Of a stretch of DNA of 49,572 bases, positions 1-49,572 are shown in pieces. The notes under the pieces are model-generated. The model worked only from the letters and a program-made list of their open reading frames with translations, searched no databases and was not told where the DNA came from. The stretch spans positions 19,468 to 69,039 of the forward strand of contig PLMC01000031.1 in NCBI GenBank assembly GCA_003141495.1. Reading direction: 5' to 3'. Numbering within the stretch: the stretch's first letter is position 1; each line of letters starts with the position of its first letter. Position numbers and translations under genes: made by a program. Source of the DNA: Bacteroidales bacterium (GTDB taxonomy: Bacteria; Bacteroidota; Bacteroidia; Bacteroidales; VadinHA17).

Positions 1-520
1 ATTGGTAGCTCTGATGTTATTGTCCGAGGTGTATGCTGGGGTACTGCATCGAATCCAACAACAACAGATAATGTGACCACTGATGGTGCAGGAATTGGTA
101 GTTTCACAAGCAGTATAACAGGTTTAACAGTTGGAACAATATATCACGTAAGAGCTTATGCGATCAATAGTGCAGGCACTGCTTATGGGGTTGATCGGAG
201 TTTTACTACATTAGTGACCCCAACGATCCCGGCTGTAACTACAACCTCTATTTCTGGAATAACACAGACAACTGCCACTTCAGGTGGAAATGTTACTTCC
301 ATTGGTAGCTCTGATGTTATTGTGCGAGGTGTATGTTGGAGTACTTCATCGAATCCAACAACAACAGATAATGTGACCACCGATGGTGCAGGAATTGGTA
401 GTTTCACAAGCAGTATAACAGGTTTAACAGCTGGAACAATATATCACGTAAGAGCTTATGCAATTAACAGTGCCGGGATAGGGTATGGAGTTGATAGAAC
501 ATTTACTACATTAATCACAT
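1..520 (+). repeat. Direct repeat of 300 bp encoding Fn3-like modules
   Basis: The sequence at base 1 recurs at base 301 with only scattered substitutions: both copies start ATTGGTAGCTCTGATGTTAT. The period is exactly 300 bp, so the frame is kept. Identity is high enough to suggest recent duplication or gene conversion. More copies probably lie upstream of the window. Confidence 0.85.
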
Positions 521-1023
521 TGAGTTGGGTAATATATGATCAATTTACGGATAACACACTGAACTCAGGCTTATGGCGTTCTGTAATCGGTTGGAATGGT
601 CGAGTTCTCGAGACGAATAACCAGCTCCAAGTTTGGGGTCATACAGGGGCAAGTACCGGAAGTGGTCGCGCTCAAACAGTCAGTTCTGCAACTGGATGGC
701 GTTTTGAAATTATCGAAGAATATATAAATGGTTTTTATGGAGGACAAGGGTGGCATATCTATGCTTACGATAATCCAACGTCAACGCGCATTGAACTAGC
801 CAATCATATTAGTGTAGGCGGAAGTGTTGCCAATTTGGGAGACATTGTAGGCGCTTATGAAATCGTTCTAGATAATAATACCTTTACAGTCTGGCGAGAT
901 GGCTCGATACTTAGGACAGTAAGTGCAGATGGGAAACCCGATTATGCATTAGAATTTACAAGTGACGATGTTGCTGGTGGAGGTCAGACGCACTTGTTTA
1001 TTGATAATGTGTGGATACACTAA
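1..1023 (+). CDS. Repeat-containing surface protein, 3' part (Fn3-like repeats plus C-terminal lectin-like domain)
   Basis: The reading frame is open from base 1, so the gene starts outside the window and the ATG at 73 is internal. The visible part has two Fn3-like repeats of exactly 100 codons, both carrying the VRGVCW, SSITGLT and YHVRAYAINSAG motifs; the first is cut by the window edge. A tail of about 165 residues follows, rich in aromatic residues and predicted beta strand (starting near WVIYDQFTDN and ending HLFIDNVWIH), which resembles a LamG/concanavalin-like domain. Repeats of this kind are common in secreted Bacteroidota surface proteins. I see no clear T9SS C-terminal sorting domain. 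The exact role is unknown; adhesion or polymer binding is inference. Confidence 0.75.
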   Translation: MGSSDVIVRGVCWGTASNPTTTDNVTTDGAGIGSFTSSITGLTVGTIYHVRAYAINSAGTAYGVDRSFTTLVTPTIPAVTTTSISGITQTTATSGGNVTSIGSSDVIVRGVCWSTSSNPTTTDNVTTDGAGIGSFTSSITGLTAGTIYHVRAYAINSAGIGYGVDRTFTTLITLSWVIYDQFTDNTLNSGLWRSVIGWNGRVLETNNQLQVWGHTGASTGSGRAQTVSSATGWRFEIIEEYINGFYGGQGWHIYAYDNPTSTRIELANHISVGGSVANLGDIVGAYEIVLDNNTFTVWRDGSILRTVSADGKPDYALEFTSDDVAGGGQTHLFIDNVWIH

Positions 1024-1356
1024 GGTTAAATTCAAACATTATAAACTTTTATAGTTCAGTACGTAAAAGATAAAAGCAAATATTGATTTTATGAACCTAT
1101 TAACAGTCCTCTGAAATCAGCTTCGGGGCTTTTTTATTAAGAATAGATCAAAAATATATTGACTTTGTCCCCGGTGGGTATTATATTAACCTTTTAGATG
1201 GTATACTCTGGGACACTAGCACAAATCCCGGCAGCGAGAGGTAGACCCCGTAAATCATAAACCGGGGTTTACTGTTTAATTAATCTTATGGCCTGAAAAT
1301 TAGTAACTTTGACTATAAGAGATAAAAGTCAATATATAACAGAGAATCTTAACACT
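1024..1356. other. Intergenic region with two hairpins
   Basis: No gene is visible. A GC-rich stretch ending in a T run lies near 1110-1137 and is probably the terminator of the surface protein gene. An inverted repeat around 1243-1270 (ACCCCG ... CGGGGT) may be a second terminator or a decayed repeat. Confidence 0.4.
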
Positions 1357-1797
1357 ATGAAAGAATGTAAATTGTGCAAATGCGAATTAAAAGCTGCTAA
1401 TGCTAAAGTATGTTACCATTGCGGATCAGATCAGAGAGGTTTTCTCAGATTTATTAAGGACACGGGTTTCACCAATATGGTAGCGGTAGTAGTACTTATT
1501 TTTGCGTTTATCCAATATAATGCTGCTCAAAGAGAAAAAGTCTTAGCACAGGAAGCAAACTCTTCCTCACAAAAAGCTCTGCATAAAATAGATAGCTTAG
1601 GCTCTCACGTGGAACAAATGGTAAAACTATATGCAGAAATTTCATATATACAAACGACCATCTATTCCATAAGTGTGGATGGAGCAATTACATATCCTGA
1701 AAATTTTCATACCAAGTTAGATTCCCTTATGAAAATAATAGAGCCAGATAGGCTAAAAAGACAGGGATGGATAGAAAATTTAAATAGATCAAAATAA
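1357..1797 (+). CDS. Small zinc-ribbon membrane protein
   Basis: This 146-residue protein starts with a four-cysteine zinc ribbon (CKLC ... CYHC, residues 4-24). A hydrophobic segment (MVAVVVLIFAFIQY, about 40-53) and a polar C-terminal part that may form a coiled coil follow. I chose the ATG at 1357 because the zinc ribbon begins right after it; a TTG at 1309 would add 16 residues of low quality. The layout suggests a single-pass inner-membrane protein. I do not recognise the family. It stands alone, between debris on both sides. Confidence 0.6.
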   Translation: MKECKLCKCELKAANAKVCYHCGSDQRGFLRFIKDTGFTNMVAVVVLIFAFIQYNAAQREKVLAQEANSSSQKALHKIDSLGSHVEQMVKLYAEISYIQTTIYSISVDGAITYPENFHTKLDSLMKIIEPDRLKRQGWIENLNRSK

Positions 1798-2084
1798 ACT
1801 TGTACCGAGAAATATTAATAAACTTCCACCTGAATAATAACGGAATAAAATAATTTGCATTCACTATTGAATCAGCTCCGAACTTACTGTTTAATGGCTT
1901 ATTCTGTCAAATAGTCAATGGTTGCGATGAGTTTGAATTCGGGTCAAAGTTTCCAATATGCTTCCAATCTGGCAAATAAAAAACCTGCAAATTGTTAGTT
2001 TACAGGTCATTGATTTCATTCTTTGTAGCGGAGGTAGAAAATGACCTCCTTAACGTACGACCCACAACCTATAAGGCTGTTGCT
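1798..2084. other. Non-coding junction at the left edge of the decayed region
   Basis: No intact gene. The stretch contains the left copy of the ~66 bp inverted repeat (about 1946-2016) and a degraded tRNA-like sequence on the minus strand directly after it. Confidence 0.5.
1946..2016 (-). repeat. Left copy of a ~66 bp integration/terminator module
   Basis: Read on the minus strand this segment has a hairpin (ACCTGTAAAC ... TTGCAGGT), a T run and then TTGCCAGATTGGAAGCATAT. It matches the plus-strand segment at 12874-12939 with about ten differences. In both places it follows a degraded tRNA 3' end, as expected for a tRNA terminator plus the attachment end of an integrated element. Confidence 0.6.
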
Positions 2085-2085
2085 T
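2025..2085 (-). pseudogene. Degraded tRNA-like fragment
   Basis: On the minus strand the sequence shows a D-stem remnant (AAAGC), an anticodon-arm-like hairpin (ACAGC, a 7-base loop, GTTGT), a variable-loop-like GGGTCG, a hairpin in place of the T arm (GGAGG ... CCTCC) and a 3' end CTCCGCTACA. The T-loop TTCGA is lost and no 5' acceptor strand is visible. It is read as the leftover of a tRNA used as an integration site. The assignment is tentative. Confidence 0.35.
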
Positions 2086-3005
2086 TAAATTTTTGGCGTC
2101 CAGTCTTCCCACTCTGGTCTATATTCAAGGATAACAGGATAATGTTTCCCATTCTTCTCAGTAATTCTAATTTCCATTTCATTTCCATTTTTCTTTGCTA
2201 TACCAGCATAGAAGTTATTAATCTCATTGTTCATTCTGATATACTGGTTATGTAACACCAAAGTGTTGTGAAATATATCAATCCAATCATCAAATGTGAT
2301 ATAACGAAGTTTTGCAAATGGGTCTCCTTTAATAAAATTATTTGGATGAATATTTCTTCCAAGGAATGAATAGTTAGAATGAGCTATTGAATTTCTGATT
2401 TGGGTCTTATAGGTATTTGTAATCAGATCGCAAACAATTTGAGAATGTTTTTGAAGCCTATCTCGTATTTTGAGTCTGATTATATCTTGTCTTGAACCTG
2501 AAGCGTTTTTGTCACGAGATGATTCTTGTACTTTAAAATACCAATCATAGGGTTCTCCATATAGGATTCTAACGAATTGGTAAAGTTTTTTTATTATCAT
2601 ATCTGCTTCCCAAAACTTTAAATAAACAAGCATTTCAAGCTATATGCTTGTTTCTTCTAAGTCTACCAGTTCGTCAATTTCTTTGGAACGCTCTGGAGTA
2701 TACTCATGTAATTTTAAATATTCTGAATAATTAAGTTTCGATATGTTGGTTGTCCTATATTTATTTATGAATGAGTAATGAGCAAGCTCCGAATGCCCTT
2801 CTGGACCAGGTCCAATCACATGGGGATTATATTTCTTATCAGAAAAAGTATTATTTTTGCTGATACTTTCTTCATAGAATCCATTTATATGAACCAATAA
2901 CAAATCTCCTTTATGTGATTGGTTATTCCAGGCAAGGTCAATGAGCCTGTTAAATTCAGGATTTAGTATTTTTTCACGCTCCTTCAATTTATCTATAAAA
3001 ATCAT
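2085..3005 (-). pseudogene. Uncharacterised protein gene interrupted by an in-frame TAG (121 + 182 codons)
   Basis: Two minus-strand reading frames, 3005-2640 (121 aa) and 2633-2085 (182 aa), lie in the same frame and are separated only by TAG CTT GAA. Reading through the TAG gives one continuous protein of about 306 residues, so the simplest reading is one gene with a nonsense mutation. The downstream part has RNSIAH, an R-x4-H motif like that of HEPN-fold RNases, and the helical, charged composition of that group. The first half has no recognised motif. Neither half has a strong ribosome-binding site. Two separate coupled genes remain possible, since an ATG comes 6 bases after the stop. The function is unknown. 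Confidence 0.5.
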
Positions 3006-3143
3006 TTGACAGTCGGTTCTCTGCGTTCTTTGTATTTATTATCACTTCTAGATGGACCAGTGCAACAACTTAAATTTTGGGCTTACACTTTTACGTTCTT
3101 CCAGAATGGATCAAAGATACGGATAATCCCGAATAGACTCAGA

Positions 3144-3180
3144 CATGAACCACAGCCTAAAAAGCTGTTGCTCTCTGGTC
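3144..3180 (-). pseudogene. tRNA-like fragment with a Lys-type anticodon arm
   Basis: The minus strand reads GAGAGCAACAGC TTTTTAG GCTGT GG, matching a D-stem 3' strand plus an anticodon arm with loop TTTTTAG (anticodon TTT if intact). The T arm after it is not recognisable. It resembles the fragment at 2025-2085, which shares AGCAACAGC. This supports repeated use of a tRNA as a target in this area, but the fragment is short. Confidence 0.3.
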
Positions 3181-3225
3181 TTAATTCAATGGTTAAAAGT
3201 GGCAGTTATTCATTTAGTGGGGCAA

Positions 3226-3312
3226 TTATGGGACAAATAGGCAAATAAAAAACCCTATTGTGCTGATCTATTGCATCAATAGGGTTCTGAATTGAGGTCG
3301 GTGGTGGATATA
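3226..3312 (+). repeat. Copy C of a hairpin-bearing integration module
   Basis: The hairpin AACCCTATTG ... CAATAGGGTT sits between GGCAAATAAA and TGAATTGAGGTCGGTGGTGG. The layout (GGCAAATAAAAAACC, hairpin, a G-rich tail) parallels the module at 1946-2016. A diverged relative lies at 4362-4450 in the same orientation. Confidence 0.45.
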
Positions 3313-3722
3313 ATTTTTACGCAAAATGAGATCTTAATTCCTAAAAAATCAGACTATTGCCCTAATGTTTTAGCAAAATATATTTGTTTTTGGACATGGG
3401 TCCTTTTAAATGATCAAATACTCGATTACAATAGATAAGAATCCCTCTAAGTTGATTTGGATCATTCGGAAATCATTTCAACTAGGTGAATAATCTGACT
3501 CGCCAAATTTGGCGGTTCTAAACGCTTGACTATATGATATATTACCAATATATATCAAATCATTGGCCGGTGATTTGGAAAAGAGGACTTCAACAATTTG
3601 GGGACGTTGACACACTTTCCATGCTTCCGGTTTCATCATTCCCAGAACTAGGATGGAAAAGGGACAGATCAATTCCTGTCAATAGAACTTCAAGGAGAGC
3701 TGCTGACATTACAACACCTGAA
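3313..3722. other. Intergenic stretch without a recognisable gene
   Basis: Short open frames exist on both strands here but show no motifs, no start signal and no coding-like composition. I see no other structure. Confidence 0.4.
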
Positions 3723-4256
3723 TCAGTCAAGTTTTTCAAGTGCTGCAACTAGCTCAGATCGCATAAAATAGATGCGCCCATCTAACTTGTATCCCTTTAT
3801 TAAGCCTTTCTTTCTCCAGGCAATGAGTGTTTGCCGGGATTTGCCAAGAAATGCAACTGCTTCGGGCTGACTAATAGGTTTCTCTGTTTCTTCTTCTTTA
3901 GATGTTTTAATTTTCCCTGCCAGTATTCTTTCTGCATAGGTCTCAGCAAATACTATCAGGTCATCACGACTGGTGATGACCAATATGTTTTCACTTCTAA
4001 GTAAAAGTTCGTTGATTCCCATTTGTGCGTAATTTGAATTTTCGCTTTCAAAGTTAAATAAAAAGCCCCGGCAATTAGTTTCAGGGCCTAACCTAAGCTG
4101 AATTTCAAATAAATCCGTTACCGTTTTGCCGGAGACAGCTTTTAGATCATTCACCACGTCTATATTCCCTACTTCCGAGATAGTTGTTGCAGCTAAATAC
4201 AAGCTAGGCATTTTGGCATCCTCATCAGGTATTATAACTTGTACTTCTGCATCCAT
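3723..4256 (-). CDS. Helix-turn-helix (excisionase-type) DNA-binding protein
   Basis: The 177-residue protein ends in a MerR/excisionase-like winged-helix domain (about residues 128-175). It has the pattern ISQPEAVAFLGKSRQTLIAW followed by KGLIKGYKLDGRIYF, which is typical of the HTH_17 group. The N-terminal ~120 residues have no recognised motif and may be a regulatory or dimerisation part. Proteins of this kind are frequent in Bacteroidota integrative elements, acting as excisionases or regulators. No integrase is next to it, so the role is inferred from family and setting. It lies between two copies of the hairpin module (3226-3312 and 4362-4450), which may mark the ends of a small former element. 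Confidence 0.7.
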   Translation of the reverse strand: MDAEVQVIIPDEDAKMPSLYLAATTISEVGNIDVVNDLKAVSGKTVTDLFEIQLRLGPETNCRGFLFNFESENSNYAQMGINELLLRSENILVITSRDDLIVFAETYAERILAGKIKTSKEEETEKPISQPEAVAFLGKSRQTLIAWRKKGLIKGYKLDGRIYFMRSELVAALEKLD

Positions 4257-4875
4257 GCTGGAACTTTCAGCAATATCATTTCTTGAATGCTCCGGGATTA
4301 GGCAGAGGGGATCCTAATGGTAGCAATATATATGCAAAAATTAAGGAGTTTTAAGATAATGGGGCAATAATGGGATTAGATAAGAAACTAAAAACCCTAT
4401 CATGCTGATCTACTGCACTGATATGGTTTGCAATTGAGGTCGATGGCGGCTGTCTCTACACCAACCAATGAAGTTAATCCATTGGGAATCCGACTGGAGG
4501 TCCTACTATTTGAAAAAATAAATTTGTCTTTTGCCCAGGAGCATTTCAATATAGCGTTTACATGAGGAGGATCCTTTCGAAAGTGCGGTGAGACCCCCCT
4601 CCGGCTAGCAGACAGGTCAGGTGTTCTTTATTTCAAATGGCATCTCTTGATTCATAATTTCGATAAAGTGAAATGCTTCTAGCTCAATTTTATAAGGATT
4701 TTGAAGCAGTTCAAATAAAAAACTTGACTTCAGATTTTTTTCACTTTAACTTTGTTTGTAAGATGTAAAAGGTTTATTGTCCATTCAGCCTGTATCTAAA
4801 TACTTATAATGCTTAGAAAAGTGAATTATTAGCAATTTTCAAGGTTTTAGAATTTAAACTTAAAGATCTTTAAAA
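4257..4875. other. Intergenic region (619 bp) holding a diverged repeat copy
   Basis: No gene recognised. It contains copy D of the hairpin module at about 4362-4450. The rest shows neither coding character nor clear structure. An AT-rich tract before 4876 probably holds the promoter of the next gene. Confidence 0.4.
4362..4450 (+). repeat. Copy D of the hairpin-bearing module, diverged
   Basis: It shares GGGCAATAATGGGA, AAAAACCCTAT, TGCTGATCTA and GCAATTGAGGTCGATGGCGG-like blocks with the copy at 3226-3312, in the same order and orientation. The hairpin arms have drifted (AACCCTATCA versus TGATATGGTT). Confidence 0.45.
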
Positions 4876-5565
4876 ATGAAAACAAGTAAGTTGATCATTT
4901 TAGTAATCTTAGCAGTTGTTATATTTATAACAAAATGCATAAAGGATGAATCTATTCAAGGAAATAAGTTAGATCTCGAAAAGCTAGCAGTTAAAATTAA
5001 ACCTTCAAACACCTCGAAATCTCAACCTATGGCTCTGCCGGTTACGGATGAAATTCCACAGACCAGAGATAACTTAACCTCTATGAAGACTATTGTAAAG
5101 ATTTTTAGTGGCACCAAAAGTGCCGGCTTGACTATTCCAGGATTTGGTGGTTTAACGTTAGGAGTTGGTGAGTCTAACCTAAATGCCTACTACATTGAAA
5201 CAAAAATTGTTAAAAGGCAGACAGATACCGTAGTTTATGCGATAGGGTATTCTATTCATTATTTATTCAAAAAGGTTAAAAAAGGTCTTGATATAACTAA
5301 ACTACCTTTTATCAGTGCATCAGTTCAATTAGAAAGTAGCCAGACTCAAGTATTATACAGCATTCAGACTTATGGCATTAGAGGAATTAATCTAGTTCAA
5401 TATTTCAAACCAAATATAAATAAGAACTTTGATGTAGAAGGTTATGGTGTGATACAATCATCTATCGATGGTATACAAAATGTATTAGGAGATACAGTAC
5501 TTTCGAAATCAGTAAAATTCACCCCGGAGATTCTGGAATTTGTTAAACCAAGTGATCTTCATTAG
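4876..5565 (+). CDS. Putative lipoprotein of unknown function
   Basis: 229 residues. The N-terminus is a lipoprotein-type signal: MKTSK, a hydrophobic core to about residue 19, then cysteine within FITKC, followed by a polar linker of about 40 residues. The mature part has a glycine-rich stretch (TIPGFGGLTLGVGESNLNAY) and alternating hydrophobic residues suggesting beta structure. I do not recognise a family. Location in the periplasm or outer membrane is inferred from the signal. It is transcribed alone, with a terminator hairpin about 110 bp after the stop. Confidence 0.6.
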   Translation: MKTSKLIILVILAVVIFITKCIKDESIQGNKLDLEKLAVKIKPSNTSKSQPMALPVTDEIPQTRDNLTSMKTIVKIFSGTKSAGLTIPGFGGLTLGVGESNLNAYYIETKIVKRQTDTVVYAIGYSIHYLFKKVKKGLDITKLPFISASVQLESSQTQVLYSIQTYGIRGINLVQYFKPNINKNFDVEGYGVIQSSIDGIQNVLGDTVLSKSVKFTPEILEFVKPSDLH

Positions 5566-5673
5566 AGAGATCATGAATGTTGGGATGATTGGATTATGAG
5601 AGCCAAAATGAATCTTTGGGATATAATTTAGCAACGGGACGAAGTTTAAGCACCTTCCTCCGATGCAGCGAGG

Positions 5674-5699
5674 CCCCTGGAGAAATCCGGGGGTTTTTA
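5674..5699 (+). terminator. Rho-independent terminator
   Basis: An 8-bp stem (CCCCTGGA / TCCGGGGG with one G-T pair) around loop GAAA is followed by TTTTT. It probably ends the lipoprotein transcript. The same hairpin with matching flank (CAGCGAGG ahead of it) occurs inverted at 15613-15650. Confidence 0.7.
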
Positions 5700-5897
5700 C
5701 TTTCTATCATTCTCAATCTCTCACTTAAAAGTAACAATTCTTACTTATTTCCCATTAAGGGTTCTAGCATGCAAGCAGGAAAAGGCTATTCAGATGGTAA
5801 TTGAACTGGCGAAGTTGTTGGCAGAGGAGTTGGTTTGATATAAATGAGCATTGTCTTAGTATGACTTAAAGTAAGATTTTTAAAAATAGAGTTTATA

Positions 5898-7593
5898 ATG
5901 CCAGATGTCAGATTAGAGTATTTGAATAAGATTTTAGAATCAGATAATCCAAAGAAGATTATTATTTCAGGACCTGGAACAGGAAAAACCTACACCTTCA
6001 AGAAACTATTTGAGAAAATAGGTGACGGCAATTTTCTAGCATTAACATTCATAAGAAAACTATCTAATAGTCTCCAAGATGATCTTCCTGCAGCAGTAAA
6101 CGCAGACACTTTCCATGCTTTTTGTAAAGGGATAATGCATCATGTACAAGGTAAGGTTGATATTTTTCCACAGTTATCTGATGTCATTCTTAAAGATGCA
6201 GAAGTATTAGACCCTTCTCTTAAATCATTTGATAAAAAATTTCAATTACTTGAAGAGGATGGTGAGGAAATTAACTTCTATTTAAGGAGAGGGGATTATT
6301 ATGAATATTTATCATTCAATGACTCTGTGTACAGATTGTATAAGGAACTTATTAGGAACCCAGGAGTACTTCCAGCATATTCCCAGATCGTAATAGATGA
6401 ATATCAAGACTTTAATCCGCCTGAAGTAGCATTTATTAATGAACTTGAAAAGAAGGGTCCAATTCTGATAGTTGGTGATGATGATCAAGCGGTTTATAGT
6501 AATAAGCACTCATCTCCTGAATACATAAGAGAGAAGTATAATTCAGGTGAGTATGAAGTTCATGAATTACCTTATTGTAGCAGATGCCCTAATGTTATCA
6601 TCAATGCAACAAATGAGTTTGTCGCAAATATTGTAGATGTAGGTGGTTTGTCTGACAGAATTGAAAAGAGATTTTTACCTTTTTTATCAGATGATAATCC
6701 AATTAATCTAAGGTATTCCCAAATTGAATACGCAGAGGTACCTGTACTTGCTACGCTTACTAACTATATTAAGCACAAGGTCTCATGTATCCCAGAGGAT
6801 GAAATTGATGAATCATTTGACGAAAATTATCCAACAGCTCTAATAATTGGACAATCTCAATATATCACACAGCTCTATAAAAAACTTGAACCAGATATAG
6901 AAAATATTGAGATTAAAGTTTCAGATCAAAATCACTACAACATAACTGACGGAATGGCAATTCTATTGAACTCAGAGAACAATAATTTAGGATGGAGAAT
7001 CTTGATTGAATTTTTATTGCCACCTCTTGAATTGACCGATGTTATAAATTAAGAGTAGTGATGGGACAAATATTGTTGATATTCTTGACAAATCATTCGT
7101 TGAAAAATACAGAACATCTTTTGGACTTATCAAGAAACTTTTTCAGAAAGAGGACTTAGATACGATTGTAGGTGAGATAACTAAGATATATGATGATGTT
7201 ACTGGGCTTATTGTAGATCGGTTCAAGCCTGTTGAAGAGAAAGAGGCAACTAAAGAGATTAACAAAAAACTGCCTAAAGTACTACTTACCACATTTGAAG
7301 GTTGTAAAGGTCTTTCAGCAGGTCACGTTTTTATAGTTGGCTTTTATAATGGATCAATGCCGAAGATAAAGGACGGTGAAATAAGTGATTTGGAAATATG
7401 TAAATTTATTGTAGCTCTCACCAGGACGAAGAAAAAATGTTATTTAATTTATAATGAGTGGTTTATAAAGCAAGATGGACCAGGCACAAAATTTGGAAGA
7501 TCATCATTTAAAAAACTTCTACCTGACAAGTACCTAAATAACATCGGAAAAGTAAATGCAAAAATAATTGCTAAATGGAATGATCAAAAATGA
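5898..7593 (+). pseudogene. UvrD/PcrA-type DNA helicase, frameshifted
   Basis: Codons from 5898 encode a superfamily 1A helicase: Walker A GPGTGKT (residues 25-31), Walker B VIDEYQDF, and GDDDQAVYS. The frame ends at a TAA at 7050-7052. From about 7045 the frame of 7357-7593 is open without break and supplies the missing C-terminal motifs: TTFEGCKGLSAGHVFIVG (motif V region) and VALTRTKKKCYLI (motif VI). Removing one T at 7049/7050 joins them as DVIN-KSSDGTNIV, giving a helicase of about 564 residues. This is short for UvrD and nearer the small helicases of defence or mobile elements, but no GajA-like partner is seen. The stop overlaps the start of the next gene (ATGA at 7590). As written the gene is broken; a sequencing slip is possible. 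Confidence 0.75.
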
Positions 7594-8532
7594 GCATAAG
7601 TGCAATCAAATTTATAAACTCCAAGTTCCTCTTCTCACTATACCCTAATCTGGTAATTGTTGAAAAACCCACCACTAACATTGATATTAACCAGCTGATT
7701 GAAATCATTAAGTATGGGTATATAGAAGATATAATTAATATCCTCAGAAGCTCAATATCGAAGGAGGAGTATAACCTGATCAAAAAAGATAGTATCCCAT
7801 GTGTAACCTTATCCGGTGTATTCACTCATAGAGACAGTAAGAACCTGGTTAATCATAGTGGACTCATACAGGTTGATATAGATAAGGTGGAGGACTATGA
7901 GGCAACATTTAGTAAGTTATGTAAGGACAATTACATATATGTCTGTTTCAGGAGTCCAGGAGGAAATGGGATAAAGGCAATAGTTAAAATCAATCCATCA
8001 ATAGAGACCCATAAGAGCCAGTTCAAGGCACTTGAGATTTACTTCAAGAGTAAGGTTCGGCATTGCGATAGATAGCCTGTGTAAGGACCTTGCAAGGGCT
8101 ATGCTTCTGTCATACGACCCGGATATTTATTGCAATCCCTGGGCAGCCATATTTGAAGAAATGTTTGTAGAGAAAGTTTATCAACGAAAAAGTCCTCGTG
8201 GACCACAATTTGTAGGAGAAGAAAAGGCTGTTTATACTGATGAATCCGAAGATGTAGTAGAGAAGCTAATTGCCGCCCTGGAGGAGAATCAGATCGATAT
8301 TACAAGCTCTTATAAAAACTGGATTAAAATTGGATTTGCTCTGTGTACAACATTTGGAGAACAAGGAAGAGTGTATTATCATAGGATTGGAAGGATGTAT
8401 CCTCGCTATACACATGAGGAAACAGATGATATGTATTCCAACCTATTGGTAAGAAACAATAGAAAGACAAAGTTAGGGTCTATTATTTATTTAGCCATAC
8501 AAGCCGGAGTGAGAATTAAAAACAGAAATTGA
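7590..8532 (+). pseudogene. VirE-N/primase-like protein of a mobile element, frameshifted
   Basis: Two overlapping frames make one protein. The first (7590-8075) has the pattern HSGLIQVDIDKVED ... VCFRSPGGNGIKAIVKI, typical of the BT4734/VirE N-terminal primase-like domain. The second supplies GIAIDSLCKDLARAMLLSYD, then a PriCT_2-like C-terminal domain (SSYKNWIKIGFALCTTFGEQ through GSIIYLAIQAGV). Removing one G at 8054/8055 joins them as KSK-FGIAIDS, giving a protein of about 313 residues. Full-length relatives usually continue into a helicase domain, which is absent here. In Bacteroidota these proteins belong to integrative elements and are linked to their replication. The ATGA overlap with the helicase implies one transcript. 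Confidence 0.7.
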
Positions 8533-8630
8533 GATATTTTGATCTCCAAAAAACAATTAATTCAATCATAAGTGGTAATTAAAAGCTACCTTAGCTATTA
8601 AGCAATTTTTAATTTTAATAATGAATTACG

Positions 8631-9365
8631 ATGTCATACACATTACAAAAGGATGGAGACGATTTTGAACAACAATATTGGAAGGAGTTTCTACTGTCAG
8701 ATTTTCCTAATTATGAGATATATTGGTCTAAACATGTTGCTCCTCTGACAAATAGGCCCAATGATATTCATTTTAAGTCAAGTCAGCAATTAACAGGTGA
8801 TGGTTACACTGCCGATGATGTTTGTAAGGCACAACTGCATTACACAACATTTCGACACCTTGTAAGAACGTTTGAAATTCTGAAAACCCTTAAAGCAAGA
8901 AATCCTCAAAGCATCCTTGATACAGACATTTTGGCGGAAGGGCTTTTTCATATTGCTGCTGCACAAGATGTTGCCTTCGAATTTTTACAAAGAGTAGCTA
9001 CTCCAAATCAGTTTGACCCGTGGGCGCCAAAGAAAAGTGTTTCAATAACCAACCAAGACTCAAGTCAAGAAGCCCAAAATAAATGGAAAAAGGATAATAA
9101 CCATCCCCTTCAGGAAATCAGAGATTATAGAAACCACCTGACACATGGAAGAATATCGCCAAGTATTCAGGCGCCACCAAAAGTACTTCTACCAAAGATT
9201 GGGAAGGAATTAAGTTATTTAGATTGGCGATTAGTGACAGATTGGAATTCAGCAAGAGCCACAATTGCTCAAGGAGATTTTGATACATTGGAAATCATCC
9301 TTACAGATGCTTGGGACAAAACGGTTAAATACCTTAATGACGAGTGGGGAAAAATTATTAATTGA
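8631..9365 (+). CDS. Uncharacterised helical protein with a HEPN-like R-x4-H motif
   Basis: 244 residues, rich in helix. Near residue 168 it has RDYRNHLTHG, which contains R-x4-H, the usual RNase motif of HEPN folds; ahead of it is an acidic, aromatic helix region. HEPN proteins with this motif act as RNA-cutting toxins or defence effectors, or as inactive scaffolds. The motif alone does not prove activity. No antitoxin-like partner is adjacent. The start at 8631 (ATG TCA TAC) follows an AT-rich tract; another ATG lies 9 bases upstream. Its end overlaps the end of the convergent FISUMP gene by 8 bases. Confidence 0.55.
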   Translation: MSYTLQKDGDDFEQQYWKEFLLSDFPNYEIYWSKHVAPLTNRPNDIHFKSSQQLTGDGYTADDVCKAQLHYTTFRHLVRTFEILKTLKARNPQSILDTDILAEGLFHIAAAQDVAFEFLQRVATPNQFDPWAPKKSVSITNQDSSQEAQNKWKKDNNHPLQEIRDYRNHLTHGRISPSIQAPPKVLLPKIGKELSYLDWRLVTDWNSARATIAQGDFDTLEIILTDAWDKTVKYLNDEWGKIIN

Positions 9366-9780
9366 ATATACATGCTTTGTATCCATAACCATTGTTTGTA
9401 AGGTAATTGGTTAAAGTAGTCCATTCGGCATCTGTCGGTACATGCCAGCCTGTAGGACATACATTACGACTGTCAGTTGCTGCATACCAAGTATATAGTC
9501 TGCCATATTTCGCTACATTACTTTCCTCACCACCATAAGACCATCGGTACTTGGGTGTTTTCTCCGTTGTTATGTCCAATGTTGCAGGAGTTGTTGTTCC
9601 AATTGAATCGCCATTACTATACTTTGTTGTTTTTAGGTTTTCAGCCATCCAAACCTGTGTACCAATGGTTACAGTTTTGTAGATATCCCCGTCAATATCT
9701 TTCACGGTCTGTGCTTGAAGTTCAGTTAGCCCAATGCAAAACAACGTTATTGCGAATAGTATTACAATTTTGTACTGCAT
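9358..9780 (-). CDS. FISUMP-domain secreted protein, C-terminally truncated
   Basis: 140 residues with a signal peptide (MQYKIVILFAITLFCIGL ... LQA), then the start of a Fibrobacter succinogenes major paralogous (FISUMP) domain: VKDIDGDIYKTVTIGTQVWM, AENLKTTKYSNGD, YGRLYTWYAA and CPTGWHVPTDAEW. The family normally continues for another 60-80 residues with a conserved W/G-rich end. Here it stops after YGYKACIFN, so the 3' end has been lost, probably by recombination at about 9365 next to the convergent gene. The truncated protein probably cannot fold normally. The family is secreted and its function unclear. Confidence 0.7.
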   Translation of the reverse strand: MQYKIVILFAITLFCIGLTELQAQTVKDIDGDIYKTVTIGTQVWMAENLKTTKYSNGDSIGTTTPATLDITTEKTPKYRWSYGGEESNVAKYGRLYTWYAATDSRNVCPTGWHVPTDAEWTTLTNYLTNNGYGYKACIFN

Positions 9781-10183
9781 TTTTAATCTCTATTTCTAAT
9801 CATTATCTTTTATTTTTTCATTCACTGGTTTAAAAATATTAAATTAAAACATAATCAGCAGTATTAGAATCGGTTCATATCAAGATCAGACTTTACATTT
9901 AGGTGCAACTAATTACATTCAGGAATTAAAAACTGCAATATGGCATTTTGCTGGGTTTGGCTGATCTAACACTTAAAGGCTGACATCTTGGGAACATTTG
10001 AATATATTTATAACTTTGATGTCTGATTTATCATTGACTTTGATAAATCTGAATCTATTGTTTTTACTGGTGATCAGAAGAAATTAATTTTACAGGGCGT
10101 GAAGAAGTTCGCAAAGGCATTACGTAATGATGAGTTATTAGATAAAAGTGATTATAAATAACATACATAAAAATTAAATTATT
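9781..10183. other. Intergenic region with a short coding remnant
   Basis: Most of it shows nothing. From about 10027 to 10161 a plus-strand frame without start codon reads GDQKKLILQGVKKFAKALRN and ends NDELLDKSDYK, looking like the C-terminal end of a lost gene; I cannot name it. The rest is AT-rich and probably carries the tatA promoter. Confidence 0.4.
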
Positions 10184-10396
10184 ATGGATTTTTCAAGTCC
10201 AATGCACCTCATATTAATACTCCTTGTAGTAGTGTTATTATTTGGCGGAAGAAAGATACCCGAATTGATGAAAGGTATAGGTCAAGGAATGAAAGAGTTT
10301 AAGAAAGCCTCACAATATGACCCTGAGGATGAGAAAAAGAAAGAGCCTGAGGTAAAAGACAAAGACACTGATATTAAGGTCTCAGAGAAAAAATGA
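10184..10396 (+). CDS. tatA: Twin-arginine translocase subunit TatA/TatE family
   Basis: 70 residues with the standard layout. A short N-terminus leads into one membrane helix ([15 protein letters not shown], about 8-22), then the hinge [20 protein letters not shown] with its amphipathic helix, then a long acidic and lysine-rich tail. TatA oligomers form the pore through which folded proteins are exported. The FGG-x-K-(I/L)-PEL signature and length fit well. It stands alone without tatC, amid debris, so it may be an extra copy; a housekeeping copy would be expected elsewhere in the genome. Confidence 0.9.
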
Positions 10397-10665
10397 TATA
10401 ATGGCTTCTGACTAAACATAGCCAACACCATACACCACTCCTCGAATGCAAGACCTCTGGTTAAACATAATATTTGATAAACCGTGGTCTAAGAATGGGT
10501 AGTAGTTAACTCTTCTGAGTTAGTTAAAGAATCTTCCTTCCATCTTAGTTAATCTTATAGGAATTCGAGGACATTGCTTAACAGTGAATTTATGCTTTCC
10601 ACGCAGATTTTAGGCTACACTGCTTCATGTTTGGAATTGTTCATTGCCAATTGGGTTTCATATTC
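10397..10665. other. Intergenic region without recognised genes
   Basis: No motif-bearing frame. The hsdR fragment appears to begin abruptly at its right end, so the region probably includes the deletion joint. Confidence 0.35.
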
Positions 10666-11096
10666 AATACTACAGGTTGCAGAAGATGGGTGAAAAATCT
10701 TTTGTGCTGGAAGATGAAGCTGAAGGATATTTGTCAGGCATAAAAGATGCAGGTGCAGGTAAAGCAGAAGAAGAAAAAGTGCATTTATCAGAGATCATTG
10801 AAGTGCTTAATGAACGATTTGGAACTGAATTCAAAGAAGCAGACCGTTTGTTCTTCCATCAGATCGAAGAAGAAATGGCTGCCAACACAAAACTGGTAGA
10901 ACAGGCACACAGCAATACAATAGAAAATTTCAAATATGGATTTGAAGATGCATTTCTTGCCAGTTTGATCAGCAGAATGGATCAGAATCAGGAAATATTC
11001 ACAAAGATCATGGATGATGATGAATTTTCAAAGGTGGTGAAAAAGTTATTATTGGAGAAGGTATACACACGTCTTAGGGAGACCATACAGTTTTAG
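10644..11096 (+). pseudogene. hsdR: 3' fragment of type I restriction subunit HsdR
   Basis: The 150-codon frame matches the C-terminal helical domain of type I restriction endonuclease HsdR: YYRLQKMGEKSFVLED near its start, LSEIIEVLNERFGTEF, FFHQIEEEMAANTKLVEQA, then NTIENFKYGFEDAF and VYTRLRETI. A full HsdR has roughly 1000 residues, with nuclease and SF2 motor domains ahead of this part; none of that is present and there is no good start (a TTG at 10644). Homology seems to begin near 10666. Without the nuclease and motor it cannot restrict DNA. No hsdS or hsdM is nearby, so a whole system was probably lost by deletion. Confidence 0.75.
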
Positions 11097-11173
11097 TTAA
11101 ATCAAAGAAGGACACTCAGTCTTTATTGCAGGTCGCATTGAAAGAGGCATTAGAACCAAAAACCCGAAAAAAA

Positions 11174-11467
11174 ATGTACATAACCAACATAAGACACCTC
11201 CTCGATGCTTCAGCAAAAATGCAAAAAGAGATGCCAGATGAAGCCAGAGGACTTATTGGTTTCTTAACACAGGTTATAGATACAACCACAAAAAATCTTC
11301 CAGACTCATTAACAACAACTGATGTCAAGTGCTTTAAAAATGGTTGCTCTGGAATGATAAAATCTGCATTTAGACCTGACACTCAAGAAATACATTGGTA
11401 TTGCCCAGATTGCGAAGTCGATGGTCTAATAAGTGGCTGGCAGGGTACGAATTGGGATAACAGATAA
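11174..11467 (+). CDS. Zinc-ribbon protein, copy 1 of a tandem family
   Basis: 97 residues. The C-terminal half is a zinc ribbon: CFKNGCSGMI ... YCPDCEVDGLISGW ... WD. I chose the ATG at 11174 (MYITNIRHLL) because the paralogue at 11869 starts MYIS at the same place and is also exactly 97 residues; a further ATG at 11126 would add 16 unmatched residues. The W-x-C-P-x-C ... G-x-ISGW ... WD ending is a recurring bacterial small-protein motif, often annotated only as hypothetical. The role is unknown. It heads a cluster of three copies interspersed with an acyl carrier protein. Confidence 0.65.
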   Translation: MYITNIRHLLDASAKMQKEMPDEARGLIGFLTQVIDTTTKNLPDSLTTTDVKCFKNGCSGMIKSAFRPDTQEIHWYCPDCEVDGLISGWQGTNWDNR

Positions 11468-11527
11468 AACAAAAGATTCGAATTTAAATTGTTAAATATC
11501 TGACAAAGAAATATTTAAAATTACAAT

Positions 11528-11782
11528 ATGGGAAGAGATAAAGTAAAAGCACTTGTAATTGAAAAAATTGGTGAAGTTAACAGTTCTTTTTTTGAAGGTG
11601 AACTGGAAAAAATAAACGAGGAAAACTTTTTTTATGATTTACATCTCGATAGTTTTGATGCTGTAGAACTAATTATAAAAATTGAAAAAAAGTTTAAGAT
11701 AGAAATCCCTGATGAATATTTAAAAGACATAGAAAATAAAACAATAGGAGATATAGTTAATTATATACATGAAAAGATATAG
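11528..11782 (+). CDS. Acyl carrier protein
   Basis: 84 residues, the usual size of an ACP, with the helix II signature LHLDSFDAVELIIKIEKKF. The serine of D-S-F is the expected 4'-phosphopantetheine site; DSF replaces the commoner DSL. The C-terminal IPDEYLKDIENKTIGDIVNY fits helices III and IV. ACPs carry acyl or aminoacyl groups as thioesters for fatty acid, polyketide or other synthesis. Here there is no synthase or ligase beside it. It sits between two copies of a zinc-ribbon gene on the same strand, so it is an accessory ACP rather than the housekeeping acpP, and its partner is unknown. Confidence 0.8.
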   Translation: MGRDKVKALVIEKIGEVNSSFFEGELEKINEENFFYDLHLDSFDAVELIIKIEKKFKIEIPDEYLKDIENKTIGDIVNYIHEKI

Positions 11783-11868
11783 AATAATGATTCTAACAAT
11801 TTAAACATATAATTATACATATATTCAGTGCGATCAATATACCAATAATCGAACCAATAACAATTAAA

Positions 11869-12162
11869 ATGTACATATCACAAATGCCGCATTTCCTTGA
11901 TGACAAGGGAAACATTCCTACAGAAATGCCGAAGGAAGCCAGAGAATTGGCAAGTTTTTTGGCATTGGTGGTTGATGCCACAACGAAAAAAAGTCCTTTC
12001 TCATTAACCAAAACTGAAATCAGGTGCTTTAAAAAAGGTTGTCAGGGGTTGATTAAAAGCGAGGTCTTAAAAGAAAGTAATGAAATCCACTGGGTATGTT
12101 CAAAATGCCCTAATGAAGGAAGAATAAGTGACTGGAAATTGACTAAGTGGGATAACCGTTGA
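11869..12162 (+). CDS. Zinc-ribbon protein, copy 2 of a tandem family
   Basis: 97 residues, clearly a paralogue of the protein at 11174. Shared blocks include MYI at the start, P-x-EAR-x-L-x-x-FL, VDATTK, a cysteine pair CFKKGCQGLIKS, EIHWVCSKC and GRISDW ... KWDNR at the end. The four cysteines are kept, so the zinc site should be intact. The N-terminal ~55 residues are helical and less conserved. The function is unknown. The two copies differ enough to be old duplicates. Confidence 0.65.
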   Translation: MYISQMPHFLDDKGNIPTEMPKEARELASFLALVVDATTKKSPFSLTKTEIRCFKKGCQGLIKSEVLKESNEIHWVCSKCPNEGRISDWKLTKWDNR

Positions 12163-12235
12163 GGTAATAAATCCTGATTATTTTTACCTTTCTTGTAACC
12201 ACCTATGAAAATAAAAACAATACTACTTACCCTTT

Positions 12236-12391
12236 ATGATAACAACCATAGTTATAATACTTTTAATGCTTTTTGTTGCTATCCGCTTCTCAAAGAAATA
12301 CAGGAGAATACGACACCAACAATGGCATGTAAGAAATTGGTTAAAAACAATAAAAACCAAATTACTAAACAATAAAAACAAAAAACCTTGA
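12236..12391 (+). CDS. Small single-pass membrane protein (51 aa)
   Basis: A short frame between the second and third zinc-ribbon copies encodes MITTIVIILLMLFVAIRF, a membrane helix, followed by a strongly basic tail (KKYRRIRHQQWHVRN ... NNKNKKP). Positive charges after the helix suggest the tail is cytoplasmic. I see no clear ribosome-binding site, so this is a candidate only. It is too short for family assignment. Confidence 0.35.
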   Translation: MITTIVIILLMLFVAIRFSKKYRRIRHQQWHVRNWLKTIKTKLLNNKNKKP

Positions 12392-12420
12392 TTTTCGCCA
12401 TGATTCCCTATTGTTTACCA

Positions 12421-12560
12421 AAATCAGGTCTTTCAAAAGGGATGACATGGTTTAATTAAGACTGCTTTAATGTCAAAGAATGAAGAAATTCATTGGTTAT
12501 GTCCAGAATGTGAAAATGAGGGTGTAATTAGTGAATGGCAGAAAACTAAGTGGATAACAG
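12421..12560 (+). pseudogene. Degenerate third copy of the zinc-ribbon gene
   Basis: From about 12455 the frame reads GLIKTALMSKNEEIHWLCPE and then NEGVISEWQKTKW, matching the C-terminal half of the copies at 11174 and 11869. Just upstream, GGTCTTTCAAAAGGGATGAC can be aligned with the first cysteine pair only by adding a base, and the second cysteine codon has become TGA. At the end the expected WDN is lost through a missing G. The N-terminal half is absent. An open frame from 12470 runs on into the antisense of a tRNA fragment and is not a real gene. Confidence 0.6.
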
Positions 12561-12659
12561 GGGAGATATTCAATATTAAAATTCTTTACCACATTCTTTA
12601 CCACAAAGAAAAAGACCGTTGTAATATATTGATTTACAACGGTCTTATGTTTTTAAATG

Positions 12660-12709
12660 TCGGGGTGGCAGGATTCGAACCTGCGACCCTCTGGTCCTAA
12701 ACCAGATGC
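12660..12709 (-). pseudogene. 3' half of a tRNA (Pro-like), integration scar
   Basis: The minus strand reads GCATCTGGTTTAGGACCAGA, then GGGTCGCAGGTTCGAATCCT and GCCACCCCGA: a full anticodon arm, variable loop, T arm with TTCGAAT and the 3' acceptor strand. The D arm and 5' acceptor strand are missing; unrelated AT-rich sequence replaces them. The body resembles bacterial tRNA-Pro(TGG), but the anticodon position reads TAG, so it has mutated since it lost function. A 3' tRNA half is the typical product of integration into a tRNA gene. Confidence 0.75.
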
Positions 12710-13021
12710 TTTATAATGATCTACAAGCTAATAAAAACGTCCCCTTATTTGCCATTCTAAAACAGGGGAGGTTTTCCGTTGATAAATGTTATTTTTATGA
12801 CACTATATTATTGGGGGGAGTCTAATTTAAGAATGAAGTAGTTCGAATCCTCCCTATACTACAAAGCTGAATCTCAGCAACCTGTAAGCTAATAACTTAC
12901 AGGTTTTTTAATTGCCAAATTGGAAACATATTGGAAACATTGAGGATAAAAACAAAATCCGAATAAAGAATTACTCGGATTTTTAATTGTTTCTAAATGA
13001 AGTACAAAATTATTTATTCTA
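12710..13021. other. Junction region with a second tRNA-like end and the right repeat copy
   Basis: No protein gene. About 12828-12865 reads AGTAGTTCGAATCCTCCCTA and ends ACTACA, like a T loop and 3' acceptor whose T stem no longer pairs. A small hairpin (GCTGAATCTCAGC) and the right copy of the ~66 bp module follow at once. Confidence 0.5.
12874..12939 (+). repeat. Right copy of the ~66 bp integration/terminator module
   Basis: AACCTGTAAGC ... CTTACAGGTT forms a hairpin followed by TTTTTT, a good terminator for a plus-strand tRNA. Then comes AATTGCCAAATTGGAAACAT and a second TTGGAAACAT, a 10-11 bp direct repeat. The whole block matches the minus strand of 1946-2016 at roughly 85 percent of positions. 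The two copies face each other over 10.9 kb. Confidence 0.65.
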
Positions 13022-14017
13022 TCAAATTGGAATTAGATCAAAGCTATATTCATAACTAATCTTCCCAGTTTTTCCCTTATTTTCAATCCAACCAAGTTCT
13101 TTGTGGCTATGTTCACTTATTTCGCAAGGTTTTAATTTCCCATAAGTGCCTTTTATTAACTCTAAAATATCTACTTCTTCAGGAGTTAATTGATTTAATA
13201 TTCTCTCATGTTCTTCAGTAGGATGAAAAATTTCTCCTTCATGTCCATTCTTAAGGTTCTTATACTCTTTAATTACATATCCCCTTTTTTCAGTAAGGTC
13301 AAATAATGTCTCATACCAATTTGGAGCTGGTCCATGTGGGAGTGCATTATACTGAAGACCAGTCAAAGAATAACCAAAGGTTTTAAAGCTATGAAAGTCC
13401 GTATAGAATAAGAGTTTATTTAGCTGAATTTTCCACGGGGAAAGTTCCCTTGAATAATATCTAATAATGGCAAATGCTTTATTGAGATTTAAGTTACTAT
13501 AACCATTAAAAATTGAAGGTTCACCAGAATAAAACAAGTCTATTGGAGTTAGATTTTCGGCCTTTTTTTCAGCAACAATCGCCTCTATTTTTCGAAAAAT
13601 CTTAGATTTCTCTTTGGGTGTGAGATTTCCGGCTTTCTGTACCAATTTTATAAACTCATCTTCATCGTCAGCAATTTGAATTAGCTTACCATTAGCGTCA
13701 CTAGGTACTTCTCCCGTTTCATAACTCCGGTATGTATTAGTGCCAAAACCAAGCACTTCGGACATTTTTCGTGCAGATAAGTCATATTTCATCCTTGTCC
13801 GTTTTATATCACTAACAAACGGTAAATTATGAGCTTCCCTGTACCTATTCTGTACCTGAACTATATTATAGTTAGCTAGTTCCTCATTTTCAAACTTTTT
13901 ACCACTATCCTCGCAGACGTAATAATGATAAATTATTTTAAATTCCTCTTTTCGGAAAATAAGTTTCCTATGCTCTTTTTGGAGCTTCATCTCTTTGCCT
14001 GTAATAGGACTTTTCAT
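13022..14017 (-). CDS. Antitoxin with MqsA-like zinc finger, HTH and Panacea (DUF4065) domain
   Basis: 331 residues in three parts. Residues 1-60 hold a zinc-finger-like part with reduced cysteines (only one clear Cys in YYVCEDSGKKF). About 70-105 is an Xre/MqsA-type helix-turn-helix (RTRMKYDLSARKMSEVLGFG and TYRSYETGEVPS). About 180-331 is a SocA/Panacea domain (NLNKAFAIIRYYSREL, QLNKLLFYTDFHSFKTFG, LTGLQYNALPHGPAPNWYE). The Panacea domain is the neutralising module of many toxin-antitoxin pairs, and the HTH usually represses the operon. It lies 11 bp after the toxin-like gene on the same strand. The toxin-first order fits MqsRA-like systems. Confidence 0.8.
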   Translation of the reverse strand: MKSPITGKEMKLQKEHRKLIFRKEEFKIIYHYYVCEDSGKKFENEELANYNIVQVQNRYREAHNLPFVSDIKRTRMKYDLSARKMSEVLGFGTNTYRSYETGEVPSDANGKLIQIADDEDEFIKLVQKAGNLTPKEKSKIFRKIEAIVAEKKAENLTPIDLFYSGEPSIFNGYSNLNLNKAFAIIRYYSRELSPWKIQLNKLLFYTDFHSFKTFGYSLTGLQYNALPHGPAPNWYETLFDLTEKRGYVIKEYKNLKNGHEGEIFHPTEEHERILNQLTPEEVDILELIKGTYGKLKPCEISEHSHKELGWIENKGKTGKISYEYSFDLIPI

Positions 14018-14028
14018 GATTTCAAAAA

Positions 14029-14376
14029 TTACTTAAAAGGAAATTGCATTTTATGCTCAGCAATGTGAAAAGAAATACAAATAACATCGAGTTTTGGCCT
14101 CCCAAGTGTTATTTTAATATATACAAGTTTTCTTTTGATATCTAACCCAAATACCCACATCTCACCACCTCCATAATAACTTTCTTTCAAAGGACCTTCG
14201 CTATAATCCTTATATGTCAAGGATTGAATATATTTCTTTCTTTGTATTGAGGTTATTTCAAGATCAAGGAGTGTCTGAGCATTTTTACCCTCATGATCTT
14301 CATATATAATCCCGTAAACAGCTACTTTTAATTTAAGTTCGTTTAAAAATCTCCTTACATCTTCTTCTGTTGCCAT
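14029..14376 (-). CDS. MqsR-like toxin (RelE/MqsR superfamily)
   Basis: 115 residues, similar in size and pattern to MqsR, an mRNA interferase. The order VRRFLNELKLKVAV, SIQRKKYIQSLTYKDYSEGP, MWVFGLDIKRKLVYIKI and ICISFHIAE parallels MqsR's helix, the L-x-x-x-DFYKSMT region, the QVYLKI strand and the final VSF strand. The catalytic set of MqsR (Lys/Gln/Tyr near the YLKI strand) cannot be confirmed by eye. It is the first gene of a two-gene operon with the Panacea antitoxin; the AT-rich stretch at 14380-14480 probably holds the autoregulated promoter. Such pairs stabilise mobile elements or block phage growth. Confidence 0.7.
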   Translation of the reverse strand: MATEEDVRRFLNELKLKVAVYGIIYEDHEGKNAQTLLDLEITSIQRKKYIQSLTYKDYSEGPLKESYYGGGEMWVFGLDIKRKLVYIKITLGRPKLDVICISFHIAEHKMQFPFK

Positions 14377-14578
14377 TAATAATGTAACGATATCATGATA
14401 AATTTATCAATAATCGTGCAAATATACAACTATATTATTACTTATTTTTAAATTATAACCTTTTTTTAACAATCAAATCCTTCTTTAAAACCTCATATTA
14501 TAATAAATGAATATATGATCATGCCAAAAAAAAGACCCGGAACTTATATTACGTCCCTCATCTAAAAACAAATGTAAA

Positions 14579-15520
14579 CTAAGGACTTACATAGCAACAA
14601 TCTTTTTCCAAGTAAGCTTTTAAAATATCTTTAACAAATCCTTGCATTTGAATAGTTCTAATATCAAGATCTTTTGTTTTAGTTATTCCATAATGAACAA
14701 ACCTGGACCTCAGATTATATGCTTTATTAAAAAAAGTAACCGGCAAAAATCCATTATACAATTTTTCATCGTCAAGTAAATGCCTTACTAGGTATTTTCC
14801 ACTTCTGCTAATAGATATTTCCTTAAGTTGAGTTAATGACCCTATTACAGATTCCCTTTCTTCATTTTCTATACTTAACCTCTTTACTCTTTTGATGTAT
14901 GTATCCAAAGATCTCTGCAATCTTTTTGATACTTTCGGTTGCACGATTAAGGTCTCAATTGAGGACATCAAAAGGATAAACCTTGCCGATTGATTTTTGC
15001 CAGAAATATAGAATGATGAATTATATATTTCCAGCGCCCTAATAAGTGCATCTGATTTCTTGTATTTTAGCCTAACATATTTATTTAAGAGTCCTTCAAA
15101 ATATTTTATGTTTGAAGCTAAAGATACTTTTACATCAAAGATACTTGCAATAAGTGTTCCGGATGAAATCAATTTAACTCCGAAGAAGTCATGTACTACG
15201 GTACTGCCGCTTCCCTTCATTTCTGTTATAGCAGATTTGGGGATAAAGGAGGTCGTTAAATCCGGAGTTAATAGTATACCAATATCAAATTCCACGCATA
15301 AAAGATATAATGCGTCATGTATATTCTGGATGGTTTCTTCGGGAATATCAAAATTAAAATCATTTGACTTAAATACATAAGTCCTATAAGGATCGTTCTC
15401 AGATATTTCTATCGAAAACGGTAAAGTTCCCTGGTTAAGCACAAGAGTAAATTTATAGTTATTCTCATTAGCAAATGAATAACCTCTTGGGATTACAAAT
15501 TTTATTCTTAGAAATTTCAT
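14579..15520 (-). CDS. HEPN-domain protein (Apea-like)
   Basis: 313 residues. The C-terminal ~150 have the pattern of Apea-like HEPN domains: SARFILLMSSIETLI early, VKRLSIENEE and LTQLKEISISRSGKY in the middle, and NLRSRFVHYG near residue 274. This last block contains R-x4-H, the HEPN RNase motif. The N-terminal half is beta-rich and may sense or bind a partner. Such proteins occur in defence islands as RNA-cutting effectors, but known ApeA is longer, so anti-phage function is inference. It stands alone, about 200 bp upstream of the toxin gene on the same strand. Confidence 0.65.
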   Translation of the reverse strand: MKFLRIKFVIPRGYSFANENNYKFTLVLNQGTLPFSIEISENDPYRTYVFKSNDFNFDIPEETIQNIHDALYLLCVEFDIGILLTPDLTTSFIPKSAITEMKGSGSTVVHDFFGVKLISSGTLIASIFDVKVSLASNIKYFEGLLNKYVRLKYKKSDALIRALEIYNSSFYISGKNQSARFILLMSSIETLIVQPKVSKRLQRSLDTYIKRVKRLSIENEERESVIGSLTQLKEISISRSGKYLVRHLLDDEKLYNGFLPVTFFNKAYNLRSRFVHYGITKTKDLDIRTIQMQGFVKDILKAYLEKDCCYVSP

Positions 15521-15612
15521 TCTAGTTTATAATGAAGTCAAAGATTTCTTTACTTGGTCTCTTTCCAATGTCCAGTTTAAATCAAAGTTATAAATTTCTT
15601 TTGAACGACTAT

Positions 15613-15650
15613 AGCAAAACCCCTGGATTTCTCCAGGGGTCCTCGCTGGG
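15613..15650 (-). terminator. Terminator hairpin, inverted copy of the one at 5674
   Basis: The stem CCCCTGGA / TCCAGGGG with loop TTTC is followed on the minus strand by TTTT. It would terminate minus-strand transcripts from the broken genes at 15733-16480. The flank CAGCGAGG and AAGCAC further out match the plus strand near 5650-5672, so hairpin and flank form a dispersed repeat of about 50 bp. Confidence 0.65.
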
Positions 15651-15732
15651 TCGGTCTCGTGCTTCCCGCCCCGAATCTGATATAAGCAATTCAAATATAA
15701 AAAGCTCCGGGGCCAAGGTCAAATATTTCTCA

Positions 15733-15911
15733 TTATTTATCGTCAACTTTCCCTCCTAACTGCTTAAAATATTTTTCAAGAAGTTTATTTGTCTCTTTCT
15801 GAAGTTCAATCGTTCATTTATTTTTAAATACCATAATGCAATATTTCTCATAATGAGGAATAAAATAACAGTAACACAGATTACTACAAAAACAATCATT
15901 ATTGTATTCAT
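15733..15911 (-). pseudogene. Small membrane protein gene with a one-base deletion
   Basis: The ATG at 15911 starts MNTIMIVFVVICVTVILFLI, a membrane helix, then MRNIALWYLKINER. After NER the sequence changes frame: the next frame reads ELQKETNKLLEKYFKQLGGK and then VDDK to a TAA at 15733. One missing A, giving CGATTGAA instead of CGAATTGAA, explains the break and would restore KINERIELQKETN. The restored protein of about 59 residues (one helix plus a coiled-coil tail) is a known companion type of PH/SHOCT genes in Bacteroidota, and such a gene does follow here in broken form. Confidence 0.6.
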
Positions 15912-16108
15912 AATCTTTGATTTTATTAGTTGCTTAACATTTGGCCAAAATTTTATTTCAGGGTCTTACCCTCGTATAATTTTCGGAAGGATTTCCGATG
16001 TTCTGAATATTTAAACTCAAATTATTCAAATATTTATTTCAATACTAATACAATGACAAATAGAATTAATTATATACAATGCTGGTAGCTTGTATTCGTT
16101 GACTGTAA

Positions 16109-16480
16109 CTATGAGTTTAATATTTTAGTTTTTCTATTATTATATTCCTCGTCAGTTAAAATACCCTTCAGTTTTAATTCATATAATTTCTCAAGTTCTG
16201 AAGCTACATCAGTTTTATTATTTTGTTGTCCTACTACAATAGCATTTGCTAATTCATTTGCTTGTTTTTTTATTTGATGTTGTTTATACTCTTCTTGCAT
16301 ATGAGTTATTGTATCTTTAAGTTCTTTGGGATTCTCTACTGCAAAATAAGTTGTTGACCCTATTTCGGCTGCTGTTTGAATTTGTACATTACCTTAACCA
16401 AATATTTTACCCCCAAATGACTGTAAATAAGACACATTATTTATTTTATCAAGTGGGCTTTCTTTATTACTGCGAATGGA
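16109..16480 (-). pseudogene. PH-domain/SHOCT protein, 5'-truncated with an internal stop
   Basis: The final 63 codons (start ATG at 16300) encode a SHOCT domain: ASELEKLYELKLKGILTDEE followed by YNNRKTKI. The same frame continues upstream past that ATG as NVQIQTAAEIGSTTYFAVEN, and beyond a TAA at 16394-16396 as PLDKINNVSYLQSFGGKIFG. This is the bacterial PH (bPH2) pattern, in which a Tyr is expected where the TAA stands (KIFG-Y-GNVQI). The 5' end of the gene is also gone. It is therefore a decayed PH+SHOCT gene, not a free 63-residue protein. Confidence 0.7.
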
Positions 16481-16797
16481 ACATTAGAGATACAGAATTA
16501 GGATAAAACTATAAATTAATTATCTTGTACCAATAATTTGTTGATAAGGGATATTCCATTTACAAAAATTCTGGTAAATTCAAGATCGAACAATAAAAAG
16601 CGAGTCACTGCTGATACGTAATTTATCAATTAACAATTAAATAAGGATTTGCCACGAAAATTCGCAGTGTCCATGCGCCCTCTGCCCAGGCTACTTTTCA
16701 ATCAACATATTACAGATATCTATTGGAGTTACTCCGTGCTTATTGGCAATTGTCATTTGCACAGCATCGGAAGTCGACACCGGCGCTTATTATAAAT
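16481..16797. other. Intergenic region with a short coding scrap
   Basis: On the minus strand about 16692-16790 reads SDAVQMTIANKHGVTPIDIC and ends NMLIEK-stop, without start codon and preceded by a stop. It looks like the end of a lost gene that I cannot name. Nothing else is recognised. Confidence 0.3.
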
Positions 16798-17664
16798 TTA
16801 ATCTGCATATTTTTTCTTATAACCCAGAGGAGTTAGACCTGTTATTCTTTTGAATTGTTTTATGAAATATGAGACATTGGTGTATCCGCAAATGAAACAA
16901 ATTCTTTCAACAGGGAAATCTTCTTCCATCAATAAGCGACAAGCATGAGAGATTCTTATTTCGTTTAAGAGTTGAACAAATGTTTTATTGGTTCTTTTTT
17001 TAAAATACCTGCAAAATGAAGGTGTTGAGAGGCTAGCTATCGAGGCTACTTTCTCAAGGGTAATTTCCTGCTGGGAATTATTGATCACATACTTATAAAC
17101 TTTGTTGAGGCGTTCTGAGTCGCTCTCATTGATTGTGTTCTGAACAATCGGACTAGCCAGAACATGATAATCTTTTTTTGTGGCTATTATCTCAAGCATT
17201 GAAAGAAGGTTTGTAATGCGGTTAAACCCTACCGAACTACTAATAGATCTCATTAACGAAGAGACCTCAATACGGGTTTTTCCTGTCAGTTTGATCCCTC
17301 TTTGTGAAAGTTGAAATAATTTAAGGATACTTTTTGATTCGGGTAATTGCCAGAATTGCTCTCCGAATATTTCCTTTTTGAAGAGGATGAATATTACTTC
17401 GGAAAAGAGATTGCTGTTTCCCTTTATATATTTTTCATCGCTGTACCATAAGTGAGGCACATTCTGACCAATCATTACTAGTTCTCCTGGACCAAAGCGA
17501 TCTACTGAATCTCCGACAAACCGTGTGCCTGAACCGTGAATAACATACAGAATCTCAATTTCGGGATGAAACTGAAGCGGATTAGGGAAATATTGAAACT
17601 TCACTTGCTCCACATAAAATGAGTGGTTGATATTTGCCTCTATTTTTTGAAAGACAGGCTGCAT
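16798..17664 (-). CDS. AraC-family transcriptional regulator
   Basis: 288 residues. The N-terminal cupin part (about 15-100: QFHPEIEILYVIHGSGTRFV, FGPGELVMIGQNVPHLW) is the sugar-sensing fold of RhaS/RhaR-like regulators. The C-terminal ~100 residues are the AraC double HTH: EITLEKVASIASLSTPSFCR, YFKKRTNKTF, then ERICFICGYTNVSYFIKQFK and GLTPLGYKKKY. It is divergent from, and about 1 kb away from, the SusC gene, so it is the likely regulator of the polysaccharide cluster. No hybrid two-component sensor or ECF sigma/anti-sigma pair is present to take that role. Sequence and length fit the family well. Confidence 0.9.
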   Translation of the reverse strand: MQPVFQKIEANINHSFYVEQVKFQYFPNPLQFHPEIEILYVIHGSGTRFVGDSVDRFGPGELVMIGQNVPHLWYSDEKYIKGNSNLFSEVIFILFKKEIFGEQFWQLPESKSILKLFQLSQRGIKLTGKTRIEVSSLMRSISSSVGFNRITNLLSMLEIIATKKDYHVLASPIVQNTINESDSERLNKVYKYVINNSQQEITLEKVASIASLSTPSFCRYFKKRTNKTFVQLLNEIRISHACRLLMEEDFPVERICFICGYTNVSYFIKQFKRITGLTPLGYKKKYAD

Positions 17665-17918
17665 GTTAAAATTGTGTTATTATTGGATAAAATATTTCTA
17701 TTCGGATATTTTATAATAGGATATCTTTGGTTTGTGTGTTTATAATAATTCAGTAAATTATATTTATTTCTAGTATTTTATTAAAATCTGCACAGTTGTA
17801 AAAATAATATATAAATGACAATTTTTTATAATGAGAGTAAGAAATCATTTATTAAAAATATATATAATATCACTAATGTCCGATTAATACCAACTGATTT
17901 TCAGTTGTGTATAATATA

Positions 17919-18141
17919 GTTCTTTGACATCTTTGTAATCTTAATTTGTAATTGGCTCTTTTAAAGGTGTTTTGTCCAAAATTTTGGAATACTTAAAATC
18001 TGTAAAATTTCGTAGATTGAACGTTCTACTTTCAATCTGTTACTTATTATTGTCAGTAGATATAGGTCTCTGGTTAGTTTGGTTAGTAAATTAGGGTTTT
18101 GAGTGAAGTGCTAAAACATTATTAGCACTTCACATTTTTTT
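17919..18141 (+). ncRNA. Candidate structured non-coding RNA or decoupled leader
   Basis: The segment starts with GTTCTTTGACAT (17919-17930), a boxA-like sequence of the kind seen in Bacteroidota leader regions. It contains a hairpin AGATTGAA / TTCAATCT (18014-18038) and ends with a 12-bp perfect terminator. No open frame with coding character lies inside. The terminator is 550 bp before susC, so this could be a separate small RNA or a strongly attenuated leader. No promoter is proved. Confidence 0.3.
18103..18141 (+). terminator. Strong rho-independent terminator
   Basis: A perfect 12-bp stem, GTGAAGTGCTAA / TTAGCACTTCAC, with a 7-base loop, is followed by ATTTTTTTG. It is by far the clearest terminator in the window, although no gene precedes it on this strand. 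Confidence 0.8.
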
Positions 18142-18692
18142 GAAAATATGAAAGTGCATATTTGTTTACCTTTAAGTTGTCCAAACATCATACAAGTAAG
18201 TTGATTCCAACATTAGAAGAACTTAACATATTTGTTCCCTTAATACATTTCAACTAACCTATCAAGCACTCTTTGAGGTAAAAAATCTGTAAGTTGAGCG
18301 AAGACATATTTGGCTTGATTCATGGTTTTTTGCTTTTGATAAAGCTAAAACCAGTATTTTCATTCCAAATCATCACGCACCAAATAAACGCTACAACCTC
18401 GATGTATAAATGATTTCAAAGAGTTATATTTAATTTTTAGTGGACTCTGATAATATAATATCATTATAAATAGAAGTATATAGAACAGCCTTTTGAGGTA
18501 CATTAAACAAACTGCAAAAACTATATGTAAAGCTTATTAAATCTGTATGCCTATGAAACAGGACCTGACTTGAGCCTAACAAAAAGCAGGAAAGTCTTGT
18601 CCGACCTTCCTGCAAATAATAGAATACATTTAAACTCATGCAAATATGAGTATAATGCAAATCTTAATTAAATTTTAAAATTATTCAAATCT

Positions 18693-21600
18693 ATGAAAAA
18701 ATTCAATATTTTACAATATGCAACTTTATTAATAAGAAGTTGTTCGAAAAAAACCTTCAGAATCATAAGACTCACAACTCTTCTTTTAAGCGTGACTGTT
18801 TTTAATGTTTTTGGAGGTACTACAGATTCAGATTATACAAATCTGAATCTTAACAAAGAAAAAGATCCGGCAGCAATCATGCAGCAGAATAGAATTACCG
18901 GAACTGTTACCGATGAAAAAGGAAATCCTTTGCCAGGTGTAAACGTAGTTCTTACCGGAACAACTCAGGGTTCGACAACTGATATTGATGGTAAATATAG
19001 CATTAATATTTCCAATGGAGCCAAGAGTCTGACTTTCTCATTTATTGGGATGAAATCACAGGAAGTTAGTATCGGTGCACTTACCCAAATCAATGTAACT
19101 ATGACTGAGTCGGCATTTGGTCTGGAAGATGTTGTTGTTATAGGTTATGGAACTATTAAAAAAAGTGATTTGACTGGTGCCGTTGGTGTTATTAAAAGTG
19201 ATGTTATTAGCAACCGGAAGGACATACAAATTTCTCAGGCTTTGCAGGGAACGATGCCTGGACTTATGGTCACTAGAGATAACACTGACCCTGGCTCAAC
19301 TGCAACGTTACGTATTAGGGGAATTACTACCATTGGAGATAGTAATCCACTTATCATTATTGATGGCGTACCAGGTGGCAGTATCGATGATGTGAATCCC
19401 AATGATATTGAAAGTATCTCTGTGCTTAAAGATGCAGCTTCAGCTTCAATTTATGGATCACGTGCTGCTGCCGGGGTTATCCTACTAACTACAAAGAGGG
19501 CAAAATCAGGAGATTTAAAGCTTGAGTACAATTATGAATTTGGATTTGAAAAACCAACAGAAATGCCTAAGTATGTCGGAGCAGTTCGTTATATGCAGAT
19601 GTTAAACGAATTACGCTGGAACGATAACAATAATATAGTAGGAGGGGAATATTCCACCTTCACACAAGATATTATAAATAATTATTCATCATTGCATACT
19701 GAGAATCCCGATCTCTATCCAGATGTAAATTGGCTTAATCTTATTTTAAAAGACAATGCATTAAGACAAAGTCATTTCTTAAATATAAGTTCCGGCTCAA
19801 AACTAATCAAGACTAAAGCATCTCTAGCTTATGATGAAATTGGAGGCCTTTATATGATGAAAGATTTTAAAAGGTTCACAGTACGTGTTAATAATGATAT
19901 AACAATTAATAAGTATTTATCTGCTTCTCTTGATTTTTATGCGAAAAGGGAAATATCAAATAATCCGAGTGTGGATCCTATTTATTATGGCCGTCTTACA
20001 CCTAATATATATGCTCCCGAATGGTCAGATGGTCTTGTCGCAGAAGGAAAAACGGGGTCAAATATTTATGGAGAACTCAAATATGGTGGCTTCAAAAATT
20101 ACTGGGATAATCAATTAGGGGGGAAAATTTCAATAAATCTTGAGCCATTTAATGGCCTGAAGTTCTCAGCAGTTTTATCGCCACAATTTTCTTATTATAA
20201 AGGGAAAGAATTTAGAAAAAAGATACAATATACTGCCTATGATAATCCTAATGTCTTAGTGGGAACACTGGTAAGTTTAATCGATAATAATGCTTCTACT
20301 AATTTAAATGAAATCAGAAATGATAATTATAATGTAACGTTACAATTACTTGCAAATTACACTAAATCTTTTGGGAATCATAATATGAATGCAACATTTG
20401 GATACGAAAATTACTATGCTTCTTATGAAAGCCTTAGTGCTTATAGCAACAACTTTACATTATCAAATTATCCTTACCTAGATTTGGGGAATACAAATTT
20501 CTTGCAAAACACTGGTAGCGCTTACGAAAATGCTTATCGGTCCTTTTTCGGGCGCATCCTGTACAATTATAAAAATAAATATTTATTACAAGGAAATGTT
20601 AGAACAGATGGATCTTCTCGCTTTTATAAAGATTATCGTTGGGGAATTTTTCCTTCTGTTTCTGCAGGTTGGGTGCTTTCAGAAGAAACTTTTATGAAAA
20701 ATTCCCCAATCTTTTCATTCCTGAAATTAAGAGGATCATGGGGAACCCTTGGTAATGACCGAATTGGAAATTATCCGTATCAATCAGCAATATCTTTTCA
20801 TAATGCTTTGATGTATAATGGGAGCAACGTTTCATCGGTTCAAACATCATCCCAAGATACATATGCTATAAAAGATATTTCTTGGGAAACTACTAGATCA
20901 TTAGATTTTGGCATCGATGTAAACTTTTTCAAAAATAAACTTAATTTTTCTGGCGATTACTATAAAAAAGTAACTAAAGATATGCTCTTAGCTCTTGAAA
21001 TTCCAGATTATATCGGATTTAACAATCCGGACCAAAATACTGGAAAAATGGTTACTACAGGTTGGGAAATTAGTTTAGGATGGAATGATAAAATTGGGGA
21101 ATTAGTAGGATACTCCGTATCAGCAAATCTTTCAGATTCCAGATCGATTATGGGAGACTTAGGCGGTATCCAATTTCTTGGAGACCAAGTCAAATATAAA
21201 GGGAGTGAATACAACGAATGGTATGGTTACATATCCGAAGGGCTATATCAAACCCAAGATGATGTTAATAATTCTGCCAAGATAAACGCGAGTGTTAAAC
21301 CTGGAGATATTAAATATAAAGACACTAGTGGACCCAACGGAGTGCCAGATGGGATAATCAATAACTATGATAAGGTATTATTAGGAGGATCTTTGCCTCG
21401 TTATTTGTACGGCGGGAATATCAGTCTTAATTATAAAAATTTCGATTTCTCACTAGGATTTCTAGGGATTGGCAAACAAAATGTTCGTTTATCTTCATTA
21501 ATGGTCCAGCCTTTTTTGCAGCAATTTGGGAATGCTCCAGAACTTATTGATGGTAACTATTATAGTATTTATAATACTGAAGTTCAAAATCTTGCGGCCA

Positions 21601-21881
21601 AGTACCCCAGATTATCCTTTATTGGCGCTACTAATAATTATGTCATGTCTGATTATTGGCTGTTTAACGGAGCTTATTTTAGATTAAAAAACATATCACT
21701 AGGATATACAATACCTCAGCAGATAACTGAAAAATTACATATTATGAGTGTTAGGATTTATAGTTCTGTATCCGATTTGTTATCTATAAATAAATATCCA
21801 AAGGGATGGGATCCCGAAGTTACCGTTTCTGGCTATCCAGTTACAACCTCATTTATTTTTGGCTTATCTATTAAATTTTAA
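18693..21881 (+). CDS. susC: SusC/RagA-family TonB-linked outer-membrane transporter
   Basis: 1062 residues, the usual size. An N-terminal signal (membrane stretch about residues 28-41) is followed by a carboxypeptidase-like regulatory domain (NRITGTVTDEKGNPLPGVNV, about 66-150). Then come the SusC transition EDVVVIGYGTIKKSDLTGAV, the plug (QALQGTMPGLMVTR, LRIRGITTIGDSNPLIIIDG, VLKDAASASIYGSRAAAGV) and a long beta-barrel ending in FIFGLSIKF. SusC proteins take up oligosaccharides across the outer membrane with energy from TonB, with SusD as the lid. The SusD gene follows after 12 bp. Extra positively charged residues precede the hydrophobic core of the signal; the ATG at 18693 is preceded by an AT-rich leader. 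Confidence 0.95.
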   Translation: MKKFNILQYATLLIRSCSKKTFRIIRLTTLLLSVTVFNVFGGTTDSDYTNLNLNKEKDPAAIMQQNRITGTVTDEKGNPLPGVNVVLTGTTQGSTTDIDGKYSINISNGAKSLTFSFIGMKSQEVSIGALTQINVTMTESAFGLEDVVVIGYGTIKKSDLTGAVGVIKSDVISNRKDIQISQALQGTMPGLMVTRDNTDPGSTATLRIRGITTIGDSNPLIIIDGVPGGSIDDVNPNDIESISVLKDAASASIYGSRAAAGVILLTTKRAKSGDLKLEYNYEFGFEKPTEMPKYVGAVRYMQMLNELRWNDNNNIVGGEYSTFTQDIINNYSSLHTENPDLYPDVNWLNLILKDNALRQSHFLNISSGSKLIKTKASLAYDEIGGLYMMKDFKRFTVRVNNDITINKYLSASLDFYAKREISNNPSVDPIYYGRLTPNIYAPEWSDGLVAEGKTGSNIYGELKYGGFKNYWDNQLGGKISINLEPFNGLKFSAVLSPQFSYYKGKEFRKKIQYTAYDNPNVLVGTLVSLIDNNASTNLNEIRNDNYNVTLQLLANYTKSFGNHNMNATFGYENYYASYESLSAYSNNFTLSNYPYLDLGNTNFLQNTGSAYENAYRSFFGRILYNYKNKYLLQGNVRTDGSSRFYKDYRWGIFPSVSAGWVLSEETFMKNSPIFSFLKLRGSWGTLGNDRIGNYPYQSAISFHNALMYNGSNVSSVQTSSQDTYAIKDISWETTRSLDFGIDVNFFKNKLNFSGDYYKKVTKDMLLALEIPDYIGFNNPDQNTGKMVTTGWEISLGWNDKIGELVGYSVSANLSDSRSIMGDLGGIQFLGDQVKYKGSEYNEWYGYISEGLYQTQDDVNNSAKINASVKPGDIKYKDTSGPNGVPDGIINNYDKVLLGGSLPRYLYGGNISLNYKNFDFSLGFLGIGKQNVRLSSLMVQPFLQQFGNAPELIDGNYYSIYNTEVQNLAAKYPRLSFIGATNNYVMSDYWLFNGAYFRLKNISLGYTIPQQITEKLHIMSVRIYSSVSDLLSINKYPKGWDPEVTVSGYPVTTSFIFGLSIKF

Positions 21882-21893
21882 ATTGTAATAATT

Positions 21894-23579
21894 ATGAAAA
21901 TTAAAATATTTATAATTCTGTCAGTCCTTTTAGCATTTGTTGCATGTACTGAACTGAATTTAAATCCTTTGTCAGAAGGATCAAGTGAAAACTGGTATAG
22001 TGATGAAACCGAAATTGAAATGTCACTTGCCAATTTATATAGAATTGATTTTTGGCCAGTTGACGATGATGCATGGACTGATGACTGGACATTTCGAGGA
22101 TTAACAAATCCAATCACCGATGGTACTATAGATGGAACTTGGAGTACTCTTATTACTTTATGGGATAATCATTATAAAGCTATTGCCTGTGCCAATACGA
22201 TTTTAGAAAATTTGGACAAATCAAAAGGTATTATTCCAAACGAATTATTAAATCAATATGCTGGTGACGCTCGTTTTAATCGCGCAACTCAATATGCTAA
22301 ACTGATTTCTAAATGGGGTGATGTAGTTTTTTATACTAGTAATCTAGGCCTGAAAGAATCATTCACTATGAAAAGGACTGATAAGAATACTATCCTTCAG
22401 TCAATTTATCAAGATTATGATTCTGCTTATTCATATTTACCACTTAGTTACGGAAGTTCCCAAAATAAAAGAGCTACGAAAGGAGCTGCCTTGGCCATGA
22501 AAGCTCGTATTGCTTTGTATATGGGCGATTATGAAACTGCCAGTAATGCATCTAAAGCCTGTATGGATTTGGGAATATATCAGCTCTACCCTGATTTTAG
22601 AAATTTGTTCTTATCTCCGGGTAAAAATTCTTCAGAAATAATTTTTGCAATTCCAAGATCAGTGGCATTAGGTAGTTATATTTCAACGCCAAGCTACCTT
22701 CCTCGAAATTTCGGAGGATATATACAGCTCGATCCATCATGGGACCTGCTTTGTTCTTTCCTTTGCATCGATGGCTTACCTATTGATAAATCTCCGCTTT
22801 ATAATCCTCGCGAACCATTCAAAAATATAGATCCTCGTTGTACAAAAACTATTGTTGAGTTTCAGACAAATTTTCTGGGTATCATGTATCAACCACATCC
22901 GGATTCTTTAACCTGTTATGATTTCTTAACCGGCAAATATATTAAGAATAATGATACCCGTGCCAATGCTCAATATGCCTCTTATAATGCATTAGCATGG
23001 AAAAAATGGATCGATGAAAAATGGACGGATGATTACTTGGCTGATCCAGATGAAATTATTATGCGATATGCCGATGTACTATTAATGTATGCTGAGGCCA
23101 AAATTGAACTGAATGAAATTGATGCCTCGGTACTAAAAGCGATCAACCAGGTACGAGCAAGAGCATATGGAGTCGATGTTAATATGACCTCAGCTTATCC
23201 GGCTGTAACAAGTACAGATCAGACTGGATTGCGCAAGATAGTTCGCATTGAAAGGCGTATGGAATTTGCTTGGGAAGGTATTCGCTATATGGATATTATC
23301 CGATGGAAATTGGCTGAGAAAGTATTGAATCTTCCAAATTATGGCATGCTTGATGTAGCGGCATTAAGAACGAAAGTGGTTAATATGGGATTATGGTTTT
23401 TCCCTAATACTCCACAAATTGATAATGATGGTGTCGCCGATTTTTCACCAATATATAATGCAGGTCTTATTAAACTATTAGGATTCAGGACATTTTACTC
23501 GAACAAACAATATCTTTGGCCAATTCCATCGAAAGAGATTTTAATTAATGCAAATCTGACACAGAATCCAAATTATTAA
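21894..23579 (+). CDS. susD: SusD/RagB-family glycan-binding lipoprotein
   Basis: 561 residues. The lipoprotein signal is MKIKIFIILSVLLAFVACTE with cysteine 18. The body has the SusD TPR-type pattern (LITLWDNHYKAIACANTILE, ATKGAALAMKARIALYMGDY) and the C-terminal signature with ADVLLMYAEAKIELNEIDAS, NQVRARAYG and RRMEFAWEGIRYMDIIRWK, ending in WPIPSKEILINANLTQNPNY. SusD sits on the cell surface above SusC and helps capture the glycan. The gene is 12 bp after susC, clearly one operon. The tryptophan-rich N-terminal part may reflect a sugar-binding face, but specificity cannot be read from sequence. Confidence 0.95.
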   Translation: MKIKIFIILSVLLAFVACTELNLNPLSEGSSENWYSDETEIEMSLANLYRIDFWPVDDDAWTDDWTFRGLTNPITDGTIDGTWSTLITLWDNHYKAIACANTILENLDKSKGIIPNELLNQYAGDARFNRATQYAKLISKWGDVVFYTSNLGLKESFTMKRTDKNTILQSIYQDYDSAYSYLPLSYGSSQNKRATKGAALAMKARIALYMGDYETASNASKACMDLGIYQLYPDFRNLFLSPGKNSSEIIFAIPRSVALGSYISTPSYLPRNFGGYIQLDPSWDLLCSFLCIDGLPIDKSPLYNPREPFKNIDPRCTKTIVEFQTNFLGIMYQPHPDSLTCYDFLTGKYIKNNDTRANAQYASYNALAWKKWIDEKWTDDYLADPDEIIMRYADVLLMYAEAKIELNEIDASVLKAINQVRARAYGVDVNMTSAYPAVTSTDQTGLRKIVRIERRMEFAWEGIRYMDIIRWKLAEKVLNLPNYGMLDVAALRTKVVNMGLWFFPNTPQIDNDGVADFSPIYNAGLIKLLGFRTFYSNKQYLWPIPSKEILINANLTQNPNY

Positions 23580-23953
23580 TCCTAATGTTTTATTGATCAG
23601 CATTTTGTGCAATCAATGGAACCGATATTAGTCGATACACTATATAAATGAATCGGTCAAAAATATTTCAATAAATGTTTCCCGAATGAATGTAATTACC
23701 ATTATTGGAAGCGAACAAAGAAATGGATGCCTGATCCTACTGATATGGTAGGTACATTCTTTATAATTTTATTTATATAGAAAATCATTATCAAAAGGAA
23801 CTATTACTTTATCTATATTTCATAAAATAGCATAAAAAGAATGGCTTGTAAAGACAATAGATAGGAATTATCATATGTAGACAATTATTAAATCAAGCTA
23901 AAGGTTAGTTTATGATTATTTTTTAAAAATGTAATTAATTTTAATATTAAAAG
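23580..23953. other. Intergenic gap between susD and the oxidoreductase gene
   Basis: No gene or clear hairpin seen. AT-rich sequence before 23954 could hold a separate promoter for the downstream genes. Confidence 0.4.
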
Positions 23954-25831
23954 ATGAAAAGGATAAAAAGGGTATTTTTCCTCATTATGATCACGATTTC
24001 AGGATTGGTGCAGGGACAAATTAAATCAGTACTTGTTGAGGCTGAAAGTTTCGACCAAACTGGGGGTTGGGTGGTCGATCAGCAGTTTATAGGCCAGATA
24101 GGTTCGTCGTACCTAATGGCACACGGTATGGGTGTCCCAGTTACAGATGCAGTCACTGAAGTTAAATTCCCCCGTGCAGGAGAATATCAGGTTTTTGTGC
24201 GTACTTTCAATTGGACATCGCCTTGGTTTAAAGGTGAAGGTCCTGGAAAATTTCAATTACTTGTCGACGGAAACATAGCCGACAATATCTTGGGTACTAA
24301 AGGATCTACTTGGATATGGCAGGATGCAGGGAAAGTTATCATTCATGGGAAAACTGCTCGGGTATTTCTTCACGACTTAACTGGGTTCGACGGTCGATGC
24401 GATGCTATTTATTTTACTACCGGAACAACTCCACCTCCCGATGACCTTGTTTCCCTTTCAAAATTCCGAAAAAAAATGTTAAAAATCCCTGCAAAGCCCA
24501 TTAGTGCTGGTAGGTATGATCTCGTGGTTGTCGGTGGTGGTATGGCTGGAATTTGTGCTGCCATTTCAGCCGCTCGGCTTGGGTTGAAAGTGGCGCTGAT
24601 ACAGGACCGTCCGGTACTAGGGGGTAATAATAGTTCAGAAGTACGTGTCCTGCTCGGTGGGCAAATAAATATCGGTCCCTACCCGAAACTTGGAGATGTG
24701 GTAAAGGAAATCGGGCCAGTAAATGGCGGTTTTTCTCTTCCGGCTGAAGCTTACGAAGATGATAAAAAACTGAAGGCAGTAGAGGCGGAATCCAACATTT
24801 CCCTATTCCTTAATTACCATGCTTTTAATATTGAAAAGAAGGGAACTGAGATTTCAAAAGTCTATGTTCGACATATCGAAACCGGAAAGGAGTTGAGTTT
24901 TTCTGCGCCATTATTTGCAGATTGCACCGGTGATGGAACTATCGGATTTCTGGCCGGCGCTGATTTTTCTATGGGACGTGAGAGCAAAGCTGAATTCAGC
25001 GAATCACTTGCACCAGAGACAGCTGATAAAATGACTATGGGATCATCGGTACAATGGTACTCTGTAGAAGAAAACGAAAGTAAATATTTTAAAGATGAAA
25101 CTGGGGGAACCCCATTTCCGATATTTCAGTATGGGATTAAATTCAATGAGGAGAATTGCCAGAAAGTTAAAAGTGGTCCATGGTATTGGGAAACAGGAAT
25201 GAATTTAGACCAAATCAATGATTTTGAACGCATACGCGACTATGGTATGTTAGTAATCTATTCCAATTGGTCATTCCTGAAAAACTATAGCAAGACAAAA
25301 GAAGAGTATCGTAAAAGTCGCTTAAATTGGGTTGCTTATGTCGCTGGGAAACGAGAATCACGAAGATTGCTGGGTGATCTGATTATGACAGAGCAAGACT
25401 TAATTGATTCTGTTATTTATCCTGACGCTTCGGTAACCACATCATGGTCTATTGATCAACATTTTCCCGACCCCAAAAATACAGAAAATTTTCCAGGGAA
25501 AGAATTCATAGCGATATCAAAGGCATTGTCTCATACCATTTATTACCCTATTCCATATCGATGTCTATATTCCCGTAATGTTAGCAACCTATTTATGGCA
25601 GGTCGTGATATTAGTGTCACTCATATCGCATTAGGAGCAGTCCGTGTCATGCGCACTACCGGAATGATGGGTGAAGTTGTTGGTATGGCAGCATTCGTAG
25701 CGATAATGAATAAAACCACTCCACGCGATGTCTATCAAAATCATCTGGAAGAACTCAAAACACTAATGAAAAAAGGTATTGGAAAAGAAGGCACTTATCC
25801 CTTACAAGATTATCATTGGTCACATTACTAA
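23954..25831 (+). CDS. Secreted FAD-dependent oxidoreductase with N-terminal binding module
   Basis: 625 residues. After a signal peptide (about 1-22, ending VQG), residues 25-155 form a beta-rich module of golvesin/CBM type (VLVEAESFDQTGGWVVDQQF, LLVDGNIADN, DAIYFTTG). From 188 a Rossmann FAD domain begins: YDLVVVGGGMAGICAAISAA, with GGGMAG at 194-199. DRPVLGGNNSSEVRV and, near the end, SNLFMAGRDISVTHIALGAV follow. This matches FAD_oxidored (PF12831) proteins frequent in Bacteroidota sugar clusters. The substrate is probably a sugar or modified sugar, oxidised in the periplasm; this is inference from the signal and from the neighbouring glycosidases. I see no frame damage. Confidence 0.85.
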   Translation: MKRIKRVFFLIMITISGLVQGQIKSVLVEAESFDQTGGWVVDQQFIGQIGSSYLMAHGMGVPVTDAVTEVKFPRAGEYQVFVRTFNWTSPWFKGEGPGKFQLLVDGNIADNILGTKGSTWIWQDAGKVIIHGKTARVFLHDLTGFDGRCDAIYFTTGTTPPPDDLVSLSKFRKKMLKIPAKPISAGRYDLVVVGGGMAGICAAISAARLGLKVALIQDRPVLGGNNSSEVRVLLGGQINIGPYPKLGDVVKEIGPVNGGFSLPAEAYEDDKKLKAVEAESNISLFLNYHAFNIEKKGTEISKVYVRHIETGKELSFSAPLFADCTGDGTIGFLAGADFSMGRESKAEFSESLAPETADKMTMGSSVQWYSVEENESKYFKDETGGTPFPIFQYGIKFNEENCQKVKSGPWYWETGMNLDQINDFERIRDYGMLVIYSNWSFLKNYSKTKEEYRKSRLNWVAYVAGKRESRRLLGDLIMTEQDLIDSVIYPDASVTTSWSIDQHFPDPKNTENFPGKEFIAISKALSHTIYYPIPYRCLYSRNVSNLFMAGRDISVTHIALGAVRVMRTTGMMGEVVGMAAFVAIMNKTTPRDVYQNHLEELKTLMKKGIGKEGTYPLQDYHWSHY

Positions 25832-26323
25832 ATGTAAAGTCAGTAAAATTTAAAATAGTCAATATTTCCATAAAAAAGGTCATGCTCTAATCGTGGTTAA
25901 TCACCACAGATGAAATAAATATCAATGTATAAATACAAACATTTGTTACCTTATACATACGGATGAAATTTTATCTTCTATCTGTTTTCAATATGTTGAT
26001 AATATTGATATTGTGTAACTTAATAATTATTTACAAATGGGGAAAATATTGGTGTTTATCATTACCTTAATAGTTGCAGATAATGTTTTTATACAGGGGG
26101 AAAATATTGATGTAAAAGGACCTGAGAAAATACACCTGCCTAGTACTGCCTCTTTTACGATAATCATACTATGCCTACGTTTTGTAATGGATATTCTCTG
26201 GTAGTTTTTGAATAAAATCAGGCATCAAAATTTACAGGAGATGAATCCTGGTCTAACAGGATCTTTTTTAAAAAGAGTATTTTGAGCAGTATTAAATTCT
26301 AATGAATTTTAAATAATTAAAAA
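25832..26323. other. Intergenic region with a gene remnant
   Basis: It contains the broken short frame described at 26037-26215. The other parts show no gene; an AT-rich stretch precedes the GH29 start. Confidence 0.4.
26037..26215 (+). pseudogene. Remnant of a secreted protein gene
   Basis: From the ATG at 26037 a signal-peptide-like start reads MGKILVFIITLIVADNVFIQ and continues to about codon 41, after which the sense-making frame seems to shift: SFYDNHTMPTFCNGYSLVVF ends at a TAA at 26213-26215. The original gene cannot be named. It is a small scar between two intact PUL genes. Confidence is low because the region is short. Confidence 0.3.
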
Positions 26324-27820
26324 ATGAAAAAGTTAGTAATAATCGCTGTTTGTCTGGCATTGTTATTCCCGTGTTTTGCGCAGAAAGAGGATAAGTTAAC
26401 TCAGGAATGGGATAAAATGCATCAGTCAAAAAGTCAATCGTTGGTAAAATTTAATGAAGCCAAATTCGGTATGTTCATTCATTTTGGTGCTTATTCAAGT
26501 CTTGGAGGTTATTGGAAGGGTAAAAATATTAAAGGCATTGGTGAATGTATTATGCGTTATGCAGAAATCCCACGAAATGAATACAGGGAGATGTGCAAAC
26601 AGTTTGACCCTGATAAATTTAATGCCGATGACTGGGTTAAGGCAGCAAAAATGGCAGGAATGCGCTATATAGTTGCAATGCCAAAACATGCTGATGGTTT
26701 TGCTATGTACGATTCAAAGGTGTCAAATTATAATATTATAGCATTGACTGCCTTAAAGCGTGATCCAATGTCAGAATTATATCAGGCGTGTAAGAAATAT
26801 GGTATTAATTTTTCTATATACTTTAATTATCTGGATTGGATGGATGGAGGTAATGGAGGAGTCAAAGATTATGAGAAAAAACATCCGGATGAAGATAAAT
26901 CATATCAATACTGGGCAAATACCTGGGATCCTTCTCCTGTTTCATTTACAGATTATTTCGAAAAAAAATATAAACCTCAGTTGCGTGAATTACTGATTAA
27001 ATTTCCAGGTATGCAGGAACTCTGGCATGATATGCCAATGAAAATAACCCGGCAACAATGCTTTGATGTTTATAAAATGGTTTATGAAATTCAGCCGACA
27101 ATCCTGGACAATAGCAGAGTAGGTAATAATTTTGGTGATTATTGGATTCCCGGAGATAACATTATTCCTGATGAACAAATGGATAAGCAAATGAAAGATG
27201 ATCCGATTAATACAAAAAAGGTACAAAAAATTTATTGGGAAACTCCCGGAACTATGAACAATACATGGGGGTTTAGAAGTGATGATCATGATTGGAAATC
27301 TACAGAGGAGTTGTTGTACTGGCTTACATCAATTACAAGTAAGGGAGGTAATTATCTTTTAAATGTTGGTCCGACAGGGGAAGGACTCTTTCCCGAGGAG
27401 AGTCTGAAACGGTTGAAAGAGATAGGTGAATGGATGAGTGTTAATGGAGAATCTGTTTATGGCACATCAAAATGGATTATTAATCACGAAGGGCCCACTG
27501 ATCTTTCTATGAAAGGAACTGAAGAAAGAGAAGAAAAAGGTTTCAAAGCCAATTTTACTCCTCAAGATTTTTGGTTTACTCAAAAAAACAACAATCTATT
27601 TATCACCAGTTTAAAATGGCCCGAAAATAAAGATGTAGTAATTAAGTCTTTAACTCGATTAACCAAAGATGAAATCAGTAAAATTGAATCTGTTAGGTTG
27701 CTTGGATCTGATGAAAAAGTTTCCTGGAAAATGGAAGAAAAAGGGCTTAAAGTAACATTGCCCTCAGTGAGGGCAAATAGCCATGGTTATGTTTTGAAGA
27801 TTACTTTTAAAAATGTGTAA
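26324..27820 (+). CDS. GH29 alpha-L-fucosidase-family glycoside hydrolase
   Basis: 498 residues with a signal peptide (MKKLVIIAVCLALLFPCFAQ). The GH29 barrel is clear: AKFGMFIHFGAYSSLGGYW (46-64), MAGMRYIVAMPKHADGFAMY (110-129), RDPMSELYQACKKYGINFSI and, later, TSKGGNYLLNVGPTGEG. The likely nucleophile is Asp236 in LWHDMP. GH29 enzymes cleave alpha-L-fucosides by retention, in the periplasm here. One point is odd: the family motif KHHDGF reads KHADGF (121-126), so the second sugar-binding His is Ala123, which may change or abolish fucose specificity. The C-terminal ~100 residues are a beta domain. It lies inside the PUL in the same direction as its neighbours. Confidence 0.88.
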   Translation: MKKLVIIAVCLALLFPCFAQKEDKLTQEWDKMHQSKSQSLVKFNEAKFGMFIHFGAYSSLGGYWKGKNIKGIGECIMRYAEIPRNEYREMCKQFDPDKFNADDWVKAAKMAGMRYIVAMPKHADGFAMYDSKVSNYNIIALTALKRDPMSELYQACKKYGINFSIYFNYLDWMDGGNGGVKDYEKKHPDEDKSYQYWANTWDPSPVSFTDYFEKKYKPQLRELLIKFPGMQELWHDMPMKITRQQCFDVYKMVYEIQPTILDNSRVGNNFGDYWIPGDNIIPDEQMDKQMKDDPINTKKVQKIYWETPGTMNNTWGFRSDDHDWKSTEELLYWLTSITSKGGNYLLNVGPTGEGLFPEESLKRLKEIGEWMSVNGESVYGTSKWIINHEGPTDLSMKGTEEREEKGFKANFTPQDFWFTQKNNNLFITSLKWPENKDVVIKSLTRLTKDEISKIESVRLLGSDEKVSWKMEEKGLKVTLPSVRANSHGYVLKITFKNV

Positions 27821-27880
27821 CCCAGCTTTAAAAGATTCGAAAATATTTGATTTTAAATTATTAACGTTAAAAAAAGTATC

Positions 27881-29044
27881 ATGAACACAACAACTATTCC
27901 AAAACAAGAGTTTTACGCTCGTATTACAAAATTCCAGGCTAAAATCAAAGCGGCCGGACTTGATGCCTGCCTGGTTCATGCCAGTGAATCTGATATGGCT
28001 AACGTAAGATATCTGAGCGAGTATTGGCCAACATTTGAAGCATCCGCTGTATTTGTTCCGGCCGAAGGCGAGGCTGTCCTTCTTGTTGGTCCCGAAAGTG
28101 AGATTTATGCAGCTCACCGAAGTGTCTTTAAGAATATTGAAAAGATGATCGAATATCGCGAATCTGCAGAACCGGAATGTCCGGGGATGGTTTTTAAAAG
28201 TTATAAAGATATTGTGGCAAAATGCACTCCAAAAGGAAGGATTAAAAAACTGGGAATCGTTGGGTGGGCGATCACGCCACTTCCGGTTTATATGTCAATT
28301 AAAGAGCAATTTCCGGAAGTTGAACTTGTTAAAGCGGATGCCACTTTCCTCCCGTTACGTTTTGTAAAAAGTGAAAATGAGCTTAAATGTATGCGAAAGG
28401 CTTATGCTATTGCAGAGCTTGCTGTTGAAGCAATTATTAATGAGATAAAACCCGGGATGACTGAATTGCAGGTTATTGGGATTGCACAGCGTGAGATCTA
28501 TAAACATGGTGGAGAATATGAAGGCCATTCTCTTTATTGTTTCTGCGGTGCCTCAACCAATAACGCCATATCGAGACCGACTCATAACATGATAGTTAAG
28601 AACGAGGTTATTCAACTTAATATTGGAGCCCGTGTCAGCGGATATTCGTCAAGTGTCGGGCTGCCAATTTCAATAGGCCCATTGCCTGAACGTAAGAAGA
28701 AACTCATTGATTTCGGTTTGGAGGCACATTTCAAGACTATTGAGATGATGAGTGCAGGTAAATCTGCAGGCGTTGTTGTAAGAGACTATGAAGCATGGGT
28801 TAAATCGCGTGGCTTCGAAAAATATATGCTCTATGGTCCTTGTCACGCCATTGGAATGATGGAGGTGGAGCAGCCATGGATGGAATCTACATCAAACTAT
28901 GAGTTGCAAAAGAATATGACCTTCCAGGTCGATACTTTTTTCTACGATCACGACTTCGGTCTTCGCTGGGAAAACGGAGTTATAATTAAGGAAAAAGGAG
29001 TCGAAAAACTCTCTTCCAGATTCATGAAATTTATAGAAATATAA
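27881..29044 (+). CDS. Creatinase-like protein (M24 'pita-bread' fold without metal site)
   Basis: 387 residues. The N-terminal domain (about 10-155) and the C-terminal pita-bread domain (from about 165: VKSENELKCMRKAYAIAELA) are those of the M24 family. Metallopeptidase members have two Asp ligands; at these places the protein has Asn247 (IQLNIGA) and about Ser258 (GYSSSVG), so the metal site is lost. This loss is also found in creatinase, the metal-free C-N hydrolase of the fold. His near CHAIGMMEVEQPW (322) fits the creatinase/peptidase active-site His. There is no signal peptide, so it is cytoplasmic. It precedes a creatininase-family gene, suggesting a linked two-step reaction on a creatinine-like or amide compound. 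The substrate is unknown. Confidence 0.8.
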   Translation: MNTTTIPKQEFYARITKFQAKIKAAGLDACLVHASESDMANVRYLSEYWPTFEASAVFVPAEGEAVLLVGPESEIYAAHRSVFKNIEKMIEYRESAEPECPGMVFKSYKDIVAKCTPKGRIKKLGIVGWAITPLPVYMSIKEQFPEVELVKADATFLPLRFVKSENELKCMRKAYAIAELAVEAIINEIKPGMTELQVIGIAQREIYKHGGEYEGHSLYCFCGASTNNAISRPTHNMIVKNEVIQLNIGARVSGYSSSVGLPISIGPLPERKKKLIDFGLEAHFKTIEMMSAGKSAGVVVRDYEAWVKSRGFEKYMLYGPCHAIGMMEVEQPWMESTSNYELQKNMTFQVDTFFYDHDFGLRWENGVIIKEKGVEKLSSRFMKFIEI

Positions 29045-29061
29045 GAAGTGGCAGTGTTAAA

Positions 29062-29113
29062 CGGAAGACGGAAGTCGGAAGAGAATGAGTAATCTTCGGA
29101 CTTCGGCCTTCCG
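29062..29113. repeat. Intergenic hairpin built of CGGAAGT-type heptamers
   Basis: Three heptamers (CGGAAGA CGGAAGT CGGAAGA) face an inverted arm TCTTCGGACTTCGGCCTTCCG, giving a long imperfect hairpin between the creatinase-like and creatininase-like genes. It has no T run, so it may be an mRNA processing or stability element rather than a terminator. Its higher GC content stands out from its surroundings. Confidence 0.6.
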
Positions 29114-29157
29114 ACAAATCAATAAAAATCAATTAAAACAAATGAAAGGATAAAATT

Positions 29158-29898
29158 ATGCATTATGAAATGATGTTTCCGTATCAGATCCGGGAGACAA
29201 TTGATAAGAACATTCCGGTAGCGATGGCTCTAGGCGTACTTGAATACCACAGTGAACATTTATCGCCAGGTGTTGATACCTTGCTGGTTGTTCGTGCTTT
29301 GGACCTGCTCGAAAAAGAGATGCCATTGGTCATCATGCCGCCATTCTATTATGGAGCTGGTACCTACGCTGTTGAGGCTCCCGAGCGCAACGGAGGGATA
29401 CATGTAGACTCTCAGGTGTTGAATCAATTTGCACGTCAGTTGTTTTACAACCTTTTGCGAATAGGGTTCCGTAATATATATGTCTTTGTTCACCATCAGA
29501 GTGAGAATTTTGCCAATGGCATGCCGACGGACCTTTCCTTTAAACTTGCGGCAAGACAAGAGATCTTTGCATTCATCGAAAGGGAACGTGGTGATGGATG
29601 GTGGGGAGATAAATCTTCAGCAAGCTATTATGATGAACATGCTTCAGGCTCTGATCCATTTAACTGGATACATATCTGTCCGTTTATGAGCGCGGAAATA
29701 CAATCTCAATTCCCAATTGATCATGCAGGTGAACAGGAGACATCCCTGATGATGGCATTTTGTCCTGAATGTGTTGATATGAAACGGTTTGATAATACAA
29801 AATGGTACTCACAGGGAGCAAAGAAAGCCTCACTTGGTTATGGTAATCGTGCTAAAGCTCTCATAATTTCTTACATGAAAAAAACTATGGGGAACTAG
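29158..29898 (+). CDS. Creatininase-family amidohydrolase
   Basis: 246 residues, the usual family length. The signature for metal binding is kept in altered form: LGVLEYHSEHLSPGVD (25-40) corresponds to G-S-x-E-Q-H-G-P-H-L-P-x-x-T-D, retaining Glu29, His34 and Asp40. HAGEQETS (189-196) matches the second ligand block HAGE-x-ETS. In place of the usual NGHGGN the protein has VHHQSEN, an unusual variant. Family members open cyclic amides or amides using two metal ions; relatives act on creatinine or in deformylation of cofactor precursors. It is cytoplasmic. It is next to a creatinase-like gene and 3 bp before the next one, so it is cotranscribed. Confidence 0.85.
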   Translation: MHYEMMFPYQIRETIDKNIPVAMALGVLEYHSEHLSPGVDTLLVVRALDLLEKEMPLVIMPPFYYGAGTYAVEAPERNGGIHVDSQVLNQFARQLFYNLLRIGFRNIYVFVHHQSENFANGMPTDLSFKLAARQEIFAFIERERGDGWWGDKSSASYYDEHASGSDPFNWIHICPFMSAEIQSQFPIDHAGEQETSLMMAFCPECVDMKRFDNTKWYSQGAKKASLGYGNRAKALIISYMKKTMGN

Positions 29899-29901
29899 CC
29901 G

Positions 29902-30840
29902 ATGAGCGGAAATGATCTGATAGATCTGATGCATCAGTCACACCGCAGGGTACATATTATTGGTACTCCTGAAAACGGTATTATTGCAGCCCTGGATCTG
30001 GAAGGACGTATATTTACTGTAGTTAACAGCAGGGTTCTCAACAGAGTGGTGCCATCAGCTATTGTAAACCGGAGTAATAAAAATACCTATCTGAATCCTG
30101 GTGGAGATGCCTTATGGCCTGCTCCTGAGGGTACCTGTTTTGGATATGAATACGGTACAGGAAAATGGAGAGTACCTCCTGCAATTACTGGGGCAGTCTG
30201 GGAGGTTATCGAAAAGGGTGAAAATAAGACAGTAATAAAAGCAGAAATTGACCTGGTTAATAATGGTCAGATGGGAATCCCATGCGAATTTGAAAGGCAT
30301 ATAGAATTTAAACAGAATGGGAAATCCCTCATCCAGAATATCACGGAAATAATAAGGTATATTGGCATAATGACATTAGGAAAAAGTGAATTCAGCCTGG
30401 CTCCATGGTCGTTATGTCAATTCGATTCCGGTAAGGGATGTAACGTAATTATGCCGACACCAAAGGCAGCGGACATATGGGATATGTATAACTCAAGCCT
30501 GTCGCAACGTGTGAAATCAGGTGATAAATATGTTGTGGATATAAAAACAAATTTTCGTTTTCAACTGGGATTAGGTAAAAATGTTCCATGGGTAGAATAC
30601 ATTTGCGGTAATGATTTTCGAATCAAACGATCAGCAGGATCCTTACCTCCCGGACAAAGTTATATCGATATAGCTGATACACCTCCGGATCAATTTCCTG
30701 CTAAGAAGGGAGTCAAGCTAAGTATTTACTGCGATCCCTCCGGTTTTATGGAAATTGAAGCATGCGGTGGCTGCCCCGATACCCTTGTTCCTGGAACCGA
30801 ACTTAGTGTCAAAATAATTACGGAATATATTGTTAATTAA
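29902..30840 (+). CDS. Galactose-mutarotase-fold protein (DUF4380/DUF6786-like)
   Basis: 312 residues without signal peptide, starting 3 bp after the preceding stop. Beta-rich sequence with blocks GGDALWPAPEGTCFGYEYGT, FERHIEFKQNGKSLIQNITE and SEFSLAPWSLCQF resembles the galactose-mutarotase-like superfamily, as found in proteins of unknown function in sugar clusters. Members may be epimerases or sugar-binding proteins. I cannot place a catalytic His/Glu pair with certainty. Its coupling to the creatininase-like gene suggests both act on the same imported compound. Confidence 0.6.
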   Translation: MSGNDLIDLMHQSHRRVHIIGTPENGIIAALDLEGRIFTVVNSRVLNRVVPSAIVNRSNKNTYLNPGGDALWPAPEGTCFGYEYGTGKWRVPPAITGAVWEVIEKGENKTVIKAEIDLVNNGQMGIPCEFERHIEFKQNGKSLIQNITEIIRYIGIMTLGKSEFSLAPWSLCQFDSGKGCNVIMPTPKAADIWDMYNSSLSQRVKSGDKYVVDIKTNFRFQLGLGKNVPWVEYICGNDFRIKRSAGSLPPGQSYIDIADTPPDQFPAKKGVKLSIYCDPSGFMEIEACGGCPDTLVPGTELSVKIITEYIVN

Positions 30841-30907
30841 TGTTATAGGTTACGAAATAATAATATTAAATAAGCTTACGAGACAAATCTTATAAATATA
30901 TCTGATT

Positions 30908-32116
30908 ATGAATAATAACAAAAAGACTTTTATTGTTCCCATGATTCTGATAGGTTCGATGTTCGCAGTGCTTGGCTTCGCCCTCGGAATAAATGCATTT
31001 TTTGTTCCCTTCGTAAAACAGGCATTCAATATCTCAATAACTATGTCGTATCTGGTGATGACTGCGACATTCTTTTCATTTGTAGTTTTTGGGATTCCTT
31101 CAGGAGCAATAATTAAAAAATTCGGTTACAAGGGAGGAATGATAATTGCATTTTTGATCATGGCGATCGGTTTTTATCTTATAGCACCATCCGCAAAAGC
31201 TGTAAGTTTTCCATTGCTTTTATTGGCTCTATTTATAAGCGGTATGGGACAGACCCTTCTAACAAGTGCAGTTAATACATATGTTACAATACTGGGTCCT
31301 CCTGAGAGTGCAGCGAGCCGGATAGCGCTTATGGGAATCTGCAGTAAGACTTTTTATGCAGTTGCTTCATTGATGCTTGCACTATTTATGGATCTTTCAA
31401 ATGTGCATCTTGAAGATACGATACTTCCGTTTTATATCATTTCAGGGCTATTGGTAATTATGGGCTTTTTATATTATTTTGCTCCGCTCCCAGAAATTAA
31501 AGCTATTGGGGAAGATGAAACTGATGATACTTCCCTATCAGCTTCTTATGCCTCTTCAAAAACAAGTATCTTTCAATTTCCACATCTGCTTCTTGGTGCT
31601 ATTGCAATATTTTTTGATGTTGGCGTTGAATACATTGCATTGGGGACAATCAATGACTTTGCTACAATCCTGAAACTGCCTTCACCCGAAAACTACGTCT
31701 GGTTTGTTTCAGCAGGAATGGTGATTGGTTATTTGTTTGGTGTAATATTCATTCCAAAATACATGAGTCAGAATACAGCATTATTATTATCTACAATATC
31801 GGGTATTATAATAACAATAATGATTGTAATGCTCCCGGTTGGTATTTCCATCTATCTTGTGGCACTTCTTGGTCTGGCTAACGCTTTGATGTGGCCTGCA
31901 ATATGGCCTATGGCTATAGCCGATTTGGGAAAATTTACAAAGATGGGATCTTCGTTACTGGTTACCGGTCTTATCGGAGGCGCTTTTCTTCCTTTGTTAT
32001 TCGGGTTTGTTGCTGATATGGCTTCACACCAGGTAGCTTATATTGTTTGCTTACCGGCTTACTTCTATATTATGTATTATGCTTTGTCAGGAAGTAAAGT
32101 CAGAACCAAAAATTGA
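30908..32116 (+). CDS. Sugar MFS transporter (FucP/GluP-like)
   Basis: 402 residues with about 12 predicted membrane helices, the first at MILIGSMFAVLGFALGINAF. The pattern of FHS-type fucose/glucose/galactose:H+ symporters is visible: an early loop GIPSGAIIKKFGYKGGM and the helix LALFISGMGQTLLTSAVNTY. A cytoplasmic loop after about residue 190 is polar and serine-rich. It would bring the freed monosaccharide through the inner membrane. The sugar cannot be told; fucose or galactose would fit the glycosidases nearby. It is part of the same run of plus-strand genes. Confidence 0.85.
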   Translation: MNNNKKTFIVPMILIGSMFAVLGFALGINAFFVPFVKQAFNISITMSYLVMTATFFSFVVFGIPSGAIIKKFGYKGGMIIAFLIMAIGFYLIAPSAKAVSFPLLLLALFISGMGQTLLTSAVNTYVTILGPPESAASRIALMGICSKTFYAVASLMLALFMDLSNVHLEDTILPFYIISGLLVIMGFLYYFAPLPEIKAIGEDETDDTSLSASYASSKTSIFQFPHLLLGAIAIFFDVGVEYIALGTINDFATILKLPSPENYVWFVSAGMVIGYLFGVIFIPKYMSQNTALLLSTISGIIITIMIVMLPVGISIYLVALLGLANALMWPAIWPMAIADLGKFTKMGSSLLVTGLIGGAFLPLLFGFVADMASHQVAYIVCLPAYFYIMYYALSGSKVRTKN

Positions 32117-32167
32117 CAATATTATTTAACAAAAAATGACCAAATAAATTAAAAAAATCATAAGACG

Positions 32168-34420
32168 ATGAAACGATTTTTTAAATTGTTATTGACATTA
32201 GTTGGTATCATTATTATTTCTTCTTGTAATAAGAATAAGATTATTAATGAAGATGTTATAATTGAAAATGACCAGGTAAAACTAATTATAGCAAAAGATG
32301 GATTTGCTAAAAGTTTACTTTATAAACCCACTAACACTGAATGTTTAATACATGGGAAGAAGATTCCCATAAGTACCATTACCGAGCCGCGTCCGTATCA
32401 GAATGAGATAAAACTGGCATATCCTAATAAAAAGACCACATTTAAATCCAATTCGGTCCGGAAAGAAGGGGATAAACTGATTATCGGTTATGAGTTGATC
32501 CCCTGGGAAGCCAAAGTTGGTATAAAAATAGCTCGGGATTATTTAGCATTTACCATAGAATCATTCAACCTGACCGAGGACTATGGTATTTTAATGACAG
32601 AACCTCCAATATCTGAGATGTGGTTCCTGCGATTACCTGTCCGCAATCTGGGGCATTGGGGCGACTGGCTGAATGTGATGTGGGATGATAAAGTGGCAGT
32701 AAATGTGCTTGCAGCAGATCCATGTGCGAATGCTGATTCAGAAGAGGGTGAGGGATACAGGATTTTACAAGCAGGTGTGGATGAAAAGGTAAAACTTACA
32801 AGAGTTACTGCAGCGTTAATTACATGCGCTAAAGACAAACTTTTAGATAAAATTGCCATTGTTGAAAAGGATTATAATCTGCCTCATGGTGTAGACAGTC
32901 GTAGAGGTAAGCTTTACGATGCATCTTATTACTGGACAGGTGATATTACCCCGGTAAATGTTGACGAGCACATAAAATATGCAAAGCAAGCAGGATTTCG
33001 GACTATGTTGATATATTATACTGCATTTCTCGAAAGCAATGATTACAGGCTGCTGGGAAATTACGATAAATGGCGGCCAGAGTATCCCAATGGCAAGGCA
33101 GATCTGAAAAAGATGTTGACCAGGATTAAAAATGCAGGTATTACTCCGGGTGTTCATTTCCTTCATTCACATATTGGAATAGACAGCAAATATGTCTCTC
33201 CTATACCTGATCACAGGTTGAACCTGTTGAGGATATTTACCTTGGCTAAGGTATTTAATAAAGCTGATACAACAATTTATGTTGAACAAAATCCCGAGAA
33301 CTCGACAATGTCTAAGGGCCGTCGTGTTTTAAAATTGGGGACGGAATTGATATCATATAACAATTATACCACAACCCGACCATATAAATTTACAGGGTGT
33401 GTCCGGGGAATAGCTAAAACAACAATTAATGAGCAACCTGAAGGATATATGTTTGGTTTATTGGATGTCAGCGAATTTGGCGCAATAAGTGTTTATATCG
33501 ATCAAAACTCGGATCTCCAGGATGAAGTAGCGGAGAAATTAGCTGATATCTATAGTGCAGGATTTGAATTTGTTTACTTTGACGGTTCAGAAGGTGTTAA
33601 TCCACCATTCTGGTATAACGTATCGGGTGCACAGTGGAGAGTCTTTAGCAGATTGAAACCGGAACCTATATTTGCCGAGGGGGCAGCTAAAACACATTTT
33701 AGTTGGCACATGCTGACCGGGGGAAATGCATTCGATGTTTTCAGACCGGAGGTGTTGAAGGAAGAGACAATGAGATATCCTTTTAAAGAAGCCCCGAGAA
33801 TGAAGGATAACTTCACACGGATAAATTTTGGATGGTTAGGTTACTTTGTTCCAAATGAAAAAACTGTCGGTACTCAACCCGACATGCTTGAATTTGTTAC
33901 AAGCAAGGCAGCCGCATGGGATTGTCCAATTGCAATTCAGGCAAATCCGAAATCTTTTGCCAGTCATGCAAGAACGGCTGATAACCTTGAGGTTATAAGA
34001 CGATGGGAAGAAGTAAGAGCAAAACATTGGTTAACTGCAGAGCAAAAACAAATGCTGAAGAATCCAGAACAGGAACATATCTTACTGCTGAATGAGCACA
34101 AGGAATTTGAGCTAGTACCCTATTATCAAATTATGAATGTTGCAAATGGAAGCAGAGAAGTCCGAGCTTTTTATTTTAAACGGAATAGTGATTTATATGT
34201 CGTTTTTTGGCATATATCGGGTGAAAAAAAGTTGGAGTTACCTTTAAATTCTAAATATATCACATTATTGGAAAGTTTAGGAAAAGAAATACCCGTTTAT
34301 CCTAACCTAGATGGAGATTATTCTATATTACCAGTCGGTAAACTTCGTTTTATAAAAACAAGTAAGTTTACAAAGGATGAACTAATCACCGCATTCAAAA
34401 ATGCTAAAATTATAGATTAA
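32168..34420 (+). CDS. Large lipoprotein, likely glycoside hydrolase of an unassigned family
   Basis: 750 residues with a lipoprotein signal (MKRFFKLLLT ... IIIISSC, Cys20). An N-terminal beta domain (about 25-240) is followed by a barrel-like region: YAKQAGFRTMLIYYTAFLES (271-290), RIKNAGITPGVHFLHSHIGI (319-338), GFEFVYFDGSEG (465-476) and PEPIFAEGAAKTHFSWHMLT (498-516). The strand ending VYFDGSEG supplies candidate carboxylates Asp472 and Glu475, with Glu504 as a further one. A beta insert lies at about 370-430. A C-terminal beta domain (VYFDG-type barrels are often followed by such a domain) closes the protein. It is not a family I can name. Its place between a sugar transporter and a GH27 enzyme supports a role in glycan cleavage at the outer membrane. 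Confidence 0.55.
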   Translation: MKRFFKLLLTLVGIIIISSCNKNKIINEDVIIENDQVKLIIAKDGFAKSLLYKPTNTECLIHGKKIPISTITEPRPYQNEIKLAYPNKKTTFKSNSVRKEGDKLIIGYELIPWEAKVGIKIARDYLAFTIESFNLTEDYGILMTEPPISEMWFLRLPVRNLGHWGDWLNVMWDDKVAVNVLAADPCANADSEEGEGYRILQAGVDEKVKLTRVTAALITCAKDKLLDKIAIVEKDYNLPHGVDSRRGKLYDASYYWTGDITPVNVDEHIKYAKQAGFRTMLIYYTAFLESNDYRLLGNYDKWRPEYPNGKADLKKMLTRIKNAGITPGVHFLHSHIGIDSKYVSPIPDHRLNLLRIFTLAKVFNKADTTIYVEQNPENSTMSKGRRVLKLGTELISYNNYTTTRPYKFTGCVRGIAKTTINEQPEGYMFGLLDVSEFGAISVYIDQNSDLQDEVAEKLADIYSAGFEFVYFDGSEGVNPPFWYNVSGAQWRVFSRLKPEPIFAEGAAKTHFSWHMLTGGNAFDVFRPEVLKEETMRYPFKEAPRMKDNFTRINFGWLGYFVPNEKTVGTQPDMLEFVTSKAAAWDCPIAIQANPKSFASHARTADNLEVIRRWEEVRAKHWLTAEQKQMLKNPEQEHILLLNEHKEFELVPYYQIMNVANGSREVRAFYFKRNSDLYVVFWHISGEKKLELPLNSKYITLLESLGKEIPVYPNLDGDYSILPVGKLRFIKTSKFTKDELITAFKNAKIID

Positions 34421-34533
34421 ATTTTTATTTAAAGTTTCGCATTTAATTAAAACCTGTTGTTGAAATGAAAGCTGTATTAGTTAACCGGAATGGTGCTATA
34501 TTTATTCCATCTCAATCTTTAATGAATTACGTT

Positions 34534-36801
34534 ATGAAGAATTTACTTTGTCTGCTTGCTTTGATTTTGTCAATGACACTGCAAGCTCAACAACCAAATG
34601 TGGTAAGTATCAACCTGAACCAATCTTGGAAATTCATCCAGGGGGACAACTTGGCATATGCTCAACCAGACTATAATGATTCGGCATGGAAAAACATACT
34701 GGTCGACAGGATTTGGGAAGCATCAGGTTACGATCCGTACGACGGTTATGCCTGGTACCGTATAGAAGTGGTTATTCCTTCTTCGCTAAAAATTTCTGCC
34801 TTCCTGAAGGATAGTCTCAGGATTTATCTGGGGAAGATCAATAATTTTGATCAGACGTTTCTGAATGGTTCATTCATCGGCAGTAACGGTAAAAATGTTC
34901 CTGCCGGAACTGTCCCCGATACTTTGTTCACAAAAGCTCCCCAGAGCCTGCGGAATGTAAAAAGACCATACACGCTTTCCGTCAATGACCCACGGATAAA
35001 ATGGGACCAGAAAAATGTAATTGCTATTCGCGTTTTCGACGAAGGTGGTCAGGGAGGCCTTTACACTGGTGATCAAACTATTTCAATGACCAAAATTTCT
35101 GATTATCTGGCAATTGATAATAATGAAAATCCCTATAAATTTGAAAATAGTAACCTGAGCAAGACTATTACTCTTCGTAACATATCTGAATCCTATATTA
35201 TTGAAGGCGACTTCTCTATCAAAGCTATTAATAAACTAACAGGAGAAGAGATTTATAATAACGAAACTAAAAATCTATTACTTAAACCCGGCCAGAATAA
35301 GACATTTGTTGTAGAATTAAAGAAACTGGATCAATCAGCAATTATTACTTATAAATTTTATTTTTCAAAATCCGTTAACAGTAACATAATTACAGATGAA
35401 ACACCTTACATAACAACACCTTTAGCAGTAGCTGAGCCACGCATCAATGGTGCGTCTATTACTGCTGCCCGTCCCGGAAAGCCATTTCTATTTGCTATTC
35501 CAGCTTCCGGCGACCGGCCTATGACTTTTAAAGCTATGAATTTGCCAAAAGGCCTGAAATTAGATAAAAACACAGGGATCATTGCAGGAAAAGTTGACAC
35601 AAAGGGTGAATATGAGGTTTTATTAAAAGCAAAAAATGTCAAAGGCATTGCTTCACGTGAGTTAACCATCTCCATTGGCGACCGGATCTGCCTGACTCCA
35701 CCAATGGGATGGAACAGCTGGAATTGTTGGGGACTGGCCGTTGACGAACAGAAAATAATTGCCAGCTCACATACGTATCGCGATAAAGGCCTGATGAACC
35801 ATGGCTGGACCTATGTTAATATTGACGATGGCTGGGAAATTCGCGGTGATCTGAACCCAAAACGTGATTCACAAGGGAACATTCTGACTAATGAAAAATT
35901 TCTCGATATGAAACGGCTTGGTGATAGTATTCATGCGCTTGGTTTGAAATTCGGTATCTACAGTTCTCCGGGTCCACTTACCTGCGGTGGCTATACGGCC
36001 AGCTATCAACATGAAGAGCAGGATGCCCGTTCATTTGCTTCATGGGGTGTTGATTATTTGAAATACGACTGGTGTTCTTACGATAGAATTGCAAAGGATA
36101 CCACACTTGCCGAATACAAGAAACCCTATTTTGTTATGCGCGATGCGCTGGCTAAAGTAAACCGCGACATCGTATACAGCCTTTGCCAGTATGGGATGGG
36201 TGATGTATGGGAATGGGGCAACGAAGTAGGAGGTAATCTTTGGCGTACCACCGGCGACATTACCGATACCTGGAAAAGCCTGCGAGAAATTGGATTCAAC
36301 CAGGTTAGTAACCAGCCTTTTGCTAAACCCGGAAACTGGAACGACCCTGATATGCTTGTTGTTGGCTGGGTTGGCTGGGGACCTAGTCTGCATCCCACAA
36401 GGCTGACACCCGATGAGCAATATACCCACATATCATTATGGTGCCTGTTATCGGCTCCATTGCTCATTGGTTGCGACCTCCAGCGATTGGATGAATTCAC
36501 TCTCAACCTTTTGACAAACGATGAAGTAATTGCCATTGATCAGGATCCACTGGGAAGTCAGGCTAAACGTGTTCTGACAGACGGAGACATACAGATTTGG
36601 GTTAAAGAACTGGCGGATGGATCGAAAGCCATCGGCGTTTTTAACCTCAGCGAAAAAACTATGAAATACGATCTGAATTTTGAAAAGGCAGGACTTAAGG
36701 CTGGAGGCGAATTGCGCGATCTGTGGCGCCAGAAAAATCTTGGAAAACCTGCAAATATATCTATCCCGTCTCATGGTGTAATGTTATTGAAGTTAAAATA
36801 A
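34534..36801 (+). CDS. GH27 alpha-galactosidase with N-terminal binding domains
   Basis: From the ATG at 34534 a signal peptide is clear (MKNLLCLLALILSMTLQAQQ); in-frame ATGs at 34522 and 34465 would only put extra residues before it. Domain order: a galactose-binding-like jelly roll (LNQSWKFIQGDNLAYAQPDY ... YAWYRIEV), a beta region, an Ig-like putative-Ig domain (PGKPFLFAIPASGDRPMTFK ... GIIAGKVDTKGEYEV), then the GH27 barrel. The barrel has LTPPMGWNSWNCWG, YVNIDDGWE, VDYLKYDWC (nucleophile Asp in KYDWC) and NWNDPDMLVVG (acid/base Asp). It removes terminal alpha-galactose in the periplasm. At about 755 residues it is much longer than a minimal GH27, owing to the accessory domains. Confidence 0.92.
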   Translation: MKNLLCLLALILSMTLQAQQPNVVSINLNQSWKFIQGDNLAYAQPDYNDSAWKNILVDRIWEASGYDPYDGYAWYRIEVVIPSSLKISAFLKDSLRIYLGKINNFDQTFLNGSFIGSNGKNVPAGTVPDTLFTKAPQSLRNVKRPYTLSVNDPRIKWDQKNVIAIRVFDEGGQGGLYTGDQTISMTKISDYLAIDNNENPYKFENSNLSKTITLRNISESYIIEGDFSIKAINKLTGEEIYNNETKNLLLKPGQNKTFVVELKKLDQSAIITYKFYFSKSVNSNIITDETPYITTPLAVAEPRINGASITAARPGKPFLFAIPASGDRPMTFKAMNLPKGLKLDKNTGIIAGKVDTKGEYEVLLKAKNVKGIASRELTISIGDRICLTPPMGWNSWNCWGLAVDEQKIIASSHTYRDKGLMNHGWTYVNIDDGWEIRGDLNPKRDSQGNILTNEKFLDMKRLGDSIHALGLKFGIYSSPGPLTCGGYTASYQHEEQDARSFASWGVDYLKYDWCSYDRIAKDTTLAEYKKPYFVMRDALAKVNRDIVYSLCQYGMGDVWEWGNEVGGNLWRTTGDITDTWKSLREIGFNQVSNQPFAKPGNWNDPDMLVVGWVGWGPSLHPTRLTPDEQYTHISLWCLLSAPLLIGCDLQRLDEFTLNLLTNDEVIAIDQDPLGSQAKRVLTDGDIQIWVKELADGSKAIGVFNLSEKTMKYDLNFEKAGLKAGGELRDLWRQKNLGKPANISIPSHGVMLLKLK

Positions 36802-37381
36802 TCGAACATACTTAACCATTTATTTTTATGAATAAATCATTGAAGAATAATAAGATAAGTTAATTAAGGTAACTTTAAAGTTAGATTAATATATAGATAT
36901 ATAATATATTACAATGTTTCCAAAGGGAGTATGGATAAATCAACTGGCCTCAAATTCGACCAAACCATTTCACTGATAGGATGCTATGCAAAGAAAAATT
37001 ATCTGGAATTGTTCAGAAGGGTAAAATATTACGACTCAGAAAATCAAAAAACGTTCGAATACCTAACAAACAACTTTCTTGTTAAAGAATTATAATAACA
37101 AAACTATATAAATAATGGTTGCGGACTAAATTATTTTTCAAATAGATAAAACAACATTTACATATCAAAGCTTTTTATGAAACAAGTTTTAATTCCGTTT
37201 GTGTTAAGATCTAGTTGTACTTTGCTTTTTGTTCTTTTCTTCCATTTTTTGTGTGGTTAAGTTGTTAAACGTTGTTCTAAAAACCACACCTTAAAATTAT
37301 ATATTTACAGATAAACATTTAGCTGACGATTTACATTTAAATCATGAATAAAAATTTTCACTCTTTTATTGTGTTTTCTTT
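36802..37381. other. Intergenic region with a transposase scrap
   Basis: It contains the IS4-type remnant at 36931-37095. The rest is AT-rich without recognised features; the promoter of cstA is probably at the right end. Confidence 0.5.
36931..37095 (+). mobile_element. Remnant of an IS4-family transposase
   Basis: The 54-codon frame reads FDQTISLIGCYAKKNYLELF, then RRVKYYDSENQKTFEYLTNN and FLVKEL. This is the middle block of IS4-type DDE transposases (DQTI ... LRRV-x-YYD ... FLTNNF). The rest of the transposase and both inverted repeats are missing. It marks an old insertion at the right edge of the PUL. Confidence 0.7.
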
Positions 37382-39187
37382 ATGAATTCTGTAGTAATCG
37401 TATTAATCTCCGCAATGTTTTTGATTATTGGTTATGGGTTTTATGGAAGATTCATAGCCAGAAAAGTTTTAATATTAAATAAAAATAACCCTGTTCCTTC
37501 TGTAACATTTAGAGATGGAAGGGACTATGTTCCAACAGACAAAGTCGTATTGATGGGGCATCATTTTGCAGCTATAGCAGGAGCAGGTCCTCTAATTGGA
37601 CCGGTACTTGCAGCTCAATATGGATTTCTTCCCGGAGTTCTATGGATATTAATTGGATCTGTATTTGCTGGTGCTGTTCATGATATGTTAATACTAACAG
37701 CTTCTGTCCGTTTTCAAGGAAAGTCAATAGCTGAAATAGCCAAGGATTTAGTTGGGAAAAGGCTTGGTTTTATTACCTCAATAGCTGTAATAAGTATTTT
37801 AATTATAACTATGGCCGGCTTAGGAATTCCGGTTGTTAATGCCTTGAAAAATTCACCATGGGGAACATTTACTGTAGGATTTACTATTCCCGTTGCGATT
37901 TTTATTGGCATTTACTTAAAATATATAAGACCTGATAAAATTTTCGAAGGAACAATAATTGGAGTTTTATTAATATTATTGGGAGTTGTACTTGGTCCTA
38001 TAATACAAAACTCAGCTTTGGGTAGCTATTTAAATTTTAATGAAAAACAGTTGTCGTTATTATTGTCAATTTATGGGTTCTGTGCTGCTGCGCTACCGGT
38101 TTGGTTATTGCTTTTGCCAAGAGATTATCTTAGTACTTATATGAAACTAGGTGTCATAGGTGCTTTGGCCATTGGTATCATTATCATTCAACCGGATATT
38201 AAGATGCCTGCAATTACCCAATTTGTACATGGCGGTGGACCGATCGTACCGGGTAAGGTATTTCCGTTCCTCTTCATTACAATCGCTTGTGGCGCTTTAT
38301 CGGGATTTCATTCCTTAATAAGTTCAGGTACTACGCCTAAACTTATTAAAAATGAAAAGGATATATTACCAATCGGTTTCGGTGCCATGCTTCTTGAAGC
38401 CTTTGTTGCAATCATGGCTTTACTCGCTGCAACTGTTCTGCCAACTTCTGATTACTTCGCCATCAATTCAGTACCTGAAGTTTTCGCAAAATTACATTTG
38501 ACTCCTGTTGATTTACCACAACTTTCATCAATGGTCGGTGAAAATCTTGCAGGCAGACCTGGCGGTTCCGTATCTTTGGCAGTGGGTATGACTTATGTAT
38601 TTCAAAGTATTCCGTGGCTAAAGCATCTTATGGGTTATTGGTATCATTTCTGTATCATGTTTGAAGCCCTGTTTATTTTGACAACTATTGATTCAGGAAC
38701 AAGAATCGGCAGATATTTATTTCAGGATTTATTTCTCCAAAGCTCAAAGCCGGTATCTAAAAGACGTTCATGGTTTAATGCAATTTTATTTTCAGCAATA
38801 ATGACTTTTTCATGGGGATATTTGTTATTTACAGGTAATATTTCTACTATATGGCCTTTGTTTGGAACTGCTAATCAAATGCTTGCGGTAATCGCTTTTG
38901 TAGTCGGAACAACATATTTGATTCGTTCGCGAAAAACCCAATATATATTGGTCACTCTTATTCCTATGGTATTTATTGCGGTTACAACATTATCAGCGGC
39001 AATAATAAATATTTTCGATAATTACTTACCAAAAGGTTTGTATGTACTTTCGATTATTTCTGCAATTTTAATCGTATTGGTTTGTTTAGTTCTTGTTGAA
39101 GGTATTATTAACTGGAGAAAAATATATAATATGAGCGACGAAAAGATATCTTTAGTTAAAATCAAACTTATTGGAAATATAAATTAG
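37382..39187 (+). CDS. cstA: CstA-family carbon starvation transporter
   Basis: 601 residues with many membrane helices. Family blocks are evident: FYGRFIARKVL, a polar segment before VLMGHHFAAIAGAGPLIGPV, LAAQYGFLPGVLWILIGSVF, and later HSLISSGTTPKLI and TTIDSGTRIGRYLFQ. CstA proteins import pyruvate and/or small peptides when carbon is short. The length is in the range of the shorter CstA group. It lies at the end of the PUL behind the transposase scrap, so it need not belong to the same transcript. The start at 37382 directly follows TTCTTT without a good ribosome-binding site, as is normal in Bacteroidota. Confidence 0.9.
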   Translation: MNSVVIVLISAMFLIIGYGFYGRFIARKVLILNKNNPVPSVTFRDGRDYVPTDKVVLMGHHFAAIAGAGPLIGPVLAAQYGFLPGVLWILIGSVFAGAVHDMLILTASVRFQGKSIAEIAKDLVGKRLGFITSIAVISILIITMAGLGIPVVNALKNSPWGTFTVGFTIPVAIFIGIYLKYIRPDKIFEGTIIGVLLILLGVVLGPIIQNSALGSYLNFNEKQLSLLLSIYGFCAAALPVWLLLLPRDYLSTYMKLGVIGALAIGIIIIQPDIKMPAITQFVHGGGPIVPGKVFPFLFITIACGALSGFHSLISSGTTPKLIKNEKDILPIGFGAMLLEAFVAIMALLAATVLPTSDYFAINSVPEVFAKLHLTPVDLPQLSSMVGENLAGRPGGSVSLAVGMTYVFQSIPWLKHLMGYWYHFCIMFEALFILTTIDSGTRIGRYLFQDLFLQSSKPVSKRRSWFNAILFSAIMTFSWGYLLFTGNISTIWPLFGTANQMLAVIAFVVGTTYLIRSRKTQYILVTLIPMVFIAVTTLSAAIINIFDNYLPKGLYVLSIISAILIVLVCLVLVEGIINWRKIYNMSDEKISLVKIKLIGNIN

Positions 39188-39211
39188 TAAGTTCCTTCAA
39201 ATTAAGACAGG

Positions 39212-39268
39212 AGCTCAGTTGGAAAAGCCAATGGCTCTGACCATCTTTCGCCAAGATTAATTGCTTGT
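39212..39268. repeat. IS21-like terminal repeat, copy 1 (degenerate)
   Basis: The unit TTGGAAAAGCC, about a dozen bases, TGACCATCTTTCGCC and AATTG matches copies near 39752-39812 and 42551-42600. Bacteroidota IS21 elements have multiple end repeats of the type GGTGGTCAATTTG-CCGGC. No istA or istB gene remains. Confidence 0.4.
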
Positions 39269-39397
39269 TATTAAGGATCAACTAAATATACATTTTTGTA
39301 AGTGACTAAGCATTGCTTTTCTTCAGAAAAAAATAAAGAAGTCTTAAAGGGGAAAAACATTGATTAAGAATTTTTTCAAATACAAAAAAGGTGTTAA

Positions 39398-39547
39398 TCA
39401 CTACCATTTCAGAGCAAAAGCCCATTCTGTAATGATTGGTATACATTTTTGCTCCCGGGCAAAAATGAAGAAGGCAAAATGAAGGTGTTTTTTAGCGGGT
39501 CACAGCACGATCCCAACCAGATCCGGATTGGATATCAACCAATTTAG
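39398..39547 (+). pseudogene. 3' remnant of an unknown protein gene
   Basis: A frame without start codon reads NDWYTFLLPGKNEEGKMKVF and then FSGSQHDPNQIRIGYQPI before a TAG. Composition is coding-like and resembles the C-terminal end of a secreted protein. Its identity is unknown. Confidence 0.35.
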
Positions 39548-39751
39548 TCAGCAATTATTATTAATATTGGGAGCTGCTGATCTTCTTAACGTAATGATTT
39601 TGAGAGCAAAAAATGAGAATTGTTTGAAAATAGTTGTTAAAATATTTGTATATTATCATATATGATTGTATACTAACGTATGTTATTAGATTGGTATACA
39701 GTGGTTTAGGTTCCACATGGAACCATATATGATAATTTAATTTTAGAAGGT

Positions 39752-39812
39752 GAGGCACACTGTAAAAGCCAGTGCTCTTGATCACAATTGGCCGGAATAA
39801 ATTGGTCATCAA
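39752..39812. repeat. IS21-like terminal repeat, copy 2
   Basis: TGTAAAAGCC, then TTGATCACAATTGGCCGGAA and TAAATTGGTCA. The GGCCGGAATAAATTGGTCA block closely resembles IS21-family end repeats. It shares order and spacing with copies 1 and 3. Confidence 0.5.
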
Positions 39813-39945
39813 AAGCCGGAGTTAAATACTTGATGTTTTGTTATCTAAGTTGATTGTTATCTGACCGGCTAGTAGTGTTCATAACGCCCGGCTTTTGCAT
39901 TTTATTTCAAAATAGTTCAAATCATATTCGAGCAGGATAAAAAAA

Positions 39946-39985
39946 GTACATAGTTTGTATAAGTGTTATATACTAAACTATGTAC
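39946..39985 (-). terminator. Terminator hairpin behind the tRNA half
   Basis: GTACATAGTTT / AAACTATGTAC is an 11-bp stem. On the minus strand it is followed by TTTTTTTATCC, which makes a good terminator. A second perfect palindrome, ATTTTCAGA / TCTGAAAAT (39992-40010), lies between it and the tRNA fragment at 40015. Confidence 0.65.
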
Positions 39986-40014
39986 TTGATATTTTCAGAT
40001 CTTCTGAAAATGAG

Positions 40015-40060
40015 TCGGTGTGATCTGACTCGAACAGACGACCCCTTGCACCCAATGCAA
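40015..40060 (-). pseudogene. 3' half of a tRNA (Pro-like), integration scar
   Basis: The minus strand reads TTGCATTGGGTGCAAGGGGT, then CGTCTGTTCGAGTCAGATCA and CACCGA: an anticodon arm (loop ATTGGGT, anticodon TGG), variable loop, T arm with TTCGAGT and 3' acceptor. The D arm and 5' strand are replaced by unrelated sequence. Two hairpins follow as a terminator would. It probably marks one border of an element inserted into a tRNA gene. Confidence 0.65.
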
Positions 40061-40165
40061 ATTTAATTACTTCTCATTTATTAAAGCTAATCCTATAATA
40101 TGATTGATAATAGCAATTCAAACAGACCAAATATGGTCTGTTTTCCTGACTTATAAAACAAGGTG

Positions 40166-42424
40166 TTAATCCTTATTAAATATGTATTTTTCTTTAGAAA
40201 TTTCAACTAAGAACCTTGACGGTAAGTAAAAAAATGCATCATAGGAATAGATATTGCGAGGGAATGTAATGTAGAGCTCTTCTTTTGCCCTGCTGCAAGC
40301 TACATAGAACAATCTGCGCTCCTCTTCCATTTCTTCAATGTTAGTCGCTCTATTAGATGGGAACATACCTTCCAGTGCATGTGGAATGAACACTGCATAC
40401 CATTCTAACCCTTTTGCAGAATGAACAGTTGATATTGTTACCTTACCCTCTTCTTCTCCTTCGTCTATTAAGGGTTTAGTTTGATCAGCGACTCTTTTCG
40501 ATGGCGGGTCTAGTGCAAAATCAGATAAAAACTTGTCCAGATCTTTGTATTTCTTTGAAAGATCAATCAGTACTTCAACATCTTGCATCCTAATGAAATA
40601 ATCATCTTCTCTTGCTTTAAGAATTGGTGAATAGTAATCTTTAATAACCTCTATCTTTTGAGTAAGAGTATATTCAGGTTGACGGGCTTGAGCTAACATT
40701 TTTCCTAGCATAAAAAGTTCAGAATAGAACTTCCTCTGTTTAAAAGTTTCAAATGAAAACGGGTCATCATTATTTCGAAAATCATTAATTACACTACCCG
40801 CAGTTACTTGGCCTACACCACCGATGTATTTTAATATTCTGTGCCAGGCAACGGCATCAGCAGGGTTATAAGTTATTCTTAAATAAGAAATGATATCTTT
40901 AATATGCATTCGTTCATTAAATCGGAAACCTCCAACTACTACATATGGAATCCCTCTCTTACTCATCTCAGCTTGAATGTATCTATTGTGCCAATCAGCA
41001 CGATTAAGGACAGCAATTTCGTTTAAGGGAATATTCTGTTCGCTTAGTTCCATTATTCTATCCACAATAAACGCTGCCTCTTCTTGCTGTCCATAAGCTC
41101 TTTTAATTATTGGGGTAGATTGTCTTAAGTTCTTTGTAAAGAGCTTCTTCTTATAACCAATTTTTGCATTATCTATTATGCAATTTGTGAAATCCAATAT
41201 CTTCTGATTACTCCTATAATTCTCCTCTATCTTAACAACCACACATTCAGGATAAGTCTCAGGGAATCGTAAAATGTTTTCATAGTTAGCTCCTCTGAAG
41301 GCATAGATGCTTTGAGAATCATCACCGACAACCATAATTCTTCTATGCTTTTCGGAAATGAAATCAACTATCTCTTTTTGCACAATGTTGGTATCCTGGA
41401 ATTCATCTACCATTACATACTGGTAATGGTTCTGAAGATTCTCACGGAATCTGATATTGTCTCTCAGAGAATCTCTTAGAATCTCCATAAGGTCATCAAA
41501 ATCAAGTATTTTGCTCAGAACCTTATATTTTGAATAACCATTATAGATCAGTTCAATATCAGGTATATAATCTATGAGACCGGTATATTGTTCATGTACG
41601 ATCGAGCTTATTGTGGTATTCTTATTTCTGGAATATGATATGATATCATGAATTCTTGATTTCCTTGGAAACTTTTTGTCTTTTGTGTTGAATTTAAGTT
41701 CTGTTCTAATAAGATCTATTATGTCTTCTGAATCACTTGCGTCTATTATTGTAAAATTAGGTGGAAGATTGAGCATGTTAGAGTACTTTCTAAGTATAAA
41801 CGCTGCGAAAGAATGAAAAGTGCCGCCTGTTACATTTCCAACCCTTTTGTCCTGAAGAAGTGTTTCAACTCGCTCGAGCATCTCCCTGGATGCTTTACGA
41901 GTAAAGGTTAACAATAGAATAGATTGAGCATCAATACCCTTCTCTATCAAATAAGAAACTCTATGGACAATAACCCTTGTCTTTCCACTACCAGCTCCTG
42001 CAATTACTAGTACTGGTTTTTCAGTAATCAAAACAGCTGTTAACTGAGATGAGTTAAGGGTATTGCGATAATTAACTTTAAACTGACTGAGGTCTTGAAC
42101 AGAAATATTTCCAATATCAACATTTTTCTTCTCTATTGAATTTGCAATTATTTGTAGCTCAGATATTTTCTTATCTAAATCAGGAGACAATTCAATGTCA
42201 GGATATTTGGACAATTCAATAGATTGAATATCCTTAAGATCGGCAATGTCGGTTTGTGATTTAATTGATACTGTACCAGTTATTTGCTTTAGAATATTGT
42301 CAAGAAGATCAATTTGAGAAGTAGGTTGATCTAAATGGCTACTGCCAACCTTCTTAATTTCTCCATTAGGTCCGATTTCTGATTGGATTTTTTTCCTATT
42401 TTGTTTTTCCTCTAACATCGACAT
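40166..42424 (-). CDS. UvrD/PcrA/Rep-type ATP-dependent DNA helicase
   Basis: 752 residues, close to the family norm. An unusual N-terminal extension of about 115 charged residues precedes the Q motif (LNSSQLTAV, 123-131), then Walker A GAGSGKT (143-149), LLTFTRKASREML, GGTFHSFAAFILRKY, VMVDEFQDTN (Walker B), VVGDDSQSIYAFRGA, ISTVHSAKGLEW and LFYVACSRAKEELYI. All SF1A motifs are intact, so it should unwind DNA 3'-5' with ATP. It is an accessory helicase inside an island; the housekeeping UvrD is expected elsewhere. The zinc-finger gene lies about 200 bp upstream on the same strand. No nuclease partner is adjacent. Confidence 0.9.
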   Translation of the reverse strand: MSMLEEKQNRKKIQSEIGPNGEIKKVGSSHLDQPTSQIDLLDNILKQITGTVSIKSQTDIADLKDIQSIELSKYPDIELSPDLDKKISELQIIANSIEKKNVDIGNISVQDLSQFKVNYRNTLNSSQLTAVLITEKPVLVIAGAGSGKTRVIVHRVSYLIEKGIDAQSILLLTFTRKASREMLERVETLLQDKRVGNVTGGTFHSFAAFILRKYSNMLNLPPNFTIIDASDSEDIIDLIRTELKFNTKDKKFPRKSRIHDIISYSRNKNTTISSIVHEQYTGLIDYIPDIELIYNGYSKYKVLSKILDFDDLMEILRDSLRDNIRFRENLQNHYQYVMVDEFQDTNIVQKEIVDFISEKHRRIMVVGDDSQSIYAFRGANYENILRFPETYPECVVVKIEENYRSNQKILDFTNCIIDNAKIGYKKKLFTKNLRQSTPIIKRAYGQQEEAAFIVDRIMELSEQNIPLNEIAVLNRADWHNRYIQAEMSKRGIPYVVVGGFRFNERMHIKDIISYLRITYNPADAVAWHRILKYIGGVGQVTAGSVINDFRNNDDPFSFETFKQRKFYSELFMLGKMLAQARQPEYTLTQKIEVIKDYYSPILKAREDDYFIRMQDVEVLIDLSKKYKDLDKFLSDFALDPPSKRVADQTKPLIDEGEEEGKVTISTVHSAKGLEWYAVFIPHALEGMFPSNRATNIEEMEEERRLFYVACSRAKEELYITFPRNIYSYDAFFYLPSRFLVEISKEKYIFNKD

Positions 42425-42550
42425 TTTTTTGCCTAAAATCTAATCATTTCCGATAGTGTAATATAACAATTTAATGGATGTAATTGATGATTGGAATCCA
42501 TCAAATATTGATGGAATTCATTATAGATTAAAAAATGTAATTGTAAATGG

Positions 42551-42600
42551 CGTTAATTGGAAAAGCCGGACAAATTGACCACCCTTAGCCGGTAGAAACT
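42551..42600. repeat. IS21-like terminal repeat, copy 3
   Basis: AATTGGAAAAGCCGGACAAA, then TTGACCACCCTTAGCCGG. Its reverse complement contains GGTGGTCAATTTGTCCGGC, the common Bacteroidota IS21 end block. It lies just upstream of the helicase gene, with copies 1 and 2 behind that gene. Confidence 0.55.
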
Positions 42601-42623
42601 TTAACAATTCTTTAGTATTCTAC

Positions 42624-43106
42624 TTAAAAGATTTTTTCATTATTCTCCTGCCAGCTCTCTTTATAAAGCTTATACTCTTGCTGAGATATTCTCATTACTT
42701 CCATAAAATACTCATCTGTGAATACCTGTGCTGATGATTTCAACCAATTTTTAACTGTAGAGAAAGGTATGAGTTCCTCGATAAATTCCTTTTCATGAAA
42801 TAGCTGTTCTTCTGACAAACATTCTAATAATTTCCGGTATAAAGAATCTTTATCTCCCTGAAAAATCAATTTGTCCTCAGGTATATTAGGGTTTATTATT
42901 ATTCCAGGATGTAACACTTTCCCTTCATTTGGATCATGATCATAGTAAGTTGTTTTCGCCCACTTATTATATTGGACCTTATGACTCTCATTACAAAACT
43001 TTGCAGAATTTCGCTTAGCGTAAAATATTTTTCTACAGAACAAACATGTCTTTACGATAAGTTTATTCTTAATATTCATCTCTTTTGTTCTCATATTCAG
43101 CTCCAT
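42624..43106 (-). CDS. Zinc-finger protein of unknown function
   Basis: 160 residues. Near the N-terminus CLFCRKIFYAKRNSAKFCNE plus SHKVQYNKW forms a C-x2-C ... C-x3-H zinc finger, similar to small DNA- or RNA-binding fingers found in integrated elements. The remainder is helical and acidic (ECLSEEQLFHEKEFIEELIP). The first Met (43106) and Met-5 or Met-10 are all possible starts. It lies between the repeat array at 43125-43345 and the helicase gene. The family is not recognised; a regulator or an accessory factor for the recombinases is possible. Confidence 0.55.
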   Translation of the reverse strand: MELNMRTKEMNIKNKLIVKTCLFCRKIFYAKRNSAKFCNESHKVQYNKWAKTTYYDHDPNEGKVLHPGIIINPNIPEDKLIFQGDKDSLYRKLLECLSEEQLFHEKEFIEELIPFSTVKNWLKSSAQVFTDEYFMEVMRISQQEYKLYKESWQENNEKIF

Positions 43107-43364
43107 ATATAGTGCTAGCTATTGTTCATTTACGTTATCATGGTGTTTTTTACGCTACCATTTACATTATTTGAAGGGTTTGAATTAATAATAACTATCG
43201 CATCCAATAGAATAATGGCTATAATGCAAGTATTTTGTTTACGTTAACATTTACGATAGTTGTTACTCCTTAAAAATTTCAAAATCAATCGCATCAAAGT
43301 GAATAATCACTATAATGCGATAGTTTTGTTTACGGTAAATCCACCCTATTAGTTTCTATCTTTT
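43107..43364. other. Non-coding repeat array (candidate recombination or regulatory site)
   Basis: Two 51-bp direct repeats (43197-43247 and 43288-43338, 41 of 51 positions equal, offset 91) share ATCGCATC, GAATAAT, CTATAATGC and TTTTGTTTACG-TAA. The hexamer TTTACG also recurs near 43131, 43149 and 43251. The array lies between resolvase and zinc-finger gene, where res-like sites or an operator would be expected. Confidence 0.6.
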
Positions 43365-43927
43365 TTAGCGTATATACTCATCGAGGGATTTATGCTGTCC
43401 ATCTGCCTGATCAACCTTTTGTCGCTCTCTTGCCATACGTAGTAGATAACCACTTCTTCTTCTCTTTGATTTGTCCTTGGCACCTATCGGTCGACCGAGA
43501 ATCTTTCCAGTTAATTTGGCTCTTCTAATCCCTCTTTGGTACGTTCAGATATCAGTGCACGTTCAAATTCAGCAAAAGCGCCGAGTATTTGAAAATGCAG
43601 TTTACTAGCAGCTGTTGAAAAATCCAGGTTATCAGAATATGAAATAAACTTAATATCCTTTTTAAGAAATTCATCTATTTCAAGAACAAGCTCTGTGGAA
43701 CTTCTGGCCCAACGGTCCAGTTTAAATACCAGGACTCCATCATATTCATGATTCCTGAGTTTTTCCAATAACTCTGCTTTAACTGGTCTGGTATTCCTCG
43801 TGCTTTGCACCTCGGAGAATAGATCATACTGCCAACCTTGCGATTCAGCATGTTCTACTAATCTTAGTCGTTGATTTTCAATTGTCTGATCAGTCGTACT
43901 AACCCTCATGTATATTGCGATTTTCAT
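43365..43927 (-). pseudogene. Serine recombinase (resolvase family), frameshifted
   Basis: Codons from 43927 encode the catalytic domain: MKIAIYMRVSTTDQTIENQR with the active-site Ser in RVSTTDQ, YDGVLVFKLDRWARSSTELV and FAEFERALISERTKEGL. The frame then ends at EEPN-stop (43511). In another frame the rest continues as RRAKLTGKILGRPIGAKDKS, KRRRSGYLLRMARERQ and a tail to a TAA at 43365. Adding one A (GGATTA-AGAAGAGCC) restores GL-RRAKLTGK. The intact form would have about 187 residues and includes the basic C-terminal tail common in Bacteroidota resolvases. As written the protein keeps the catalytic domain but lacks the DNA-binding end. Confidence 0.75.
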
Positions 43928-44054
43928 CTTCTTTTTTAATTTTCTTATTAAGATACCATATCAGTAATGCAAAAAAAAACAGTGTTCCAGAAAAGATTAC
44001 AAAGCTTTTCATTGAATCGTTAGTCTCTGGTACCGAGGAATATAAGGCTTCCAT
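43899..44054 (-). CDS. 51-residue single-pass membrane peptide
   Basis: The ATG at 44054 is one base after the TAA of the ATP-grasp gene, and the stop at 43899 lies inside the start of the resolvase gene. The product is MEALYSSVPETNDSMKSFVI, a membrane helix (about 18-35, FVIFSGTLFFFALLIWYL), then a charged tail NKKIKKEDENRNIHEG. The orientation predicted by charges is N-out, C-in. The tight junctions on both sides favour real translation. The family is unknown. The acidic tail or N-terminus could be a substrate of the neighbouring ligase; this is speculation. Confidence 0.5.
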   Translation of the reverse strand: MEALYSSVPETNDSMKSFVIFSGTLFFFALLIWYLNKKIKKEDENRNIHEG

Positions 44055-44055
44055 A

Positions 44056-45195
44056 TTATTTTACATTAAAAGTTTCAAATACAATTCGATAAAGGTCATA
44101 TATGTTTTTAACTTTCAGTAATATCGTTTTCCCTAAAATGTCTTTATAGGATATTGACTTATCTTTTGTTGATTCAAAGAGTTCTTTCATTCGCCTGTTT
44201 TCAATGAAAAACTGCAAATTGTTCCAAAGGGATCTGTTTTGAGTTCTTAGCTGCTCATAATAATAATTTGGGGACTTTGGTTGAGCTGTTTTCCCAGTTA
44301 ATTCACGATTTTCAAGATATCCGATGAGATGCTCACCTATATCAACGCCTGTTATCTTCTGTCCTTTGAATCCGAAATTTGAATTTATTTCATTTAGATA
44401 GGTTATCCCTTTTGTATCTTTAATTAAGTCAACGCCAGAGACTTCCAAGCCTATAGTTTTTGATGCTTTCACACATGTTATTTCATCATCCGTTGATAGC
44501 TTGATAAGCTCCCCACTTCCTCCAAGGCTTAAATTACTCCTGAAATCACCTTTGCGAACAGTCCGCTGATATGCCACTACTACTCTATCACCCGTCACCA
44601 CTGCCCTTATGTCCTTTCCTCGTGATTCGATGTATTCTTGAACAATAAAATCAGCTTTGTTTTTAATTAAGCCTTCAATGGTCGAGATTGCAGATTTCCT
44701 GGATTCCATGAGCATTACACCGGCACCTTGTGACCCGTAGTTGTACTTAAGTATCAAAGGAATACCTCCTACTTTTTCAATTATGAAGTCTATGTTACTT
44801 ACGGTTTTTACATATAGGGTAGTTGGTGTCTTAATCCCATATCGTGAGCAAAGCTGCAGAGTATGGAATTTATTGGTAGCAGCACGTAGCCCTGAAGCCG
44901 TTTGGATAGAGTAAATACCCAAGTTTTCTGAAAGATGTTCTACTACGTATGAATTGTAATTGAGATTATTACCAATACGCGGGACTATAGCATCAATCTC
45001 CCGAATCGTTATTCTTGTTGCAGTTTTAGGAAGTAAATCATATACCCGATCGTAACCAGCTTCAATGTTGGAGATCAATGGTGAAAAATGAGCAGGATCA
45101 AGAACAAGAATTTTATGGCCACGCTTCTGTCCTGCCTTAAAAATGCTCTGCGTGGCGTAGCATAACTCTGAGCTATTTAGTATCAGGATGTTCAT
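44056..45195 (-). CDS. RimK-like ATP-grasp ligase
   Basis: 379 residues. The fold of RimK-type ATP-grasp enzymes is visible: an N-terminal pre-grasp part (MNILILNSSEL ... AIVPRIGNNLNY), ATP-binding LILKYNYGSQGAGVMLM (147-163), QEYIESRGKDIRAVVTGDRV (186-205), RSNLSLGGSGE and GVDLIKD ... YLNEINSNFGFKG with metal ligands Asp256, Glu269 and Asn271. RimK enzymes add glutamate or similar residues to a peptide carboxylate using ATP. The ~80-residue C-terminal extension after LIGYLENREL is unusual. Its start shares one base with the stop of the integrase (TAATG), implying coupled translation. RimK's normal S6 target is not suggested by this setting. Substrate unknown. Confidence 0.8.
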   Translation of the reverse strand: MNILILNSSELCYATQSIFKAGQKRGHKILVLDPAHFSPLISNIEAGYDRVYDLLPKTATRITIREIDAIVPRIGNNLNYNSYVVEHLSENLGIYSIQTASGLRAATNKFHTLQLCSRYGIKTPTTLYVKTVSNIDFIIEKVGGIPLILKYNYGSQGAGVMLMESRKSAISTIEGLIKNKADFIVQEYIESRGKDIRAVVTGDRVVVAYQRTVRKGDFRSNLSLGGSGELIKLSTDDEITCVKASKTIGLEVSGVDLIKDTKGITYLNEINSNFGFKGQKITGVDIGEHLIGYLENRELTGKTAQPKSPNYYYEQLRTQNRSLWNNLQFFIENRRMKELFESTKDKSISYKDILGKTILLKVKNIYDLYRIVFETFNVK

Positions 45196-46418
45196 TATGA
45201 AGTTTTTTGAAGTTTCTCACGTACTATTTCTGTTCCTTTAGCTATACTTATTTCATCAATTTTGGCATATTTTCGGGTCATGAACAAGCTCTTGTGTCCA
45301 AGAATTTTTGATACAATATCCATACTTACCCCTTCAAGTAGGAGAACTGAAGTTGCGAAAGTTCTCCGAGCAGTATGTGTGGTAAGAATCTTTTTTATAC
45401 CACATATATCAGCAATTTCTTTAAGGTACCCGTTCATTTTTTGATTTGAAGGCACTGGGAGAAGGACATTCCTGATTATACAGAGAGGAGAATCCTTATA
45501 TTTTTCGATAATATTTTCAGGAATTTTGAATAAGGGTATCCTTGAAATTACATCAGTTTTCTTCCTATGTTTGCTAATCCATTTTTTCTTATCAATCCCT
45601 ATTTGAATATTATCTTCGTTTAATTCTTTAACATCAGAAAAGGCAAGGCCGGTATAACAGCAAAAGAGGAATATGTCTCTGACAATTTCCAGCCTTTTAA
45701 TTGAAATATCCTTTTCTTGAACAGAATGGAGTTCTTCTTGTGTCAGGTATGGCTTCTCGATTTCTTCCAACCTGAATCTGACTTCTTTGTAAGGACTTCT
45801 TGGTATCCAGCCTTTTTCGATAGCAATTCTTACTATTTTATTAAAATTACGGATATACTTGATTGCGGTGTTGTTTGCACATTTTTTCTCCGACCGCAGG
45901 TATAAATCAAATTTTTCAAACAGTTCCTTGTCAATTTTTGAAATCGGAAGATCTCCTGTCTTGTACTCCTTTTTCAAAAAGTCACTGAAATGTTTCCGAC
46001 ATGTCAGGTACCTGTCATAAGTTGCTTGTGCTAACTGAAAGCCTACTTTTTTTTCGCAGAAACTATTATGATTATCAAATAGTTTCATAATAGTGCGTTC
46101 ATTATCTCTTTGACCGGAATAATAATACCTGAGGTTACCAAGTGTAAGAGGTTTTTCTTCCTGATCAATTTTAAGTTTGATTCTGTAAATCTTATCCCGC
46201 GTAGCATCAATTAGCTCATTTACCAGATTTGAGTTTTTGTCATATCCCCGGGATTTCTCCTTTTTAGAGTCCCATTTCTCTTTATCCACTCCAATATTAA
46301 GGGATGTTTCCCATCTACTCCCATTAAGAGTAATTCTCACAAAAAGTGGAGCTTTGCCATTTGCAAGTAACTTGCTTTTCTTAGCAAAGAAACAGATTGA
46401 AAAAGTTGAATTTCTCAT
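45195..46418 (-). CDS. Tyrosine recombinase (Bacteroidota integrase)
   Basis: 407 residues. An Arm-DNA-binding N-terminus (ICFFAKKSKLLANGKAPLFV), SAM-like core-binding part (about 110-205) and catalytic domain are all present: YTGLAFSDVKEL (255-266), HTARRTFATSVLL with His348 and Arg351, GHKSLFMTRKYAKI with His375 and the nucleophile Tyr384. The first catalytic Arg (usually TGLR) is Ala259, a variant that is common in this Bacteroidota group. It points away from tRNA-Ser at 46650 and lies about 230 bp from it, the usual place of an integrase next to its tRNA target. It is the first gene of the overlapping four-gene run. Confidence 0.9.
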   Translation of the reverse strand: MRNSTFSICFFAKKSKLLANGKAPLFVRITLNGSRWETSLNIGVDKEKWDSKKEKSRGYDKNSNLVNELIDATRDKIYRIKLKIDQEEKPLTLGNLRYYYSGQRDNERTIMKLFDNHNSFCEKKVGFQLAQATYDRYLTCRKHFSDFLKKEYKTGDLPISKIDKELFEKFDLYLRSEKKCANNTAIKYIRNFNKIVRIAIEKGWIPRSPYKEVRFRLEEIEKPYLTQEELHSVQEKDISIKRLEIVRDIFLFCCYTGLAFSDVKELNEDNIQIGIDKKKWISKHRKKTDVISRIPLFKIPENIIEKYKDSPLCIIRNVLLPVPSNQKMNGYLKEIADICGIKKILTTHTARRTFATSVLLLEGVSMDIVSKILGHKSLFMTRKYAKIDEISIAKGTEIVREKLQKTS

Positions 46419-46587
46419 TGTTAAATTTTTATAAAGTTACACCTCATATTGTTTACAAAAAATATGTAAATACATGTAAATCAATGCAAACAATGACATA
46501 GGTGGACTTTTGGAGGTGGATTTTATCTCCACCGAATGAACCGCAGACTATATGACAAACCTTGCATATAGATGCATAGCGTAAAAA
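46419..46587. promoter_or_regulatory. Upstream region of the integrase with inverted repeats
   Basis: It contains GGTGGA ... TCCACC (about 46514-46533) preceded by AGGTGGACTTTTGGAGGTGG and, nearer the gene, TACATGTAAATCAATGCA-like AT-rich repeats. In tRNA-linked elements such repeats close to the integrase serve as arm-binding sites. No promoter can be fixed. Confidence 0.35.
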
Positions 46588-46625
46588 CAAAAAAACCCTG
46601 AAAATGAAGACTTTTCAGGGTTTTG
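46588..46625 (-). terminator. Terminator behind tRNA-Ser
   Basis: The stem AACCCTGAAAA / TTTTCAGGGTT (46594-46604 and 46612-46622) is followed on the minus strand by TTTTTTTGTTTTT. It lies 25 bp after the tRNA 3' end, as a tRNA terminator should. Confidence 0.8.
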
Positions 46626-46646
46626 CATAAATTTGTAACTCGACTT

Positions 46647-46736
<90 letters not shown>

Positions 46737-46802
46737 TAATTAATGCAATGAGGTTAAAAAACAGGGCCGCAAAATACAAAAATATTTTTATAAAACGACC
46801 TG

Positions 46803-47837
46803 TCATGAGATTTCTCCTGCCAGAGAAACATTCAAAGATTGTACTACTTCAGCCCCGGATGAATGCCTTCCAAGAAGATACATAAGTTTGGTCACAGATG
46901 CCTCTGAAGTAATGTCTTTTCCGCTAACTACACCTGCAGCAAGCATCTGACGACTGGTCTCATACAACCCCATCTCAACACTTCCCCCATGACACTGGGT
47001 AACATTTAATATTATTCCACCTTTGTCAATAAATTGTTTCAGATCATCTAAAAACCATTGATAGGTTGGTGCATTACCCGAACCATATGTTTCAATAATA
47101 AGTCCGCGTAACCCCTCTGTTCTGGTAATTGCATTTACAAGTTTTCTGTTAATCCCGGGGAATAGTTTAAGAATTGCAACATTAGTATCAAATCCTTTAT
47201 GAACAATTAGTTTCTTTTCTTTATCGGGATAATTTATAAGATTATTATAATACTTTAAATGTAAGCCAACTTCAGCAAGGGTATGATAATTCGGAGAATA
47301 GAATGCATCGAAATGCTCAGCGCTCATCTTGGTCGTACGGTTACCACGGGTTAGCTTATTATCGAAGAAAATACAAACCTCCGGAACAGTCGGAAAACCG
47401 TTTTCCATAGCAGCGGCTATTTCAATTGCAGTAATAAGATTCTCCCTCCCGTCTGTACGCAAAAGACCTATCGGCAATTGTGAACCGGTAAGAATAACAG
47501 GTTTTCCAAGGCTCTCAAGCATAAAACTCAGTGCAGATGCAGTATATGCCATAGTATCAGTGCCATGCAGGATCACAAATCCATCAAAATCGTCATAGCT
47601 TTCTTCAATTATCTCTGCCATTTTAACCCAAACTCCGGGATCAATATTTGAAGAATCTTTCACCGGATCAAAGGATATGGAATGAAGATCATAACCGAAT
47701 TTCCGAAGCTCCGGGACATGATCTGAAATATGCCGGAAGTCAATTGGTACTAGAGATCCGGTATGAGGATCGTAAACCATTCCGATGGTTCCCCCGGTAT
47801 AAATGATAAGTATTGAGATTTCCTTTTTATTTTTCAT
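46803..47837 (-). CDS. ansA: Type I L-asparaginase
   Basis: 344 residues. The N-terminal active-site threonine motif is IYTGGTIGMVYD and the second catalytic block is FVILHGTDTMAYTASAL (Thr-Asp). VILTGSQLPIGLLRTDGREN and a C-terminal part with GSGNAPTY and VTQCHGGSVEMGLYETS fit the bacterial cytoplasmic asparaginase I group. It hydrolyses asparagine to aspartate and ammonia. There is no signal peptide. It is 8 bp behind the tatD gene in the same direction, so probably cotranscribed. The length is normal. Confidence 0.95.
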   Translation of the reverse strand: MKNKKEISILIIYTGGTIGMVYDPHTGSLVPIDFRHISDHVPELRKFGYDLHSISFDPVKDSSNIDPGVWVKMAEIIEESYDDFDGFVILHGTDTMAYTASALSFMLESLGKPVILTGSQLPIGLLRTDGRENLITAIEIAAAMENGFPTVPEVCIFFDNKLTRGNRTTKMSAEHFDAFYSPNYHTLAEVGLHLKYYNNLINYPDKEKKLIVHKGFDTNVAILKLFPGINRKLVNAITRTEGLRGLIIETYGSGNAPTYQWFLDDLKQFIDKGGIILNVTQCHGGSVEMGLYETSRQMLAAGVVSGKDITSEASVTKLMYLLGRHSSGAEVVQSLNVSLAGEIS

Positions 47838-47845
47838 TTTTTCAA

Positions 47846-48612
47846 TTAAAGATTGAAAAGAGCGGCCGAATTTGAATATGTAACAGATGCTATCTCTTCT
47901 TCTCCAATTCCAAATATATCGGCCAGTTTTTTATTTATGATGCAAATATAAGAACTCTCATTCCGTTTTCCCCTGTAAGGTGCCGGCGCAAGATAGGGAG
48001 AATCCGTTTCCAGAACAAGACTCTCAGGACCGGTCTCTTTGATAATTTTATCCAGTCCGGAGTTCTTAAAAGTCACAATGCCGCCAATCCCGAGCTTAAA
48101 TCCCATATTTATAGCTCTTTCCGCATCTCTGATACTGCCGGAAAAGGCGTGAAAAACTCCCTTTAGTTCACATCCTTTAAACTCATTTAGAACATAAAAA
48201 ACTTCAGGAAATGCTTCCCTGGAGTGTATCACAACAGGTAATCGGTTATCCAACGCAAATGCAATTTGTCTTCTGAACACAATTATCTGTTCTTTCAGGA
48301 ATGTTTTATCCCAATAGAGATCGATACCAATTTCTCCGATAGCAACAAATTTGTGTTTTGTATACAGGTTTTCAAGTTTATCCAGCTGGGAAAGACAATC
48401 CTCTTTAACCGATGTGGGATGAAGTCCGGTCATTGGATAGCAGATGCCAGGGTACCTGTTAACTGCAGAAAGCATCTGGTCAACAGATCCTGTATCTATG
48501 TTAGGTAACAGCATTTTTGAAATACCATTAGCTATCGCCCTGTTTACCACTTCATCCCTGTCGGTATCGAATTCCGGAAGATAGAGATGTGTATGAGTAT
48601 CAATAAACTGCA

Positions 48613-48613
<1 letters not shown>
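47846..48613 (-). CDS. tatD: TatD-family metal-dependent DNase
   Basis: 255 residues, standard length. Metal-binding motifs are in order: DTHTHLYLPEFD (His7, His9), AIGEIGIDLYWD (Glu), PVVIHSREAF (His), FHAFSGS (His) and LVLETDSPYL (Asp). It is a cytoplasmic TIM-barrel hydrolase of the TatD group, acting as a 3'-5' DNase or a D-aminoacyl-tRNA-type hydrolase in relatives. The start ATG shares one base with the stop of the glutamate dehydrogenase gene (TAATG), so the two are coupled. Confidence 0.95.

Positions 48614-49572
<959 letters not shown>

Follow-up and report, generated by a model that had tools for sequence, protein, structure and literature searches.

What does a RimK-type ligase do on mobile DNA, and does the 51-residue membrane protein encoded directly behind it belong to it? 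RimK-family ligases are known to modify ribosomes, to tail cofactors and to take part in the biosynthesis on carrier proteins, and RimK itself attaches residues at the C-terminus of its target. The locus that raises the question lies beside a tRNA-Ser gene of a Bacteroidales bacterium. The window, the whole stretch of 49,572 nucleotides that was analysed, is part of contig C15 of a 3.5 Mb draft genome that is about 90% complete.

Gene organisation at the tRNA-Ser gene

The edge of the element on the integrase side is tRNA-Ser(gga) (46648-46736, minus strand; ARAGORN and Rfam). From there, the minus strand encodes an integrase, a ligase, a peptide and a resolvase, the four-gene chain and order given in the earlier note. 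The 407-residue tyrosine integrase (45195-46418, minus strand) matches the Pfam families Arm-DNA-bind_5, Phage_int_SAM_5 and Phage_integrase and shares one base, within TAATG, with the 379-residue RimK-like ATP-grasp ligase (44056-45195, minus strand; Pfam RimK, 3.7e-42). A single base separates the ligase stop from the ATG of the membrane microprotein (43899-44054, minus strand), the final 29 bases of which lie over the start of a serine resolvase (ATG at 43927). All three junctions are as first read. The resolvase, said to end at 43365, does not reach that far: its open frame (43511-43927, minus strand; PF00239, N-terminal domain, 9e-35) is broken at 43511 after 138 residues, compared with 187-192 residues in relatives. 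A continuation in a different frame (43365-43510, minus strand) was read off the sequence frames; 43365 is the stop of another frame, so the first reading had crossed a frame break. Beyond it lie one pair of 58-nucleotide direct repeats, 78% identical (43190-43338, no strand applicable), a 160-residue protein with a Cys-rich start that looks ribbon-like by eye and has no Pfam match (42624-43106, minus strand) and a UvrD-type helicase identified by Pfam (40166-42424, minus strand), a possible member of the element.

Tight junctions alone are ordinary, since 5 of the 29 pairs of adjacent genes on one strand of the window overlap or lie at most one base apart, three of them within this chain. The feature above chance is the recurrent spacing of ligase stop, one base and peptide ATG, present at five of five loci.

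An integrase adjoins tRNA-Ser in the window, in genomes G009 and G011 and, as judged by eye, in G006; the window integrase has no match at that tRNA-Ser site in G001, G005, G008, G013, G017 and G018. To the right of the tRNA gene (46803-49572), the genes are conserved in eight relatives (tblastn), and the left side is variable. The search for a far boundary of the element found no second copy of the tRNA end anywhere else in the window.

Family and sequence features of the ligase

The ligase scores 177.2 bits against TIGR00768 (RimK family alpha-L-glutamate ligase), exceeding the curated subfamily cut-off of 143.4. It stays below the equivalog cut-offs of both NF007764 (S6--L-glutamate ligase RimK; 183 bits, cut-off 331) and the LysX model TIGR02144 (111.2 bits, cut-off 275.6). 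No graspetide synthetase model is among the 25 of its 28 NCBIfam matches that were listed, the best being RimK-type, and the nearest solved structures to its profile are the RimK-type glutamate ligases 7qyr, 7qys, 5zct and 4iwx. The ligase is likely a protein-modifying enzyme of the RimK family; judged by sequence, it is a known enzyme family, here in a mobile setting.

Lys109, Lys150, Arg211, Asp256, Glu269 and Asn271 are invariant in all 12 aligned mobile ligases; we take these residues to be of the ATP- and metal-binding type, with catalytic-type roles. The (S/A)SPG loop of four reference RimKs is changed in 11 of the 12; L094 retains the proline there. In a tree of the 12 mobile and four reference ligases, the two sets separate (support 86/74, 90% of 200 bootstrap trees), a separation that we regard as moderately supported. 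Alignment with relatives also delimits an extra C-terminal domain (about residues 310-379; 44059-44268, minus strand), which aligns in the window, L005, L006, L015 and L093, and of which L105 retains the final 42 codons. In an AlphaFold model of the ligase (three sequences), the mean pLDDT is 49.6, and residues 331-370, inside the C-terminal domain, are the sole well-predicted part (pLDDT 80-88).

Distribution and neighbourhoods of the ligase

At strict cut-offs, the window's own genome is the single carrier of the ligase among 395 genomes sampled across the phylum; the order-level set of 393 genomes yields 8 carriers and the set of 146 nearest relatives yields 4, the window genome being counted in both. 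Three more sets of 119 genomes, which overlap each other and the earlier survey sets, contain it in 5, 5 and 6 genomes. The total is 12 genomes of the order (G000, G009, G103, G108, G551, G554, G608, G650, G777, G833, G867 and G875), with G011 as a thirteenth, in which a truncated ligase of 118 residues sits at the same tRNA-Ser site as the window element. Second copies are decayed in G108 (L095) and split over two frames in G833 (L020). A contig scan for the ligase gave two loci, L005 and L006, treated as those of G009 and G777, respectively; L006 is the same locus as L021. Pattern-based scans of narrow reach (four for the ligase, one for the resolvase) found no relatives of either in viral contigs. 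The ligase matches 36 plasmid records at less than 60% identity, the named ones among the 20 listed being RimK or LysX, and 16 cyanophage records; no resolvase relative was found on plasmids at 1e-30. We found no published description of a RimK-like ligase on integrative elements in titles and the opening parts of abstracts, drawn mostly from outside the subscription literature.

Sixteen ligase loci were counted (the window, L005, L014-L021, L049, L093, L094, L095, L096 and L105). The expectation that an integrase would recur with the ligase holds for most of them: the fetched stretch includes a tyrosine integrase, or the end of one, at 10 of the 16, at most 0.8 kb from the ligase in nine (the window, L005, L049, L015, L017, L016, L019, L020 and L094) and 4.5 kb away in L096. 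Pfam confirms nine of these ten; in L020, the last 45 residues only are present, assigned by likeness to L019. The contig ends beside the ligase in L014, L021 and L093, no integrase was seen on the 4.6 kb contig of L018, and none was seen adjoining the decayed copies L095 and L105.

The neighbourhoods include two recurrent types. Type A (the window, L005, L105, L015 and L093) combines the ligase or its end with the peptide and the resolvase; in L015 and L093, an extra gene of 131-133 residues lies between the last two. This gene recalls, to our eye, a nucleoside-deoxyribosyltransferase, a name we did not adopt, there being no match in Pfam, PHROG or solved structures. A Cys-rich protein with 43% identity to that of the window is also found downstream of the resolvase in L005; a UvrD helicase adjoins the module in L015 too, and none was seen in L005. 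Homology between the Cys-rich proteins of the window and L005 and the proteins without Cys encoded upstream of the L015, L017, L093 and L095 ligases was not accepted (one aligned stretch, hhalign probability 0.8%, E 0.07). Type B (L016, L019, L020 and L096) is a compact arrangement without the peptide; it includes HTH regulators and genes resembling primases or helicases, called by Pfam and PHROG in the first three and by eye in L096. L094 contains a phage small terminase gene and, by eye, a DnaB-like gene; a DnaB-like gene was also recognised by eye in L021, where the contig breaks off on the ligase side.

The membrane microprotein

The 51-residue frame, put forward earlier from the window alone, is conserved among relatives whose ligases are as little as 32% identical: intact frames of 48-51 residues are present in the window, L005, L015, L093 and L105. 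In all five, the ATG is exactly one base past the ligase stop, in L105 behind a 42-codon ligase remnant. All five share the start MEA, [SC]6, [SD]7, [IV]8 and P9, followed by one hydrophobic helix, with a 19-residue stretch of mean hydrophobicity 2.0-2.9. Glu2 is the sole acidic residue conserved in the five. The C-terminus is variable and lies within the overlap with the next gene; a K/R-rich tail in three of the five points to a possible outward orientation of the conserved N-terminus.

With codons overlapping the next gene included, pN is 0.32 and pS 0.82 between L015 and L093, and 0.32 and 0.53 between the window and L005. Counted in this way, without a formal test, the peptide sequences show a synonymous excess. 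A chance open reading frame was rejected as an explanation: the start spacing recurs, and so do the N-terminal motif and the synonymous excess. A profile of the peptide run against 386 genomes of the order matched strongly only in G000 and G108; matches in 157 further genomes, at E up to 0.1 (best 2.2e-4), are taken as membrane-helix noise. G009 and G867 are not among the strong matches listed.

The peptide travels with a particular form of the ligase

The suggestion that the peptide recurs with the ligase stood in part. Where the ligase has the C-terminal domain and its 3' side is on the contig, the peptide follows in four of four cases, and it is also present at the remnant locus L105, where the last 42 ligase codons are kept. 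Behind ligases without the domain, it is found in none of seven (L016, L018, L019, L020, L094, L096 and the divergent-tailed L017); in L017, the ligase is followed by an unrelated membrane reading frame of 126 residues. The contig of L014 stops 74 bases past the ligase.

The resolvase was also considered as the partner of the peptide. A resolvase search of 136 relatives gave seven loci in six genomes, and L106, L107 and L108 among them contain no credible match to ligase or peptide (tblastn, E <= 1). A partnership with the resolvase is disfavoured, since these three loci lack ligase and peptide alike and L105 has the peptide together with the end of the ligase, indicating that the peptide moves with the ligase and not with the resolvase. 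The best weak match at these loci is a gapped one of the L005 peptide to L108 (E 0.004). Since a single element type contains the peptide, the C-terminal domain and the resolvase alike, their joint occurrence is partly a matter of shared ancestry.

Proposed unit and alternative explanations

The association of ligase and peptide is real and conserved. A step further, we tentatively propose that a small integrative element, of a kind that inserts into the genomes of environmental Bacteroidales, occupies this tRNA-Ser site and that its cargo, a RimK-type ligase and a translationally coupled single-helix membrane microprotein, acts as one unit, a joint reading to which, from the sequences, we give somewhat less than an even chance. 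The conserved start spacing suggests that the two are translated in a coupled way; that the C-terminal domain and the peptide occur together points to a docked pair. The ligase would use ATP to join an amino acid, by family analogy glutamate, to a carboxylate. Its C-terminal domain would dock the microprotein, which might be the acceptor itself or a membrane adaptor leading the ligase to its target; with a mean pLDDT as low as that of the ligase model, docking is a guess. The variable C-terminus of the peptide counts against a tailing reaction that recognises the sequence at that end. Separate functions in the element would fall to the resolvase, the ribbon-like protein and the helicase. The unit would probably serve the fitness of the element, through its stability, through defence or by excluding rivals, rather than the metabolism of the host. 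At odds with one unit are the ligase-family members, at least seven, without such a peptide, and L105, where the peptide is intact and the ligase mostly lost, argues against a strict dependence of the peptide on the ligase; a complete copy (L005) is present elsewhere in that genome.

The main rival target is host ribosomal protein S6. The ligase could glutamylate the S6 C-terminus and so tune translation for the element, with the peptide as regulator or tether, which we consider possible yet doubtful. The nearest characterised relatives of the ligase are S6 ligases, and the ligase finds nothing beyond itself in the window genome (about 90% complete) at E <= 0.001; it also matches a phage family classed under host takeover, and RimK-like genes are found on cyanophages. 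A regulator role for the peptide has a precedent in Pseudomonas, where RimK is controlled by the small co-encoded proteins RimA and RimB (PMC7343187). Thirty S6 loci were examined, of which 28 were readable. The tail ends in -EE in 19 of 20 cases from the same genus, in members with and without the ligase, and in none of eight from other genera. Among ligase carriers, -EE is the ending in G009, G867 and G608 and in the S6 fragment of G000, whereas G108 has EG and G554 has EA (G833 was left out). The S6 equivalog score is also well above that of the ligase (331 against 183 bits), and the SSPG-type loop is altered in nearly all mobile ligases.

An addiction module would retain the element in its host: the microprotein would be a membrane toxin that the ligase neutralises by modifying it, or the two roles would be exchanged. 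The peptide, hydrophobic, single-helixed and 48-51 residues long, is coupled to the ligase near integrase and resolvase and resembles, as we see it, small membrane toxins. We nevertheless think such a module improbable: no PADLOC model fits ligase or peptide, and in L105 the peptide frame has stayed intact without most of its ligase, albeit with the complete copy in the same genome. Least probable of the alternatives is a ligase that modifies the recombinases of the element and thereby controls integration or excision, the peptide being a bystander or tether. The integrase lies within 0.8 kb at the nine loci named above and overlaps the ligase in the window, L005 and L049, as a second recombinase does in L094; small elements, however, often have cargo next to the integrase anyway, and the orientation and spacing of integrase and ligase vary, the two genes being convergent in L016, L019 and L020.

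Comparison with known systems

With RimK and RimABK of E. coli and Pseudomonas, the mobile ligase shares the RimK ATP-grasp and preATP-grasp domains and the conserved catalytic-type residues. It differs in its element context, extra C-terminal domain, altered substrate-side loop and membrane microprotein. Small co-encoded partner proteins are a further likeness to the Pseudomonas RimABK system (PMC7343187).

The parallel with graspetide biosynthesis, drawn in the earlier note, turned out weak. What stands is the short, conserved peptide gene directly 3' of an ATP-grasp ligase at all five type A loci; against it, the ligase here scores as RimK family, the peptide consists of a membrane helix and a short conserved N-terminus in which no repeated core was seen, and no exporter or protease gene was seen in the chain.

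In LysX/LysW and related systems, a RimK-like ligase has a carrier protein of its own, about 54 residues long and with an acidic C-terminal motif. The pairing of a RimK-family ligase with one small dedicated protein is the same; the peptide described here is without the acidic carrier motif and has a membrane helix. The cyanophage RimK-like genes (PHROG 2599) are likewise RimK-like ligases on mobile DNA, but they are only about 30-32% identical and their products lack the C-terminal domain. In the one record inspected, that of S-RIM8, no such peptide was recognised among the annotated neighbours of the RimK-like gene.

It is conceivable, though rather unlikely, that a mobile branch of RimK gained a docking domain together with a membrane microprotein to modify, giving an anchored protein-tailing system directed against rivals or phages or serving retention of the element. 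A RimK-type branch on integrative elements, with a membrane microprotein as its own partner, would represent a new substrate class for this enzyme family and a new kind of mobile cargo.

Structure of the module and its second copy

In the window, the resolvase reading frame (43365-43927) is interrupted, a break that may be genuine or may be a draft-assembly error; in relatives, the frame is intact. Between the resolvase and the gene for the Cys-rich protein, the ligase-bearing locus L005 of a relative carries ACGGTAAA-type 12-bp tandem repeats (7825-7909 and 7963-7994). The same intergenic position in the window (43122-43360) contains CGTAAA motifs, recognised by eye, and a pair of 58-nt repeats; no tandem array was found there.

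The genome holding L005 also contains a truncated second copy, L105 (5900-7330), with the final 42 codons of the RimK-like ligase, the membrane peptide, the resolvase and a broken Cys-rich gene. This copy adjoins the end of a gene resembling the Fib_succ_major gene, and the Fib_succ_major gene also flanks L005.

Genetic context of the ligase

A UvrD-type helicase, which may be part of the element, adjoins the module of ligase, peptide and resolvase in the window (40166-42424) and in L015 (505-4574), where it is followed by a second tyrosine recombinase. Near the ligase in L015 (5760-6161), L093 (4333-4728) and L021 (1923-2291) lies a small protein of 122-133 amino acids, with no accepted Pfam or structure match, which may resemble nucleoside deoxyribosyltransferases. 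Elsewhere in the window, a tRNA-like fragment was detected by Rfam on the reverse strand (12666-12725); it was not detected by ARAGORN.

Four of the loci without the peptide, L016, L019, L020 and L096, are compact, satellite-like elements in which the ligase is accompanied by an integrase, by HTH regulators and by primase or helicase-like genes; inspection by eye recognised no capsid gene in these four. L019 and L020 additionally contain what is presumably a DinD-like gene. In L094 (1598-9043), a distant ligase has on one side a DnaB-like gene, assigned by eye, and on the other a second tyrosine recombinase; a phage small terminase gene adjoins the ligase region. This stretch, close to the contig start, is a prophage or satellite.
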